Under the pieces are notes generated by a model. The model did not search any database and was not told the origin of the DNA. It saw only the letters and a program-made list of their open reading frames with translations. Positions 1 to 64,000 of a stretch of DNA of 64,000 nt are shown here, piece by piece. The DNA is from Leeuwenhoekiella sp. MAR_2009_132. Its GTDB lineage: Bacteria > Bacteroidota > Bacteroidia > Flavobacteriales > Flavobacteriaceae. Location of the stretch: contig NZ_JHZY01000004.1 in assembly GCF_000687915.1 (NCBI RefSeq), positions 441,501-505,500 of the forward strand, read 5' to 3'. A program made the translations under genes and the position numbers. The stretch's first letter is position 1; every line of letters starts with the position of its first letter.

Positions 1-258
1 ATATTTGATGCGCGATACACAACCCAGGAAGGCATCAATCTAAATAGTACGTTTAAAGATATTACTGAAGCTTACGATATCTCTCGTATTGAAACTCTAA
101 TTAGTAGCGTAGTGGTATTTGTAGATGATATCAATGCCTATTTTACGATAGACCGTAAAGAGCTAGCCGGAGAATTACGTTTTAATATGGATGCTAAAGT
201 TTCTGAAGCGGAAATTCCGGATAACGCCAAAATTAAGTATTTTATGATAGGCTGGTAA
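1..258 (+). CDS. C-terminal fragment of an unidentified protein
   Basis: An open frame runs from the first base to a TAA at 256-258 and encodes the last 85 residues of a protein whose start lies outside the window. The fragment reads as a mixed alpha/beta or beta-rich segment, with a VVVFVDD stretch in the middle and the C-terminus YFMIGW. It has no membrane segment and no motif that I recognise. The downstream cupin gene starts 20 bases later on the same strand, so the two may be co-transcribed. I assign no function; it is called coding because of the uninterrupted frame and normal codon use. Confidence 0.6.
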   Translation: MFDARYTTQEGINLNSTFKDITEAYDISRIETLISSVVVFVDDINAYFTIDRKELAGELRFNMDAKVSEAEIPDNAKIKYFMIGW

Positions 259-278
259 GTCTTCAAACCGAACGTATT

Positions 279-647
279 GTGAAAAACAAAAATTATTATA
301 TTCAAAAGAATCCTTTTATAGTACCTACAGATGACGGGAAGTATATAGGTGAACATTTCGGTAAAGCAAGCGATGGCAATTCAGATTTAAGTATTGCACA
401 TATGATTGCGCCGCCACAATGGAGTGAACCCTTTCAAACTCCAGAATTTGATGAATATACATTTATTATAGCTGGTAAAAAGCAATTTCTTATAAATGAA
501 GAATCTATAATTTTAGAAGCAGGGCAGTCAATAAAAATTAATGCAGGCACCAGAGTTCAGTACAGTAATCCGTTTGACGAACCCTGTACATATATATCTG
601 TATGCAAGCCTGCTTTTGATTTTGAGCACGTTAATAGAGAGAAATAG
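279..647 (+). CDS. Small cupin-domain protein
   Basis: A 122-residue single-domain protein with the cupin beta-barrel pattern: a first motif ending in DEYTFIIAGKKQ (about residues 60-70) and a second motif, EAGQSIKINAGTRVQY. Cupins of this size are often sugar-binding, isomerase or ligand-binding proteins. The usual HxH metal ligands of motif 1 and the His of motif 2 are absent, so metal-dependent catalysis is doubtful. The start is a GTG at 279; no in-frame ATG lies nearby and the protein begins with a plausible MKNKNYY. It follows the preceding gene by 20 bases. The substrate cannot be told from the sequence. Confidence 0.75.
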   Translation: MKNKNYYIQKNPFIVPTDDGKYIGEHFGKASDGNSDLSIAHMIAPPQWSEPFQTPEFDEYTFIIAGKKQFLINEESIILEAGQSIKINAGTRVQYSNPFDEPCTYISVCKPAFDFEHVNREK

Positions 648-724
648 TTTCTCTATTTATTAAAATCCTATTAATTATAAGCCAAAGCATCGTTAATCTA
701 CGAGGCTGAACGTTTACATTCTGC

Positions 725-732
725 TACTTTTG
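725..732 (+). promoter_or_regulatory. Candidate -7 box (TACTTTTG) for the small membrane protein gene
   Basis: TACTTTTG matches the Bacteroidota vegetative -7 consensus TANNTTTG and lies 26 bases before the ATG at 759. No clear TTG -33 element is found at the right distance, so the call is tentative. Confidence 0.35.
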
Positions 733-758
733 AACCATAACCAATACGAATTTCAATT

Positions 759-962
759 ATGATTAAGATTTTAGCTCTAGTTATGGTAATAGGAGGTGCA
801 ATTGCACTGGTTGCAGGTGTTTTAGGCATCTTCGGAAGTATAAGCACAGGACTTAGCCCTTGGGCAATGGCCATTTTAGGAGGCGTTTTCTTCTTATCTG
901 GTATATCTCTTCTTAAATATAGAAAAGATACTGACGTGATAGATGCTGAAAACAAACGCTAG
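759..962 (+). CDS. Small two-helix membrane protein
   Basis: A 67-residue protein that is almost entirely two hydrophobic helices (about residues 3-27 and 33-52) joined by a short Ser/Gly turn, followed by a charged cytoplasmic tail (KYRKDTDVIDAENKR). It sits alone between a candidate promoter and a hairpin terminator, so it appears to be a monocistronic gene. It resembles the many small uncharacterised inner-membrane proteins of flavobacteria. No catalytic or binding motif is visible and no function is assigned. Confidence 0.6.
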   Translation: MIKILALVMVIGGAIALVAGVLGIFGSISTGLSPWAMAILGGVFFLSGISLLKYRKDTDVIDAENKR

Positions 963-985
963 AAATATCATAACCCTTATATTTG

Positions 986-1010
986 ACCCTCTTCAAAAGA
1001 GGGTTTTTTT
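986..1010 (+). terminator. Rho-independent terminator after the small membrane protein
   Basis: CCCTCTT (987-993) pairs with AAGAGGG (997-1003) around a 3-base loop and is followed by seven T residues. The T tract ends exactly at the base before the ATG at 1011. Confidence 0.8.
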
Positions 1011-1850
1011 ATGAATAAACTTTTTATGAAAATGCTTCCTAAAATCTTAGGAAACTACGTAAACACTCTGGCGCTAGTTAGTCCTCAAGCGGCAGCAAAA
1101 AAGGCTTTTAAAATTTTTAGTAAGCCTAGAAGAGGCAGAATAGGTCCGCATCACGAAGATTTTTTAAAACCAAATCTTGAACCGGCTTTACAAATAGATG
1201 AGCTGAGTATTCAACCCTATAAATGGTCTGGTGGAGAAAAAACAATTTTACTCGTACACGGTTGGGAAAGTCACACGCATCGTTGGAAAGAAATGATTGT
1301 ACGCTTAAAAAGTGAAAATTATACAATTATAGCATTTGATGCACCTGCACACGGCTACAGTACGGGTAAATATCTATACGTACCTATTTATGATCAAGTT
1401 TTAACTGCTATATTAGATAAATACCAGCCAGATTATATGATAGGTCATTCTATTGGAGGGATGACAGTTCTATTTAACCAATCTCAAAAATCAACATTCA
1501 AACCTAAAAAACTGGTCGTATTAGGTGCTCCAGATAGACTTGAAAGTATTTTAACTGATTATCAAAAAATATTAAATCTTAGCGACCGGGTAATGAATGC
1601 ACTCGAGAATTACTTCTTGAAGCGATTCAATTTTAAAACTAAAGATTTTTCTTCTTCAGTTTTTGCTAAAAATATTGAAACTCCCGCCTTAATCATTCAC
1701 GATAAAGACGACACTATTACTCCGGCTTCAGGCTCAAAGTCAATACACGCTACTTATAAAAATTCAGAATATATAGAAACAAAAGGGCTAAATCATTCTC
1801 TTTACGATACAAAAGTGAACGATCAAATCGTAGATTTTCTTAAACGTTAA
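1011..1850 (+). CDS. Alpha/beta hydrolase
   Basis: A 279-residue protein with an alpha/beta-hydrolase fold. An oxyanion-hole segment LLVHGWESH lies near residues 80-88, a nucleophile elbow GHSIGG at 145-150 gives Ser147, an acidic HDKDD segment at 230-234 supplies the Asp, and His262 in GLNHSLY completes the triad. The strand after the elbow and a helical cap region are present. The reaction is probably ester or thioester hydrolysis with unknown substrate. The start is uncertain: the ATG at 1011 touches the T tract of a terminator, leaving no leader, and in-frame ATGs at 1026 and 1032 are plausible alternatives. rluF follows closely. Confidence 0.85.
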   Translation: MNKLFMKMLPKILGNYVNTLALVSPQAAAKKAFKIFSKPRRGRIGPHHEDFLKPNLEPALQIDELSIQPYKWSGGEKTILLVHGWESHTHRWKEMIVRLKSENYTIIAFDAPAHGYSTGKYLYVPIYDQVLTAILDKYQPDYMIGHSIGGMTVLFNQSQKSTFKPKKLVVLGAPDRLESILTDYQKILNLSDRVMNALENYFLKRFNFKTKDFSSSVFAKNIETPALIIHDKDDTITPASGSKSIHATYKNSEYIETKGLNHSLYDTKVNDQIVDFLKR

Positions 1851-1881
1851 TTTGATTTTTAAACACGTTACATTTACAACT

Positions 1882-2664
1882 ATGGAAGAACCCACTAAAA
1901 CCCGAATAAACAAATACCTCAGCGAGGTAGGATTTTGTTCTCGACGTGAAGCAGATAAATTAATTGACGCAGGTAGAATTACTGTAAATGGCAGTGTACC
2001 CGAAATGGGCACCAAGGTAAGTGCCGATGACGAAATACGTGTAAATGGTAAGCTTGTAGGCGAAAAACAGGATGCACCTGTATATTTGGTTTTTAATAAA
2101 CCTGTAGGTATTGTATGCACTACAGATACGCGTGTCGAAAAGAATAATATAATAGACTACATCAACTATCCCACTCGTATTTTTCCTGTGGGAAGACTTG
2201 ACAAAGCTAGTGAAGGACTTATTTTTTTAACTAATGATGGAGATATTGTAAATAAGATACTGCGTGCACGCAATAACCATGATAAAGAATATATTGTAGA
2301 AGTTGACAAGCCCGTGACCGCTTCTTTTGTAAAAAGTATGGCTGGTGGCGTACCTATACTCGACACTATTACCCGTAAATGCGAAGTAGAGCAGTTAGGT
2401 AAAAACAGATTTAAAATAATTCTCACTCAGGGTCTCAATAGACAAATACGCCGTATGTGTGAACACCTGGGCTACAATGTAACCCGCTTAAAACGTGTGC
2501 GTATTATGAATATACACCTTGATGTAGGTGTAGGCAAATACAGAGAATTTACTAAAACCGAATTAAAAGACCTAAATGCGCTTTTAGTAAATAGTACTAA
2601 AGAATTTATCGCTGAAGGAAGCAACACTCCAAAACCAAGTGGCCCACGAAGAAGAATTGAATAA
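1882..2664 (+). CDS. rluF: 23S rRNA pseudouridine synthase RluF
   Basis: A 260-residue protein of the RsuA/RluB/RluE/RluF family that converts uridine to pseudouridine in 23S rRNA (U2604 in E. coli). An N-terminal S4 RNA-binding domain (about residues 7-55, with the RINKYLSEVGFCSRREAD signature) precedes the catalytic domain with GRLDKASEGLIFLTNDGD; the catalytic Asp is about residue 107. Later motifs (GLNRQIRRMCEHLGY) match RluF more closely than RluB. The ATG at 1882 was chosen over an upstream TTG at 1852 because the family begins with a short stretch before RINKY. It follows the hydrolase by about 30 bases and is probably co-transcribed. Confidence 0.92.
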   Translation: MEEPTKTRINKYLSEVGFCSRREADKLIDAGRITVNGSVPEMGTKVSADDEIRVNGKLVGEKQDAPVYLVFNKPVGIVCTTDTRVEKNNIIDYINYPTRIFPVGRLDKASEGLIFLTNDGDIVNKILRARNNHDKEYIVEVDKPVTASFVKSMAGGVPILDTITRKCEVEQLGKNRFKIILTQGLNRQIRRMCEHLGYNVTRLKRVRIMNIHLDVGVGKYREFTKTELKDLNALLVNSTKEFIAEGSNTPKPSGPRRRIE

Positions 2665-2758
2665 CTGTCGAAGAATTCAATAATTAAACCTGTGTTAATG
2701 CGGGTTGTCAACTCGTATATTCGTTATAATTTTAAATAACACCTTTTAATTTAAAATT

Positions 2759-3004
2759 ATGGCAGATCGAATTCCTTCTGTAAAAAATGAAGAACAATAC
2801 GAAGCTTTACGCGATAAGGGTTACAGCAAAGAAAAATCTGCACGTATAGCAAACACGCCAGATTCTGGCAAAAAAGGTGGTAAAGCTGAAAAGTATGAAG
2901 ACCGCACTAAGAAAGAATTATACGAGCAGGCTAAAGACGTTGACATAAGCGGTCGTTCAAAAATGACCAAAAAAGAACTTATTAAAGCTTTAAGAAACAA
3001 CTAA
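2759..3004 (+). CDS. Small DUF7218 / Rho-N-like protein
   Basis: An 81-residue charged, soluble protein. The first half ([26 protein letters not shown]) matches the short DUF7218-type helical region found in many soil and marine bacteria. The second half ([33 protein letters not shown]) is a SAP-like helix-extended-helix resembling the N-terminal domain of Rho, which usually contacts nucleic acid. It is likely a small nucleic-acid-associated or stress protein, but no function has been proved for the family as far as I know. The VOC gene starts 19 bases later on the same strand. Confidence 0.7.
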
Positions 3005-3023
3005 CCAAAAACCTAATCTAACC

Positions 3024-3443
3024 ATGCCTTCACCATTTCATCTTGCAATACCTGTTGACGATGTACAAAGAGCCCGTATATTTTACCGCGATACTTTAGA
3101 ACTTGCTGAAGGTCGCAGTACAGATGAGTGGGTTGACTTTGATTTTTTTGGGCATCAATTAGTAATTCACTACAAACCTAAAGAAGAGTCGGCCACAATA
3201 CATCATAATGAGGTTGACGGAAAACACGTTCCCGTACCTCATTTTGGTGTGGTCCTCGACTGGGAACATTTTCAGGTTTTTGCAGATAAATTAAGAGCTA
3301 AAAATATACAGTTTGTAATTGAACCTTACATTCGATTTAAAGGTCAGGTAGGTGAGCAAGCCACTATGTTCTTTTATGATCCTTGTGGTAATGCTTTAGA
3401 ATTTAAAAGCTTTAAAGACATGTCTCAACTATTTGCAAAATGA
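3024..3443 (+). CDS. VOC-family (glyoxalase/dioxygenase fold) protein
   Basis: A 139-residue protein with two beta-alpha-beta-beta-beta halves of the vicinal oxygen chelate fold. Typical features are [19 protein letters not shown] at the N-terminus, a second half starting near PHFGVVLDW, and a C-terminal [14 protein letters not shown]. Metal-ligand candidates are His6, His77-79 and Glu near the C-terminus. Members act as lyases, dioxygenases or resistance proteins; the substrate here is unknown. Its stop overlaps the start of the AI-2E transporter gene (ATGA), so the two are translationally coupled. Confidence 0.85.
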
Positions 3444-4492
3444 ATAAACTCAAACCAGAACTCGTAAGGCAGCTTTTTTTAATTATTTTAATACTATTCC
3501 TCTTTATACTAATCCTTGAGGAGATGATTCCTTATTTATCTGGGGTATTAGGAGCGATAACCTTATACGTTTTACTACGTAAGTTTGTAAAAAAACTGGT
3601 AAAACGTGGTTGGAAACCCGGTTTAGCGGCTGGTCTTGCAATGCTCGCTTCTTTTCTTATTATTATTGTTCCTATAGGGCTAACCGTGATGATGCTTACC
3701 AATAAAATAGGAAAAGCTGTAAAAAACTCAGAACGGGTGATTGAAGTTGTTAAAGAACAAGTGGGGACCTGGGAGGCAGATTTAGGCTTTAAGGTTAGCG
3801 AATCCATAGATACCAACTCTATTACCAGTTGGGTATCTACAAACCTTCAGAATTTTGCAGGTGGCACTTTTAATGTATTTATAGCTGTAGGTATTATGTA
3901 CTTTATGCTCTATTACATGCTTATAAATCGTACCGAAATGCGCAAATCTTTGTTTGCATTTATCCCTTTAGATGCTGAAAGCATTAAACGTATTGGCGAA
4001 GAAAGTGTTGCAATGGTAAAGAGTAATGCACTGGGAATACCACTTGTAGCAATTGCACAGGGTGTAGTAGCTTTGATAGGGTTTCTCATTTTTGGGGTAC
4101 CCGATCCATTCTTTTGGTTTGTTATTACAGCTATAGGAAGTATGATTCCATTTGTGGGAACTTTATTAGGTATTGTCCCAGTTGTTATTCTAATGGTAGC
4201 GGGTGGTGACAACTTGCAAGCAGTAGGTATTGCTATTTACGGTCTAGTCGTAGTAGGATCTACAGATAATCTTATTAGACTTTATGTACTCGAAAAACTA
4301 GCAAACGTACATCCTTTAGTTACTTTAATTGGAGTTATAGTAGGTGTGCCTTTATTTGGTTTTATAGGGTTAATATTTGGACCACTAGTCATCAGCTTAT
4401 TCTTACTAATTGTAAAAATTTACAAGCACGAATATGGAGACTCTGATCCTCAACTTGAAGAAGAATTAAACACTGATGTTTCAGAAGCTTAA
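3440..4492 (+). CDS. AI-2E family transporter
   Basis: A 350-residue inner-membrane protein with about seven or eight hydrophobic segments. It has the layout of the AI-2E/PerM family: paired helices at the N-terminus, a soluble loop near residues 90-135, then a dense block of helices with the [27 protein letters not shown] signature near the end. Family members are proposed exporters of small molecules or sodium/proton antiporters, and true autoinducer-2 export is shown for few. The start overlaps the VOC stop by 4 bases and its end overlaps the next gene by 17 bases, giving a tight three-gene unit. Confidence 0.88.
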
Positions 4493-4955
4493 CAGAACAA
4501 CACATATACCTAATAGTAAACCTATCTTAATTTGGGATGGAGCATGTGGTTTCTGTAAATTTTGGGTCACCCGCTGGAAATTTGCGACGGGCGATGCTGT
4601 TTATTATACAACATTTCAGGAATCTGCTCAAAATTTTCCAGATATCCCACTTAAAGAATTTAAAAAAGCCAGCCGATTTATAGATTTAGATGGGTTTATT
4701 TATAGCGGTCCCGATTCTGCTTATAAATTGTATGAGTCTATTCCTTCTAAAGATTATCCTTTTCACAGATGGTATATAAAATACAGCGCTTTTAGGTGGT
4801 TGAGTGATCATGCTTATAATTTTATAGCCAAAAACAGACCTATGGTATTCAAATGGGTTAAAATTCTATTTGGTAGTAATCCTACAAATTTAAAACCGTA
4901 TTGGCTTTTATATATTTTTTGTATTCTTCTCTTCGTTTTTGTGCTTTTTCAATAA
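4476..4955 (+). CDS. DCC (DUF393) thiol-disulfide oxidoreductase family protein
   Basis: A 159-residue protein of the DCC family, named for the N-terminal D-x-x-C-x-x-C motif. Here it is WDGACGFC at residues 20-27, with Asp21, Cys24 and Cys27. The conserved RW/RWL positions of the family follow at mid-protein. The C-terminus ends in a hydrophobic helix (about residues 140-158) that probably anchors it in the inner membrane. A redox role is predicted from the CxxC motif, but the partner is unknown. Its start lies 17 bases inside the AI-2E gene, so it is likely translated by coupling. Confidence 0.85.
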   Translation: MFQKLNRTTHIPNSKPILIWDGACGFCKFWVTRWKFATGDAVYYTTFQESAQNFPDIPLKEFKKASRFIDLDGFIYSGPDSAYKLYESIPSKDYPFHRWYIKYSAFRWLSDHAYNFIAKNRPMVFKWVKILFGSNPTNLKPYWLLYIFCILLFVFVLFQ

Positions 4956-5034
4956 ATTGCCAGCTATTAATGCAAACAGCTTAAAATAAGAAAACGTTTT
5001 TAAGCAAATTTATAATTAAGAATAAACACATTAT

Positions 5035-5778
5035 ATGGAAATTCTTGGAGTTGATGTAGGAGGATCTGGTATTAAAGGAGTACCTGTTAATCTGGATCAG
5101 GAGAAATATTTAGGCGATAGATTTAGACTAGACACTCCAATGCCCCGTGAACCTAAAGCAATGGTAAAAACGATTGCCGAAGTTGTAAAAAATTGGGATT
5201 GGAAAGGTGTTGTGGGTGTTGGTTTTCCTACAGTAATTCATAAAGGTAAAGCCCTTGAACATGGTAATCTTGATAAATCCTGGTTGGGTTTACAGGTAGA
5301 TGATATGATTTCTCAAAAAATAGGCTTACCTGTAAATGTAATGAATGATGCAGATGCTGCTGGTCTCGCAGAGATGGAGTTTGGTGTTGGGAAAGGAGTG
5401 CAAGGTCTGGTTATAACCGTAACTATAGGAACCGGTATAGGAAGTGGTGTTTTCTTTAATGGCGAACTCATTCCTAATTTTGAATTGGGACAAATGAAGT
5501 ACAAGAAGAAAACCTCAATTGAAGAATTTGCTTCTCGTCGGGTACGTCTAGATAACGAAATGAGTTTTAAAAAGTGGGGAAAACGCTTTAATAAATTTAT
5601 TCAGTTAGTAAGTCAAATTAGTCAACCCGAACTTATAATAATAGGTGGTGGCGCCAGTAAAAACTTAGATGAATATATTAAATATCTTAAAACTGATATT
5701 CCTATTATGGCGGCTCATACACGTAATCACGCAGGAATTATAGGTGCTGCTCTGGGTGCACGGCATCTGTTGAAATAA
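5035..5778 (+). CDS. ppgK: Polyphosphate glucokinase (ROK family)
   Basis: A 247-residue ROK-family sugar kinase that fits polyphosphate (or ATP) glucokinases. The N-terminal phosphate loop reads ILGVDVGGSGIKG (residues 3-15). The sugar-binding and catalytic segment is VMNDADAAGLAE, with the catalytic Asp, followed by the GTGIGSGVFFNG phosphate motif. It lacks the zinc-binding CxCGxxGC loop of canonical ROK kinases, as PpgK enzymes do. It would feed glucose into glycolysis as glucose-6-phosphate. It is monocistronic and closed by a strong hairpin shared with folD on the other strand. Confidence 0.87.
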   Translation: MEILGVDVGGSGIKGVPVNLDQEKYLGDRFRLDTPMPREPKAMVKTIAEVVKNWDWKGVVGVGFPTVIHKGKALEHGNLDKSWLGLQVDDMISQKIGLPVNVMNDADAAGLAEMEFGVGKGVQGLVITVTIGTGIGSGVFFNGELIPNFELGQMKYKKKTSIEEFASRRVRLDNEMSFKKWGKRFNKFIQLVSQISQPELIIIGGGASKNLDEYIKYLKTDIPIMAAHTRNHAGIIGAALGARHLLK

Positions 5779-5792
5779 AATATTATAATCCT

Positions 5793-5830
5793 AATAAAAA
5801 AGAGGTCTTTATAAAGACCTCTTTTTTATT
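5793..5830. terminator. Bidirectional terminator between ppgK and folD
   Basis: A near-perfect 38-base inverted repeat. The core is AAAAAAGAGGTCTTT against AAAGACCTCTTTTTT, with T-rich flanks on both strands. It separates the convergent ppgK (+) and folD (-). Confidence 0.9.
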
Positions 5831-5848
5831 GTAACCTATTTATTAAAC

Positions 5849-6730
5849 TTATAGTGCATTATGTCTTGCTCTTGCCAGCAAAGTATTCTTTAACAACATT
5901 GCGATAGTCATAGGTCCTACTCCACCAGGAACAGGAGTAATAAAATCTGCTTTTTTACTTACCGCTTCAAAGTCTACATCACCAGTAATGCGGTAACCAC
6001 GTTCTTTAGTCTTGTCTGGAACTCGAGTTATACCTACATCTATAATCGTCACGCCCTCTTTAACCATATCTGCTTTTAGAAATTCAGGAACACCTAATGC
6101 GGTAATAATAATATCTGCCTGTTTAGTTAATTCTTCTAAATTAGTTGTACGGCTATGAGCAAGAGTTACGGTGCTGTTACCCGGGTTACCTTTCTGAGAC
6201 ATTAATATACTCATAGGACGCCCTACAATATGACTGCGACCTATTACAACAGTGTGTTTACCTTCAGTAGGAACATTATAGCGCTTTAATAATTCCATAA
6301 TACCAAAAGGTGTAGCAGGAATAAAAACCGGCATATCCTGAGCCATTTTGCCAAAGTTTGTAGGATGAAAACCATCTACATCTTTATCTGGATCTACAGC
6401 AAGTAGTACCTTTTGCTCATCAATATGTTTTGGTAACGGAAGCTGCACAATATACCCATCTATTTCAGGATTCTTATTAAGCTTATCTATTTGATCTAGA
6501 AGTTCTTCCTCAGTAGTTTCTTCAGCTAACTTAATTAACGTAGAATCAAAACCTATACGCTCACAAGAACGCACTTTACTTCCTACATAAGTAAGACTCG
6601 CACCATCATTCCCTACTAAAACCGCTGCAAGATGAGGTACTTTTTCACCTCTGGCTTTCATTTCTTTAACTTCCAGAGCGATTTCATTTTTTAAATCATC
6701 ACTGGTTTTTTTTCCGTCTAGAATAGTCAT
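5849..6730 (-). CDS. folD: Bifunctional methylenetetrahydrofolate dehydrogenase / cyclohydrolase FolD
   Basis: A 293-residue cytoplasmic enzyme of one-carbon metabolism that interconverts 5,10-methylene-, 5,10-methenyl- and 10-formyl-tetrahydrofolate using NADP. Visible signatures are the catalytic YVGSK lysine near residue 55, the QLPLPKHID motif, the nucleotide-binding [14 protein letters not shown], and the C-terminal [11 protein letters not shown]. Length is normal for the family. The ATG at 6730 (MTILDGKK) is preferred over a TTG two codons upstream. It lies about 80 bases downstream of ffh on the same strand and may share its transcript. Confidence 0.96.
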
Positions 6731-6807
6731 ATTCAATAATAAATGTTAGGCGTTAATTGTTATTGGAAAAGCACTTACAACTTTTAACCATTAACATTTA
6801 ACTAATT

Positions 6808-8135
6808 TTATCGCATATTATTCATCATCTGCATCATCTTGGCTCCGCCACCTCCTTGCATCATTTTCATCATTTTACTCATTTGAGTAAACTGCTTCAA
6901 TAATTGATTGACTTCCTGTACCGAAGTTCCTGATCCTTTACTAATACGTTTTTTACGACTGCTGTTAATAATTGAAGGCTGCGTACGCTCATCTGGAGTC
7001 ATGCTGTGTATTATAGCTTCAATACCTTTAAAAGCATCATCATCTATATCAAGACCTTTTAAGGCTTTGCCGGCCCGGGTATCATCCCGATAAGATCTTT
7101 CATATTACCCATTTTCTTAATCTGCTGAATTTGCTTTAAGAAATCATCAAAACCAAACTGATTTTTAGCAATTTTCTTTTGCAGCTTACGGGCTTCATCT
7201 TCGTCAAATTGTTCCTGAGCACGTTCTACAAGAGATACAACATCTCCCATCCCAAGAATACGGTCTGCCATACGGGAAGGATAGAAGACATCAATAGCTT
7301 CCATCTTTTCACCAGTACCTATAAATTTAATGGGTTTATTAACAACCGTTTTAATAGATAAAGCTGCACCACCACGGGTATCTCCATCTAATTTTGTTAA
7401 AACAACCCCGTCAAAATTTAAAATATCATTAAATGCCTTTGCGGTATTTACAGCATCCTGACCGGTCATAGAGTCAACTACAAATAACGTCTCCTGAGGT
7501 TCAATTGCTTTATGCACAGCCGCAATCTCATTCATCATTGCCTGGTCAACAGCAAGTCGACCCGCGGTATCTATAATTACCACATTAAAACCATTTGCTT
7601 TTGCGTGAGCAATACCGGCTTGTGATATTTTTACAGGATCTTTCTCTTCTCTGTTAGAATATACCTCAACGCCTATTTGATCTCCCACCACGTGAAGTTG
7701 ATCTATCGCTGCAGGACGATACACGTCACAGGCTACAAGTAAAGGTTTTTTGGTCTTTTTAGTTTTCAAATAATTTGCCAGCTTCCCAGAAAAAGTAGTT
7801 TTACCACTACCCTGCAAACCAGACATTAAAATAACAGTAGGATTACCAGAAAGATTAATTCCTTCTGCATCTCCTCCCATTAATTTTGTGAGTTCGTCTT
7901 TAACCAGTTTAGTCATTAACTGACCCGGTTTTAACGCAGATAATACATCTTGCCCCAGTGCTTTATCCTTAACGGTACTGGTAAAATCTTTTGCGATTTT
8001 ATAATTTACGTCTGCATCTACAAGTGCACGACGTATTTCTTTAAGAGTTTCGGCTACGTTTACTTCTGTAATCTGACCGTGCCCCTTAAGCACGTGCATC
8101 GCCTTATCTAACTTATCACTTAAATTATCAAACAT
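6808..8135 (-). pseudogene. ffh: Signal recognition particle protein Ffh, broken by a one-base deletion
   Basis: Two frames together encode a full-length Ffh of about 442 residues. The upstream frame (8135 down to about 7075) holds the N domain and the GTPase domain, with GLQGSGKTT, DTAGR and TKLDGD motifs, and enters the M domain ([10 protein letters not shown]). It then reads PAKP and stops. The other frame continues with [21 protein letters not shown] and ends in the methionine-rich tail [21 protein letters not shown]. One C is missing on the + strand within the GC run at 7071-7079 (GGCCCGGG where GGCCCCGGG is expected). Ffh is essential for membrane-protein targeting, so a sequencing or assembly error is more likely than a real loss. 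Confidence 0.93.
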
Positions 8136-8280
8136 AGGTTCTCAAATAAACAACCTCCTGTAATTTAAAGAGGCAATTGATGGATTCTTATTTTATGTTT
8201 CGAGAAATTTTCGAAATACAGAATTCCAAATTACGGAATACGGTTACAAATTTAATGATTTTGTTACTGAGATTAAAGGT

Positions 8281-9150
8281 TTACATCTTTTGTATTTGAT
8301 CAATTACAAAAACGTGCGGAAATGTAATCGCCGCTAAAAAAGAAAACAAAATAGGAAGCAGCATAGCAACATCTGTACCCACGAAAAAATATACTCCCAA
8401 AAGTCCTAAAATCGAAAAAAACCAATAGATAGCAGAGCTTTTTATATATCTAAATATGCTACTTCGGGAAACATCTCCATATAAAAAAATAAGCTGATCG
8501 TTAAGCGAAGGAATACTATGCCAAATCACAAAGTAAATAGCAAAACCCCAAATTAAGGGAGTACTACTAAAAATGATGCTAAATATAAGTAGGTAGAACC
8601 CTTCTAAAACAAAATTACAAGTTAGCAGATTTCGGTACACGTACGTAAGAATAAACAGAATACCGAGGCTTGTTAGTAACAGAGGAAGAAACCAACTTAA
8701 CGGCACCTCAAATGCCGTCAGGTTTACTACCACTTCCTGAACTTCAAGGGGATTAAAATAAAATAAGAGCAAGAAAATAGTTAGACCATAAAAAAACGCA
8801 TAAATCTTAGTTTTACGTGCTCTAGATATAAATTGGTTACTCCAATGCTGTTCTCCAAAATGATAGGCACTTATACCTATAAATAAAAGTAATGCACTTG
8901 TAGGCAATAGATAAAAACAAACCGCTCCTAGAATTACGATTAGTATATAAAACAAGAGATAGCGCCACTTAGAATTCAAATTACTTTTTGTAGCATCTAA
9001 ATTCACAAGAAGCTTAATGTCATTTGAACCATGTAATACTCCTATGGTCAATATTAGAATAAGACCACAAAAATTTTCACCCCAGGGTGTTAAAAAAGAA
9101 CTTACCCAGAGTAAAAAAAAAGTTATGATTATTAATAATGACCTCAACAC
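8281..9150 (-). CDS. blh: Brp/Blh-family beta-carotene 15,15'-dioxygenase
   Basis: A 289-residue integral membrane enzyme that cleaves beta-carotene into two retinal molecules, the chromophore of proteorhodopsin. It has about eight hydrophobic helices and the iron-ligand histidines of the Brp/Blh family: His40 (VLHGSNDIK), His97 and His102 (AYHFGEQHW), His211 (IWHSIPSLNDQ) and His279 (FPHVFVID). The gene is divergent from the proteorhodopsin gene with a 105-base intergenic region, the usual genomic pairing. Known substrate use comes from characterised marine Blh proteins; here it is inferred from motifs and context. Confidence 0.93.
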   Translation of the reverse strand: MLRSLLIIITFFLLWVSSFLTPWGENFCGLILILTIGVLHGSNDIKLLVNLDATKSNLNSKWRYLLFYILIVILGAVCFYLLPTSALLLFIGISAYHFGEQHWSNQFISRARKTKIYAFFYGLTIFLLLFYFNPLEVQEVVVNLTAFEVPLSWFLPLLLTSLGILFILTYVYRNLLTCNFVLEGFYLLIFSIIFSSTPLIWGFAIYFVIWHSIPSLNDQLIFLYGDVSRSSIFRYIKSSAIYWFFSILGLLGVYFFVGTDVAMLLPILFSFLAAITFPHVFVIDQIQKM

Positions 9151-9255
9151 GTATTATTTTTAAGAAAAATGCAATTTTTACAAATAAAATTTATTAAAAA
9201 TGCAATTATTATGTTCAAAGATTTGTAAATTTAGTTAAACAAAAAAAATATTGCT

Positions 9256-9993
9256 ATGAAAACTTTTACAATGACTTTTAGTGCCATTGCACAAATGGCG
9301 ACAGACGACTACGTTGGCTTCACCTTTTTTGTGGGAAGCATGGCTATGATGGCTGCATCAGCGTTTTTCTTCTTATCAATGAACGACTTTGACCGTAAAT
9401 GGAAAACTTCAATTCTAGTCTCAGGATTAATTACATTTATTGCAGCCGTACATTACTTCTATATGAGAGGATACTGGGAAGACTATTCAGAATCACCTAC
9501 CTTCTTTAGATATGTAGACTGGGTTCTTACCGTACCTTTAATGTGTGTTGAATTTTATCTGATTTTAAGAGTTGCGGGTGCAAAACGCTCTTTAATGTGG
9601 CGCCTTATTTTCCTTTCTGTTGTAATGCTGGTTACAGGTTACATCGGGGAAACTATTTATCGTGATCAGGCACAAATTTGGGGCTTAATTTCGGGTATCG
9701 CTTACTTTGTAATCGTATACGATATCTGGCTGGGAAGTGCTAAAAAACTAGCAACTAGTGCCGGTGGGCACGTTTTAAAAGCACACAAGACCTTATGTTG
9801 GTTTGTTTTAGTAGGCTGGGCAATTTATCCTTTAGGATATATGGCAGGAACTCCCGGATTTTATAGCGGCTGGTTTGATGGTCTAAGTATGGATGTTATT
9901 TATAACATTGGTGATGCAATTAACAAAATAGGATTTGGCCTGGTTGTATATAATCTCGCTATAATGTCTACCGAAAATAAGAAAACTGTTTAA
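9256..9993 (+). CDS. Proteorhodopsin, light-driven proton pump
   Basis: A 245-residue seven-helix retinal protein of the inner membrane. Helix C carries Asp88 (proton acceptor), Thr92 and Glu99 (donor), the DTE triad of proton pumps, in RYVDWVLTVPLMCVE. His66 matches the conserved His75 that pairs with the acceptor. Retinal binds Lys224 in helix G (GDAINKIGF). The tuning residue corresponding to position 105 is Met96, as in green-absorbing flavobacterial pumps. In helix E, Gly143 aligns with Phe152 of the SAR86 protein, leaving room for a carotenoid. It has its own downstream terminator and lies divergent to blh. Confidence 0.97.
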   Translation: MKTFTMTFSAIAQMATDDYVGFTFFVGSMAMMAASAFFFLSMNDFDRKWKTSILVSGLITFIAAVHYFYMRGYWEDYSESPTFFRYVDWVLTVPLMCVEFYLILRVAGAKRSLMWRLIFLSVVMLVTGYIGETIYRDQAQIWGLISGIAYFVIVYDIWLGSAKKLATSAGGHVLKAHKTLCWFVLVGWAIYPLGYMAGTPGFYSGWFDGLSMDVIYNIGDAINKIGFGLVVYNLAIMSTENKKTV

Positions 9994-10027
9994 GCGATTT
10001 TAGTTAGTAATAAAAAGGTTTAAACTG

Positions 10028-10060
10028 AAAGCGGAACTATTTATTTAGTTCCGCTTTTAT
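10028..10060 (+). terminator. Terminator of the proteorhodopsin gene
   Basis: AAAGCGGAACT (10028-10038) pairs perfectly with AGTTCCGCTTT (10047-10057) around an 8-base loop and is followed by a T-rich stretch. Confidence 0.88.
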
Positions 10061-10075
10061 TTTTTATATGTTATG

Positions 10076-10150
10076 TCTAAAATCTACATACGCTCAGGAA
10101 CCTCTATTCCCAATAAGCTAAAAGCTGATGCTATCACTTCAATAACTTTT
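10076..10150 (-). repeat. Duplicated 3' end of argS (left copy of a 75-bp direct repeat)
   Basis: These 75 bases match 15443-15517, the 3' end of argS, at 72 of 75 positions. The minus-strand reading ends EVIASAFSLLGIEVPERM then TAG, the ArgRS C-terminus, with an intact frame over about 22 codons. Two of the three differences are silent. The rest of argS is absent here: to the right the match ends and the lipoprotein terminator begins. The copy therefore marks a junction between the proteorhodopsin flank and the 5.3-kb signalling cassette. Confidence 0.93.
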
Positions 10151-10174
10151 AAGCTTGATATTTTTTAAATACAA

Positions 10175-10205
10175 AAAGCCATATCGCAAATACGATATAG
10201 CTTTA
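10175..10205 (-). terminator. Terminator of the repeat-containing lipoprotein gene
   Basis: On the minus strand AGCTATATCG pairs with CGATATGGCT (one G-U pair) around a 6-base loop, followed by a T run. It lies about 20 bases after the lipoprotein stop codon. Confidence 0.8.
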
Positions 10206-10223
10206 TCATTGTAGAAAATGGTC

Positions 10224-11288
10224 TTAAATTTTAGAAAAAACAATTTTAAAACTACTGTCTGTTCTGCTCTCAAGTTCTATTTTGCTTGAAGTCTGAGAAA
10301 TTACTTTAAAAGTACCATTGAGAATTGAAAAACTAGAGTTTCCTTCAAATTCTAAATCAAGAAGAACCACAGTCTCTGACTCAGTCTCAAACTCAGCTTC
10401 GACATTTTCTAAAATATTTGTAACCTTATTACGTACTTTAACTTGGCCATCATTTGCAAAATTAAATGTAAAATTTGCAAAATTTGACGTAAAATCTGCT
10501 CCTGCTTTAATGCCAGAATCGATTTTAAATGTAGTATCACTTAGAAAACCTTCTAGTTCTTTTCTCAAATTTAAGGCTTCTGCTTCTGCTTCATCTTCTA
10601 AATCATCACTCGCTTCACACGATTCTAGTTGCTCTGCAAATTCAAGATCAGAATTTATAGCGATCTGGCTATTACTTTCAGAAGACGCACTTATAGGATA
10701 TTGAATACTAAAAAATTGATTCTCATCTAGGCCGCTAATAAAAGTATAAGTCTCTTGTTTACTAGTTAAGACAACGCTTCCTGTTTGTTGTGCATTTGCA
10801 TCAAAAGTAAAAACGCGTATTGGGAAGTTAAGATCTAAACACGAGATTGCGTCGTCTCTTGTTTCATCACTGCTTTCGCAAGTTTTCCTTAAAGCGTCAA
10901 ACTCTTGTTGATTTGCAATGGTAACTTTAGAATAGTTACTTAACTGCACTTGTATAGGATACTGAAATTCTACCGAATCATCATCATTTGTAAATTTTGC
11001 AAAAAGTTCTGCAACAAGACTAAGACTAGACTCACTAACTAAAGTTACTTCTTGACCATTTATAGTTGCTACAACAGGAAATACGATAGAAGCACAACTA
11101 ATCCCATCTAGTATATCATCGTTAGACCCATCAGAAGCATTATTACGCGTTAGTAAATCTGCAGTTTTTGAATTAGACGCATTAGTCTCACTTCCTTGAT
11201 CTATGTAAACGTCCTCTTCGTTTTGACAGGAGGTAAACAAAAGTGTAGCAATCGTAAAAATTCCTAGTATTGATTTCAAATTTTTCAT
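10224..11288 (-). CDS. Secreted lipoprotein with duplicated Cys-bounded domain
   Basis: A 354-residue protein with an SPII signal (LLFTSCQ, lipidated Cys21) and an acidic linker, so it is probably anchored in the outer membrane. It contains two similar modules: Cys65-Cys137 (SCASIVFPVV ... VEFQYPIQVQL ... ANQQEFDALRKTC) and Cys150-Cys224 (SCLDLNFPIR ... FSIQYPISAS ... NSDLEFAEQLESC). Each module starts and ends with a Cys that could form a disulfide. A coiled acidic segment (230-250) leads to a beta-rich C-terminal domain. The gene is divergent from the ECF sigma gene and carries the same promoter motif as the fecR-TonB receptor pair, so it is a probable regulon member. The ligand is unknown. 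Confidence 0.8.
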   Translation of the reverse strand: MKNLKSILGIFTIATLLFTSCQNEEDVYIDQGSETNASNSKTADLLTRNNASDGSNDDILDGISCASIVFPVVATINGQEVTLVSESSLSLVAELFAKFTNDDDSVEFQYPIQVQLSNYSKVTIANQQEFDALRKTCESSDETRDDAISCLDLNFPIRVFTFDANAQQTGSVVLTSKQETYTFISGLDENQFFSIQYPISASSESNSQIAINSDLEFAEQLESCEASDDLEDEAEAEALNLRKELEGFLSDTTFKIDSGIKAGADFTSNFANFTFNFANDGQVKVRNKVTNILENVEAEFETESETVVLLDLEFEGNSSFSILNGTFKVISQTSSKIELESRTDSSFKIVFSKI

Positions 11289-11334
11289 AATTATTAAATT
11301 TAGATTTGAATTTAAATTTTATCACATTCAACAC

Positions 11335-11363
11335 TAAGACAACTTAAAATCTATTTACCCTAC
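11335..11363 (-). promoter_or_regulatory. Candidate ECF-sigma promoter of the lipoprotein gene
   Basis: On the minus strand GTAGGGTA (11356-11363), a 12-base spacer and GTTGTCTTA (11335-11343) lie 46 bases before the lipoprotein start codon. The same two boxes with the same spacer length occur at 11960-11988 upstream of fecR. The length and layout are those of an ECF -35/-10 pair. Confidence 0.75.
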
Positions 11364-11432
11364 CTCAAAAATAATAAAGATTAATTTTGTTATTTTTTAA
11401 TTTATAATAAGCTCCTGTAATTCCCTAATGCT

Positions 11433-11951
11433 TTGAAAATTTCAGAATTAAATAATTTATGTAAAGAAACTGTATTTCAGAATTTTTATATTTCTCTAAT
11501 ACAAGGCGCAAAAAATTTTGCATTCTATAAATGTGGAGATGAGTCACAGGCACTTGACTTAACACAAGAGGCATTTATTAAAATTTGGGAGAATTGTAAT
11601 CGTATTGAATTCTCAAAAGCAAAAACTTATTTATTTACGACTATAAATAATCAATTTTTAAATAGTGTAAAGCATCAAAAAGTTGTGCTTAACTATGAGA
11701 AAAAAACTCTTACCGAGGATCGCTCTTTTCAAGATCCTGAATTTATACTGGAAGAACAAGAATTTAAATCAAAACTACGAACTGCAATCTCTAATCTGAG
11801 TGAAGGTCAGCGAGAGGTTTTTTTAATGAATAGAATTGACGGAAAAAAATACAAAGAAATTGCAGAACTGTTAGACATTTCAATCAAAGCCGTAGAAAAA
11901 AGAATGAGTCTAGCTTTAAAAGCATTGAGAGCTGAAATACCTAATATCTAA
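11433..11951 (+). CDS. RNA polymerase ECF sigma factor (FecI-like)
   Basis: A 172-residue sigma-70 family protein with only regions 2 and 4. Region 2 is seen as DESQALDLTQEAFIKIWEN (about residues 36-54) and the following YLFTTINNQFLN. Region 4 contains LSEGQREVFLMNRIDGKKYKEIAELLDIS and the recognition helix IKAVEKRMSLALKALR. It would direct RNA polymerase to extracytoplasmic-response promoters under control of the FecR-like anti-sigma that follows. The start must be the TTG at 11433: an in-frame stop lies at 11418 and no ATG is available before conserved sequence. A candidate vegetative -7 box TAATTTTG lies at 11382-11389. Confidence 0.93.
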   Translation: MKISELNNLCKETVFQNFYISLIQGAKNFAFYKCGDESQALDLTQEAFIKIWENCNRIEFSKAKTYLFTTINNQFLNSVKHQKVVLNYEKKTLTEDRSFQDPEFILEEQEFKSKLRTAISNLSEGQREVFLMNRIDGKKYKEIAELLDISIKAVEKRMSLALKALRAEIPNI

Positions 11952-11959
11952 ATATCTAA

Positions 11960-11988
11960 GTAGGGTATTTCAAATTATGGTTGTCTTA
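11960..11988 (+). promoter_or_regulatory. Candidate ECF-sigma promoter of the fecR-TonB receptor operon
   Basis: GTAGGGTA (11960-11967), a 12-base spacer and GTTGTCTTA (11980-11988) lie in the 54-base gap between the sigma and fecR genes. The boxes are identical to those before the divergent lipoprotein gene. Transcription from here would give a leader of only about ten bases before the fecR ATG at 12006. Confidence 0.75.
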
Positions 11989-12005
11989 CTCATAGAATAG
12001 CGTTT

Positions 12006-12917
12006 ATGGAAAATGAAAAAAACATATTAAAATGGCTTAATGGCGAAATGAGTCCTTTAGAATTAGAAGCATTTAAAAAAACCTCTGATTATAAAAAATA
12101 TGCTCAAATAGCGAATTATTCTACTAACCTGAAGACTGAGCAATTAGATTTGACAAAAAGCTATGCAGATTTAAAGACTAAATTAGAAGAAAGAACCAAA
12201 TCAAAATTAGTAACACCTAATTTTAAATGGATGGGTGCTGCGGCTGCGGCGGTAGTAATTTTATTATTTTCAACCTACTTTATTTTTAGTGAGCGGCAGA
12301 TAGATACCGTAGCCAAAGTTGCACAAACAAAACAAACACAACTACCTGATGCTTCAGATGTTCTGCTAAATTCGGAAAGTAGGCTTTCTTACACTATTAA
12401 AGAGTGGAAAAAAGGGAACCGTGAAGTAAATTTAGAAGGCGAAGCCTTTTTTAAAGTAACAAAGGGAAGCGATTTTAAGGTAACAACAACTACAGGAGTT
12501 GTACAAGTTTTAGGAACTCAGTTTAATGTAAGAGATCACAATGATTATTTTGAAGTGCAATGTTATGAGGGCAGAGTGCGCGTAACTTTTAATAATCAAA
12601 AAATAATTCTATTATCGGGTGAGCGGTACCGTTTTATAAATGGCTCAGGAGAAAAAATAGACGGCCTTGCTGCCAAACAACCATCATGGATTACAGATGA
12701 AAGCAATTTTGATGAGGTACCTGTTAAATACGTGATAAATGAATTAGAACGAAAGTACGATGTGAAAATCACTACTGAATATATAGACCTAAAGCAATTA
12801 TTTACGGGCAGTTTTAGTACAACAGATTTAGAAAAAGCTTTGAAATCTGTGGCTATTCCCTTAGGATTAAATTTTGAATATATAGGAAAGAAAACCATTC
12901 GCTTGTATGCAAATTAA
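12006..12917 (+). CDS. FecR-family anti-sigma factor
   Basis: A 303-residue inner-membrane regulator. A short cytoplasmic N-terminal domain (residues 1-73, LKWLNGEMSPLELEAF) would hold the sigma factor, a single membrane helix spans about 75-94 (MGAAAAAVVILLFSTYFIF), and the periplasmic part has a FecR domain (LPDASDVLLNSESRLSY ... GTQFNVRD) followed by a DUF4974-type C-terminal domain (FDEVPVKYVINELERKYDVKI). In this family the periplasmic part senses the signalling domain of the partner TonB receptor. It overlaps that receptor gene by 11 bases, so the two are translationally coupled. Confidence 0.94.
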   Translation: MENEKNILKWLNGEMSPLELEAFKKTSDYKKYAQIANYSTNLKTEQLDLTKSYADLKTKLEERTKSKLVTPNFKWMGAAAAAVVILLFSTYFIFSERQIDTVAKVAQTKQTQLPDASDVLLNSESRLSYTIKEWKKGNREVNLEGEAFFKVTKGSDFKVTTTTGVVQVLGTQFNVRDHNDYFEVQCYEGRVRVTFNNQKIILLSGERYRFINGSGEKIDGLAAKQPSWITDESNFDEVPVKYVINELERKYDVKITTEYIDLKQLFTGSFSTTDLEKALKSVAIPLGLNFEYIGKKTIRLYAN

Positions 12918-15447
12918 AAAGTGGTACATTCTAATCATAATTTTGTTATATGTAAACCTGCCTGGTTATACTCAAAATAATCAAGGTCAGGCTCTAGAGC
13001 AATTGCTAACTCAACTGGAAAATCAATTTGATGTTAAATTCTCATACGGCGTAAAGACTATTGCAGATTTTAAAGTACCATCAAATTTAAAGTTTAGTAC
13101 GCTTAACGAAGCTCTTATATTTTTAAATACTAAAACCTCCTTTGAAGCAATAGCACTAGATGAGCGGTATATTACCATCTCTCCTTCTAAAAAAAACATC
13201 TCACTCTGTGGGGTGGTAACTGATTCAGAAACAGGTGAAATATTACCGGGTGCTAGTATAAGTTTAAGTAAAAATCAAGGCTCTATAGCAAATAATAATG
13301 GTGCTTTCAGCATCGTTACTGAAACAGTAAATCTTAACATCTCAATTTCTTTTATTGGCTATAAAACCTCTACTATACCTGTAAAAGAGCTAGTCTCAAC
13401 TACCGGAAATTGCTTAAATATACCGCTTACACCAGAGAAAATTAATTTAGAAGAAATTGTAATTACTCGGTTTCTCACTAGAGGGTTACAACGCAGTCAG
13501 GATGATAAATTAATCATTAACAGTAAAAAATTTGGTATTCTGCCGGGACTCACAGATCCCGATGTTCTACAAACTATACAAGTGTTACCGGGCATAGAAA
13601 GTATTGATGAAAGTTTAAACAATATTAATGTACGAGGTGGTACTCAAGACGAAAATCTAATGTTGTGGGATGATATAGTTATGTATCATTCAGGTCATTT
13701 TTTTGGGTTGATTTCGGCCTACAATCCCAACCTCACAGAACGCGTAGAAGTAGGAAAAAATGGAACTTCTTCAGAATATAGTGGTGGTGTTAGCGCCACT
13801 GTAAGTATGTTTACTTCAGATAAAATAGACAAAAACTTAACAGGCAGCGTGGGTTTAAATGCCCTAAGTACAGATGCATTTCTACAGATACCTTTAAGTG
13901 ATAAACTTGCCTTTCAATTTTCTGGCAGAAGATCTCTAACAGATCAATTGCAAACACCTACCTATAAAGCCTATTACAAACGTAGTTTTCAGGACTCTGA
14001 AATTAATAATCAACAAGAAACTACAAATCCAAATCAACAAACCTCCTCAGATTTTTCGTTTTACGATTATTCAGGGAAAATGCTTTACAATTTCAACGAC
14101 AAGCAAAAAATACGCTTAAGCTTTATCAAAATTAGCAATGATCTTTTTTATGAAGAAACTACTACCGAAGAGAATATTCCCGCTAAACAAAGTCAATTAT
14201 CACAAAAAAATCTAGCCTTTGGTGTAAATCTCAGCTCCACGTGGTCCAACGCGTACACGACCTATATAAATGCTTATTATACCAAATACAATATAGATTC
14301 TGAAGAGTTTGAAACAGCTTCGCAACAGCAATTAGATCAAGAAAATGAGGTGTTAGAAACCAGTATAAAATACAAAGGCACACTACTATTATCTCCACAA
14401 CTAAGTTGGTTGCATGGATATCAATTTATTGAAACCGGAATACGCAATGTAACTCGTGTTAACCAACCTCTTTTTAACCAACGGCAAAAAAACGTATTAC
14501 GGAGCCACAGTATATTTAATGATTTATCTTTAGAATATAAGGGGCTGTTTCTTAGATCTGGTGTACGGGTTTCATATTTTGAAAAATTTAAAAAGCTTCG
14601 CATTGAGCCCAGAATTAATGCCCGGCAAAAGTTTGCAAACTACTTCTCAGTAAAACTTCAGGGTGAGTTTAAATATCAGACCGCCACTCAAATTATTGAT
14701 TTTGAAAATGATTTTCTAGGCGTTGAAAATAGACGATGGATTTTAGCTAACGATAATGATATCCCACTTATACGCAGTAAACAACTATCTCTGGGTTTTG
14801 ACTACAATCATCGGGGCTGGCTTATAGACATAACAGGGTTTTATAAAAGGGTCTCTGGTATTACAGCTTCAAATCAAGGTTTTCAAAATCAATTTCAATT
14901 CATTAAGACTTCAGGAAGTTATACTGCAAATGGTATTGAAGTTATTTTGAACAAAAATTTAAGCAACGCAAGTGCTTGGCTTACCTATACGTTTTCACAA
15001 AATGATTATACCTTTGAAAAATTAAGCCCAGCTTCGTTTCCTAACAATACAGATATTAGACATTCCTTTACGCTAGCAACAAATTATGCAATCTTTAAAA
15101 ATTTAAAAATTGCAGCTGGTGCAACATACCGAAGTGGCAGACCATATACAAAACCTATTGAGCCAGAAACCTTACCAGCTGGCAATAACTATAGCGTTGT
15201 AAATTATGGATTACCTAACGCCGAAAATCTAGATGATTTTTTTAGGTTAGATGCTTCTCTAGCTTATGAATTTAAGTGGCAAAAAGTTATGTCAAAATTT
15301 ACTGTAGGCGTTCTCAACATTCTAGATACTCAAAACACAATTCAGCAGTATTATGAAGTTAATCCTGAAAATAGACAAGAAACCCTAGCTATCGTAAATA
15401 CTTCGCTAGGAATTACGCCCAATGCCTCCTTACGCATAAATTTCTAA
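12907..15447 (+). CDS. TonB-dependent outer-membrane receptor with STN signalling domain
   Basis: An 846-residue transporter-sensor. After a signal peptide (about residues 1-22) come an STN/secretin-N domain (about 25-97, ALEQLLTQLENQFDVKFSYG) that would contact FecR, a carboxypeptidase-like beta-sandwich (about 100-180, GVVTDSETGEILPGASISL), a plug (DPDVLQTIQVLPGIESI ... NINVRGGTQDENLMLWDD) and a 22-strand barrel ending in RINF. No SusD gene follows, so this is not a glycan-type SusCD pair; the divergent lipoprotein may be its surface partner. Candidate cargoes include iron complexes or other scarce ligands, but the sequence does not identify one. The gene ends 3 bases before argS. Confidence 0.93.
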   Translation: MQIKKWYILIIILLYVNLPGYTQNNQGQALEQLLTQLENQFDVKFSYGVKTIADFKVPSNLKFSTLNEALIFLNTKTSFEAIALDERYITISPSKKNISLCGVVTDSETGEILPGASISLSKNQGSIANNNGAFSIVTETVNLNISISFIGYKTSTIPVKELVSTTGNCLNIPLTPEKINLEEIVITRFLTRGLQRSQDDKLIINSKKFGILPGLTDPDVLQTIQVLPGIESIDESLNNINVRGGTQDENLMLWDDIVMYHSGHFFGLISAYNPNLTERVEVGKNGTSSEYSGGVSATVSMFTSDKIDKNLTGSVGLNALSTDAFLQIPLSDKLAFQFSGRRSLTDQLQTPTYKAYYKRSFQDSEINNQQETTNPNQQTSSDFSFYDYSGKMLYNFNDKQKIRLSFIKISNDLFYEETTTEENIPAKQSQLSQKNLAFGVNLSSTWSNAYTTYINAYYTKYNIDSEEFETASQQQLDQENEVLETSIKYKGTLLLSPQLSWLHGYQFIETGIRNVTRVNQPLFNQRQKNVLRSHSIFNDLSLEYKGLFLRSGVRVSYFEKFKKLRIEPRINARQKFANYFSVKLQGEFKYQTATQIIDFENDFLGVENRRWILANDNDIPLIRSKQLSLGFDYNHRGWLIDITGFYKRVSGITASNQGFQNQFQFIKTSGSYTANGIEVILNKNLSNASAWLTYTFSQNDYTFEKLSPASFPNNTDIRHSFTLATNYAIFKNLKIAAGATYRSGRPYTKPIEPETLPAGNNYSVVNYGLPNAENLDDFFRLDASLAYEFKWQKVMSKFTVGVLNILDTQNTIQQYYEVNPENRQETLAIVNTSLGITPNASLRINF

Positions 15448-15517
15448 AATCTACATACGCTCAGGAACCTCTATTCCTAATAAGCTAAAAGCTGATGCTA
15501 TTACTTCACTAACTTTT
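15443..15517 (-). repeat. argS 3' end, right copy of the 75-bp direct repeat
   Basis: This is the genuine 3' end of argS plus the last bases of the TonB receptor gene. It matches 10076-10150 in the same orientation with three mismatches. The two copies bound a 5.3-kb segment that holds the lipoprotein, sigma, anti-sigma and receptor genes. Confidence 0.93.
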
Positions 15518-17226
15518 TTTGAGAGCGCTACGCGGAAGCTTTTCTCTTCATCTCTATCTGCTCCTAAAATCGAAACTTGCTGGTAAAAAGAATTAAACTC
15601 TTTAACCAAATCATACGTGTAATTAGCAATTAAAGCCGGACTGTGATTTTCTGCTGCTAATTTTATGGTTTCAGGATATAAAGCGACTTGCTTTATCAGT
15701 TCTTTTTCTTTAGGATGTAAGTCATTATGATCTGCAGTAACCGGCACCCCATTATCTACTGCCTTTCTCAAAATAGACTGAATACGCGCATAGGTATACT
15801 GTATAAAAGGTCCTGTATTTCCTTGAAAATCTACAGACTCTTCGGGATTGAAAAGAATACGTTTTTTAGGATCTACTTTAAGAATATAATATTTTAATGC
15901 ACCCAGCCCTATTATCTTATACAACTCCTGCTTCTCTGTATCGCTATAGCCATCAAGCTTACCTAATTCTTCAGCAATATTGCCTGCTGTGGTTGTCATT
16001 TCATTAATAAGATCATCTGCGTCAACTACAGTACCTTCGCGGCTTTTCATTTTTCCGCTTGGCAAGTCTACCATTCCATAGCTTAAATGATACAGGTTTT
16101 CAGCCCAGTCATATCCTAGTTTTTTCAGAATTAAAAACAAGACTTTAAAATGATAATCCTGCTCATTACCTACCGTATAAATCATTCCGCCTACATCGTT
16201 GTGATCTTTTACACGTTGTATTGCTGTACCTATATCTTGCGTCATATATACCGCAGTACCATCGCTACGCAAAACTATTTTTTCATCAAGACCGTCTGCT
16301 GTTAAATCGCACCAGACTGAACCATCTTCCTTTCTATAAAAAACTCCGTTTCTAAGGCCTTCTTCAATATTATCTTTACCTAATAAATAGGTATTGCTTT
16401 CATAATAGTAACTGTCAAAATCTACACCCAGATTTTTATACGTTTCTTCAAAACCTGCATAAACCCAGCTGTTCATCATTTCCCAAAGCGCAACTACCTC
16501 CTTATCTCCTGATTCCCATTTGCGTAACATATCCTGTGCCTCGAGGATTAAAGGAGCTTGTTTCTCTGCTTCTTCCTTTGTCTTTCCCTGAGCTACTAGA
16601 TATGATTGCTCTTCTTTGTAGGCTTTATCAAACTTCACGTAGTAATTACCTACCAGTTTGTCTCCTTTTAAACCTGTAGACTCCGGTGTTTCACCCTCAC
16701 CAAATTTTTTCCAGGCAAGCATACTTTTACAAATATGAATCCCACGGTCATTTATAATTTGTGTTTTATAAACTTTTTTACCTGAGGCTTTTATGATTTC
16801 TGCTACAGAATATCCTAACAGATTATTGCGTACGTGGCCTAAATGCAACGGCTTATTCGTATTTGGTGAAGAGTACTCTACCATCAAAGCCTTACCTTCT
16901 GCAGATTTATGTCCGTAATTTTCTATAGAACGTATTTGCTTAAAAAACTCTAAATAGTAACTGTCTGCTATAACCAGATTCAGAAAACCTTTAACCACAT
17001 TAAAATCAGAAATTTCGGTAAGATTCTCCTTTACATAGGCCCCTATTTGCTCGCCAATAACCGCAGGGTTTCCTTTAGCAACTCGCAAAATAGGAAATAC
17101 CACAACCGTTAAATCACCTTCAAAATCCTTGCGTGTAGGTTGTAGTTCTACTTCGTTTAATTCGGCATTAAAAAGGTTTCGTACTGCATCTTTAACGGCT
17201 TGACTTAATTTTTCTGGTAAATTCAT
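15451..17226 (-). CDS. argS: Arginyl-tRNA synthetase
   Basis: A 591-residue class I aminoacyl-tRNA synthetase that charges tRNA-Arg. The N-terminal Arg-tRNA recognition domain is followed by the catalytic core with the HIGH-type motif SSPNTNKPLHLGHVRNN (about residues 120-135) and the KMSK-like GKMKSREGTVVDADDL. The C-terminal anticodon-binding DALR domain ends in IEVPERM. The ATG at 17226 is preferred over a TTG eight codons upstream. A good vegetative promoter lies just before it. Its last 22 codons are duplicated at 10084-10150, beside the proteorhodopsin gene. Confidence 0.97.
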   Translation of the reverse strand: MNLPEKLSQAVKDAVRNLFNAELNEVELQPTRKDFEGDLTVVVFPILRVAKGNPAVIGEQIGAYVKENLTEISDFNVVKGFLNLVIADSYYLEFFKQIRSIENYGHKSAEGKALMVEYSSPNTNKPLHLGHVRNNLLGYSVAEIIKASGKKVYKTQIINDRGIHICKSMLAWKKFGEGETPESTGLKGDKLVGNYYVKFDKAYKEEQSYLVAQGKTKEEAEKQAPLILEAQDMLRKWESGDKEVVALWEMMNSWVYAGFEETYKNLGVDFDSYYYESNTYLLGKDNIEEGLRNGVFYRKEDGSVWCDLTADGLDEKIVLRSDGTAVYMTQDIGTAIQRVKDHNDVGGMIYTVGNEQDYHFKVLFLILKKLGYDWAENLYHLSYGMVDLPSGKMKSREGTVVDADDLINEMTTTAGNIAEELGKLDGYSDTEKQELYKIIGLGALKYYILKVDPKKRILFNPEESVDFQGNTGPFIQYTYARIQSILRKAVDNGVPVTADHNDLHPKEKELIKQVALYPETIKLAAENHSPALIANYTYDLVKEFNSFYQQVSILGADRDEEKSFRVALSKKVSEVIASAFSLLGIEVPERM

Positions 17227-17247
17227 GAGTGTTTTTTTCTGAAGCCG

Positions 17248-17277
17248 CAAAGATAAGCAAAAGCAGGCTTTAGCAAA
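17248..17277 (-). promoter_or_regulatory. Vegetative promoter of argS
   Basis: On the minus strand TTTG (17274-17277), an 18-base spacer and TATCTTTG (17248-17255) match the Bacteroidota -33/-7 consensus (TTTG, TANNTTTG). The -7 box ends 21 bases before the ATG at 17226. Confidence 0.7.
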
Positions 17278-17375
17278 GCGAAAAGCCTACAGCCTAATAC
17301 ATAGTCTCTATTTTAATTCTATTTAAGGATTGCTAAATATAATTTCTACACAAACTTGTATCTTTAAAAGAAAAA

Positions 17376-17807
17376 ATGTTACTGAATGTTTCTTACAATA
17401 ACCCGGAAATAAAACGAAAAATTAATGCTGAGGTAGGTGCGCCATTTACACTGCGTGAACGTATAAAAATGCGCGGCATTGGCTCTTCAAAATTATTTAT
17501 AACGACCACAAGCATTGAGATTCATAACCTGCTCATTCTTGACAGTTATGTTGATACGTGCAATATAGAAATGCGCCCGAATGGTATTATCGTTGGTTTT
17601 AGATCATTACTAGAATCCTATGCGCTAATAATACCGTATTACAAACTCACCTTATACAAAGGCAAGGCTGAAGAATACAGTATTTACAGAGATAATTATT
17701 TTATAAAAATACGAGCTAAAGCTAAAGACAAAACTACCCACAGTTTTATCAAAAAAATAATGGATTATAAAGCAGAAAACTTACCAGAACTTCCCGAAGG
17801 TATGTAG
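17376..17807 (+). CDS. Hypothetical protein, soluble
   Basis: A 143-residue basic protein with no signal peptide and no strong membrane helix. The central part alternates hydrophobic and polar residues (TTTSIEIHNLLILDSYVD, GIIVGFRSLLESYALIIPYYKL), which suggests a beta-rich fold like small PH-like domains. The C-terminus is a charged helix. I do not recognise a characterised family. It stands between argS (divergent) and the SDR gene, which starts about 60 bases later on the same strand. Confidence 0.75.
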   Translation: MLLNVSYNNPEIKRKINAEVGAPFTLRERIKMRGIGSSKLFITTTSIEIHNLLILDSYVDTCNIEMRPNGIIVGFRSLLESYALIIPYYKLTLYKGKAEEYSIYRDNYFIKIRAKAKDKTTHSFIKKIMDYKAENLPELPEGM

Positions 17808-17868
17808 TTTGAGTACCTAACAGTACCTTAAATAGTTTTAGTAATACCTATCTTTATAAAAATGCTTT

Positions 17869-19305
17869 ATGAAAATTTTACTCACAGGCGCTAATGGCTA
17901 CATTGGCATGCGTTTGCTACCTATGTTGCTTGAGCAAGGGCACGAAATTATTTGTGCTGTTAGAGACAAAAACCGGCTATCTGTAAATGCGCGCACACGC
18001 GAACGTATTGCAATTGTAGAAATAGATTTTCTCGAAGAACCAGACTTAAACAAGCTTCCTAAAGATTTAGACGCAGCTTATTATCTTATTCACTCAATGA
18101 CCTCATCTACATCAGACTTTGATGAGAAAGAAGAACGGTCTGCACAAAACTTTAATAAATACCTCGCGGAAACTGCTTGTAAGCAAGTAATATACCTGAG
18201 TGGTATTGTTAATGAAGAAAACTTAAGCAAGCATCTTAGATCCCGTAAACAAGTAGAAGATACTTTGTATCAGGGAAATTTTAATCTTACTGTTTTAAGA
18301 GCTGCGATAATTGTAGGATCAGGAAGTTCGTCATTTGAAATTATACGTGATTTATGTGAAAAACTACCTGTGATGATCACTCCTAAATGGGTCACCACCC
18401 GTTGCCAACCGATTGCAATTCGCAATGTATTACAATTCTTATCTGGTGTTTTAGGAAATGACAAATGTTATAATGAATCATTTGACATTGGCGGTCCAGA
18501 TATTCTTTCTTACAAAGAGATGATGTTGCTCTACGCTAAAATACGCGGTCTGTCACTTACCATTATTAATGTACCGATAATGAGTCCTAAAATATCTTCC
18601 TATTGGTTATATTTTGTAACCTCCACGAGTTACAAACTTGCGTTAAATCTGGTAGACAGTATGCGCGTTGAAGTAATTACCAGAGACACCAGATTACAGG
18701 AATTACTCAATATAAAACCGCTCACCTACACAGAGGCTATCAAATTGGCTTTTGAAAAGATAGAACAAAATCAAGTTGTCTCAAGCTGGAAAGACTCTAT
18801 GGTAAGCGGAAGATTTAGAAAAGATGTAAGTGAATATATTAAAGTTCCTGAATTTGGTTGTTTAAAAGATCGACAAAGAATACAACTAAAAAATCCCGAA
18901 CAAGCACTAGAAAATATTTGGTCTATAGGGGGAAATCGTGGCTGGTATTATGCAAATAGACTTTGGAAGATACGCGGATTTATAGATAAAATTTTTGGTG
19001 GTGTAGGACTTAGAAGAGGACGCACCCATTCTCACGAACTATATGAGGGAGATTCTCTTGATTTCTGGAGAGTATTATTAGCCGATAAAAAAGAAAAAAG
19101 ATTATTGCTTTTTGCTGAAATGAAAGTACCGGGCGAAGCCTGGTTAGATTGGGAAATTGATGATCATAATGTACTGCATCAAACAGCTACCTTTAGACCT
19201 CGGGGGCTTTGGGGTAGATTGTACTGGTTTAGCATGTTACCTTTTCACTATTTCATTTTTGATGGAATGATTCGGAGTATCGCAAAATATAATCCTAAAA
19301 AATAA
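17869..19305 (+). CDS. SDR-family NAD(P)-binding protein with DUF2867 domain
   Basis: A 478-residue two-domain protein. The first 300 residues form an atypical short-chain dehydrogenase/reductase with the nucleotide motif LLTGANGYIGMRLL (residues 4-17) and a YbjT/NmrA-like layout (AAYYLIHSM, VIYLSGIVNE). The last 170 residues (WSIGGNRGWYYANRLWKIRGF ... FDGMIRSIAK) match DUF2867, often fused to such SDRs in flavobacteria. The classical YxxxK active site is not obvious, so it may bind rather than turn over a substrate. The BCCT transporter gene follows closely on the same strand. Confidence 0.88.
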   Translation: MKILLTGANGYIGMRLLPMLLEQGHEIICAVRDKNRLSVNARTRERIAIVEIDFLEEPDLNKLPKDLDAAYYLIHSMTSSTSDFDEKEERSAQNFNKYLAETACKQVIYLSGIVNEENLSKHLRSRKQVEDTLYQGNFNLTVLRAAIIVGSGSSSFEIIRDLCEKLPVMITPKWVTTRCQPIAIRNVLQFLSGVLGNDKCYNESFDIGGPDILSYKEMMLLYAKIRGLSLTIINVPIMSPKISSYWLYFVTSTSYKLALNLVDSMRVEVITRDTRLQELLNIKPLTYTEAIKLAFEKIEQNQVVSSWKDSMVSGRFRKDVSEYIKVPEFGCLKDRQRIQLKNPEQALENIWSIGGNRGWYYANRLWKIRGFIDKIFGGVGLRRGRTHSHELYEGDSLDFWRVLLADKKEKRLLLFAEMKVPGEAWLDWEIDDHNVLHQTATFRPRGLWGRLYWFSMLPFHYFIFDGMIRSIAKYNPKK

Positions 19306-19361
19306 GAACTATCAGACCCACAAAAATCTTTAAGGATGCGCTACTGCTTAAAACAGCAATT

Positions 19362-20822
19362 GTGATTCTATTAATTATATGTTTTTTCTTTTATGCTTTT
19401 ACTGAAGAGAGTTATAACATAATTGAGAATATATCTCTCGAAGTTCGAAACTACTTCGGCCAATTTTACCTGGTTCTGGGTTTATGTTGTGTTCTTATAT
19501 TAGTCGCTGTGGCAATTTCTAAATGGGGAACTTATAAACTGGGAAAATCTAATGAAAAACCTGCATTTTCAAGAATGGCCTGGGTCTCGATGCTTTACAG
19601 TGCAGGAATGGGAGCCGGTATTTTATTAAGAGCCGTACAAGAACCTGTTTATATGCTTTTAAATCCCCCTATAAATACCAATGCATCTAAACAAACAATC
19701 GCTCTTGAATTTACATTTTACCAGTGGGGATTTACGGCATGGGCATTTTATGCACTTTTTGCTTTAGCCATAGGTACAGCAGTTTTTAAATTTAGCAGAC
19801 CTGTTTTAACCAGTAGTACAATATTCAACAACTTAGAAAATAAAGAACATAAATTAAAATTTACCGGAAGATTTATAATTGACCTTTTGACCCTGCTTAC
19901 AACGGTATTTGGTCTTGTTGCAGCCGTAGGTTTAGGTGCCAGCCAAATTAAAGGCGGCTTAGATCATTTACTCGGAATTACATTAAGTTCTAACTACATC
20001 ATAGCACTTATTCTAGTAGTAGGCGTACTCTCTTTAACTTCAGCATTAAGCGGTGTTGAAAAAGGTATTAAGCGTTTATCTACTGCAAATATTTACCTCA
20101 CCCTCGCATTACTTTTCTTTGTCATTATACAAAGCGATGTAATAGCCATACTAAAACAATTTGCAATATCATTTTATCATTATGTTGTAGACTTTATACC
20201 TATGAGCCTTGCGCTGGGTAACTACAATCCCGGCACGCAATTCCTAACAGATTGGACCTATTATTACTGGGCATTCTGGATAGCCTGGGCACCGTTTACA
20301 GGTATTTTTATCGCTCGTATTAGTCGCGGAAGAACCATTAGAGAAATAATAATAGGAGTACTACTTCTTCCCTCTTTAGGAACATTCCTGTGGTTTACAG
20401 TTTTTGGGCAGTCAGCATTTGAACTTATAACAAGTTGGCAAATGTATTCAGGAGAATTTGATAATGTATTTACGTCGCTTTTTGTATTTCTATCTAATTA
20501 CCCGCTTCAGGTTGTTGTAAATAGTATAGTTGTTTTATTACTTATAGGTTTTTTAGTTACTTCATTAGATTCTGCAATCTATGTATTAAGCACATTTACT
20601 TCTACTGCAACAAAAGAACCTTCAAAGAGTCACCGTATTTTATGGAGTATAATTCTCACTCTAAGTGCGGTAGGCCTCGTTATATTAGGATTTGTACGTA
20701 AAGAAAGTAATGTATTAATAGCCGCACAAAAGTTGCTCATAATAACATCACTGCCTCTAAGTTTATTTATGGTTTGGATGATTCTTAAATGGTTAATGAA
20801 CCTGAGTCACTGGAAAAAATAG
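19362..20822 (+). CDS. BCCT-family (betaine/choline/carnitine) transporter
   Basis: An inner-membrane transporter of about 12 helices for compatible solutes. The Gly-rich helix motif is SAGMGAGILLRAVQEP, and the tryptophan-rich signature YYYWAFWIAWAPFTGIFIARISRGRTIRE (given in part: WAFWIAWAPF) is clear. The start is unsettled. The first standard codon is a GTG at 19362, which gives 486 residues and cuts into the first helix. The open frame extends back to a stop at 19296 with only a CTG or ATT/ATC codons as alternatives. It lies 56 bases after the SDR gene and may be co-transcribed. Likely cargo is glycine betaine or a similar zwitterion. Confidence 0.9.
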   Translation: MILLIICFFFYAFTEESYNIIENISLEVRNYFGQFYLVLGLCCVLILVAVAISKWGTYKLGKSNEKPAFSRMAWVSMLYSAGMGAGILLRAVQEPVYMLLNPPINTNASKQTIALEFTFYQWGFTAWAFYALFALAIGTAVFKFSRPVLTSSTIFNNLENKEHKLKFTGRFIIDLLTLLTTVFGLVAAVGLGASQIKGGLDHLLGITLSSNYIIALILVVGVLSLTSALSGVEKGIKRLSTANIYLTLALLFFVIIQSDVIAILKQFAISFYHYVVDFIPMSLALGNYNPGTQFLTDWTYYYWAFWIAWAPFTGIFIARISRGRTIREIIIGVLLLPSLGTFLWFTVFGQSAFELITSWQMYSGEFDNVFTSLFVFLSNYPLQVVVNSIVVLLLIGFLVTSLDSAIYVLSTFTSTATKEPSKSHRILWSIILTLSAVGLVILGFVRKESNVLIAAQKLLIITSLPLSLFMVWMILKWLMNLSHWKK

Positions 20823-20824
20823 AT

Positions 20825-21757
20825 TTATTTTCTAGGAAGAAAAATTTCTGCCATCATACAACGGGCACTACCTCCACCACACGTTTCAATAGTTTCTAAA
20901 TCACTGCTAAGAATCTCACTGTATTTAGATATACTTTCTATCTGACCTTTATTTAACGATTGATGTGCACTCGAGCTCATTACCAGATATTTTTTACCTT
21001 CAGCATTAGCAACCTGAAGCATATTGCCGGCAAATTGATGCATTTGTTTCTCAGAAATGGAAATGATTTCTTTACCTGATTCCTTTAGCTGATTCAGTAC
21101 AAATTTTCGCTCTTTCTTATCATCTATACACTCTAAACAAATCACACAAAACTCTTCTGCTACACACATCATAACATTTGTATGATAGATGGGCAGACGT
21201 TTACCCTCAACAGATTGATACGCAGTGAAAATAACTGGAAGATACTCAAACTCTTCACAAAATTCGATAAACAAATCTTCGTCTGCACGTGCAGAAAGTG
21301 CACAATAGGCTTTCTCATTTATTCGATCTAAAATGATACTTCCTGTACCTTCTAAAAAAAGGCCTTCCTCTTCTGCTTCTGTATAGTCAATGATATTATT
21401 AATTATAAATCCTGATTCTTCTAGAAGGGTAAAGAACTCTTCTCGGCGCTCTTTTCTTCTATTTTCTGCATACATGGGGTAAATAGCAATATTTCCATTC
21501 TCATGGGTACTTACCCAATTATTCGGGAATATTGAATCTGGAGTATCTAATGTTTTATCATCATCTAAAATAAGTACGTTAATACCGGCAGTTTTTAACT
21601 TTGATACAAACTTATCGAACTCCCCTTGTGCCTTTTTGTTTATTTCATCATTTTTAAGAGCTAACTCTTCTTGAAAGTAATTATTAACGGCGGTTTGTTC
21701 ATTCATTCTAAATGCAACAGGGCGCACCATTAACACAGTATCAGTAACTTGTTTCAT
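20825..21757 (-). CDS. ctlX: Citrulline utilisation hydrolase-type amidinotransferase-fold protein
   Basis: A 310-residue member of the guanidino-modifying (arginine deiminase/amidinotransferase) superfamily, CtlX type. It begins MKQVTDTVLMVRPVAFRMNEQTA, as family members do, and has the fold's FPNNWVSTHENG segment, a mid-protein YHTNVMMC with the catalytic His, and the C-terminal nucleophile in CGGGSARCMMAEIFLPR. The ATG at 21757 is chosen over a TTG five codons upstream. It would hydrolyse a citrulline- or arginine-like substrate; true specificity is inferred from family only. It converges with the BCCT gene and lies 3' of a second family member. Confidence 0.88.
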   Translation of the reverse strand: MKQVTDTVLMVRPVAFRMNEQTAVNNYFQEELALKNDEINKKAQGEFDKFVSKLKTAGINVLILDDDKTLDTPDSIFPNNWVSTHENGNIAIYPMYAENRRKERREEFFTLLEESGFIINNIIDYTEAEEEGLFLEGTGSIILDRINEKAYCALSARADEDLFIEFCEEFEYLPVIFTAYQSVEGKRLPIYHTNVMMCVAEEFCVICLECIDDKKERKFVLNQLKESGKEIISISEKQMHQFAGNMLQVANAEGKKYLVMSSSAHQSLNKGQIESISKYSEILSSDLETIETCGGGSARCMMAEIFLPRK

Positions 21758-21844
21758 AGGGAAAATTTTCAAGCAAATGTAGAATACGTATTTTGATTGT
21801 GCACACGATTTTCCTACGCATTTAAATGTAAATTTTAAAGTATT

Positions 21845-22759
21845 TCACTCTCTAATTAAAGGAAGTGTACTACATCTTAAAAGTCCTTCTTGCTTAGATA
21901 TTTCGGCATAAGGAACTTCTTCTACTGTAATACCTTTACTGCGAAGCCACGTGTTTAATCTGGTGAAATTTCGTTCAGATATTACAACATCTTGAGATAT
22001 AGAAAAAATGTTTGAATTCATACTAAACATTTCATCAGAATCTATCTCAAAGACATTTTCTTTACCAAAATGATTTAATAACCACTCATATTCTTCCTCT
22101 ATTAAAAAACCATTTTTATGTAGAATGGCATATTTATCTCCAACGGGTTGAAAACAGCAATCTAAATGAAGGGCGTTTTCATAAGGATTTACGTTAGATT
22201 TTCTAAGATTGAAAGACATAACCTTTTTTTCAGGAAATGTTTGCTGTAAAAATTTTACTGCAAGCATATTTGTACGTGCAATAATATAATCTGAATAATC
22301 TGGTTCTCTATAAACTCCCACTAAAATGTAATCTCCCACAGGCATTACATCACCCCCTTCAATGTGAGCCTCTTCAGGAAATCGTATTATTTTATCGGGA
22401 TCTATTTGAGCTAAAACATGCTCAATAGCTTCGATTTCCTGTTCTCTATCTGGTAATATATTTGCTTTTATAAATATATCATCAATTACAAAACCTATAT
22501 CTCTAGTAAATATTTGGTTATAATTCTCAATTAATTTGGGTCTAAAAACCTGTACCCCATATTTATTAAAAACTTCTTCTACAGCTTCTATCTCACTTAC
22601 CATATCCTCCTCTTTAGGATAGGTATTTGATTTAATATACAACATAGATTTAGGGTCGTATGCATCTTCAAGAGCAGGCACGCCACCATTGCTTTTTGCG
22701 GTTCCTAATATCACAGAACGAAGACGTGAGGTCTCATCGTTTATATTAAGTTTTATCAT
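21845..22759 (-). CDS. Dimethylarginine dimethylaminohydrolase / arginine deiminase-fold protein
   Basis: A 304-residue hydrolase of the same guanidino-modifying superfamily. It shows FTRDIGFVI (substrate Asp), HIEGGDVMPVGDYILVG, the catalytic His in ALHLDCCFQPV and the C-terminal nucleophile Cys in LLRCSTLPLIRE. Length and motifs fit DDAH-like or arginine-deiminase-like enzymes that release citrulline. It lies 73 bases upstream of ctlX in the same direction, and the two may act on successive or related substrates. Exact substrate is not determined by the sequence. Confidence 0.86.
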   Translation of the reverse strand: MIKLNINDETSRLRSVILGTAKSNGGVPALEDAYDPKSMLYIKSNTYPKEEDMVSEIEAVEEVFNKYGVQVFRPKLIENYNQIFTRDIGFVIDDIFIKANILPDREQEIEAIEHVLAQIDPDKIIRFPEEAHIEGGDVMPVGDYILVGVYREPDYSDYIIARTNMLAVKFLQQTFPEKKVMSFNLRKSNVNPYENALHLDCCFQPVGDKYAILHKNGFLIEEEYEWLLNHFGKENVFEIDSDEMFSMNSNIFSISQDVVISERNFTRLNTWLRSKGITVEEVPYAEISKQEGLLRCSTLPLIRE

Positions 22760-22791
22760 AAAATGTAATTATCAAAAATATATAAACATAA

Positions 22792-22823
22792 AGCGGGTTT
22801 CTGACAATGATCAAAAACCCGCT
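22792..22823 (-). terminator. Terminator-like hairpin after gltA
   Basis: AGCGGGTTT (22792-22800) pairs with AAACCCGCT (22815-22823) across a 14-base loop, 24 bases beyond the gltA stop. The following T tract is weak, so some read-through into the hydrolase pair is possible. Confidence 0.65.
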
Positions 22824-22846
22824 ATTATAATAGAAAACCAGAAGGT

Positions 22847-24133
22847 TTAGCGCTCTTCCATAGGTTTAAATGATCTCAAAGTCTCTCCTATATAAACCTG
22901 ACGAGGTCTTCCTATAGGCTCTTTGCGTAAACGCATTTCTCTCCATTGTGCAATCCAACCCGGTATACGACCCATTGCAAACATTACTGTAAACATTTCG
23001 ACGGGTATACCTAAAGCACGATAAATTATACCTGAATAGAAATCAACATTAGGATATAACTTACGCTTTACAAAGTAATCATCTTCTAAAGCTTCTTTCT
23101 CAAGCCCCTTAGCTATTGTCAATACCTCGTCATTTATACCTAGTTGCTCTAGTACATCATCTGCAGCCTTTTTAATAATTTTTGCTCTGGGATCAAAATT
23201 TTTGTAAACTCTATGACCAAAGCCCATTAGACGGAAAGGATCTTCTTTGTCCTTAGCTTTTTGCATGTATTTTTTAGTATCACCCCCATCTGCTTTAATA
23301 GCTTCAAGCATTTCTATAACTGCTTGATTTGCTCCTCCGTGCAATGGTCCCCAAAGTGCCGAAATACCCGCTGAGATTGAAGCAAATAAACCTGCGTGTG
23401 AAGAACCTACTATACGTACGGTAGATGTAGAACAGTTTTGCTCGTGATCTGCGTGTAAGATTAAGAGTTTATCAATAGCCTCAATAATTACAGGATCTAC
23501 TTTGTACTCGCTATTAGGCTTAGAAAACATCATTTTATGTAAGTTTTCTACGTAGCCTAAACTGTCATCACCATAATCAAGAGGTTTACTCATTTTAGTA
23601 CGCATTGTCCAGGCTACTAAAACAGGAAATTTACCCAATAGTTTAACAATAGCTTTATACATATCTTCTTCAGAATCAACATTTACCGCTCCAGGATTAA
23701 ATGCTGTTAATGCAGAAGTAAGTGAAGCTAAAACCCCCATAGGATGAGCAGATTTAGGAAAACCATTCAAGATTTTCTTTATATCTTCATCTACGTGATT
23801 TTCTTCTTTAATATCATTATGAAACTTTTTAAGCTCATCTTGAGTAGGCAGCTCACCAAAAATTAAAAGATAAACAACTTCTAAAAAAGAAGCTTTTTCT
23901 GCAAGTTCCTCAATAGAATAGCCTCTATATCGTAATATGCCTTCCTCTCCGTTTAAAAATGTAATTGCGCTTTCACAACTACCCGTATTTTTATAACCAG
24001 GATCTATAGTAGTATAACCACCAGTTACAGCTCTTAGAGTAGCTATATCGATTGCATTTTCATTTTCAGTGCCTGTAATAACAGGAAATTCATAGGATTT
24101 ACCCTCAATTGTCAACGTAGCATTATCTGCCAT
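22847..24133 (-). CDS. gltA: Citrate synthase
   Basis: A 428-residue enzyme that condenses acetyl-CoA and oxaloacetate to citrate at the entry of the TCA cycle. The catalytic triad is visible as His265 (PLHGGANQ), His307 (FGHRVYKNFDPR) and Asp364 (PNVDFYSG); the oxaloacetate-binding HADHEQNCSTST lies at about 227-238. The length and N-terminal beta domain are those of the Gram-negative hexameric type, which is allosterically inhibited by NADH in some species. The promoter lies 50 bases upstream, and a hairpin follows the stop. Confidence 0.97.
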   Translation of the reverse strand: MADNATLTIEGKSYEFPVITGTENENAIDIATLRAVTGGYTTIDPGYKNTGSCESAITFLNGEEGILRYRGYSIEELAEKASFLEVVYLLIFGELPTQDELKKFHNDIKEENHVDEDIKKILNGFPKSAHPMGVLASLTSALTAFNPGAVNVDSEEDMYKAIVKLLGKFPVLVAWTMRTKMSKPLDYGDDSLGYVENLHKMMFSKPNSEYKVDPVIIEAIDKLLILHADHEQNCSTSTVRIVGSSHAGLFASISAGISALWGPLHGGANQAVIEMLEAIKADGGDTKKYMQKAKDKEDPFRLMGFGHRVYKNFDPRAKIIKKAADDVLEQLGINDEVLTIAKGLEKEALEDDYFVKRKLYPNVDFYSGIIYRALGIPVEMFTVMFAMGRIPGWIAQWREMRLRKEPIGRPRQVYIGETLRSFKPMEER

Positions 24134-24183
24134 TATATTATATGTTTTAGCTAATTATCAAAAAATTCAAGTGTTGCTAAAAT

Positions 24184-24211
24184 ACAAAATTAAGAGAGAT
24201 TACTAAAGCAA
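24184..24211 (-). promoter_or_regulatory. Candidate vegetative promoter of gltA
   Basis: On the minus strand TTTG (24208-24211), a 16-base spacer and TAATTTTG (24184-24191) fit the Bacteroidota -33/-7 consensus, with a slightly short spacer. The box is about 50 bases before the gltA ATG. Confidence 0.5.
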
Positions 24212-24368
24212 ATAGGGCATTCACGAGGTTAAAAAAAACAAAATAATTTGACAACCGGTTTATATAGACAGCTATTTTAAAACAATAAAGTTTTAACCTC
24301 TAAAATGAAAAATGATCTCAATAAAATATCTGAAATAATAAGGAGTTTTCTAAACCTCTTTAAATCAA

Positions 24369-24392
24369 AAAAACACCCATATGGGTGTTTTT
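24369..24392 (-). terminator. Terminator of eno
   Basis: A perfect 24-base palindrome centred on CCCATATGGG with A/T tracts on both sides gives a hairpin plus T run on the minus strand, about 20 bases after the eno stop codon. Confidence 0.8.
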
Positions 24393-24413
24393 AAATTATA
24401 TTTTTTAATAAGA

Positions 24414-25709
<1,296 letters not shown>

Positions 25710-25912
25710 TTAAAATTGATTAGTTCTTTTAGTATGCGCAATATACTGAATAAGCCAGTATTTATAAACCTTAGCAAGTGGTTTAGCTGTAATTTAATGA
25801 TAATTTAAAACTACAAGCCCAGATATAAAATACTTACAAAACCTATTAAGAAATGGCTATTTTTATCACATTTCTATAATTTCTTAAAAGTGTTATTTAT
25901 CTGGTTTTATGC

Positions 25913-27025
25913 TTATGCAGTTTTCTTTTTCATTAAACCTATAAATTCATCAAATAAATAGGTCGCATCATTAGGACCAGGCCCAGCTTCAGGATGATAT
26001 TGAACTGAAAAACAAGCTTTGTCTTTCATCCTTAAACCCATAACCGTATTGTCATTTAAATGTTGATGTGTAACTTCTAAATTAGCATTTGATTTAGCCT
26101 CCTCATAATTTACCGAAAACCCATGATTTTGAGAAGTAATCTCGCCTTTACCTGAGACATGATTCATCACAGGGTGATTTATTCCTCTATGCCCGTGGTG
26201 CATTTTGAAAGTACTTATACCATTTGCTAGTGCAATTATTTGATGACCTAAACATATCCCAAAAAGTGGTTTATCGGCAGCTAAAATATTCTTTGTGGTC
26301 TCTATAACTTGCTTCAAAGGATCTGGATCTCCAGGCCCGTTCGAAAGAAAATAGCCGTCGGGATTCCAGGATTCCATTTCTTCAAATGTAGCATTGTAAG
26401 GAAATACCTTAATATATATATCACGTGAAACCATATTACGCAAGATATTTTTCTTAATTCCCAAATCAAGAGCAGCCACTTTGTATGATGCATTTTCATC
26501 ACCAAAAAAATAGGGCTCTTTGGTTGACACTTTTGACGCCAATTCCAGACCATTCATATCTGGTACGTTTGCTAATTGTTTTTTGAGTGCCTCTATATTA
26601 TCGACATCTGTAGAAATTACAGCATTCATAGCACCATTATCTCTTATGTAAGAAACCAAAGCCCGGGTATCTACGTCTGAAATTGCGAATAGATTATTCT
26701 TATCAAGAAAAGATTGCAAAGACTCATCAACACGAGTACGTGAATAATTATAACTAAAATTACGGCAAATTAAACCTGCAATCTTCACAGAACCAGATTC
26801 GGTCTCATCATTATTGCCACCATAGTTACCTATGTGAGCATTTGTAGTAACCATTAACTGACCAAAATAAGACGGATCAGTAAAAATCTCCTGATATCCG
26901 GTCATACCGGTATTAAAACAAACTTCTCCAAAGGCTGTACCTTCTTTGTCTCCTACAGCTTTACCATAAAAAATAGTTCCGTCAGCAAGTAGAATTAATG
27001 CTTTACGATTGGTTTGATACTTCAT
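25913..27025 (-). CDS. carA: Carbamoyl-phosphate synthase small subunit
   Basis: A 370-residue glutamine amidotransferase subunit that delivers ammonia to the large subunit CarB for pyrimidine and arginine synthesis. The N-terminal CPSase domain (residues 1-150, FNTGMTGYQEIFTDPSY) is followed by a class I GATase domain with the nucleophile Cys258 in FGICLGHQ and the His-Glu pair in YHPEAGPGPND. carB is not adjacent. The gene lies downstream of the ribosomal-operon terminator, and a candidate -7 box sits in front of it. Confidence 0.96.
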   Translation of the reverse strand: MKYQTNRKALILLADGTIFYGKAVGDKEGTAFGEVCFNTGMTGYQEIFTDPSYFGQLMVTTNAHIGNYGGNNDETESGSVKIAGLICRNFSYNYSRTRVDESLQSFLDKNNLFAISDVDTRALVSYIRDNGAMNAVISTDVDNIEALKKQLANVPDMNGLELASKVSTKEPYFFGDENASYKVAALDLGIKKNILRNMVSRDIYIKVFPYNATFEEMESWNPDGYFLSNGPGDPDPLKQVIETTKNILAADKPLFGICLGHQIIALANGISTFKMHHGHRGINHPVMNHVSGKGEITSQNHGFSVNYEEAKSNANLEVTHQHLNDNTVMGLRMKDKACFSVQYHPEAGPGPNDATYLFDEFIGLMKKKTA

Positions 27026-27057
27026 GTTGTTCTTTTAAAATACTAATTGAATTGTGG

Positions 27058-27065
27058 CAAAATTA
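27058..27065 (-). promoter_or_regulatory. Candidate -7 box (TAATTTTG) for carA
   Basis: On the minus strand TAATTTTG matches TANNTTTG and lies 32 bases before the carA ATG and just after the ribosomal terminator. No clear -33 TTG is seen, so the call is tentative. Confidence 0.4.
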
Positions 27066-27073
27066 ATTATAAA

Positions 27074-27106
27074 AAAAAGGATAAACCTAAACGGCTTATC
27101 CTTTTT
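27074..27106 (-). terminator. Terminator of the ribosomal superoperon
   Basis: AAAAAGGATAA (27074-27084) pairs with TTATCCTTTTT (27096-27106) around an 11-base loop. It lies 28 bases after the rplQ stop and separates the ribosomal operon from carA. Confidence 0.85.
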
Positions 27107-27133
27107 AAAATTTATTCGATATTAAAGAAATTG

Positions 27134-27631
27134 CTATTCTTCTTCATCAGAACCTTTGGTCTCTTTTTTAGGAGCTTCCTTTTTAGTAGCAGCAGCATCA
27201 GCTTCTGTATTAGCAACTTTCTTACCGGCTCTACGAGTAGATTTTTTCTTAGTTTTACCTAAGTTATAAATCTCATTGTAATCAACAAGCTCGATCATCG
27301 CCATATCAGCGTTGTCACCTAAACGATTACCTAACTTGATAATACGCGTATAACCACCTGGACGATCTCCTACCTTTACAGCAACATCTCTAAATAATTC
27401 TGCCACTGCATCTTTTTGACGCAATTTGCTCATTACGATACGACGATTATGTGTAGTATCTACTTTAGATTTTGTAACAATAGGTTCTACAAATTGCTTA
27501 AGCGCCTTGGCCTTAGCTACTGTAGTATTGATACGTTTATGCTCAATTAGAGAACATGCCATATTTGCAAGCATAGATTTTCTATGTGCTGTCTGGCGTC
27601 CTAAATGATTTATTTTTTTTCCGTGTCTCAT
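27134..27631 (-). CDS. rplQ: 50S ribosomal protein L17
   Basis: A 165-residue protein. The core ([21 protein letters not shown], 1-21 in part; [13 protein letters not shown]) is standard L17, and a charged C-terminal extension rich in Lys, Ala and Glu (about residues 125-165) is typical of Bacteroidota. It is the last gene of the ribosomal superoperon, before a terminator, 63 bases after rpoA. Confidence 0.97.
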
Positions 27632-27694
27632 GACATTTTAATTTAAGCAAACATCTTGCTCTACCCTTTTTGAGGAGCAAATTATGCTGCGTTA

Positions 27695-28687
27695 CTAGTC
27701 TTTATCTAATTTGTATTTTGAAAGATCCATACCGAAGTTTAAACCCTTTACGTTCACAAGCTCTTCAAGCTCTGTAAGTGATTTTTTTCCGAAATTACGG
27801 AACTTCATAAGATCATTCTTATTATAAGAAACTAAGTCTCCAAGAGTTTCAACTTCAGCAGCTTTTAAACAGTTAAGTGCACGTACAGATAAATCCATAT
27901 CCACTAATTTAGTTTTAAGCAATTGACGCATATGTAAAGATTCCTCATCATAAGTTTCAGTCTGAGCAATCTCATCTGCCTCAAGGGTGATGCGCTCATC
28001 AGAAAACAACATAAAATGGTGAATCAATGTTTTTGCAGCTTCTGTTAAAGCCTCTTTAGGATGAATAGAACCGTCAGTGATGATTTCAAAAACTAATTTC
28101 TCATAATCCGTTTTTTGCTCAACACGAAAGTTTTCTATACTATACTTTACATTTTTAATTGGAGTATATATCGAATCTGTAAAGATAGTACCTATTGGAG
28201 CATTTTGCTTTTTGTTCTCTTCAGCAGGAACATAACCACGACCTTTCTCTACCGTGATCTCCATGTTGATGTTAACTTTCTTCTCCATATTGCAAATAAC
28301 CAATTCTGGATTAAGAATTTGAAAACCAGAAATAAATTTCTGGAAATCTCCTGCAGTTAACTGTTCTTTATCAGAAACAGAGATTGTTACAGTCTCATTA
28401 TCTATCTCATCAATCTGTCTTTTAAAACGTACTTGCTTAAGATTAAGAATGATTTCAGTAAAGTCTTCTACAACTCCCGCAATAGTTGAAAACTCATGAT
28501 CTACACCCTCTACGCGTACAGATGTAATAGCAAAACCTTCTAAAGAAGAAAGTAATACTCTACGTAGCGCGTTACCAACAGTCAAACCGTAACCTGGCTC
28601 TAAAGGTCTGAATTCAAACTTACCTTCAAAGTCGGTAGAGTCTATCATTATGACTTTATCGGGCTTCTGGAAATTTAGTAATGCCAT
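27695..28687 (-). CDS. rpoA: RNA polymerase alpha subunit
   Basis: A 330-residue alpha subunit. The N-terminal dimerisation domain ([20 protein letters not shown] near residues 30-50) nucleates polymerase assembly, and the C-terminal domain ([21 protein letters not shown], then [13 protein letters not shown]) contacts DNA and activators. It lies between rpsD and rplQ, the normal alpha-operon position. Confidence 0.98.
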
Positions 28688-28713
28688 ATTATGTTTTCTA
28701 AGAGTTGTTATTA

Positions 28714-29319
28714 TTATTTAGAGTACAATTCAACGATGAATTGCTCGTTGATATTTTCAGGTATCTGAATACGTTCAGGAACCGAAACGAATGTACCTTG
28801 TTTGGTGTCATTATTCCAAGTGATCCACTCATAAACGTGGCTTGCATTTGAAAGAGAATCCTGTATAGCTGTCAAAGATTTTGACTTCTCACGTACAGCG
28901 ATCGTATCACCAGCTTTTACTTGATAAGAAGGAATGTTTACTAATTCTCCATTAACAGTAATATGTCTGTGCGATACAAATTGACGTGCAGATCTTCTAG
29001 AAGGAGCAATACCCATTCTATAAACTACATTGTCTAAACGAGATTCACATAATTGTAATAACACAACCCCGGTAATACCAGTAGAACGAGTTGCTTTTTC
29101 AAACATATTACGGAATTGATTTTCTAAAATCCCGTAAGTATATTTTGCTTTTTGCTTCTCTTGAAGTTGTATTGCATATTCAGACTTTTTACCACGGCGT
29201 CTGTTGTTTCCGTGTTGACCTGGAGGATAATTTCTTTTTTCAAAAGATTTGTCATCTCCAAAAATTGCTTCGCCAAATTTACGAGCGATTTTAGTTTTAG
29301 GACCGGTATATCTTGCCAT
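28714..29319 (-). CDS. rpsD: 30S ribosomal protein S4
   Basis: A 201-residue primary 16S rRNA-binding protein with an S4 domain ([22 protein letters not shown], around residues 90-112 in part). In many bacteria S4 represses its own operon by binding mRNA. Here a 91-base spacer with small hairpins precedes the gene, longer than most spacings in the cluster. Confidence 0.98.
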
Positions 29320-29410
29320 TCTAATAAATAATTTGTGGGGTGATTAAGGAATTAAGGTCTAGTCCTTCGCAAAATCGTTGATCCCCGATTGATATAAAAT
29401 AAATAATTAA

Positions 29411-29833
29411 TTAAACTCTTCTACGCTTAGGAGGGCGACATCCATTATGTGGTAATGGTGTAACGTCTACGATTTCTGTAACTTCGATACCACTATTGTG
29501 GATAGAACGTATAGCAGATTCACGACCATTACCTGGTCCTTTTACATAAACTTTAACCTTACGTAAACCAGCTTCGTGAGCCACTTTACTTGCATCCTCT
29601 GCAGCTAATTGTGCTGCATAAGGAGTGTTTTTCTTAGAACCTCTAAAGCCCATTTTACCGGCTGAAGACCAAGAAACAACATCACCTTTCTTATTTGTCA
29701 AAGAAATTAAGATATTATTGAACGATGCTGAAATATGTGCTTCACCTATCGACTCAACAATTACCTTGCGCTTTTTTGTACCTTTAGTAGCTTTTGCGCC
29801 TTTTCCTCCACCTTTAGTGTTTTGCTTTGCCAT
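29411..29833 (-). CDS. rpsK: 30S ribosomal protein S11
   Basis: A 140-residue platform protein of the small subunit with the conserved C-terminal [16 protein letters not shown]. It carries a Gly/Lys-rich N-terminal extension (about 18 residues), which accounts for its being slightly longer than the E. coli protein. It lies 9 bases after rpsM. Confidence 0.98.
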
Positions 29834-29842
29834 TGTTACTTA

Positions 29843-30217
29843 TTATTTAGTTGCCTTTTTCTTGTTAGCAACCGTTTTACGCTTACCTTTTCTGGTTCTT
29901 GAGTTGTTTTTGGTACGTTGACCACGTAATGGTAAACCAGAACGGTGTCTGATACCACGGTAACAACCAATATCCATAAGACGCTTAATACTCATTGAAA
30001 CTTCACTTCTAAGTTCACCTTCAATCTTATAAGAACCTACAGCATCACGAATACGACCTATTTGATCATCATCCCACTCGTTTACTTTTAAATTCTCATC
30101 AACATCTGCCTGAGCCAATATCTTCTGAGCTCTGCTATTTCCGATTCCAAAGATGTACGTCAAAGCGATTACACCTCTCTTTTGTTTTGGGATATCTACC
30201 CCTGCAATTCTAGCCAT
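29843..30217 (-). CDS. rpsM: 30S ribosomal protein S13
   Basis: A 124-residue head protein that contacts P-site tRNA and S19. The N-terminus [20 protein letters not shown] and the helix-two-turn-helix region around [18 protein letters not shown] are standard. The basic tail ends in KKATK. It follows rpmJ by 5 bases. Confidence 0.98.
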
Positions 30218-30222
30218 AATCC

Positions 30223-30339
30223 TTAACCTTGTCTTTGTTTGAACTTAGGGTTCTTTTTATTAATAACGTATAATCTTCCTTTGCGACGTACAATCTTGCA
30301 GTCTGCACTTCTTTTCTTTACTGATGCTCTTACTTTCAT
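30223..30339 (-). CDS. rpmJ: 50S ribosomal protein L36 (zinc-free form)
   Basis: A 38-residue protein read on the minus strand, starting [19 protein letters not shown] and ending PKFKQRQG. It has one Cys only, so the four-ligand zinc site of the canonical form is missing and it belongs to the zinc-independent type. It sits in the usual place between infA and rpsM, with 5 bases on each side. Confidence 0.95.
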
Positions 30340-30344
30340 CTTGT

Positions 30345-30560
30345 CTAGTATCTATAAGTTATACGAGCCTTTGATAAATCGTATGGGCTCATTTCTAGTT
30401 TTACTTTATCTCCAGGTAATAATTTAATATAATGCATACGCATCTTACCTGAGATATGCGCAGTCACAATGTGACCATTTTCGAGTTCAACTCTAAACAT
30501 TGCGTTAGACAATGCTTCAATTATTGAACCGTCTTGTTCTATTGCTTGTTGTTTTGCCAT
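30345..30560 (-). CDS. infA: Translation initiation factor IF-1
   Basis: A 71-residue single OB-fold protein that occupies the ribosomal A site during initiation ([20 protein letters not shown] at the start, and [21 protein letters not shown]). Its start codon overlaps the secY stop by one base, so the two are translationally coupled. No map gene lies between secY and infA. Confidence 0.98.
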
Positions 30561-31897
30561 TATGCTACTGCTTTTCGATTTTTACCTGACTTCATTAAGC
30601 CATCGTAATGTCTATTTAGTAAATAAGAATTTACTTGTTGCATAGTATCTATTGCTACACCTACAAGAATAAGCAAAGAAGTACCACCATAAAAAAGTGC
30701 CCAACCTTGTTGCATTCCTAAAACACTTACAGCAACCGCAGGAAAAACAGCAATCAATGCTAAAAATATTGATCCGGGTAGCGTAATCTGAGACATAATT
30801 CTGTCTAAATATTCAGAAGTCTCTGTACCTGGTCGAATACCTGCTATAAAACCACCACTTCTTTTTAAATCATCTGCCATTTTATTAGTAGGCACCGTGA
30901 TTGCTGTATAGAAGTAAGTAAAAATTATAATTAATAATGCAAAAACAAAGTTGTACCAAAAACCAAATATATTTGTGAATTCAGCAGCAACTGATTGTGC
31001 AGTGGTAGATTCTGATAAACCAATAACAGCACCAGGAATAAACATAATCGCCTGAGCAAATATGATAGGCATAACACCAGAAGCATTAAGCTTTAATGGA
31101 ATATACTGTCTACTTCCAAAAACGTTACGCTCATAACTCCCACTTGCAGTTCTACGTGCATATTGTACCGGTATCTGTCTAACTGCCATTACTAATAATA
31201 CAGAAAGAAGAATTATAACAAACCAAATTACGAGCTCTATGAGGATCATAATCAAACCACCATTAGATTCAGAAACTCTTGAAATCCACTCCTGAATAAA
31301 TGATTGAGGTAATCTTGCTATAATACCCACCATAATTAGTAGTGAAATACCATTACCTATACCTTTATCAGTTATTTTTTCACCTAACCACATTGCAAAT
31401 ACACAACCTGTAGTCAAAATAATAACTGAAGAAATAATGAAGGTAACATTACTTCCCATAACAAAAGCATCAGCAGGAAGTATATTAAACAAGTTGGTTA
31501 TATAACCAGGTCCTTGAATAAGAGTTATTGCAATGGTTAACCAACGTGTAATTTGGTTAATTTTACGACGACCACTTTCTCCTTCTTTTTGTAGCTTCTG
31601 TAAATAAGGTACAGCAATACCCATAAGCTGCACAACAATAGATGCAGAAATATAAGGCATAATACCTAAAGCAAATACAGAGGCATTTGAAAATGCCCCA
31701 CCTGTAAATGCATTTAGTAACCCAAGTAAACCTCCGTCTGTCTGAGCAGACAAGTTGGCTAATTGAGATGCATCAATACCTGGAAGAACTATTTGAGCCC
31801 CAAAACGGTATACTAATAGTAAACCGAGGGTTAGAAGAATACGATTCTTCAACTCTTCTATTTTCCAGATATTCTTAATCGTTTCTATAGCCTTCAT
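30560..31897 (-). CDS. secY: Preprotein translocase subunit SecY
   Basis: A 445-residue core of the Sec channel with ten membrane helices in the inner membrane. Clear signatures are LPGIDASQL, the [17 protein letters not shown] helix and [14 protein letters not shown]. It is placed after rplO, as in most bacteria. The partners SecE and SecG are not in this window. Confidence 0.98.
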
Positions 31898-31908
31898 ACT
31901 AAATAATG

Positions 31909-32361
31909 TTATAAAGTTACTGCTTCTCCGCCTGCTGCTTCTATAGCTTTTTGTGCTGAGGCTGTAAATTTATGAACACTAATCTTCAATTTAGCTTTTA
32001 GCTCTCCACGACCTAAAATTTTCACTAAGTCATTTTTACCTACTAATCTGTTCTGAACCAAAACATCAATAGTAACTTCGTCCTGGATTCTTCCAGCGTC
32101 AACATACTCTTGCAAAGTATCAAGGTTTACACCTGAAAATTCCTTACGGTTTACATTTGTAAAACCAAATTTAGGAACACGTCTTTGAAGTGGCATTTGA
32201 CCACCTTCAAAACCTACTTTCTTAGAATATCCTGATCGTGACTTCGCACCTTTGTGCCCACGGCCAGCGGTTCCGCCATTTCCTGTAGCTTCACCACGAC
32301 CTCGCCTGCTGTCGTTCTTTTTTACCGAGCCTGCTGCCGGTTTTAGATTGTTTAAACCCAT
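31909..32361 (-). CDS. rplO: 50S ribosomal protein L15
   Basis: A 150-residue protein with the Gly/Arg-rich N-terminal extension (SRRGRGEATGNGGTAGRGHK) that threads into 23S rRNA and a globular C-terminal domain. It lies 14 bases after rpmD and 11 bases before secY. Confidence 0.98.
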   Translation of the reverse strand: MGLNNLKPAAGSVKKNDSRRGRGEATGNGGTAGRGHKGAKSRSGYSKKVGFEGGQMPLQRRVPKFGFTNVNRKEFSGVNLDTLQEYVDAGRIQDEVTIDVLVQNRLVGKNDLVKILGRGELKAKLKISVHKFTASAQKAIEAAGGEAVTL

Positions 32362-32375
32362 TTCTCTAATAATGT

Positions 32376-32555
32376 TTAAGCTTCCTCTACAGAAACTAAA
32401 TGACTTACTTTATTTACCATTCCAAGTATATTAGGAGTATTTTCATGCTCCACTACCTGATTCATTTTTTTAAGACCTAAAGCCTCAAGAGTTCTCTTCT
32501 GGTTTTGCGTACGATTGATCGCACTTTTAACCTTAGTTACTTTTATTTTTGCCAT
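32376..32555 (-). CDS. rpmD: 50S ribosomal protein L30
   Basis: A 59-residue ferredoxin-like protein (MAKIKVTKVKSAINRTQNQ at the start, then LEALGLKKMNQVVEHEN). The ATG at 32555 is chosen because the family begins with this segment; an upstream in-frame ATG at 32588 would add 11 residues and overlap rpsE. Confidence 0.96.
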   Translation of the reverse strand: MAKIKVTKVKSAINRTQNQKRTLEALGLKKMNQVVEHENTPNILGMVNKVSHLVSVEEA

Positions 32556-32565
32556 TGTCTTAAAA

Positions 32566-33090
32566 TTATCCTTTAAAAACTTTATCAAGAGAAATTCCTC
32601 TCTGTTTAGCTACGGTTTCAGCACTTCTTAATTGTAAGAGTGCGTCAAAGGTAGCCTTTACCACGTTATGTGGGTTAGAAGATCCTTGATTTTTAGAAAG
32701 TACATCGTGAATACCCACTGCTTCAAGTACTGAACGAATCGCACCACCGGCAATTACTCCTGTACCAGGAGCTGCAGGCATAAGTAGCACTCGTGCACCA
32801 CCATATTTACCTTTTTGCTCGTGAGGTATGGTACTTTTACTAAGTGGAATACGTACTAAGTTCTTTTTAGCATCTTCGACCGCCTTAGCTATCGCACTGG
32901 CAACATCCTTAGATTTACCAAGACCTTGACCTACTACTCCACTTTCATCACCAACTACAACAATAGCAGAAAAACCAAAAGCTCTACCACCCTTTGTTAC
33001 CTTAGTAACACGTTGAACACCTACTAAACGGTCTTTAAGATCTAATCCGCTTGGTTTTACTAACTCTACGTTTTTATATTTTTGATACAT
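32566..33090 (-). CDS. rpsE: 30S ribosomal protein S5
   Basis: A 174-residue protein involved in decoding fidelity. The N-terminal double-stranded RNA-binding-like domain carries the loop [18 protein letters not shown] and the C-terminal domain has the [16 protein letters not shown] signature. Spacing to rplR is 6 bases. Confidence 0.98.
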
Positions 33091-33096
33091 AACTTC

Positions 33097-33453
33097 TTAG
33101 AATTTTAATCCGCCTTCTCGGGCTCCTTCTGCTAATTGTTTTACTCTACCATGATACAGGTAACCTCCACGGTCAAATGCTACCGCTTCTACACCTGCCT
33201 CTTTAGCCTTCTCTGCGATTGCCTTACCTACAAGCTTAGCGATCTCTGCTTTATTTTCCTCAGATGAAGAGAATCCTTTATCACGAGATGATGCTGCAGT
33301 TATAGTTTTACCCGTAGTATCATCAATGATCTGCGCGTAAATCTCTTTATTACTTCTATATACAGAAAGTCTTGGACGTTCTGCAGTACCCACAAGAGCC
33401 TTACGGATTCTGAGACGTATTTTGTTTCTTCTAGTGTATTTTGAAAATGCCAT
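33097..33453 (-). CDS. rplR: 50S ribosomal protein L18
   Basis: A 118-residue 5S rRNA-binding protein with [20 protein letters not shown] near residue 30 and the C-terminal [20 protein letters not shown]. Order and spacing are those of the spc operon. Confidence 0.98.
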
Positions 33454-33465
33454 AACGCTATTTTA

Positions 33466-34008
33466 TTATGCAGATTTACCTGCTTTTCTTCTTAATTGCT
33501 CTCCTACAAATTTGATACCTTTTCCTTTGTAAGGCTCTGGCTTACGGAAGCCTCTAATCTTCGCTGCAACTTGACCAACTAATTGTTTGTCAAATGAAGT
33601 AAGCTTTACGATTGGGTTCTTACCTTTATCGCTTACTGTTTCAACAGTAACCTCTGGCGCAACTTCCAAAACAATATTGTGTGAATAACCTAAAGCCAAA
33701 TCTAATTTTTGACCTTGGTTACTAGCTCTATAACCTACACCTACTAACTCTAGTGATTTAGTGTAACCATTAGCTACACCTTCAATCATATTTGCTATTA
33801 AAGCACGGTATAAACCATGTTTTGCCTTATCCTCTTTTTTATCGGAAGAACGCTCCAGGGTGATTACACCCTCTTCAATTTTTATATCTATGTTAGAATA
33901 CTCTTGCTTAAGCTCTCCTAACTTTCCTTTTACAGTAATTATACCATCTGTTACATCAACAGTAACACCAGCTGGTATCGTAATTGGGTTTTTTCCTATT
34001 CTTGACAT
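33466..34008 (-). CDS. rplF: 50S ribosomal protein L6
   Basis: A 180-residue protein with two similar domains, near the factor-binding centre. It starts MSRIGKNPITIPAGVTV, and the second domain ends in PEPYKGKGIKFVGEQLRRKAG (in part). Length is standard. Confidence 0.98.
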   Translation of the reverse strand: MSRIGKNPITIPAGVTVDVTDGIITVKGKLGELKQEYSNIDIKIEEGVITLERSSDKKEDKAKHGLYRALIANMIEGVANGYTKSLELVGVGYRASNQGQKLDLALGYSHNIVLEVAPEVTVETVSDKGKNPIVKLTSFDKQLVGQVAAKIRGFRKPEPYKGKGIKFVGEQLRRKAGKSA

Positions 34009-34028
34009 TGCTCTGTTCTTTTAACTGA

Positions 34029-34427
34029 TTAATATACGTAGCAAAGTACTTCTCCTCCTACATTCTCTTGTTGAGCCTGCTTTCCTGTCATTACTCCTTT
34101 TGAAGTAGATACAATAGAGATACCTAAACCATTAAGAATACGTGGCACTTCTTTAGAAGAAGAATATTTACGTAAACCTGGCTTACTTATTCTCTGAATG
34201 TCCTTGATAACAGAGTCCTTAGTCTCTTTATCGTACTTCAAAGCAATCTTAATGCTGCCTTGAGCGGTTTTATCTTCAAATTTGTAACTTAAAATATAAC
34301 CTTGATCAAATAAGATCTTGGTTATTTCTTTTTTCAAGTTAGAAGCAGGTATCTCCACAACTCGGTGGTTTGCTGCTGCTGCGTTTCTAATCCTAGTTAG
34401 AAAATCTGCAATAGTATCTGTATACAT
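34029..34427 (-). CDS. rpsH: 30S ribosomal protein S8
   Basis: A 132-residue primary 16S rRNA-binding protein (DTIADFLTRIRNAAAANHR at the start, and the conserved C-terminal STSKGVMTGKQAQ). In E. coli S8 represses the spc operon. Here a 74-base spacer holding a hairpin precedes the gene. Confidence 0.98.
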   Translation of the reverse strand: MYTDTIADFLTRIRNAAAANHRVVEIPASNLKKEITKILFDQGYILSYKFEDKTAQGSIKIALKYDKETKDSVIKDIQRISKPGLRKYSSSKEVPRILNGLGISIVSTSKGVMTGKQAQQENVGGEVLCYVY

Positions 34428-34441
34428 TTATATAAAATTGC

Positions 34442-34487
34442 GGTTTTGGTTTTTTATAATGAACTATTCAGAATAAAACCTAAAACC
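34442..34487 (-). ncRNA. Hairpin in the rpsN-rpsH spacer, possible S8 control element
   Basis: On the minus strand GGTTTT-A-GGTTTT (34475-34487) can pair with AAAACCAAAACC (34442-34453), giving a 12-bp stem with one bulged A and a loop of about 21 bases. It lies just upstream of rpsH. Most spacers in the cluster are shorter than 25 bases, so the structure stands out. Regulatory use is inferred. Confidence 0.4.
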
Positions 34488-34501
34488 AATTTATTCTTAT
34501 T

Positions 34502-34771
34502 TTACCAGCTTGCTTTTTTAACACCTGGTATAAGACCTTGATTAGCCATTTCACGGAAAGTTACACGTGAAAGACCAAAAGTTCTCATATATCCCTTAGG
34601 ACGTCCTGTTATTTTACAACGATTATGTTGACGAACAGGAGATGAATTTTTAGGCAGCTTTTGCAATGCTTCATAATCACCAGCTTCTTTTAAAGCCTTT
34701 CTTTTTTCTGCATATTTGGCTGCAAGTTTCTCACGCTTTCTCTCGCGAGCTTTCATTGATTCCTTTGCCAT
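34502..34771 (-). CDS. rpsN: 30S ribosomal protein S14 (zinc-free form)
   Basis: An 89-residue protein of the long form, without the paired CxxC zinc motif. It contains [20 protein letters not shown] and the C-terminal [15 protein letters not shown]. It lies 2 bases after rplE. Confidence 0.98.
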
Positions 34772-34773
34772 AA

Positions 34774-35325
34774 TTACTTCTTTTTAAAGGGCATTCCCAA
34801 TTGAGTTAATAATGCTTTTGCTTCTTTATCAGTTTCCGCAGAAGTTTCAAAGGTAACATTCATACCTTCAATTTTACGAACTTTATCGATATCAATTTCA
34901 GGAAATATTATTTGCTCTGTAATACCTAAGCTGTAGTTACCACGACCGTCAAATCCTGTTGCGTTAATACCGTTAAAATCTCTTACTCGAGGTAGTGCAG
35001 ATGTAATTAAACGATCTAAGAACTCATACATGCGCTCACCGCGCAATGTAACTTTTGCTCCAATAGGCATACCCTTACGTAATTTAAAAGCAGCAACATC
35101 TTTTTTAGACATTGTTGCCACTGCTTTTTGACCAGCAATTGTTGTTAATTCTTCTACAGAATAATCAATCAATTTTTTATCAGCTACAGCCGCACCTACT
35201 CCTCTAGAGATTACGATCTTTTTTAATTTAGGAACCTGCATAACATTTGCATACCCAAATTCTTCTTTTAGAGCCGCAATTACACGCTCATTATATTCCG
35301 TCTTTAGTCTTGAAATGTAAGCCAT
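34774..35325 (-). CDS. rplE: 50S ribosomal protein L5
   Basis: A 183-residue 5S rRNA-binding protein that contacts P-site tRNA. It has [20 protein letters not shown] and the C-terminal [16 protein letters not shown]. Spacing to rplX is 2 bases. Confidence 0.98.
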
Positions 35326-35327
35326 AA

Positions 35328-35639
35328 CTAAATTACTTCATTTGATTTTTTAGAAAAACGCACTTTCTTATCACCTTCCATACGGTAACCTACACGAGTA
35401 GCATCACCATTACCATCTACAAGAGATAGATTTGAAATATGTAGAGCTGCCTCTTTCTTTGCAATACCACCTTGAGGATTTGAAGCACTTGGCTTCTCGT
35501 GTTTAGACACTAAATTAACCCCTTCAACGATTGCTTTGTTCTTATCTTTAATAACGCGCTGTACTTTACCTTCCTCACCTTTGTGATCTCCAGCAGTAAC
35601 TCGTACGGTATCGCCAACTTTTATTTTAAGCTTTGTCAT
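35328..35639 (-). CDS. rplX: 50S ribosomal protein L24
   Basis: A 103-residue assembly-initiator protein with a KOW motif at the N-terminus ([20 protein letters not shown]). It lies 12 bases after rplN. Confidence 0.98.
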
Positions 35640-35651
35640 CTTACTTCTGTA

Positions 35652-36020
35652 TTAAAGCACCTCTGGCGCTAATGATACAATCTTCATGAATTGCTTATCA
35701 CGAAGCTCTCTCGCTACAGGACCAAATACACGAGTTCCGCGCATTTCTCCTTGAGCATTTAACAACACACAAGCATTATCATCAAAACGGATATATGACC
35801 CATCTGGACGACGTACTTCTTTGCGTGTACGCACAACAACTGCAGTAGAAACGGCACCTTTCTTTACTTGACCGTTTGGAGTTGCATCTTTTACAGAAAC
35901 AACTATTTTATCACCTACAGAAGCATATCTTCTTTTTGTACCACCTAACACTCTAATCGTCAAAACTTCTTTTGCACCAGTGTTATCAGCTACTCTTAAT
36001 CTTGATTCTTGTTGTAACAT
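35652..36020 (-). CDS. rplN: 50S ribosomal protein L14
   Basis: A 122-residue protein of the subunit interface. It starts [20 protein letters not shown], and the C-terminus is [23 protein letters not shown] in part. It lies 2 bases after rpsQ. Confidence 0.98.
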
Positions 36021-36022
36021 AA

Positions 36023-36280
36023 TTACTTAGCTCTTTCAATTATTTCTACAAGTCTCCAACTTTTAGATTTACTTAAAGGTCTAGTTTCCATAATCCTTAC
36101 TGTATCTCCTATGTTGCAGTCGTTTTGCTCGTCGTGTGCTACGTACTTTTTCGTTTTTAAAACGAATTTACCATACATAGGGTGTTTTACCTTTTTAACT
36201 TCAGCAACCACAATTGATTTCTGCATTTTATTGCTGGTAACAACACCTATACGTTCTTTTCTTAAATTTCTTTTTTCCAT
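36023..36280 (-). CDS. rpsQ: 30S ribosomal protein S17
   Basis: An 85-residue OB-fold protein that binds 16S rRNA ([20 protein letters not shown], and the C-terminal [18 protein letters not shown]). The ATG at 36280 is preferred over one at 36292 that overlaps the rpmC stop, because the family starts [10 protein letters not shown]. Confidence 0.96.
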
Positions 36281-36291
36281 CTTAAGCAGCA

Positions 36292-36483
36292 TTATTGTAA
36301 TTCGCGTTTTGTCAGCTCAGTAGCAATACGTGCTACAGATCTTCTTAGACCTCTAAGCTGAATGGGATTTTCCAAAGGAGAAATAGCATGTGCCATTTTT
36401 AAATCGGTATAAGCTCTTTTCGCTTTTACTAACTCTTCCTGTAATTCTGCTACAGATAGTTCTTTTACTTCTGATTGTTTCAT
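36292..36483 (-). CDS. rpmC: 50S ribosomal protein L29
   Basis: A 63-residue two-helix protein near the exit of the peptide tunnel ([20 protein letters not shown]). Length is normal. It lies between rplP and rpsQ. Confidence 0.97.
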
Positions 36484-36494
36484 TTTTCTAGAAT

Positions 36495-36917
36495 TTAGTC
36501 AGCTTGATAATCCCTAGCTACTACATATTTTGTTTTAACCGGAAGCTTTTGTGCTGCTAAACGTAATGCTTCACGAGCCACCGGCTCAGAAACACCACCT
36601 ATTTCAAACAACATTCTACCTGGCTTAACTACAGCTGCCCAGTACTCAACAGCACCTTTACCTTTACCCATACGTACTTCCAACGGCTTCTTTGTAATAG
36701 GCTTGTCTGGAAATATTCTGATCCATAAAGATCCTTCACGTTTCATAAAACGTGTTGCAGCAATACGTGCAGCTTCTATTTGTCTTGACGTAAGAAAATT
36801 AGAGTCTAATGATTTGATACCAAAAGTACCATTAGAAAGTAAATGCCCTCTTCCGGCATTACCCTTCATTCTACCCTTCTGTTGCTTACGAAACTTTGTC
36901 TTTTTAGGCTGTAACAT
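36495..36917 (-). CDS. rplP: 50S ribosomal protein L16
   Basis: A 140-residue protein near the A site ([20 protein letters not shown] at the start, [20 protein letters not shown] in the core). It is 19 bases after rpsC. Confidence 0.98.
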
Positions 36918-36936
36918 CTCTTTTTACTTTAAAAAA

Positions 36937-37656
36937 TTACTTTCTACGGCGTGGTTTTGGTGCTCCAGCTCCACGACCGGCCTTTCCTCCTTGCTTCTTA
37001 GCAAGTCCTACTAAAGGAGATAATTCTCTCTTTCCGTAAACCTCACCTTTCATGATCCACACTTTGATACCCAATCTACCATAAGTAGTATGAGCCTCTA
37101 CCAAAGCGTAATCAATATCAGCTCTGAATGTTGATAATGGAATACGACCTTCTTTATAAGATTCTGAACGAGCCATCTCTGCCCCGTTTAAACGACCTGA
37201 GATCTGTATTTTGATACCTTCTGCATTCATACGTATTGCAGCCGCAATAGCCATCTTCGTTGCACGACGGTAAGATATACGATTCTCAATTTGACGGGCT
37301 ACTGAGGAAGCAACCAAAAAAGCGTCAAGTTCTGGACGTTTGATCTCAAAAATATTGATCTGAACTTCCTTATCTGTAATTTGTTTAAGTTCTTCTTTCA
37401 ACTTGTCTACCTCTTGACCACCTTTCCCGATAATAATACCAGGTCTTGCAGTAGTGATAGTAACGGTTACAAGCTTAAGCGTACGCTCAATAATTACTCT
37501 AGACACACTAGCCTTAGATAAACGAGCGTGAATGTACTTTCTAATCTTATCGTCTTCGGCGAGTTTATCACCGTAGTCGTTACCACCGTACCAGTTAGAT
37601 TCCCATCCTCTGATAATACCTAGGCGATTTCCGATTGGATTTGTCTTCTGTCCCAT
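36937..37656 (-). CDS. rpsC: 30S ribosomal protein S3
   Basis: A 239-residue protein of the mRNA entry tunnel. It has the KH domain ([18 protein letters not shown]) and a C-terminal domain with [14 protein letters not shown], ending in a basic tail. Confidence 0.98.
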
Positions 37657-37659
37657 TTA

Positions 37660-38070
37660 TTATTTGCTTTGTGTGTTATCTTTAGCAGCAAGTACCACAG
37701 TCACGTGATTGCTACGTTTTCTAATTCTATGTGCGCGACCTTGTGGTGCAGGACGTAGTCTTTTCAACATACTTCCACCATCCACTCGAATCTCCTTAAC
37801 AACTAAATCTGCATCTTCAATACTTGCATCTTCGTTTTTCTCTTGCCAATTTGCAATGGCAGAAAGAACTAACTTTTCAACACGACGAGAAGCTTCTTTA
37901 TTACTAAATTTCAATATTTGAAGCGCCTTTTCTACTTTCTGACCTCTTACTAAATCCACAACTAAGCGCATTTTACGAGGCGAAGTAGGGCAGTTGTTCA
38001 GTTTTGCAAAGGCTACACTTTTCTTAGCCTCTTTTCTCTGCTCTGCTCTTTCTTTTTTACGAACTCCCAT
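37660..38070 (-). CDS. rplV: 50S ribosomal protein L22
   Basis: A 136-residue protein that lines the exit tunnel through its beta-hairpin ([20 protein letters not shown] in the helical core, and the [20 protein letters not shown] hairpin). It has a short charged N-terminal extension. Confidence 0.98.
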
Positions 38071-38078
38071 AGCTTCAA

Positions 38079-38357
38079 TTATTTTTTACCTTTATTTTTT
38101 GACCCAGTGTGACCTCTAAAAGATCTTGTAGGTGAAAATTCTCCTAACTTGTGACCAACCATGTTTTCTGTTACGTAAACAGGAACAAATTGACGACCGT
38201 TGTGAACTGCTATAGTTTGACCAACAAAATCTGGAGTAATCATTGATGCTCTTGACCAAGTTTTGATTACTGTTTTCTTATTAGCTTCTACATTAGCAGC
38301 TACTTTTAGCTCTAATTTATAGTGAACGTAAGGTCCTTTTTTTAATGAACGTGCCAT
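38079..38357 (-). CDS. rpsS: 30S ribosomal protein S19
   Basis: A 92-residue head protein ([19 protein letters not shown] at the start, [19 protein letters not shown] at the end). It is 6 bases after rplB. Confidence 0.98.
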
Positions 38358-38363
38358 ATCTTA

Positions 38364-39188
38364 TTATTTCTTTCTACGTTCTACAATATATTTATTACTC
38401 GCTTTCGTCTTAGTACGGGTTCTATAACCTTTAGCAGGTATACCATTTCTAGAACGTGGGTGACCACCTGAAGATTTACCTTCACCACCACCCATTGGGT
38501 GATCTACTGGGTTCATCACAACCGGTCTTGTACGAGGACGTCTACCTAACCAACGCTTTCTACCAGCTTTACCAGAAACGATAAGCTGATGATCACTATT
38601 AGATACAGCACCTATAGTAGCCATACAGTTAACAAGTATTAATCTTGTTTCACCTGATGGTAATTTAACAGTAGCAAACTTACCATCACGAGCCATAAGC
38701 TGAGCAAAAGCACCAGCACTACGAGCCATAATAGCTCCCTGACCAGGACGAAGTTCTATACAAGAAATAATTGTACCTAATGGAATATCAGATAATGGTA
38801 AAGCATTTCCTATTTCAGGAGCAGAACCACTACCAGAAACTACATTCTGATCTACCTGAAGACCATTAGGAGCAACGATATAACGTTTTTCACCATCTTG
38901 ATAGTTCAACAAAGCAATAAAAGCAGTACGATTAGGATCATACTCAATTGTCGCTACAGTTGCAGGAACACCTACTTTATTTCTTTTGAAATCAATAATG
39001 CGGTAGCGTCTTTTGTGACCACCACCAGTATAGCGCATGGTCATTTTTCCTTGACTGTTTCTCCCCCCAGATCTTTTCATCGGAGCCAAAAGGCTTTTTT
39101 CCGGCTTATCAGTAGTAATGGCGTCAAACCCATTTACTACTCTAAATCGCTGTCCTGGGGTGATTGGTTTTAATTTTCTTACTGACAT
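38364..39188 (-). CDS. rplB: 50S ribosomal protein L2
   Basis: A 274-residue protein needed for peptidyl transfer and subunit association. The C-terminal conserved region is [20 protein letters not shown] with the essential His. The length matches the family. Confidence 0.98.
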
Positions 39189-39197
39189 TTGTTTGTC

Positions 39198-39488
39198 TTA
39201 AATGTTATTATAAAAATCAATCACATCACCTTCCGCCACCTGTACAATAGCCTTCTTAAAGCCTTTTGTTTTACCAGTGATCATACCAGATTTTGTAAAT
39301 TTGGTATTACGATCTGGGCGAACGTTCATTGTTCTCACTTTAATTACCGAAACGCCATAAGCTGCCTCTACGGCATTTTTCACTTGGATCTTATTAGCAC
39401 CGGGATTTACTTCAAATGTATAACGGCTGTTAAGCTCACTATCCATAGTCGCTTTTTCGGTAATCACGGGTTTTATTAAAATACTCAT
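39198..39488 (-). CDS. rplW: 50S ribosomal protein L23
   Basis: A 96-residue protein at the tunnel exit that docks trigger factor and SRP (LIKPVITEKATMDSELNSRY, then VNPGANKIQVKNAVEAAYGV). It is 5 bases after rplD. Confidence 0.98.
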   Translation of the reverse strand: MSILIKPVITEKATMDSELNSRYTFEVNPGANKIQVKNAVEAAYGVSVIKVRTMNVRPDRNTKFTKSGMITGKTKGFKKAIVQVAEGDVIDFYNNI

Positions 39489-39493
39489 GTCGT

Positions 39494-40123
39494 TTACTTA
39501 CTTAAAGTTTGCTCAATTTCTTCTAGAGACCCTTCTAAAAACACTACATTATGAGCATTCATAATTTTATAAGTGCTTAATTCTGAACTCATTACAACTT
39601 CAGAGGTCTTTAAATTGCGTGACGACAAATATACATTATTATTCGACTCACCCAACACAAACAAAGACTTTTTATTATCTAGGCCTAAAGCCTTTACAAC
39701 GTCAATAAAATCTTTTGTCTTAGGAGTATCAAATTTGAAGTCTTCAACAATTATTATAGCCTTGTCATTTGCTTTTAATGTTAGAGCAGAACGACGCGCC
39801 AAACGCTTTAAACCTTTATTCAATTTAAATGAATAATTACGAGGTCTAGGCCCGAACATACGTCCACCACCTCTAAATACACCAGACTTTATACTACCAG
39901 CACGAGCTGTACCCGTACCTTTCTGTTTTTTAATCTTACGTGTACTACCTGAGATCTCTGCACGCTCCTTAGCTTTATGCGTCCCCTGTCTTTTGTTAGC
40001 CAGGTGCTGCTTTACATCTAAGTAAATAGCGTGATCATTAGGTTCTATTGCAAAAATAGCGTCAGAAAGGTTTGCCTCTCTCCCTATTTCTTTTCCTTTA
40101 ATATCAACTACTGCTACTTTCAT
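39494..40123 (-). CDS. rplD: 50S ribosomal protein L4
   Basis: A 209-residue tunnel protein with the conserved loop KKQKGTGTARAGSIKSGVFR and GGGRMFGPRPRNYSFKLN. In E. coli L4 represses the S10 operon through its leader; here the only long structured spacer of the first half of the operon is the one before rplC. Its start overlaps the rplC stop by one base. Confidence 0.98.
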   Translation of the reverse strand: MKVAVVDIKGKEIGREANLSDAIFAIEPNDHAIYLDVKQHLANKRQGTHKAKERAEISGSTRKIKKQKGTGTARAGSIKSGVFRGGGRMFGPRPRNYSFKLNKGLKRLARRSALTLKANDKAIIIVEDFKFDTPKTKDFIDVVKALGLDNKKSLFVLGESNNNVYLSSRNLKTSEVVMSSELSTYKIMNAHNVVFLEGSLEEIEQTLSK

Positions 40124-40734
40124 TATCTTTCAATAATTACATAAGCGTTTTTGTGACCAGGTACACAACCTTTAACCACAAGTAGATTCTTTTCAGCAAC
40201 TACTTTTAAAACTCTTAAATTTTGAACTTTAACTCGCTCATTCCCCATTTGACCAGCCATACGCATACCTTTAAATACACGAGCAGGATAAGAAGCCGCA
40301 CCAATAGAACCAGGAGCTCTTAATCGGTTATGCTGACCGTGAGTAGATTGACCTACACCACCAAAACCATGACGTTTTACAACACCCTGGAATCCCTTAC
40401 CTTTAGATGTACCTATGACATCTACAAACTGACCTTCTTTAAAGACATCTACAGACACTGTATCGCCTAAATTGTACTCCCCATCAAAATCTTGAAATTC
40501 GACAATTTTACGCTTTGCAACTGTACCCGCTTTCTTGGCATGGCCTTGAGCAGCTTTAGTTGCAGTCTTTGCGTCATCGAAACCTAGCTGAAGAGCACTA
40601 TACCCATCAACTTCTTCAGTTCTGACTTGGGTAACAACGCAGGGACCTGCTTCTATAACTGTACAAGGAATATTCTTCCCGTTCTCGTCAAAGATGCTGG
40701 TCATACCCACTTTTTTTCCAATTAACCCAGACAT
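40123..40734 (-). CDS. rplC: 50S ribosomal protein L3
   Basis: A 203-residue protein at the peptidyl-transferase centre ([19 protein letters not shown] at the start, and the [20 protein letters not shown] signature). A 175-base structured spacer separates it from rpsJ. Confidence 0.98.
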
Positions 40735-40778
40735 ATTAATTATTATTGATTATTACTATTTTACTTATTTATTTATCG

Positions 40779-40903
40779 TTTGGCAAAAGCCAAAATAAAA
40801 ACAGGGTCAAAATACTTTCAACCCTGAATGTATTTTTATCCGTTTTTCCCTCGCACGCAGCTTAGGACATTTTGAGAAATTAGGGCTTAAAATCAAAGCC
40901 CTA
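40779..40903 (-). ncRNA. Structured spacer between rpsJ and rplC, candidate regulatory leader
   Basis: Three separate hairpins fill the 175-base gap: TAGGGCTT/AAGCCCTA (40881-40903), CAGGGT/ACCCTG (40802-40826) and TTTGGC/GCCAAA (40779-40794). None has a strong T tract in the operon direction, so they do not look like simple terminators. No ORF is present. A leader bound by a ribosomal protein, or an mRNA processing site, is inferred from position only. Confidence 0.4.
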
Positions 40904-40909
40904 AAATAC

Positions 40910-41215
40910 TTATACTTTAATCTCTACTTCAACACCACTTGGCAATTCAAGCTTCATTAACGCATCAATCGTTTTTGAAGAAGAACTGTAGATATCAAGC
41001 AAACGTTTGTAAGAGCTAAGCTCAAACTGCTCACGAGATTTCTTATTCACGTGAGGAGAACGTAATACTGTAAAGATTTTTTTGTGAGTAGGAAGTGGGA
41101 TTGGCCCAGTCACTACAGCACCGGTACTTTTTACCGTTTTTACGATTTTTTCAGCAGACTTATCTACTAAGTTATGATCGTAAGATTTAAGTTTTATTCT
41201 GATTTTCTGACTCAT
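40910..41215 (-). CDS. rpsJ: 30S ribosomal protein S10
   Basis: A 101-residue protein of the small-subunit head, also NusE in transcription antitermination ([19 protein letters not shown] at the start, [20 protein letters not shown] in the middle). It is only 10 bases after fusA; tuf, which stands between them in many bacteria, is absent. Confidence 0.98.
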
Positions 41216-41225
41216 TTCTTAGTAA

Positions 41226-43358
41226 TTAAGCGTTAGCAATTCCTTTAGCCGCTGAAATAACATCCTGCGATACGTTTGCCGGAGTTTCTGCATAGTGTGA
41301 AAATTCCATAGTAGAAGTTGCACGACCTGAAGATAAAGTACGTAAAGTAGTTACGTAACCAAACATTTCAGACAATGGCACAGTTGCTTTAACAACTTTT
41401 GCTCCTGCACGGTCACCCATACTAGTCATTTGACCACGACGTCTGTTAAGGTCACCCACGATATCACCCATATTTTCTTCTGGAGTGATAACTTCAACCT
41501 TCATTATAGGCTCAAGAACTACAGCACCTGCAGCTTTAGCAGAAGCTTTAAATCCTAATTTAGCAGCAAGTTCAAAAGATAATGCATCAGAATCTACCGG
41601 GTGGAAAGAACCATCCTTAAGAGTAACTTTCATAGCATCAACTTCAAATCCTGCTAATGGACCGTTAACCATAGCTGCTTTAAATCCCTTTTCAACAGAA
41701 GGAATGTATTCTTTAGGAACGTTACCACCTTTAACAGCATTAACGAATTCTAAACCAACCTTACCTTCTTCAGCAGGCTCAAGTGTAAATACGATATCAG
41801 CAAATTTACCACGACCACCAGATTGTTTTTTATACACCTCTCTGTGATCTGCAGCTCTTGTAATCGCCTCTTTGTATTCAACTTGTGGTTGACCTTGATT
41901 AACCTCTACCTTAAACTCACGTCTAAGACGATCAACAATAATATCTAAGTGAAGCTCACCCATTCCAGATATAATTGTCTGACCAGAAGCCTCATCAGTA
42001 CGAACCTGGAATGTTGGATCTTCTTCAGCAAGCTTAGATAAAGCCATACCTAATTTATCAACATCTGCTTTAGTCTTAGGCTCAACTGCGATACCAATTA
42101 CCGGATCTGGAAAATCCATACTTTCAAGAACGATAGGATGCTTCTCTGAAGTTAAAGTATCCCCTGTTTTAATATCCTTAAAACCTACAGCAGCACCAAT
42201 GTCACCAGCTTCAATAAAATCAATTGCATTTTGCTTGTTAGCGTGCATCTGGTAAATACGTGAGATACGTTCTTTGTTACCTGAACGATTGTTCAATACA
42301 TAAGAACCAGCATCTAAACGACCTGAATAAGCACGGAAGAATGCTAAACGCCCCACGAATGGATCTGTAGCAATTTTAAACGCAAGAGCAGCAAAAGGCT
42401 CATTTACGTCTGGCTTACGCCATTCTTCTTTTTCTGTATCTGGGTTAACACCTTTAATCCCTTCTTTATCTACTGGAGAAGGCAAATAACGACATACAGC
42501 ATCTAGTAAGAATTGTACACCTTTATTTTTAAAAGCAGAACCACAAATCATAGGAATAATAGACATATCCATTACAGCAGCACGAAGAGCAGCATGCACT
42601 TCATCTTCAGTAATAGAGTCTTCATCTTCCATGTATTTCTCAAGTAAGTTTTCATCATAAGCAGCCACCTCTTCGATTAGCATACCACGATACATTCTTA
42701 CTTCTTCTTTCATTTCTTCAGGAATAGCAACAACATCAAAAGTCGCTCCCTGAGTTTCATCATGCCAAACTACAGCACGATTCTTAACCAGGTCAATAAT
42801 TCCTCTAAAGTCAGCTTCATCACCAATTGGCAAAACGATAGGCACTGCATTAGAACCTAACATCTCTTTAACTTGCTTACAAACCTCTAAGAAGTTAGAA
42901 CCCTGACGGTCCATTTTATTAACAAAGCCCATACGAGGTACTTTGTAGTTATCAGCAAGTCTCCAGTTAGTTTCAGATTGTGGCTCTACACCATCAACTG
43001 CACTAAATAAGAATACTAAACCATCTAAAACACGTAATGAACGGTTAACTTCAACTGTAAAGTCAACGTGACCAGGAGTGTCAATAATATTAAAGTGATA
43101 GTCTTTAGAATCAGGAAGAGGTTGTGCATTTTCCATTGGAAACTTCCAAGAACAAGTTGTTGCAGCTGAAGTAATAGTAATACCACGCTCCTGCTCTTGC
43201 TCCATCCAGTCCATAGTTGCAGCACCATCATGCACCTCACCTATTTTGTGACTAACACCAGTATAATAAAGTATACGCTCTGTAGTCGTGGTTTTACCCG
43301 CGTCAATATGAGCCGCAATACCTATATTTCTTGTATATTTTAAATCTCTTTGTGCCAT
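41226..43358 (-). CDS. fusA: Elongation factor G
   Basis: A 710-residue translocase GTPase. G1 is [15 protein letters not shown] (about residues 17-31), G3 is [10 protein letters not shown]4 is NKMD, and switch II and domains II-V follow ([36 protein letters not shown]). Length is full. It is 6 bases after rpsG. Confidence 0.98.
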
Positions 43359-43364
43359 TTTTTT

Positions 43365-43841
43365 TTAGAATCTAAAGTGAGAGAATGCTTTATTCGCTTC
43401 CGCCATCTTATGAGTATCTGTACGCTTTTTAACAGCAGCACCTTCTTCTTTAGCAGCAGCTAAAACTTCTGCAGCTAATTTAGAAGCCATCGATTTTTCG
43501 TTACGCTTACGTGAGTAACTAATCAACCACTTCATCGCAGTTGAAATCTTGCGATCTGGTCTAATTTGCATAGGTATTTGAAATGTAGCTCCACCTACTC
43601 TACGGCTACGTACTTCTACGTGAGGCATAACGTTAGATAATGCATCTTTCCAAACTTCCAAAGCAGTTTTTTCTTCGTTGTTCTTCTTTTCTTCTACGAT
43701 ATCCATTGCATCGTAAAAGATTTTAAAAGCTACCGACTTCTTACCATCCCACATCATCATGTTTACAAAACGCGTAACAAGTTGATCGTTAAATCTTGGA
43801 TCTGGTAAAAGAGGTCTCTTTTTGGCCTGTCTTTTTCTCAT
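43365..43841 (-). CDS. rpsG: 30S ribosomal protein S7
   Basis: A 158-residue head assembly protein ([20 protein letters not shown], then [20 protein letters not shown] in part). In E. coli S7 represses the str operon; no analogous site is obvious in the 25-base gap here. Confidence 0.98.
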
Positions 43842-43866
43842 TTCTTTTCTTTAAAAGTGTTGATAA

Positions 43867-44241
43867 TTACTTCTTAGGGCGTTTTGCACCATACTTAGAA
43901 CGACGTTGTAGTCTTCCCTGAACACCTGCGGTATCCAAAGCTCCACGTACAATGTGATATCTAACTCCTGGCAAATCCTTTACCCTTCCGCCTCTAACCA
44001 ATACTATCGAGTGCTCTTGTAAATTGTGACCCTCACCACCAATGTATGCATTCACCTCTTTACCGTTAGTCAATCTAACACGCGCAACTTTACGCATTGC
44101 AGAGTTAGGTTTCTTAGGTGTAGTGGTATACACACGGGTACAAACCCCGCGGCGTTGTGGGCACGAATCTAAAGCAGCCGATTTACTCTTCTTGGTTATT
44201 TTGGCTCTTCCTTTTCGTACTAATTGTGAAATTGTTGGCAT
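43867..44241 (-). CDS. rpsL: 30S ribosomal protein S12
   Basis: A 124-residue decoding-site protein. The streptomycin-relevant segments are wild type: [13 protein letters not shown] (Lys43/Lys44 by local numbering) and [13 protein letters not shown] with Lys88. It is the first gene of the superoperon and has a near-consensus promoter 54 bases upstream. Confidence 0.98.
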
Positions 44242-44273
44242 AATTTCCTTTACCTAATTATAGTTAATCTAAT

Positions 44274-44292
44274 AGCCCCTCTTCTAAGGGCT
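44274..44292 (-). other. 5' leader hairpin of the ribosomal superoperon
   Basis: AGCCCTT pairs with GAGGGGCT (one G-U) around a 5-base loop on the minus strand. It starts at or next to the predicted transcription start of rpsL, so it could stabilise the 5' end of the message. Confidence 0.5.
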
Positions 44293-44294
44293 TG

Positions 44295-44324
44295 CAAAGG
44301 TATAAAATAAAATGAGTAATTCAA
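44295..44324 (-). promoter_or_regulatory. Vegetative promoter of the rpsL-rplQ superoperon
   Basis: On the minus strand TTG (44322-44324), a 19-base spacer and TACCTTTG (44295-44302) match the Bacteroidota consensus with ideal spacing. It lies 54 bases before the rpsL ATG. Confidence 0.8.
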
Positions 44325-44409
44325 GCTATAATTCATTAATTTTCAAAGGTATTTCTAAACACGTTCAAAAATAGGTTCTATCATATTACTCAACAAGAAT
44401 TACAGCCCA

Positions 44410-46092
44410 TTGAAAATATACTTCACCATCCTCACTTTATTAATTTTTTACACGCCGTTATTTAATATAGTACTGGCTCAAAATCTCACTCTAGAAGTTA
44501 AGACTATAAATCATGAGCAGGATAGTATTGCAGGCATTTATTTTCAACAACGGAAATTTGACAACTTCAACTTATTAAATGAAAGTATTTCGAAAGCTAA
44601 AGAACAATTAGAATCTTCAGGATATTTCAATTATATAATAGACAGCTTAAATTTTAAATCTGAAACAGTTTGCACAATTGAATTTGACAGCGGAAAGAAA
44701 ATTGATAAAATACAAATTTCAACAAATGATGAACTTGTAAAAAACTATTTAAAAAAACTCAACTTAAATTATAAGGACACCTATTTTATATTACCTCTAG
44801 ATAACCTAAGCACTACTCTTAATCAATTTACTGCATTTGAGGCTCAAAATAAATTTGCAACCACGTCCTTTCAATTAAAGAATCTAGTAATTCGGAATGC
44901 AATGGCATTTGCAACTTTATATATTTATAGACAAGAATCTAAATCTAATGTAACTGTTGCAATTAAGGGCTATCCCAAATTTCCACATGCTTTTACTAAA
45001 CACTATTTGAAATTAAATGGCAGAGTTGACAAAAATTACCTATTAGAAAAGGCAGAGACCTTTTACAAATTACCTTTTATAGAGCAGCTGAAAGAACCTG
45101 AGGTTCTAATTAGCAATCAGAACTCAAAATTATATTTGTATACCAGCAAAACAAAAGCAAATCGCTTTGAAGGGTTTCTTGGATTCAGAAATAACGAAAA
45201 TAACACAAATGTTAAGCTAAACGGGAATATAGAAATCAACCTTCTGAATAATTTTAACTTTGGAGAATCTCTAGACTTTATTTTCAATAATGGTAATAAC
45301 CAACAAAGTTTAAATCTCACTACTCGACTACCTTTCTTATTTAAATCACCTATTAGCTTAGGAGCCCAATTGAACCTTTTTAGAAAAGATTCAACATTCT
45401 CAACATCTTATCAGAAAATTAATCTAGATTATTTTATTACGAGCAATACTCAAATTGATGTCTTCACTAGTTTAGAAAAATCAACACTTTTACTAAAAGA
45501 CACAGCGCTTTTATTAAATGATTACACTAAAAATGAAATGGGTGTCAATGTAAAACACAGCTCATTTCCTGTAATTAATAAGTTAAAAAGTCCAATCGAA
45601 TTAAATTTAACGCTCGGCTTAATCAACCGTAAAACTCCAGAAACAAAAACGAAAGACAACCAATTTAAATTAGAATTTAATGCTCTTTATCTCTTACAAT
45701 TCACAAATAAGCATCACCTTCTATTAGAAAGCACAAATAAAATTTTAGAATCGAAAACATTTTATACAAATGAACTATTTCGCCTTGGCGGAATAAAAAG
45801 CATAAGAGGTTTTAGAGAAAATCAATTATTAGTAAATAGATACCATCTCATACGAAGCGAATATCGCTATATAATTTCTAAAAAGATTTACTTCAACACA
45901 ATTACAGATTTTGGTTTAATTGAATATAAAAATCATGATGAACTTAATTTTATTTACAGTATAGGTCTAGGAACTACTATCTCAACTAGAGCAGGCGCAA
46001 TTCAAATAAACTTCGCCAATGGTAATCAAACTAAACAAAATTTCGCTCTTTCAAATACAATATTACACATAGGCTTAAAAACTCAATTTTGA
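44410..46092 (+). CDS. Omp85-family (BamA/TamA-like) outer-membrane protein
   Basis: A 560-residue protein with a signal peptide (cleavage near A23-Q24), a periplasmic part (about residues 30-240) with POTRA-like alternation, and a 16-strand barrel. The hallmark loop motif is GGIKSIRGFRENQ, with Arg466-Gly467-Phe468, and the protein ends in Phe. It is shorter than BamA, so it is a compact relative with few POTRA domains. Start is a TTG at 44410; no nearby ATG is in frame. It stands between the ribosomal operon (divergent) and the first SusC gene. Substrate unknown. Confidence 0.8.
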   Translation: MKIYFTILTLLIFYTPLFNIVLAQNLTLEVKTINHEQDSIAGIYFQQRKFDNFNLLNESISKAKEQLESSGYFNYIIDSLNFKSETVCTIEFDSGKKIDKIQISTNDELVKNYLKKLNLNYKDTYFILPLDNLSTTLNQFTAFEAQNKFATTSFQLKNLVIRNAMAFATLYIYRQESKSNVTVAIKGYPKFPHAFTKHYLKLNGRVDKNYLLEKAETFYKLPFIEQLKEPEVLISNQNSKLYLYTSKTKANRFEGFLGFRNNENNTNVKLNGNIEINLLNNFNFGESLDFIFNNGNNQQSLNLTTRLPFLFKSPISLGAQLNLFRKDSTFSTSYQKINLDYFITSNTQIDVFTSLEKSTLLLKDTALLLNDYTKNEMGVNVKHSSFPVINKLKSPIELNLTLGLINRKTPETKTKDNQFKLEFNALYLLQFTNKHHLLLESTNKILESKTFYTNELFRLGGIKSIRGFRENQLLVNRYHLIRSEYRYIISKKIYFNTITDFGLIEYKNHDELNFIYSIGLGTTISTRAGAIQINFANGNQTKQNFALSNTILHIGLKTQF

Positions 46093-46327
46093 GTAAAGAA
46101 TAGCACTTTTATAAGACAAGCCTTACAGCCACACAAAACACAAAACTAATTAACGTATTTTAACAGAAATAATCTATCTTTTTAATAATTACACTTTAAA
46201 ATAATTAATATTAATACAAATATTCAATGGTTTCTTGATTTAACATTAATAATATAATTATTAACAAATATTTAAAATATTAATCTAATTAATTGTTTTC
46301 CAAATATTTTTTATTGATTTTTAGCAC

Positions 46328-46344
46328 GGCTAATTCAAATAAAT
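46328..46344 (+). promoter_or_regulatory. Conserved 17-nt leader before susC1
   Basis: GGCTAATTCAAATAAAT is identical to 51431-51447 and ends 7 bases before the ATG, as in the second susC gene. The A-rich context fits a non-Shine-Dalgarno translational enhancer of Bacteroidota. Confidence 0.6.
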
Positions 46345-46351
46345 TTCAAAT

Positions 46352-49300
46352 ATGAAAACAAGATTACATGGTTTCCTAACACTATTAGTAGTGTTAATCA
46401 TGCAAATTTCATTTGCACAAACAAAGACCGTATCAGGTACTGTTACGGACGACACGGGAGTACCACTCCCAGGAGTTAATGTTGTAGTTAAAGGCACAAC
46501 TCAAGGAACTCAAACAGATTTTGACGGTAAATTCTCGATTTCTGCTTCAGAAGGGGGAGTTATTGTATTTTCTTATGTTGGTTTTGCTAATAAATCACAG
46601 ACCGTTGGATCCTCAAATACAATGAATATTTCGCTTGAAGCTGGCGAAATACTTGATGAAGTAGTTATCAATGCTCTGGGCATAGAAGTTGATAAAGCTA
46701 CTCAAGCATCCTCTATTTCTGAGGTTAGTGCTAGCTCTGTTCAATCTTCTGGAGAAACTAGCATAACAAAAGGACTTGCAGGTAAAGCATCTGGTGTACA
46801 AATCATAAGTTCATCCGGAGATGCTGGTTCTAGTGCATTCATACAAATACGAGGTCAAAGTACTATTACAAGAAGCCTACAACCATTAATTGTTGTTGAT
46901 GGTATCCCTATCAGTAACGACGAGGTAGGTAATGGTGTTGGAGGAGTTACACAACAGTCTCGCTTAGGAGACCTAAATCCAAATGACATTGCAAGCGTTA
47001 AGATTCTTAAAGGAGCTTCTGCTGCTGCATTATGGGGGGCTAGAGCAGGAAATGGAGTTGTTGTAATTACAACTAAGAAAGGAAAGGGAATGGATAAAGG
47101 CTCATTAAAGGTGTCAATATCTTCAACCGTGAGTTTTGACGAAACTAATGATGTATTAGACACTCAAAGTATTTTTGGGCAAGGATCTAATGGCTCTTAC
47201 GCAGGAGGAACTCAAGCAAATTCCTGGGGTGATAAAATAAGCTCACGAGCTGGTGGCCCAGACGATGTAAATTCTTCTTCTCCAAATTATTTTGTTGCCA
47301 GAGATGGTACAACTTACTATCCAATTTTAGCAAAAAACAGCAGAGAAAATTTTAACGATTCTAATTACGACGCGGTAATTAATCAAGGTTTATATCTTGA
47401 GAACAATATTAGCCTAAGTGGTGCAACTCAATCAGGAAATTATTTTGTTAGCGTAAGCGATCTTAAGCAGGATGGTATAATAAAAAACAATGATTACAAT
47501 AGAGTATCATTAAGGCTTAATAGCGAATTTAAACTAAGTGATAAAATAAGATTCACAGGTACTTCTACCTTTTCACAAATTAATTCTAATAGAATTCAAC
47601 AAGGTTCAAACACTTCCGGCCTTCTATTAGGACTATATCGTAATCCTGCCGATTTTGATATCAGAGACTACATTGGCACACGATATACAAATGGCGTTGT
47701 GAGTACTACAAATAGTCAGCGCGCATATAGAAGAGGACTTGGTACTACAGATAGACAATCTCCTATATACAATAACCCATTATGGACAACAGATGTTCAA
47801 CAAAACCCTAATACCGTCGAACGCTATATTATGGGAGGTCAATTCAATTACAATGCGCAAGATTGGCTAACCTTAATCGCAAGAGCCGGTATTGATCACT
47901 ACACAGATGAAAGAAAAAGTATATTTCCTATAAACTCTGCAGAAGCAAATGGTAGCGGAAGCGCTACTGAGCGTCTATATACGAGCACACAAACTAACAT
48001 AGATTTTATTGCCCAGGGAGATTTTTCCATTTCTGATAAATTTGATTTCGGATATCTAATGGGAGCTAACTTCAATAGAAGATTAAGCGAAACCCGTGGT
48101 GGTGGATATACCAATTTTATATTAGACACTCAAAAGTTTTTCTACGATAATGCGGTTATTGCAAACAGGTCAACAGTTATAGGTGAAAGTGAAGTCCGCA
48201 TTATGGCCGGTTATGCTCAAGCAAATTTCAGCTACGACAACCTACTATATTTAAACCTTACTGGTCGCGCTGAAACGGCCAGTACTTATGGTGATTCTAA
48301 AACATTTTTCTATCCTTCAGCAGAATTAGGTTTCCAATTTAGCAATCTTATTGAAGACAGAGAACTTCTTTCTAACGGTAAACTAAGATTTACTTTTGGT
48401 AAAGTAGGTATAGAACCGGCAGCCTACGCCACAAACACTTACTTTGTAAATGCTTCTGGAGCTGAAGGTTACGGACCAGCATATGATGCTGGAGCCTATG
48501 ATGGCTCTTTCGTCAGAAGTGGTGTTCAGGGGAACGCAAACCTAGAGCCAGAAAAAAAGACAGAATATGAAGCAGGTATAGACTTAGGATTCTTCAATAA
48601 TAGACTTACATTAGGAGCAACATACTATTATAATGAAACAGAAGATGCTTTATTTACCGTAGCTATACCTGGATCAACAGGTTTTTCAGGACGTTATGAC
48701 AATGCTGCTTCACTCGAAAATAAAGGTTTAGAAATAGACTTTAGCTTTGATTTGATCAAGACAGAAAATTTTAGTTGGAACATCTATGGTAATTACTCAA
48801 GAAACAGAAATAAAGTAACTTCTCTTGAAGGAACTGAATCTCTCTTTCTAGCTGGCTTTACAGGAGTATCTTCTAGAGCCGTAGAAGGGCAACCAGTCGG
48901 AGTTTTATGGGGTGGGCGTTATGCTAGAAATGATGACAACTCTTTAGCTTTAGACACACGTGGATTTCCTACAGTAGCCCTAACTGAAGGAGTGATCGGA
49001 GACCCAAACCCAGATTGGAGAGGGGGGCTAGGAACATCAATTAGCTTTAAAGGTATTACAATAAGCACTCTTTTTGATGCTTCAATTGGCGGAGATGTTT
49101 GGGATGGCACAAATGGCGCACTTAATAACTTCGGAAGAACTCCAGAAACAGCGAATGAAGTTACAGTTACTGCTGCACAAGCCAACACTATAATAGCTGC
49201 AAACGGTCAAACAATTGCTCAAAGACCACAAGCTGTTACAAATCCAGATGGATCAATAACTATACGAGGAAATATAGCTGATTTTGGAGCTGGACCCCGT

Positions 49301-49621
49301 CTGTTAGATCAAGCCTACTATACAGGAATTGGTGGCGGTTTTGGACCTGTTGGAGAACAATTTATAAAAGATGGGTCATGGGTTAAATGGAGACAAATTA
49401 CATTATCCTACAAATTTACCAATAGTGCATTAAAAGAAAGCCTAGGTCTTTCTAATATTGAGCTTTCTCTTACCGGAAGAAATTTATGGTATTGGTCTAA
49501 AGATGACTTTGGTCAAGATCCAGAATCTAACTTGACAGGAGCTTCAAACGGAAGAGGACTACAGTATTTCAATCACCCAAATACAAAATCATATCTAGGT
49601 ACTCTTACTATTAATTTCTAA
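46352..49621 (+). CDS. SusC/RagA-family TonB-linked outer-membrane transporter
   Basis: A 1089-residue protein that forms the barrel of a SusCD nutrient importer. A signal peptide ends in ISFAQ (residue 23), followed by a carboxypeptidase-like domain (GTVTDDTGVPLPGVNVVVKG), a plug with IQIRGQSTI, VVDGIPIS and VKILKGASAAALWGARAGNG, and a long beta-barrel ending in LGTLTINF. susD follows 10 bases later. The cargo is unknown: no glycoside hydrolase, protease or sulfatase gene lies nearby. Its first 75 residues are very similar to those of the second susC, which suggests a shared origin of the 5' part. Confidence 0.95.
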   Translation: MKTRLHGFLTLLVVLIMQISFAQTKTVSGTVTDDTGVPLPGVNVVVKGTTQGTQTDFDGKFSISASEGGVIVFSYVGFANKSQTVGSSNTMNISLEAGEILDEVVINALGIEVDKATQASSISEVSASSVQSSGETSITKGLAGKASGVQIISSSGDAGSSAFIQIRGQSTITRSLQPLIVVDGIPISNDEVGNGVGGVTQQSRLGDLNPNDIASVKILKGASAAALWGARAGNGVVVITTKKGKGMDKGSLKVSISSTVSFDETNDVLDTQSIFGQGSNGSYAGGTQANSWGDKISSRAGGPDDVNSSSPNYFVARDGTTYYPILAKNSRENFNDSNYDAVINQGLYLENNISLSGATQSGNYFVSVSDLKQDGIIKNNDYNRVSLRLNSEFKLSDKIRFTGTSTFSQINSNRIQQGSNTSGLLLGLYRNPADFDIRDYIGTRYTNGVVSTTNSQRAYRRGLGTTDRQSPIYNNPLWTTDVQQNPNTVERYIMGGQFNYNAQDWLTLIARAGIDHYTDERKSIFPINSAEANGSGSATERLYTSTQTNIDFIAQGDFSISDKFDFGYLMGANFNRRLSETRGGGYTNFILDTQKFFYDNAVIANRSTVIGESEVRIMAGYAQANFSYDNLLYLNLTGRAETASTYGDSKTFFYPSAELGFQFSNLIEDRELLSNGKLRFTFGKVGIEPAAYATNTYFVNASGAEGYGPAYDAGAYDGSFVRSGVQGNANLEPEKKTEYEAGIDLGFFNNRLTLGATYYYNETEDALFTVAIPGSTGFSGRYDNAASLENKGLEIDFSFDLIKTENFSWNIYGNYSRNRNKVTSLEGTESLFLAGFTGVSSRAVEGQPVGVLWGGRYARNDDNSLALDTRGFPTVALTEGVIGDPNPDWRGGLGTSISFKGITISTLFDASIGGDVWDGTNGALNNFGRTPETANEVTVTAAQANTIIAANGQTIAQRPQAVTNPDGSITIRGNIADFGAGPRLLDQAYYTGIGGGFGPVGEQFIKDGSWVKWRQITLSYKFTNSALKESLGLSNIELSLTGRNLWYWSKDDFGQDPESNLTGASNGRGLQYFNHPNTKSYLGTLTINF

Positions 49622-49631
49622 TATAAAAAAA

Positions 49632-51083
49632 ATGAAAAATACATTTTATATTCAACTAATATCTTTACTCGCATTTGTTAGTTCTTGTACCAGCTATGTA
49701 GATGAGCTTAATGATGATCCCAATCAACCCACCGATGCCGGAATAGCTAACATAATACAGGGAGTGCAACTTTCAAATCAATTCTGGCAAGCCGGAGAGT
49801 CTAATCGAACTGCGATGCTCTGGATAAATCAGGGAACTGGTGCCGATAGACAATATATAGCACTTAACGATTGGAATACAGCTCAATCGACAATTTTTGA
49901 TGGGATATGGAATGAAGCTATGGTAGGAACTATTAGTCAAGCACAAGTCCTTAAAACTAAAGCAACTGCTTTAGGTAATACTTCAACTTTAGGAATGGCC
50001 CAAGTTATAGAGGCTAATGCTTTTGGAACTCTTACTTCGCTTTTTGGAGATATCCCTTTTTCAGAGGTAAATAAGTATGAAGAATTCCCCAACCCCAAGT
50101 ATGAAGATCAAGCTGCGATTTATACGCAAGTACAATCGCTTCTAGATCAGGCCATAGATAATTTACAAACTGCAGCGGGAAGCATAGAAAATGACCTAGT
50201 TTACAACGGTGATACATCCAAATGGATAGCTTGTGCATACACTTTAAAAGCAAGGTATTACTTACACGTAGGTAATTATCCAGCGGCCTTAACTGCCGCT
50301 CAAAATGGGATAATGGATGCAGAAGGAGATTACAAGGCCTATTTCGGAACAACCTATGGCGCAGACTTCAATCCCTTTTATAGTTTTTTAGTATATGATA
50401 GACCAGGATATTTGTCTGCTGCAGATGCGTATGCCCCAAAAATATTAGATCCTTCAACAACATTATATAGAGGTAATAGTAAAACTGACGAATCTGCCAG
50501 ATTTGCTTTTAATTACTTAAATTTTGAAGAAATCTATAATAGCGGCTATGAATTAAACTTCTTTTCTGTTTTTGATTGGGGAGCACCTGATGGTAAATTC
50601 GGAACAGAATCAGATATGCCATTAGTTACCTATGGAGAAAATCTTTTAATTATTGCGGAATGCAGAGCACGCGAAAGTTTTAGCGCCGGTCTTACAGCAT
50701 ATAACAATTATCGCGCTTTACTTGATACAGGATATTCTATAGGACTTGATAATGATGGATATGCAGATTGGGGTGATCCATTCAATTATGATTCATACGT
50801 TGCTGCAGATTTTGCAACGGGAGGGTTGGAGAATACAGACGGTATTACACCAAGCAATGCTCTTTTAAGAGAGATTCTAGAAGAACGATACATTTATTTT
50901 ATTGGTCATTTTGAGTCGTTTGTTGATTTTAACAGAACAAATAATATTGCTGAAATAACCCTAAAATCAGGTTTCAATGGTAATGCAGAACGATTTGTGT
51001 ACCCGCAAGTAGAGGTAAATGGAAACTCCAATATTCCAATGCCACTTCCAGGTGTTTTAGATCCTACTCCAGTAAATCAGTAA
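49632..51083 (+). CDS. SusD/RagB-family surface lipoprotein
   Basis: A 483-residue lipoprotein with an SPII signal ending at Cys19 (VSSC). It is a lid partner of the adjacent SusC and is rich in tetratricopeptide-like helices (AQVIEANAFGTLTSLFGDIPFSEV, in part; YTLKARYYLHVGNYPAALTAAQ). The C-terminal LLREILEERYIYFIGHFESFVDF matches the family. It would capture the ligand on the cell surface. A strong hairpin terminator follows. Confidence 0.92.
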   Translation: MKNTFYIQLISLLAFVSSCTSYVDELNDDPNQPTDAGIANIIQGVQLSNQFWQAGESNRTAMLWINQGTGADRQYIALNDWNTAQSTIFDGIWNEAMVGTISQAQVLKTKATALGNTSTLGMAQVIEANAFGTLTSLFGDIPFSEVNKYEEFPNPKYEDQAAIYTQVQSLLDQAIDNLQTAAGSIENDLVYNGDTSKWIACAYTLKARYYLHVGNYPAALTAAQNGIMDAEGDYKAYFGTTYGADFNPFYSFLVYDRPGYLSAADAYAPKILDPSTTLYRGNSKTDESARFAFNYLNFEEIYNSGYELNFFSVFDWGAPDGKFGTESDMPLVTYGENLLIIAECRARESFSAGLTAYNNYRALLDTGYSIGLDNDGYADWGDPFNYDSYVAADFATGGLENTDGITPSNALLREILEERYIYFIGHFESFVDFNRTNNIAEITLKSGFNGNAERFVYPQVEVNGNSNIPMPLPGVLDPTPVNQ

Positions 51084-51117
51084 TAACATTTAGATTTAAT
51101 CAAAGAATTTTAAATAT

Positions 51118-51152
51118 AAACGCTCAGAGAATTATCTCTGAGCGTTTTTTCT
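51118..51152 (+). terminator. Terminator of the first SusCD pair
   Basis: AAACGCTCAGAGA (51118-51130) pairs perfectly with TCTCTGAGCGTTT (51135-51147) around a 4-base loop and is followed by a T run. Confidence 0.93.
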
Positions 51153-51430
51153 TTAGTCATAATAAATAATATTAATAAAAATTAAAACTACATCGTTTAA
51201 GTAGGTGATCAAAAGAACAATAATAAAAACATCTAACTACTTTAATTTCAGATAAATCAAATACTTTATTAACATTTTTTTACGATATCGAAAAATAACC
51301 TATCAAAAAATAGATTTCAATTAGAACATTCCCAAACATTAATAGATTTTAGTGCATTTTCATCAACACTAATTAAAACTTTAAGACATAAAAATTGGTT
51401 TTTGAATATTATTTATACAAATTCGCAGCT

Positions 51431-51447
51431 GGCTAATTCAAATAAAT
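51431..51447 (+). promoter_or_regulatory. Conserved 17-nt leader before susC2
   Basis: GGCTAATTCAAATAAAT, identical in sequence and in distance to the ATG to the element before the first susC at 46328-46344. Confidence 0.6.
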
Positions 51448-51454
51448 AACAAAC

Positions 51455-54400
51455 ATGAAAACTAAATTTAGTGGATTGCTAACGCTTTTACTGGCGTTGG
51501 TAGTGCAAATCTCGTTTGCACAAACAAAGCAAGTAACCGGTACGGTTACTGACGGAAGTGGAGTTCCACTCCCGGGAGTTAACATCGTGATTCAAGGATC
51601 AACGACAGGTACTCAAACAGATTTTGATGGTAACTATGCTATTGAAACAGAATCAGGATCAACATTAGTTTTTTCTTATGTAGGTTTTGGAGATGTTCAA
51701 AAAGTTGTGGGATCATCAACTACAATAAATGTAACACTACAGGCGGGAGAAGCTTTAGATGAAGTTGTTGTAACTGCATTAGGTATCTCAAGAGAAAAAA
51801 AATCTTTAGGATATTCTACTCAAGAAGTTAGTAGTGAAGAGTTAACTGAAACTAGAAACAGTAACGCTCTAAATGCTCTATCTGGTAAAGTTGCCGGGGT
51901 ACAAATTTCAAACGCAAGTGGTAGTCTTGGAGGATCTTCTCGTATTGTAATACGTGGTATTGGATCTATAACTCAAGAAAACAGACCACTTATTGTAGTA
52001 GATGGTATTCCATTAGATAACAGTAACTATAACAGCACATCGACTCAAAATGGAGGCGGTGGTCGTGATTTTGGTGATACTGGTTTTGACATCAACCCAG
52101 ATGATATTGCAAGTATGAACGTACTTAAAGGTGGTGCTGCGGCAGCACTTTATGGTTCACGTGCGTCAAACGGTGTAATTCAAATCACAACAAAATCAGG
52201 TAAAAAAGGTAAAGGTGAAGTAACCGTTAATACCGGTATCACTTTTGACGAAGTAAATGTTTTACCTCAAACTCAAAAGCTCTACGGTGGTGGTGGTGGA
52301 AACTTTGCCATTGGAGATCAGGGTGGTTTTAACCAGGCTAACATTAACGGTACAACATACAACCTAGTTGATTATGGTACAGATGAATCTTGGGGACCAC
52401 GTTATGAAGGTCAACAAGTTTTACACTGGGATGCTTTAGATCCTGGCACACCTGGATATTTACAAACTAGACCTTGGTTAGCTCCAACAAACGACGGAAG
52501 CACGTTATTTAAAACTGGTTATTCTTACAATAATGGTGTTGCTTTTTCTCAAGGTGGTGAAAATTCAACAATGCGTATGTCTATAAATAACACGCAAACA
52601 GAAGGTATTTTACCAAACACTAATCTTAAAAAAACCAGTATCAATTTTAATGGATCTACAAATATTGGAGATAAATTAAAGGTTGATGCTTCTGTAAACT
52701 TCACTGTAACAGATGGTTTTAACAGACCTGCTTCAGGATATACAGGAGAAAGTGTAATTCTACAATTATATCAATTTGGTCAGACTTCTCTTGACTACGA
52801 CCGTTTAAAAGCATACAAGACAGCAGATGGTCGCCAGAGAACTTGGAACAGAACAGCATTTGACGATGCAACTCCACGTTATACAGATAACCCATATTGG
52901 GTATTATATGAAAACACAGCTAATGACAAAAGAACACGCTGGTATGGTACTGTAGGTGCTACTTACAACTTTACAGATGATTTTTATGCAGTAGCAAAAG
53001 TTTACGGTGATACTTACGACTTTAGAGTTAATCAAAGAACTGCTGTAGGCTCACAAGCGCAAGCTTCATATTCTGAAACAGATAGAGATTTTCAAGAAAT
53101 AAACTATGAAGGACGTTTACATTATGACAAAAAAATATTTAACGATAAGTTAAGTGTAAATGCATTTGTAGGTGGTAACAGAAGGGTAAATGAATACCAT
53201 TCTTTAGGAAGTAATACTAACGGAGGTCTAGTAGTTCCTGGTTTTTATAACTTAAGTAACTCAGCAGATAACCCTACGGTAAATGAATTTGATTCAAGAA
53301 GACAAATCAACAGTTTATTTGGTTCTGTATCTTTTGGCTACGATAATTTTGCTTATGTAACGGTAACTGGTAGAAATGACTGGTCTTCGACTTTGCCTTC
53401 TGCAAATAATTCTTACTTCTATCCTTCTGTAAGTGGTAGTTTTATCGCTTCTCAGTTTATAGATGCTGACTGGTTATCATTCTTAAAACTACGTGCAGGT
53501 TATGCAGAGGTAGGTAGTGATACAGACCCATACCAATTAAGCAATGTGTTTGTAGGTAGTAACCCATTCTTAGGTACTGTACCATTTACTTTAGTTAGTA
53601 GTAATAAGAATCCTAATTTACTTCCTGAAGAAAAACGTACTTATGAATTTGGTGTTGAAGCATCATTCTTCAATAGAAGGTTAGGTTTTGACGTAACGTA
53701 TTATAACGAACTTACTAGAGATCTTATTACTCCGGTACAAGTTGACCCATCATCAGGTTTTACTTCAACTGTGTTAAATGCAGGTGAATTAGAAAATAAA
53801 GGTATTGAGATATTAGTAAATGCTACTCCTATAATGACCGATGATTTTAGCTGGGATGTAACCTGGAATTTCTCGAAAAACGACAACACTTTATTAAGTT
53901 TAGCTCAAGGTCTTGAAACCTTACAAATAACTTCATTTCCATTCAACGGAGTGTCTCTAAATGCTGTTGTAGGTGAGCGTTACGGTCAGATTAGAGGTAC
54001 AAACTACGTTTATGATGACGCAGGAAACCGTGTGGTAAATGCAAATGGAAGCTATGCAGAAACTCAAGATGTAGAGAATTTAGGTTCAATACTTCCAGAT
54101 TACAATATGGGTATTAGAAACACTTTTACATACAAAGGTATTAGTTTAGGTTTCTTAATTGACAGACAGAAAGGTGGTAAATACCGTTCTTTAACTAATA
54201 TATGGGGTAATTACTCAGGTATATTAGAGCAAACAGCTGCAAATAATATTCGTGAAGAAGGCTTAGTACTTCCAGGAGTTACAGGAGATATTAACTACAA
54301 TGATGATGGCTCTTATACCGTAACAAATACTGCTGAAAATACTCAAGTAATTTCTGCACAACAATACGGTTCAGATTTCTACTTTGGGAATGATAACCAA

Positions 54401-54655
54401 AACGTTTTTGACGCATCTTACTGGAAATTACGTGAAGTAACTTTAGGATACAGTTTGCCAAAAACTTGGATAGGTGATGCTTTTAGCGATGTTCGTTTAA
54501 CTGCATTTGGTAGAAACTTGTTTGTATGGGGTCTTGATAACGACAATTTTGATCCTGAAGTTGCAACATCTGGTAGTGGTAACATACAGGGATCTGAAGG
54601 TGGTTCTTTACCATCAACTCGTTCTTACGGACTTAATGTTCAATTAAAATTTTAA
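51455..54655 (+). CDS. SusC/RagA-family TonB-linked outer-membrane transporter
   Basis: A 1066-residue SusC protein with the same layout as the upstream one: signal peptide ending ISFAQ, carboxypeptidase-like domain (GTVTDGSGVPLPGVNIVIQG), plug (GKVAGVQISNASGSLGGSSR in part, VVDGIPLDNSNY, MNVLKGGAAAALYGSRASNG) and a barrel ending YGLNVQLKF. Beyond the first 110 residues it differs strongly from the first SusC, so the two likely import different ligands. susD2 follows 6 bases later. No degradative enzyme genes accompany the pair. Confidence 0.95.
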   Translation: MKTKFSGLLTLLLALVVQISFAQTKQVTGTVTDGSGVPLPGVNIVIQGSTTGTQTDFDGNYAIETESGSTLVFSYVGFGDVQKVVGSSTTINVTLQAGEALDEVVVTALGISREKKSLGYSTQEVSSEELTETRNSNALNALSGKVAGVQISNASGSLGGSSRIVIRGIGSITQENRPLIVVDGIPLDNSNYNSTSTQNGGGGRDFGDTGFDINPDDIASMNVLKGGAAAALYGSRASNGVIQITTKSGKKGKGEVTVNTGITFDEVNVLPQTQKLYGGGGGNFAIGDQGGFNQANINGTTYNLVDYGTDESWGPRYEGQQVLHWDALDPGTPGYLQTRPWLAPTNDGSTLFKTGYSYNNGVAFSQGGENSTMRMSINNTQTEGILPNTNLKKTSINFNGSTNIGDKLKVDASVNFTVTDGFNRPASGYTGESVILQLYQFGQTSLDYDRLKAYKTADGRQRTWNRTAFDDATPRYTDNPYWVLYENTANDKRTRWYGTVGATYNFTDDFYAVAKVYGDTYDFRVNQRTAVGSQAQASYSETDRDFQEINYEGRLHYDKKIFNDKLSVNAFVGGNRRVNEYHSLGSNTNGGLVVPGFYNLSNSADNPTVNEFDSRRQINSLFGSVSFGYDNFAYVTVTGRNDWSSTLPSANNSYFYPSVSGSFIASQFIDADWLSFLKLRAGYAEVGSDTDPYQLSNVFVGSNPFLGTVPFTLVSSNKNPNLLPEEKRTYEFGVEASFFNRRLGFDVTYYNELTRDLITPVQVDPSSGFTSTVLNAGELENKGIEILVNATPIMTDDFSWDVTWNFSKNDNTLLSLAQGLETLQITSFPFNGVSLNAVVGERYGQIRGTNYVYDDAGNRVVNANGSYAETQDVENLGSILPDYNMGIRNTFTYKGISLGFLIDRQKGGKYRSLTNIWGNYSGILEQTAANNIREEGLVLPGVTGDINYNDDGSYTVTNTAENTQVISAQQYGSDFYFGNDNQNVFDASYWKLREVTLGYSLPKTWIGDAFSDVRLTAFGRNLFVWGLDNDNFDPEVATSGSGNIQGSEGGSLPSTRSYGLNVQLKF

Positions 54656-54661
54656 GAAATA

Positions 54662-56257
54662 ATGAAAAATAAATTTATAATCCTATTAATGCTTGTCATC
54701 TCTGCAGGATTTAGTTCTTGCGATGAAGGCTTAGAAGAAGTGAACAGCAACCCGAACGACCCAGAACTTGTTCCTACTGCTAACATCTTTGCTTCTGCAA
54801 CAAAAAGCTACACAGATTTTAGTCGTGATGCTTTTAACTCAGGTCGTCTAACTCAAGTTTGGCTTCAGTATTGGGGACAAACTGCATATGCAGATGAAGA
54901 TCGTTATTTATATCGTGAAACATCAGCACAAAGCATATACCAGAACACCTATTTAGTTGCAACAGATTTCAAAGCAATTCTTGATTTAAATACTAATGAA
55001 GAAACGCGCGACGATGCTGCTGCTTCAGGTGATAACGATAATCAAATCGCTGCATCTCGTATTATGTTATCTTATATGTTTTATGAGTTAACAAATTTCT
55101 TCGGTGATGTTCCTTACTATTCTTATGGTTCTGATGATCCAGATTTTCAAGCTCTTAATGTAGATAATAATCTGACTCCTATATTTGCTCCACAAGAGAA
55201 AATATATGCAGATATTCTTAAAGAACTTAGAGCATCTGCAGATATGATCAATACTAGTGCTCCTGTTTTTGTTAGCGGTGATAACATTTTTAATGGTGAT
55301 GCTGCAAAATGGAAAAAATTTGCAAACTCTTTAATTTTAAGAGTAGCAAATAACCTTAGAGGTACAGATCCTGCAACAGCGACAAGCGCAATTAATACAG
55401 CAGTACAATCTGGAGTAATGACTTCAAACGCTGACAATGCAGCACAGGCATATGCTGCAGAAGACTTAAATGCATCACCTTGGTGGAGAGCATTTGTTGT
55501 AAGCGGTCGTACAGATTTTGCAGTAGCAGCTCCATTTATCAATTTGTTAAAAGGAGAAACAGGGAATTTTGGTTTAGATCCTCGTTTATTTGAAATGGCA
55601 GCTCCTATATCTGCAAGTATCGGTTCTATTACTAGTAACACTTACGAAAGAAGTGAAGATCCTGCAGATTATGAAGGCGCTCCTTATGCATTTAGAAATA
55701 TGAACGGTCTTAATTTTACTTCGTATTCATTTACTAGTAGTAATGTATTGAAGCAGGATTATAGTGAAGTTCTTATGGAATATGCTGAAGTACAGTTTAT
55801 TCTTTCTGAACAAAACAACTGGAATCAAACAAACTATGTTAACGGAGTACGTGCATCTATGGAGAAATGGGGTGTTGCTGATGCAGATATTGATGCTTTT
55901 GTAGCGACTCTTCCTCCTGCAAGTCAAGAGAATGTTCTTAACCAAAAGTATATAGCATTATATATGCAACCTAACACTGCATATGCTGAATACAGAAAAT
56001 CAGGTTTCCCAAACATATTATTACTTCCTGGTGACACGGTAACATTACCAGCAAATCAAATTGAAGCACAAGCTCCTGCAAACCGTATAGAATCATATAC
56101 TTTCGTTTCAGGTGTAAATGGCGTAACTGATTTACCATTTAGATTGAGATATCCTCAAATCCTACAAACACTTAACCGTGAAAATCGTGCTGCAGCTGCT
56201 GCTGACTTAGCTAACGGTGACACATTATTAAGTAAATTATTCTGGGACGTTAACTAA
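54662..56257 (+). CDS. SusD-like family lipoprotein
   Basis: A 531-residue lipoprotein with an SPII signal ending at Cys20 (FSSC). It belongs to the SusD-like branch typical of flavobacterial peptide- or protein-type pairs: NSNPNDPELVPTANIFASAT near the N-terminus, WLQYWGQTAYADEDRY, and a helical core with ANSLILRVANNLRGTDP. The C-terminal FRLRYPQILQTLNRENRAAA is conserved. It caps the adjacent SusC. A terminator follows. Confidence 0.92.
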   Translation: MKNKFIILLMLVISAGFSSCDEGLEEVNSNPNDPELVPTANIFASATKSYTDFSRDAFNSGRLTQVWLQYWGQTAYADEDRYLYRETSAQSIYQNTYLVATDFKAILDLNTNEETRDDAAASGDNDNQIAASRIMLSYMFYELTNFFGDVPYYSYGSDDPDFQALNVDNNLTPIFAPQEKIYADILKELRASADMINTSAPVFVSGDNIFNGDAAKWKKFANSLILRVANNLRGTDPATATSAINTAVQSGVMTSNADNAAQAYAAEDLNASPWWRAFVVSGRTDFAVAAPFINLLKGETGNFGLDPRLFEMAAPISASIGSITSNTYERSEDPADYEGAPYAFRNMNGLNFTSYSFTSSNVLKQDYSEVLMEYAEVQFILSEQNNWNQTNYVNGVRASMEKWGVADADIDAFVATLPPASQENVLNQKYIALYMQPNTAYAEYRKSGFPNILLLPGDTVTLPANQIEAQAPANRIESYTFVSGVNGVTDLPFRLRYPQILQTLNRENRAAAAADLANGDTLLSKLFWDVN

Positions 56258-56281
56258 GTTAAAGTTCTATTTAGAATATCT

Positions 56282-56313
56282 AAAACCACCCGTTTACACG
56301 GGTGGTTTTTTTA
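56282..56313 (+). terminator. Terminator of the second SusCD pair
   Basis: AAAACCACCCG (56282-56292) pairs perfectly with CGGGTGGTTTT (56299-56309) around a 6-base loop, followed by T residues. Confidence 0.93.
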
Positions 56314-56348
56314 TTTCACAAAACTCAAAACAAACCTATCTTTGCACT

Positions 56349-57083
56349 ATGTCAAAAAACACCCACATCTACGGTACCAGAGCAATTATTGAAGCGATAA
56401 ACGCAGGTAAAGAAATAGGCAAAATATATCTACAAAAAGGGCTTGCAAACCCCTTGTCAAAAGAACTGGAAGGTAAAATAAGAGAACACGGTATCTCTGT
56501 ATCTTATGTTCCTCAAGAGAAGCTATATAAACTTTCAGATCAAAACCATCAGGGAGCTATTGCTACCATCTCCCCTATTCGCTTTGCAGATTTTGAAGCA
56601 ACTGCCGAAGCTATTCTGGCTTCAGAAAAACCGTCATTATTTCTTTTACTTGATCAGCTCACAGACGTACGTAATTTTGGCGCAATTATACGTACTGCGG
56701 TATGCACCGGTGTAGACGCCATTATTGTACCTAAATCTGGTGGTGCACCCGTGACAGATGATACAGTTAAAACTTCAGCAGGGGCTATATTTAATATTCC
56801 TATTTGTAAAGTAGATCATATTAAAGATGCTTTATTTTATTTACAGGGCTCTGGTGTGCAAGTGGTTGCAGCAACTGAGAAAACAGAAGATTCTATCTAT
56901 GATCTAGACTATAAACCACCTACTGCTTTAGTTATGGGTAGCGAAGGTAAAGGGGTTACTGCCGGAGTCTTAAAACTTGTAGATCATAAAGCAAAATTAC
57001 CTATGGCTGGTAGCATAAGCTCTTTAAATGTTTCGGTAGCCTGTGGTGCATTTCTGTATGAAATTGTAAGACAAAGAAGTTAA
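56349..57083 (+). CDS. rlmB: 23S rRNA (guanosine-2'-O-)-methyltransferase RlmB
   Basis: A 244-residue SpoU/TrmH-family enzyme that methylates the ribose of G2251 in 23S rRNA. An N-terminal substrate-binding domain (residues 1-80, IYGTRAIIEAINAGKEIGKI) precedes the knotted methyltransferase domain with LDQLTDVRNFGAIIRTA, VMGSEGKGV and SLNVSVACGAFLYEI. Its stop shares bases with that of the convergent rhomboid gene. Confidence 0.95.
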   Translation: MSKNTHIYGTRAIIEAINAGKEIGKIYLQKGLANPLSKELEGKIREHGISVSYVPQEKLYKLSDQNHQGAIATISPIRFADFEATAEAILASEKPSLFLLLDQLTDVRNFGAIIRTAVCTGVDAIIVPKSGGAPVTDDTVKTSAGAIFNIPICKVDHIKDALFYLQGSGVQVVAATEKTEDSIYDLDYKPPTALVMGSEGKGVTAGVLKLVDHKAKLPMAGSISSLNVSVACGAFLYEIVRQRS

Positions 57084-57793
57084 CCTTTAAAGTCTTTTTC
57101 AGAATCGTCTTCAAGCTCTATTGGTGGGTCGATAAAATTTCCATTTTCATCAAATTGCTTCAAAAATGGATCATCATCGGGGTTATATGCTTTGGTTTCC
57201 CAAACATATTTTGCAGGTTTTGGTATTTTATTTTTTACGATAAAAGCTAAAATTGCGCCAGTTAGGAATCCAGATAAATGGCCTTCCCAGCTCATTCCTA
57301 CCTGAATGGGTAATGTTCCCCAGATTAAGCTTCCGTAGAGAAAAACAACAATTAGGGAAAAAGCAGTAAGTCTATAGTTTTTAGACCAAATTCCTTTAAA
57401 AAATAAGAAAGAAGCAAGTCCATATACGACTCCACTAGCACCTATATGATAAGCTTCGCGACCTATTACCCAGGTGCCAAAACCAGAGCACACTACTATA
57501 ACTAGTAAAACTTTGAGTGCAACAGGTCTGTAGAAATAAATTAAACCCGCCATTAAAACTAAGGTAGGAACACTATTATGCCAGAGGTGACTGAGGCTAG
57601 AATGTATAAATGGCGATAAGGCAACTCCTCGCAGCCCAGCCAGATCTCTGGGAAGCACTCCGTATTTAGTGAAATTATATCCAAATCTCAACTCAAACCA
57701 AAACACCAACCACATCACAAGCACGAATACCAGCGGATATATAATCACGCTGCTACTAAATTTAAAGGTGGAATTTTGTTTATGACTATTCAT
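57080..57793 (-). CDS. Rhomboid-family intramembrane serine protease
   Basis: A 237-residue membrane protease with about six helices. The catalytic dyad is Ser120 in HIGASGVVYG and His172 in WEGHLSGFL. The early SPFIHSSLSHLWHNSVPTLV carries the conserved His/Asn of the family. A charged C-terminal tail (about residues 190-237) is cytoplasmic. It cleaves membrane-embedded substrates that cannot be identified here. It converges with rlmB with a 4-base overlap of stops. Confidence 0.92.
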   Translation of the reverse strand: MNSHKQNSTFKFSSSVIIYPLVFVLVMWLVFWFELRFGYNFTKYGVLPRDLAGLRGVALSPFIHSSLSHLWHNSVPTLVLMAGLIYFYRPVALKVLLVIVVCSGFGTWVIGREAYHIGASGVVYGLASFLFFKGIWSKNYRLTAFSLIVVFLYGSLIWGTLPIQVGMSWEGHLSGFLTGAILAFIVKNKIPKPAKYVWETKAYNPDDDPFLKQFDENGNFIDPPIELEDDSEKDFKG

Positions 57794-57881
57794 ATCTAAT
57801 CTTTACTAGCAATTGCTTATCCAAAATCATAAATTAGGAAATAGTGGCAGTAAATCTCGACTAATTAAATAATTTTGAAGT

Positions 57882-59159
57882 ATGAATGCACCATTAGCAG
57901 AACGTTTACGCCCTAAAAATCTTGATGATTATTTAAGTCAGGAGCATCTTGTAGGTGACAAAGGATCACTCACTTCTTCTATAAAATCTGGAATTATACC
58001 TTCCTTAATTTTATGGGGTCCTCCGGGTGTGGGTAAAACAACGCTTGCTACTATAATTGCCGAAGAATCTAAGCGACCTTTCTATACTTTAAGCGCAATC
58101 AATAGCGGGGTAAAAGATGTGCGTGAAGTTATTGATAAAGCTAAAACTGCCGGCGGATTATTTACTCAAAAGAATCCTATTTTATTTATTGATGAGATTC
58201 ACCGCTTTAGCAAGTCACAACAAGATTCTTTACTTGCTGCCGTAGAAAAAGGCTGGGTGACGCTTATAGGCGCAACTACAGAAAACCCAAGTTTTGAAGT
58301 AATACCGGCATTATTGTCGCGTTGTCAGGTTTACGTATTAAATCCGTTTTCAGCAGATGACCTTAGAGCGCTTTTAAAGCGGGCAATGACTCAAGATGCA
58401 ATTCTATCTAAAAAGACAATTATACTAGAGGAAACTGAAGCGCTACTGCGTATAAGCGGTGGTGATGCGCGTAAGCTTTTAAATATTTTTGAATTACTCG
58501 TAACTACAACCACTTCGGAAAAGGTTGTAATCACTAATGAAATGGTTAAAAGTAAAGTACAGCAAAACACCGTACTTTATGACAAAACCGGTGAGCAGCA
58601 TTATGACATCATCTCTGCCTTTATAAAGTCTATACGCGGTAGCGATCCTAATGCGGCAGTTTATTACTTAGCCCGAATGATTGAAGGTGGCGAGGATCTC
58701 AAGTTTATAGCAAGAAGACTTATTATTTTAGCTTCTGAAGACATTGGGAATGCCAATCCTACAGCACTAATAATGGCTACAAACTCGTTTACAGCCGTGA
58801 ATACTATTGGCTACCCAGAAGCTCGTATCATTTTAAGTCAGTGTGTAACTTATCTTGCAACCTCACCTAAAAGTAACGCCTCGTACATGGCTATAAACAA
58901 AGCCCAACAACTCGTAAAACAAACCGGAGACTTACCTGTACCCATGGCATTACGCAACGCTCCTACAAAGTTGATGAAAGAATTAGGCTATGGTGAAGAG
59001 TACAAATACTCTCACGACGGCGCAGGAAATTTTATTGCTCAGGAGTTTTTACCAGAACAGGTAAAAAATCAAAAACTTTACGATCCCGGCGATAATGCTC
59101 GTGAAGACGGAATCAGAAAATTTCTAAAGAATCGTTGGGGCACTAAATACGATTACTAA
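57882..59159 (+). CDS. rarA: Replication-associated recombination protein RarA (MgsA)
   Basis: A 425-residue AAA+ ATPase that acts at stalled replication forks. It starts [19 protein letters not shown]; Walker A is GPPGVGKT (46-53), Walker B LFIDEI (101-106), and sensor 1 is GATTENPSF. The C-terminal tetramerisation region holds [15 protein letters not shown] and [19 protein letters not shown]. Length and order of motifs are standard. Confidence 0.96.
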
Positions 59160-59171
59160 TTACAACTTATA

Positions 59172-59219
59172 AGTAAATAAAAGACCTCGAAGCAAACGTT
59201 TCGAGGTCTTTTATTTACT
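59172..59219. terminator. Bidirectional terminator with 20-bp stem
   Basis: A 20-base arm (59172-59191, core AAAAGACCTCGAA) is perfectly complementary to 59200-59219 across an 8-base loop. It separates the convergent rarA and secreted hypothetical genes. Confidence 0.93.
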
Positions 59220-59235
59220 GGTTATTTTAAAGTAT

Positions 59236-60138
59236 TTACTTTTTTGTAAATACCATTTTCACTAAGCCAGAAACGCCTTTAATTTCGCGTTCTACAGTAA
59301 ATTCAGAATTATTATAAAAACCTACGCCTGTGAATTCTGAAGTACTTACGAGATAAGAACCGGCAGATGTTTTTGTCGCAGTTCCTATTTTTGATGATCC
59401 CTCATAAACATCAAAACCGTTTGATGTAGGTTTCATTGTAAATGAACCATCTGCACTTACCAGAACTGTAGTTACATCTTCTACTAGTTGAGACTCATTT
59501 TGAGCAATTGCAACTTTAGAATCATCAACCACTTCAATTACTTCTTCCGCTTTCTCTTCTGCTAAATCTATTTTAGTTTGTGCTGTTTGAATAACACCGG
59601 TAACAGCTACTTCTTTGTCCTCTTTCTTTATCTCAGACTGTCTTTTGCGTATTTCAGGAACTAAATCTTCTGTTTGAGGTTCTTCCAGTAAATCTGCTTT
59701 ACTTACAATCTCTTCAGAATAACTATATCCCATATCCTCAAGACCTGCAAATGCTTTTCTAAATGCATCCTGATGCCCCTCTTTAAACGTTTTAATTTTA
59801 CTTTTTCCTTCAGGAAGCGCAAAGACTTCTTTCCCTCTACAGTTCACTAACGAAATTGCTGCATTGGTACTTAAAAATCCACTTACATCTGCTCGCGCAT
59901 AAAGCGTATTGCAACCTGACGTATTTAAATCTGAAGGCAATTCTTCATTTTCTAAGTAAGCATTAAAGCCATATTTTATAAATAAGAAACGGGTTAACGC
60001 ATTTAAATCATATTCACCCGCTTCATTTTGAAATTCAAACTTTTGCGGTATTACAATGTATTTATAATCCTGTAATTCTTGTGCAGACATGCTAAGCCCA
60101 CAAATTATCAATACTAAACAAACAATATTCTTTTTCAT
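59236..60138 (-). CDS. Secreted hypothetical protein
   Basis: A 300-residue protein with an SPI-type signal peptide (about residues 1-19, LSMSAQ). The N-terminal half (YKYIVIPQKFEFQNEAGEYD, ALTRFLFIKYGFNAYLENE, NTLYARADVSGF) resembles conserved uncharacterised periplasmic proteins of flavobacteria. A charged linker rich in Glu/Lys/Val (about 150-215) separates it from a small C-terminal beta domain (GSFTMKPTSNGFDVYEGSSK). No catalytic motif is seen. It lies upstream of no obvious partner and is closed by the long hairpin. Confidence 0.78.
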   Translation of the reverse strand: MKKNIVCLVLIICGLSMSAQELQDYKYIVIPQKFEFQNEAGEYDLNALTRFLFIKYGFNAYLENEELPSDLNTSGCNTLYARADVSGFLSTNAAISLVNCRGKEVFALPEGKSKIKTFKEGHQDAFRKAFAGLEDMGYSYSEEIVSKADLLEEPQTEDLVPEIRKRQSEIKKEDKEVAVTGVIQTAQTKIDLAEEKAEEVIEVVDDSKVAIAQNESQLVEDVTTVLVSADGSFTMKPTSNGFDVYEGSSKIGTATKTSAGSYLVSTSEFTGVGFYNNSEFTVEREIKGVSGLVKMVFTKK

Positions 60139-60249
60139 ACTTAATAAATATATTTAAGACCAGTACTATTGTAAAAGTCAGTTTATTTTAAATTAAATTA
60201 TTACATAATATAGTAAGACAAGATATAAAAGATGCAGTAACTAAAACCA

Positions 60250-60942
60250 TTATAAGAATATTTTTACCGCATCTATGCGATCTATCTCAACCTCTTCGTG
60301 ATCGTGATTAGCCTTATGATAATTAAAAAAAATTGTACGCATACCTATATTTTTAGCTCCTAAAATATCTGCTTCATAGGTATCACCTATCATAATACTT
60401 TCCTGAACCTGAGCCCCGGCCTGTGTTAATGCGTGATGAAATATTTTAACATCAGGCTTTTTAACCCCTACAGACTCACTGCTGGTTACGGTTTTAAAAA
60501 AGTGATCTATTTTAGATTTTTTCAATTTCAACGCCTGCACCTGTTCAAAACCATTAGTAATAATGTGAAGTGCATATTTTGTATTTAGATCTTCTAGCAA
60601 GTCTAGCGCACCATCAAACAAGTGATTGTGATCTGGCAAATGCGTTATATAATCATCAGACAATTTATTTATTAAATAGTCATCGATATTGATATTTAAG
60701 CCCTCAAAACTTTTTTTGAGCCTACCATAGCGCAATTGCTCTTTTGTTATCTTAGATTCTCTAAAATATTTCCAATATTGAAAATTTATCGGACTGTATA
60801 CGTCTAAAAATTCATCAACAGGAACTACTATTTTATTTTTCTCAAATATGGTTTCAAAAGCAAGTTTAGAGTTTCGGTCAAAATCCCATAAAGTATGATC
60901 AAGATCAAAAAAAACGTGCTTTACTCCCGGCAATTTATTCAT
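60250..60942 (-). CDS. YjjG-family noncanonical pyrimidine nucleotidase (HAD)
   Basis: A 230-residue HAD phosphatase. Motif I is FFDLDHTLWD with Asp13 and Asp15, motif II is LHIITNGFEQ, motif III includes VGVKKPDVKIFHHAL, and motif IV is IMIGDTYEADILGA. The YjjG group dephosphorylates nucleoside monophosphates, including mutagenic pyrimidine analogues. Its start lies 8 bases inside the upstream DUF7033 gene, so the two are coupled. Confidence 0.92.
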   Translation of the reverse strand: MNKLPGVKHVFFDLDHTLWDFDRNSKLAFETIFEKNKIVVPVDEFLDVYSPINFQYWKYFRESKITKEQLRYGRLKKSFEGLNINIDDYLINKLSDDYITHLPDHNHLFDGALDLLEDLNTKYALHIITNGFEQVQALKLKKSKIDHFFKTVTSSESVGVKKPDVKIFHHALTQAGAQVQESIMIGDTYEADILGAKNIGMRTIFFNYHKANHDHEEVEIDRIDAVKIFL

Positions 60943-62239
60943 GTACTAATTGTCTAAAAAATTGTTTCCACTGTCCCTCGTCCTGTCCTTTTCCGGTTAC
61001 AGATTTATTTTTAAAACTGAATATAAATGTTCCGTTTACCTTCTCAACTTCGGCTTTCATTTTAAAAAAAACGTCCAAAACTTCATTTAAATCTTTTGCA
61101 TCTAATGCCTCTGCTTCAAAAGACTGAGCCTGTGAACAAATAGGATTTAAAACTAACGGAGTAATACTTTCGTAATCCAGGTCATAAAAGAAAAATGGTG
61201 TACAGGTACCCGCTCTAAAACCTAATGTATCAGGATACCCCATAGAATAATCATTCTTTACTTCCTGATTTATCATCTCACGATAATGCGATGGCAAACT
61301 TGCCATCTGACTGCCACAGCGTATTGCGTTAAGTGGTTTATTTGTTATACCCTCGAGGCGTATTTTTTCAGTTTTCATATTTTTTTGTTGCTCTAATGCT
61401 TCCTTTGAAAGCAACAACCCTATTTCGCTATAATCGCCTACCATTTTAATAAGCTCTCTAAACGACTGCTTGTTATACCGTATATTTCTGGTATATGTTG
61501 AGAGATCACCTACCTGAAAAAAGAAAAGAAATTTAAACTTTGATTTTTTCTGAACATTTATAAGCCAACTAAAGGTGTCGTAAGGATCTTTACGAAGACC
61601 TAAATTAATCTGCAGCCTTAGCCACAATCGTGAAAACTGCAATCGCAAAACATCGCTTGCAAAACTGGTAATCTCTCGTATAAATCCTATATCATACATC
61701 TCATAAGCCTGCTCAACATCTACCAGTGCCTGAAATGCAAATTTCTTAGTCACAAAATCGTAATCTGGAAATTTTAATTGCAGAACTTCTTTAAAATGAT
61801 AGGCCCAGATATCTATAACGGGTTCGGTAAGAAAATCTTCCTGATACCCCAAACTTTCTGATGCCGGAAACCTTCCTTCTGTATCCTTAACGTGTGGTAA
61901 AAATTCTTCATACCTGCTTAACAGTACAAATGCAGCAGCAAATATATCATAAGGCAATGCACTTTTTGTACCCGTTACAAAGAAGCATTTTGTATTTAAC
62001 CAGGGCTGTACATTTATCTCCATATCAGAAATACCTTGTTCAAAAAGTACTTCTTGACTTTTAATATGTATTTCTTTTCCTAAGGGTTTATTTGTGTATG
62101 ATAATTTTAAGCTATCATGTACAATAAACTCATCTACAGCTGTGGTAAATTTAACCGGAATCCCCAGTATTGCCGTACATATATGCTTAAAAGTATAACG
62201 TAAACGAGGGGTAATTTTATGAGTATAAACTAAAAGCAT
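60935..62239 (-). CDS. DUF7033 / polysaccharide-deacetylase-like protein
   Basis: A 434-residue protein of the flavobacterial family with an N-terminal DUF7033 domain (LPYDIFAAAFVLLSRYEEF near residue 120) and a C-terminal (beta/alpha) domain resembling polysaccharide deacetylases (FQALVDVEQAYEMYDIGF, FFFQVGDLSTYTRNI, YSEIGLLLSKEAL). The classical metal-binding DxxHxxH triad of deacetylases is not clear: GLLLSKEA stands where a GLHPS-like motif is usual, so activity is uncertain. It overlaps yjjG by 8 bases. Confidence 0.85.
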   Translation of the reverse strand: MLLVYTHKITPRLRYTFKHICTAILGIPVKFTTAVDEFIVHDSLKLSYTNKPLGKEIHIKSQEVLFEQGISDMEINVQPWLNTKCFFVTGTKSALPYDIFAAAFVLLSRYEEFLPHVKDTEGRFPASESLGYQEDFLTEPVIDIWAYHFKEVLQLKFPDYDFVTKKFAFQALVDVEQAYEMYDIGFIREITSFASDVLRLQFSRLWLRLQINLGLRKDPYDTFSWLINVQKKSKFKFLFFFQVGDLSTYTRNIRYNKQSFRELIKMVGDYSEIGLLLSKEALEQQKNMKTEKIRLEGITNKPLNAIRCGSQMASLPSHYREMINQEVKNDYSMGYPDTLGFRAGTCTPFFFYDLDYESITPLVLNPICSQAQSFEAEALDAKDLNEVLDVFFKMKAEVEKVNGTFIFSFKNKSVTGKGQDEGQWKQFFRQLVHE

Positions 62240-62290
62240 AAACGAGTTCTAGAAGGCAAGTTCTGTATTTTTCTTAGAAAGCCGAAAGAA

Positions 62291-62989
62291 TTATAATAAA
62301 CCTTCATCAGCGAAGCTAAAATAGGCTTTTTCGGTAATGATTAAATGATCAAGAACCTTTATATCTAAGCTTTGGGAAGCATTTTTTAATTTTTCTGTGA
62401 TATTTTTATCTGCCTGGCTGGGTTTCAAGGCGCCTGATGGATGGTTGTGCGCTAGAATAATCGAGACCGCCCCTGTTTCTAGTGCTTTCTTAAATACCAG
62501 ACGTACATCTACTAAAGTGCCGGTCATACCGCCTTTACTTAACTGATGCATACTAAGTACTTTATTAGCGTTATTTAAGTATAGAATCCAAAATTCTTCA
62601 TGCTCAAGCTCCCCTAATACAGGTTGAAGCAATTCAAAAACAGAGTGGCTTCCTGAAATTTTCTTTACCTCAGCTACATCTTCTAAGCGTCTGCGACGAC
62701 CCAACTCTAAAGCCGCTGCAATTGTCACACCTTTAGCTTCGCCAATACCTTTAAATTTTAGGAGTTGATCTATACTTAACTTGCCTAAAGCATTTAAATT
62801 ATTATCTACAGAAGCTAAAATTCGTTTACTTAAAGCTACCGCACTTTCATTGCGACTACCAGATCCTATGAGTATAGCTACCAATTCTGCATCTGTTAAA
62901 GCATCTTTGCCCTTGCTGAGTAGTTTTTCTCGAGGACGATCATCTAAGGACCACTTTTTTATTGAAAATGAATCTAAATCTTCTGACAT
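62291..62989 (-). CDS. radC: RadC-family JAMM-domain protein
   Basis: A 232-residue protein with an N-terminal helix-hairpin-helix region (LLKFKGIGEAKGVTIAAALE) and a C-terminal MPN/JAMM metallo-domain: Glu130-131, His181, His183 (AHNHPSG) and Asp194 (SQAD). Named for DNA repair, but the repair role of this family in E. coli was later withdrawn, and its true function is unknown. The gene is divergent from DUF1569. Confidence 0.93.
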   Translation of the reverse strand: MSEDLDSFSIKKWSLDDRPREKLLSKGKDALTDAELVAILIGSGSRNESAVALSKRILASVDNNLNALGKLSIDQLLKFKGIGEAKGVTIAAALELGRRRRLEDVAEVKKISGSHSVFELLQPVLGELEHEEFWILYLNNANKVLSMHQLSKGGMTGTLVDVRLVFKKALETGAVSIILAHNHPSGALKPSQADKNITEKLKNASQSLDIKVLDHLIITEKAYFSFADEGLL

Positions 62990-63112
62990 ACAATCGTTAT
63001 TTTCAATATAAAATTAGAAGAGTAATTACTTTTAAATGCCTAAGCATCAGTTAAATTATAATATATAAATTTATAAAATGTAATTCTACGATAACTCGTA
63101 AAAAAATAAAAT

Positions 63113-63556
63113 ATGGAAAGTCTATTTCAGGCAAATACACACATTACTATACTTAAACGTTTAGAATCTTTAAGTCCTAGTTCTACTGCTTCGTGGGGTA
63201 AAATGAATGTGAGCCAAATGCTTAATCACTGTCAAAAACCACTAGAAATCCCTCTTTACAATAGAGATTTTAATTTAAAATCTAACTTTTTAATTAAGCT
63301 CCTCTTCAAAAAATCGATGTATGATGATTCAAAAATTAGAAAAAATCTCCCCACTTCTAAAGCTTTTAAAATAATTGAACCTAAAGATTTTATAACCGAA
63401 AAAACTCAACTTAAAAAATTGATTGAAGATTTTTATGAGCTTCGTTCAAAAGAATCTTTTCAGCCGCATCCTGTTTTTGGTAACTTTACTACTTCACAAT
63501 GGGGTCAGATGCAATACAAACATCTAGATCACCATTTTACACAATTTGGAGTATGA
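63113..63556 (+). CDS. DUF1569 domain protein
   Basis: A 147-residue soluble protein of the DinB-like DUF1569 family. It shows RLESLSPSSTASWGKMNVSQMLNHC with a His that could bind metal, and the C-terminal FGNFTTSQWGQMQYKHLDHHFTQFG, which holds the second His cluster (H-x2-HH). Biochemical function is unknown. Its stop overlaps the ATG of the next gene (ATGA). Confidence 0.85.
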   Translation: MESLFQANTHITILKRLESLSPSSTASWGKMNVSQMLNHCQKPLEIPLYNRDFNLKSNFLIKLLFKKSMYDDSKIRKNLPTSKAFKIIEPKDFITEKTQLKKLIEDFYELRSKESFQPHPVFGNFTTSQWGQMQYKHLDHHFTQFGV

Positions 63557-64000
63557 GTTTATATCCACCCCCGCACCACCAGGAATCTGGTTTTGCAAAC
63601 GCAGTTAAAACACTACAGACTTTCCCACTGGCATTATTAATCACAACACAAAATGATGTCCCCCTCCTCACTCATTTACCACTAATTTACAAGGCAGACA
63701 ATAATCTGGGTAAACTAGTAGGCCATATAGATAACAATAATCCGCAACTTCAACACTTAAAGCCAGGTGCAGATGTAACCCTTGTTTTTAATGGACCAGA
63801 CAGCTATATATCTCCAGCTATCTATACCACTCGTCAGCTACCTACTTGGAATTATATTAAGGTTCATTTAGAAGGAAAAATTATACGTCATCAAAATATC
63901 GACGAATTAAAAAATACAATGGTAGAACTTACGCATACTCTTGAAGGTGATCAACAACGTTTTGTTTTAGATAAAGATGATTCTAGAATGGATGCCTTTG
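63553..64000 (+). CDS. PaiB-family FMN-binding protein (partial, runs off the window)
   Basis: An open frame from an ATG at 63553 to the window end encodes at least 149 residues. It matches the PaiB / FMN-binding negative regulator family: MSLYPPPHHQESG at the start, LLTHLPLIYKADN, VTLVFNGPDSYISPAIY and PTWNYIKVHLEGKII with the conserved His. These proteins bind flavin through a split-barrel fold; regulatory action on transcription is described for few. It is translationally coupled to DUF1569 by a 4-base overlap. Confidence 0.85.
   Translation, partial: MSLYPPPHHQESGFANAVKTLQTFPLALLITTQNDVPLLTHLPLIYKADNNLGKLVGHIDNNNPQLQHLKPGADVTLVFNGPDSYISPAIYTTRQLPTWNYIKVHLEGKIIRHQNIDELKNTMVELTHTLEGDQQRFVLDKDDSRMDAF

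Follow-up and report, generated by a model that had tools for sequence, protein, structure and literature searches.

A bipartite motif shared by a divergent lipoprotein gene and a fecR–TonB transducer operon as the likely promoter of an ECF sigma factor in Flavobacteriaceae

In the 64,000-nt stretch of the Leeuwenhoekiella sp. MAR_2009_132 genome that was analysed (contig NZ_JHZY01000004.1, positions 441,501 to 505,500; hereafter, the window), the gene for an ECF sigma factor lies between two copies of a bipartite motif, one of which precedes a divergent lipoprotein gene and the other a fecR–TonB transducer gene pair. Based on sequence comparisons, it is very likely that both motifs are −35/−10 promoters of the intervening sigma factor, and signalling similar to that of FecI-FecR-FecA is proposed to fire both of them. 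Targeted searches of an open library listed no description of the cassette or the motif. Sequence comparison suffices to trace one sigma clade across many Flavobacteriaceae, together with its likely promoter and a small regulon, and it gives a regulatory context to a lipoprotein family that Pfam does not cover. The predictions, namely two start sites and a handful of target genes, are directly testable in non-pathogenic marine strains.

Genes and motif copies of the cassette

The lipoprotein gene (10224..11288, minus strand) encodes a 354-aa product with a signal peptide and Cys21 (CQNEED). The latter stretch resembles the minimal surface-export signal of C. canimorsus, given as Q-A-(D/E)2 in PMC5080379, with N for A, although a signal of another genus may not apply here. 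The lipoprotein is composed of four beta-hairpin-plus-helix units (residues ~64–225), a long helix and a C-terminal lipocalin-like barrel (~243–354), and resemblance to the potempin/lipocalin fold is confined to this C-terminal domain. No Pfam or NCBIfam family matched the protein over the cut-off, and no SusD family was found among the Pfam or NCBIfam matches up to an E-value of 1.

The remaining three genes are located on the plus strand. The sigma factor gene (11433..11951; TTG start assumed) encodes a protein of 172 aa that matches Pfam Sigma70_r2 and Sigma70_r4_2 over the cut-off; this length, together with regions 2 and 4 and no long extra domains, fits an ECF sigma factor. Its closest NCBIfam model is TIGR02985, with 125.1 bits against a cut-off of 126.4 (1.3 bits short). 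The gene for a FecR-type transmembrane anti-sigma/sigma regulator (12006..12917, 303 aa; Pfam FecR PF04773 and FecR_C PF16344 over the cut-off) starts 55 nt after the sigma gene, and is followed by that for a TonB-dependent transducer (12907..15447, 846 aa; Pfam CarbopepD_reg_2 and Plug over the cut-off). The transducer comprises a putative periplasmic signalling domain (residues 28–91), which matches FecR_C below the cut-off only (E-value, 0.005), a carboxypeptidase-regulatory-like domain (101–186), a plug (220–294) and a presumed barrel.

The lipoprotein-side site (11335–11363, minus strand) reads GTAGGGTA-AATAGATTTTAA-GTTGTCTTA, and the fecR-side site (11960–11988, plus strand) reads GTAGGGTA-TTTCAAATTATG-GTTGTCTTA. 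Both spacers are 12 nt long, and the boxes are identical at 17/17 positions, while the spacer letters and the flanks differ. The positions, the 17 identical box positions, the equal spacer length and the differing spacers had been noted in an earlier sequence-only reading of this DNA, and all of them proved exact on re-search. The predicted sigma-type promoter of the lipoprotein gene consists of a −35-like box GTAGGGTA (11356–11363) and a −10-like box GTTGTCTTA (11335–11343) on the minus strand, and that of the fecR–transducer genes of GTAGGGTA (11960–11967) and GTTGTCTTA (11980–11988) on the plus strand. Each site is oriented toward its gene, and the gap between its end and the ATG is 46 nt for the lipoprotein and 17 nt for fecR. 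Upstream of the sigma gene itself the window holds no copy of the motif, the best match there having 8 mismatches, so another promoter presumably determines how much sigma factor is made.

When up to 3 mismatches were allowed, the window yielded 3 matches, while its shuffled versions averaged 0.15 and 0/100 of them reached 3; the match additional to the pair is at 48233 and differs at 3 positions. The whole genome (4.28 Mb) contains 9 sites at this threshold, i.e., the exact window pair and 7 others, each with 3 mismatches. These 7 represent background, since the reversed pattern yields 16 sites in the same genome. The sequence-only reading had proposed a search of this genome and of its relatives, with the background frequency of the motif as the test. 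The 4.28-Mb search revealed no site with fewer than 3 mismatches beyond the window pair, the extra sites appear only at 3 mismatches (7 versus 16 for the reversed control), and in relatives the motif recurs in their cassettes.

Conservation of the cassette and of the promoter pattern

The gene order, with the lipoprotein gene divergent from the ECF sigma–fecR–TonB transducer genes, is recurrent in flavobacteria. Among 60 genomes, the lipoprotein (E-value, 1e-3) was found in 20 and the sigma factor (E-value, 1e-25) in 19, all of which are within the 20; in the same genus, both are present in the same 6 of 13 genomes. The fetched regions contain 26 divergent cassettes, the window counted, and 25 of the 28 lipoprotein matches of relatives lie inside a cassette. 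The exceptions are L041, a contig of 4.5 kb, L043, where the match is at a contig end, and L042, where the match is weak (E-value, 8e-13) and no divergent sigma gene was found within 8.8 kb upstream. A further set was obtained by scanning titled genomes with lipoprotein peptide patterns alone, and the best 80 of 123 loci were analysed. Removal of 23 loci that overlap the earlier ones left 57, which are mutual relatives, and all 57 (from the best 80 of 123) carry the full cassette.

In alignments of six same-genus loci, the box columns are invariant on the lipoprotein side, as are the GTAGGGT and TGTCT columns on the fecR side, and the spacers vary on both. The boxes drift among the 26 cassettes, and the pattern [AC]GG-N17-TGT[CT], written after these drifting boxes had been seen, matches on both sides in 25 of them, with 0 fecR-side matches and 1 lipoprotein-side match on the opposite strand. 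In L062 neither side matches, and the lipoprotein-side match of L056 is 1.9 kb away from the lipoprotein gene. Because the pattern was composed after viewing the first sites, it was tested on new loci. Among the 57 further loci (from the best 80 of 123), it occurs on the fecR side in 56 and on the lipoprotein side in 36, with no match on the opposite strand of either; on the sigma-ward strand of the lipoprotein–sigma gap it is found in 0/57. The single fecR-side miss, L182, carries GGCGTCTTA. The 21 lipoprotein-side misses are altered at the T (15 loci) or the G (5 loci) of TGT, or in the −35 box (1 locus).

The lipoprotein-side misses have an altered box and an unchanged spacer length. In the 79 sigma-bearing loci of the best 80 of 123, there are 23 lipoprotein-side misses (altered at the T of TGT in 17, at its G in 5 and in the −35 box in 1), and all of them fit best at spacer 12 when spacers of 9–16 are allowed. 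With the spacer left free between 6 and 19, a spacer of 12 was the best in 79/79 lipoprotein-side and 77/79 fecR-side regions, the remaining two of which favour 14, and the best matches carry 0–3 mismatches on either side. In the opposite-strand control, which covers just the lipoprotein side, the best matches are spread over 14 spacers; spacer 12 was recorded there in 18/79 regions with ties broken toward 12, and the mismatches average 4.9 (best, 3). On the lipoprotein side, a stretch resembling AGAAAG is located after the −10 box.

Probable dependence on the cassette sigma factor

Within the genus, sites with at most 1 mismatch were found in 6/6 genomes with the cassette and in 0/7 cassette-free genomes, one of which is 81% complete; the reversed control gave 1 match, in G006. 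Two of the genus sites are outside the cassette: one precedes an unlinked gene for a His-rich protein (G004), and the other is located 90 nt before an outer-membrane barrel gene in G006, an assembly with 9% contamination. The presence or absence of the element together with the cassette speaks against its being an operator at which a DNA-binding regulator acts on ordinary sigma-A promoters. Such a transcription factor would likewise need a conserved bipartite element before several genes. However, the element is asymmetric, is oriented at its gene and keeps a rigid spacer, its distance from the gene in the window suits a promoter, and no DNA-binding protein besides the sigma factor was recognised among the four cassette products by the Pfam scan. 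Moreover, the TGTC/TGTT of its −10 half is similar to −10 elements of ECF type in Bacteroidota, for which a TGTT motif (PMC12596196) and a CGT box (PMC9723704) have been described. An operator is, therefore, a very improbable explanation of the boxes.

The sequence-only reading had attributed both promoters to the sigma factor encoded between them. In support of this, the boxes of the two sides agree on average at 15.0/17 positions within a cassette and at 12.2 between cassettes (n = 25), a result reached by 0/100000 permutations, whereas the spacers show no excess likeness within cassettes (P = 0.063). Joint changes are few by parsimony, so the permutation result overstates the independence of the cassettes. 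In a tree comprising 97 sigma sequences, the two sides agree at −35 position 6 in 97/97 cases, with 2 changes, both of them shared. At −10 position 6 they agree in 92/97 (1 shared change; 2 changes on the fecR side and 4 on the lipoprotein side), and at −10 position 8 in 80/97 (1 shared change; 13 and 5, respectively). In 46 cassettes, the identity of residue 158, which lies in the region-4 recognition helix, goes with the base at −35 position 6: of the 36 cassettes with G there, 35 have M, and of those with A, 10/10 have I. This covariation is what recognition by the sigma factor would give, and it is confounded by descent.

Alternatively, the sites may be true ECF promoters that mostly serve another ECF sigma factor in the cell. 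F. psychrophilum is reported to have 7 ECF sigma factors, the regulons of which may overlap (PMC9723704); a first look at the genome studied here gave 29 sigma candidates, one passing an E-value of 1e-25. Nevertheless, the 7 cassette-free genomes of the genus lack the site at up to 1 mismatch, box changes track recognition-helix changes of the cassette sigma factor, a correlation confounded by descent, and the pattern is absent upstream of fecR at the four other FecR_C-type loci found in this genome. Reading by another sigma factor is thus very improbable. A chance pair, or a local duplication by which one site arose from the other, can practically be dismissed: this genome by itself offers only two sites, but their spacers and flanks differ, across species the boxes stay while the spacers vary, and the pattern was recovered in 57 further loci (from the best 80 of 123).

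Taken together, recurrence at a fixed spacer, co-occurrence in the genus, the likeness of boxes within cassettes (with few independent changes), the covariation of residue 158 (confounded by descent) and the other fecR loci without the pattern support the claim that one sigma factor would read both promoters. The second claim of that reading, that the lipoprotein belongs to the same system as the TonB receptor, is borne out as predicted membership in the sigma regulon, which is well supported by these comparisons.

Predicted wider regulon in relatives and proposed working

In 299 genomes of the family, exact GTAGGGTA-N14-TGTCTTA was found at 58 sites in 26 genomes, the reversed control giving 2. 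According to the downstream gene, 16 of these sites belong to fecR, 22, including one in L039 at a distance of 396 nt, to the lipoprotein gene or its duplicate, 12 to a gene for a His-rich protein and 4 to a second lipoprotein type, i.e., 54/58 precede one of these genes; 2 others precede small membrane proteins, and 2 have no obvious member downstream (L157 and L162). Eleven of the 12 His-rich assignments were made from their sequences, and that of L149 via its titled copy, L207. The protein in question is a secreted His/Cys/Tyr-rich one of ~150 aa (e.g., L143 11491–11946, L153 6020–6463, L158 6412–6861, and L172–L175), and the one member scanned has no Pfam family over the cut-off.

In the best 80 of 123 loci, the lipoprotein gene is accompanied by a metallopeptidase-like gene in 74, an outer-membrane barrel gene in 70 and a His-rich gene in 24. 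The metallopeptidase-like protein has an HExxH motif, recognised by eye, and a Reprolysin_3 match below the cut-off. In these same 80 loci, a site with spacer 12 and no more than 2 mismatches precedes the His-rich gene in 24/24 cases, the barrel gene in 1/70 (the gene at L210 8525–9115, with an exact site) and the peptidase gene in 0/74, as expected if the peptidase is co-transcribed with the lipoprotein. The 60 genomes contain a His-rich match in 5. Four matches are strong, all in cassette genomes but unlinked to the cassette, and all with the pattern upstream, that of G006 having a −10 box, CTTGTTATA, different from that of its cassette; the fifth is weak, in a genome that has neither the cassette nor the site. 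The genome studied here has no His-rich match. In Leeuwenhoekiella, a metallopeptidase homologue is present in 13/13 genomes, with the cassette or not, and it is absent from the motif sites of the genome studied here; the genus keeps a minimal form of the regulon.

Several variants were observed among the relatives. In a second cassette clade, the lipoprotein is replaced behind the same motif by a Cys-rich lipoprotein with similar-looking FxYP...VNS repeats (L160 7434–8882, L161 5185–6525, L163 7251–8729, and L165 6405–7430; no family over the cut-off). In L143, L144 and L169, the lipoprotein gene is duplicated in tandem and every copy is preceded by a separate site; two tandem sites stand ahead of the second copy in L143, and L144 has a one-mismatch site. 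The small membrane-protein ORFs of L155 (6858–7372) and L170 (7654–8185), which are alike by eye, follow unlinked exact sites. The exact sites of L157 (6638–6666) and L162 (6586–6614) have no recognised regulon gene downstream, the ORF following the latter encoding 161 aa with no family over the cut-off. In L039, the own boxes of which are of the GTAGGAGT type, an extra window-type site is located 396 nt upstream of the lipoprotein gene; the genome has more than one such sigma factor, and cross-talk between paralogous sigma factors is possible.

A working by analogy with FecI-FecR-FecA is proposed. A ligand would bind the TonB-dependent transducer, the putative periplasmic domain of which would signal to FecR, and FecR would then activate or release the sigma factor. 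RNA polymerase with this sigma factor would start at both motifs, giving a fecR–transducer transcript and a divergent lipoprotein transcript. More receptor would act as positive feedback and more FecR as a brake, and the two together may shape the response. As the recurrent predicted output of the system, the lipoprotein is probably exposed on the cell surface, where it would either assist the receptor by capturing the ligand or serve as an effector. Given the His-rich target in relatives, metals are the first candidates for the inducer that are worth testing.

Similar to E. coli FecI-FecR-FecA as described in PMC9249621, an ECF sigma factor, a FecR-domain regulator and a TonB-dependent receptor are encoded together, and a sigma-type promoter is predicted on the receptor transcript and none at the sigma gene. 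According to that source, fecIR of E. coli forms one transcript under sigma-70 and is not autoregulated, and FecI controls a single promoter. Here, in contrast, a sigma-type promoter is predicted between the sigma gene and fecR, both in the window and in 56 of the 57 further loci (from the best 80 of 123), which would place fecR in the target operon, although read-through from the sigma gene may also occur. The divergent lipoprotein gene would be a second target, and several relatives add more. The SusC/SusD systems of Bacteroides polysaccharide loci, as presented in PMC3878776, likewise combine an ECF sigma factor, a membrane anti-sigma factor and a TonB-type outer-membrane porin, and they include a surface lipoprotein, to which the probably surface-displayed lipoprotein of the cassette would correspond. 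Unlike in those loci, the lipoprotein described here has no SusD match and is divergent rather than beside the receptor, and the cassette contains no glycan enzymes. The same source describes ECF promoters as challenging to predict and TSS data as necessary for doing so, whereas here the promoter candidates emerge from comparison alone. ECF sigma factors can be numerous in Bacteroidota, with 50 reported for B. thetaiotaomicron (PMC12596196).

A more tentative suggestion, possible rather than probable, is that the sensor of this flavobacterial FecI-FecR variant includes the lipoprotein. With its N-terminal part of unassigned fold, the protein may capture the ligand at the surface, or be a substrate or inhibitor of the metallopeptidase that adjoins it in relatives, and thereby inform the transducer of the state of the envelope or of metals. 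The barrel fold is shared, at 11% identity, by potempin E of Tannerella forsythia (8ehc/8ehd), which has no counterpart of the N-terminal repeats of the lipoprotein; in further difference, no such peptidase gene neighbours the lipoprotein gene in the same-genus loci L177–L181. If this suggestion is true, the lipoprotein, the peptidase, the outer-membrane barrel and the His-rich secreted protein would form a compact regulon readable from sequence across many genera.

The surroundings of the cassette also have features of their own. A 78-nt direct repeat (95%) at window positions 10073–10150 and 15440–15517 copies the junction of the transducer end and the argS 3′ end beyond the far side of the cassette. 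It looks like a local duplication scar, because argS is located near the transducer gene in 13 of the 26 fetched regions. Next to the cassette are a proteorhodopsin-like gene (9256–9993) and a carotene-cleaving (blh-like) gene (8281–9150), both recognised by eye, and DNA similar to the rhodopsin-like gene is also close to the cassette in L046 and L047.
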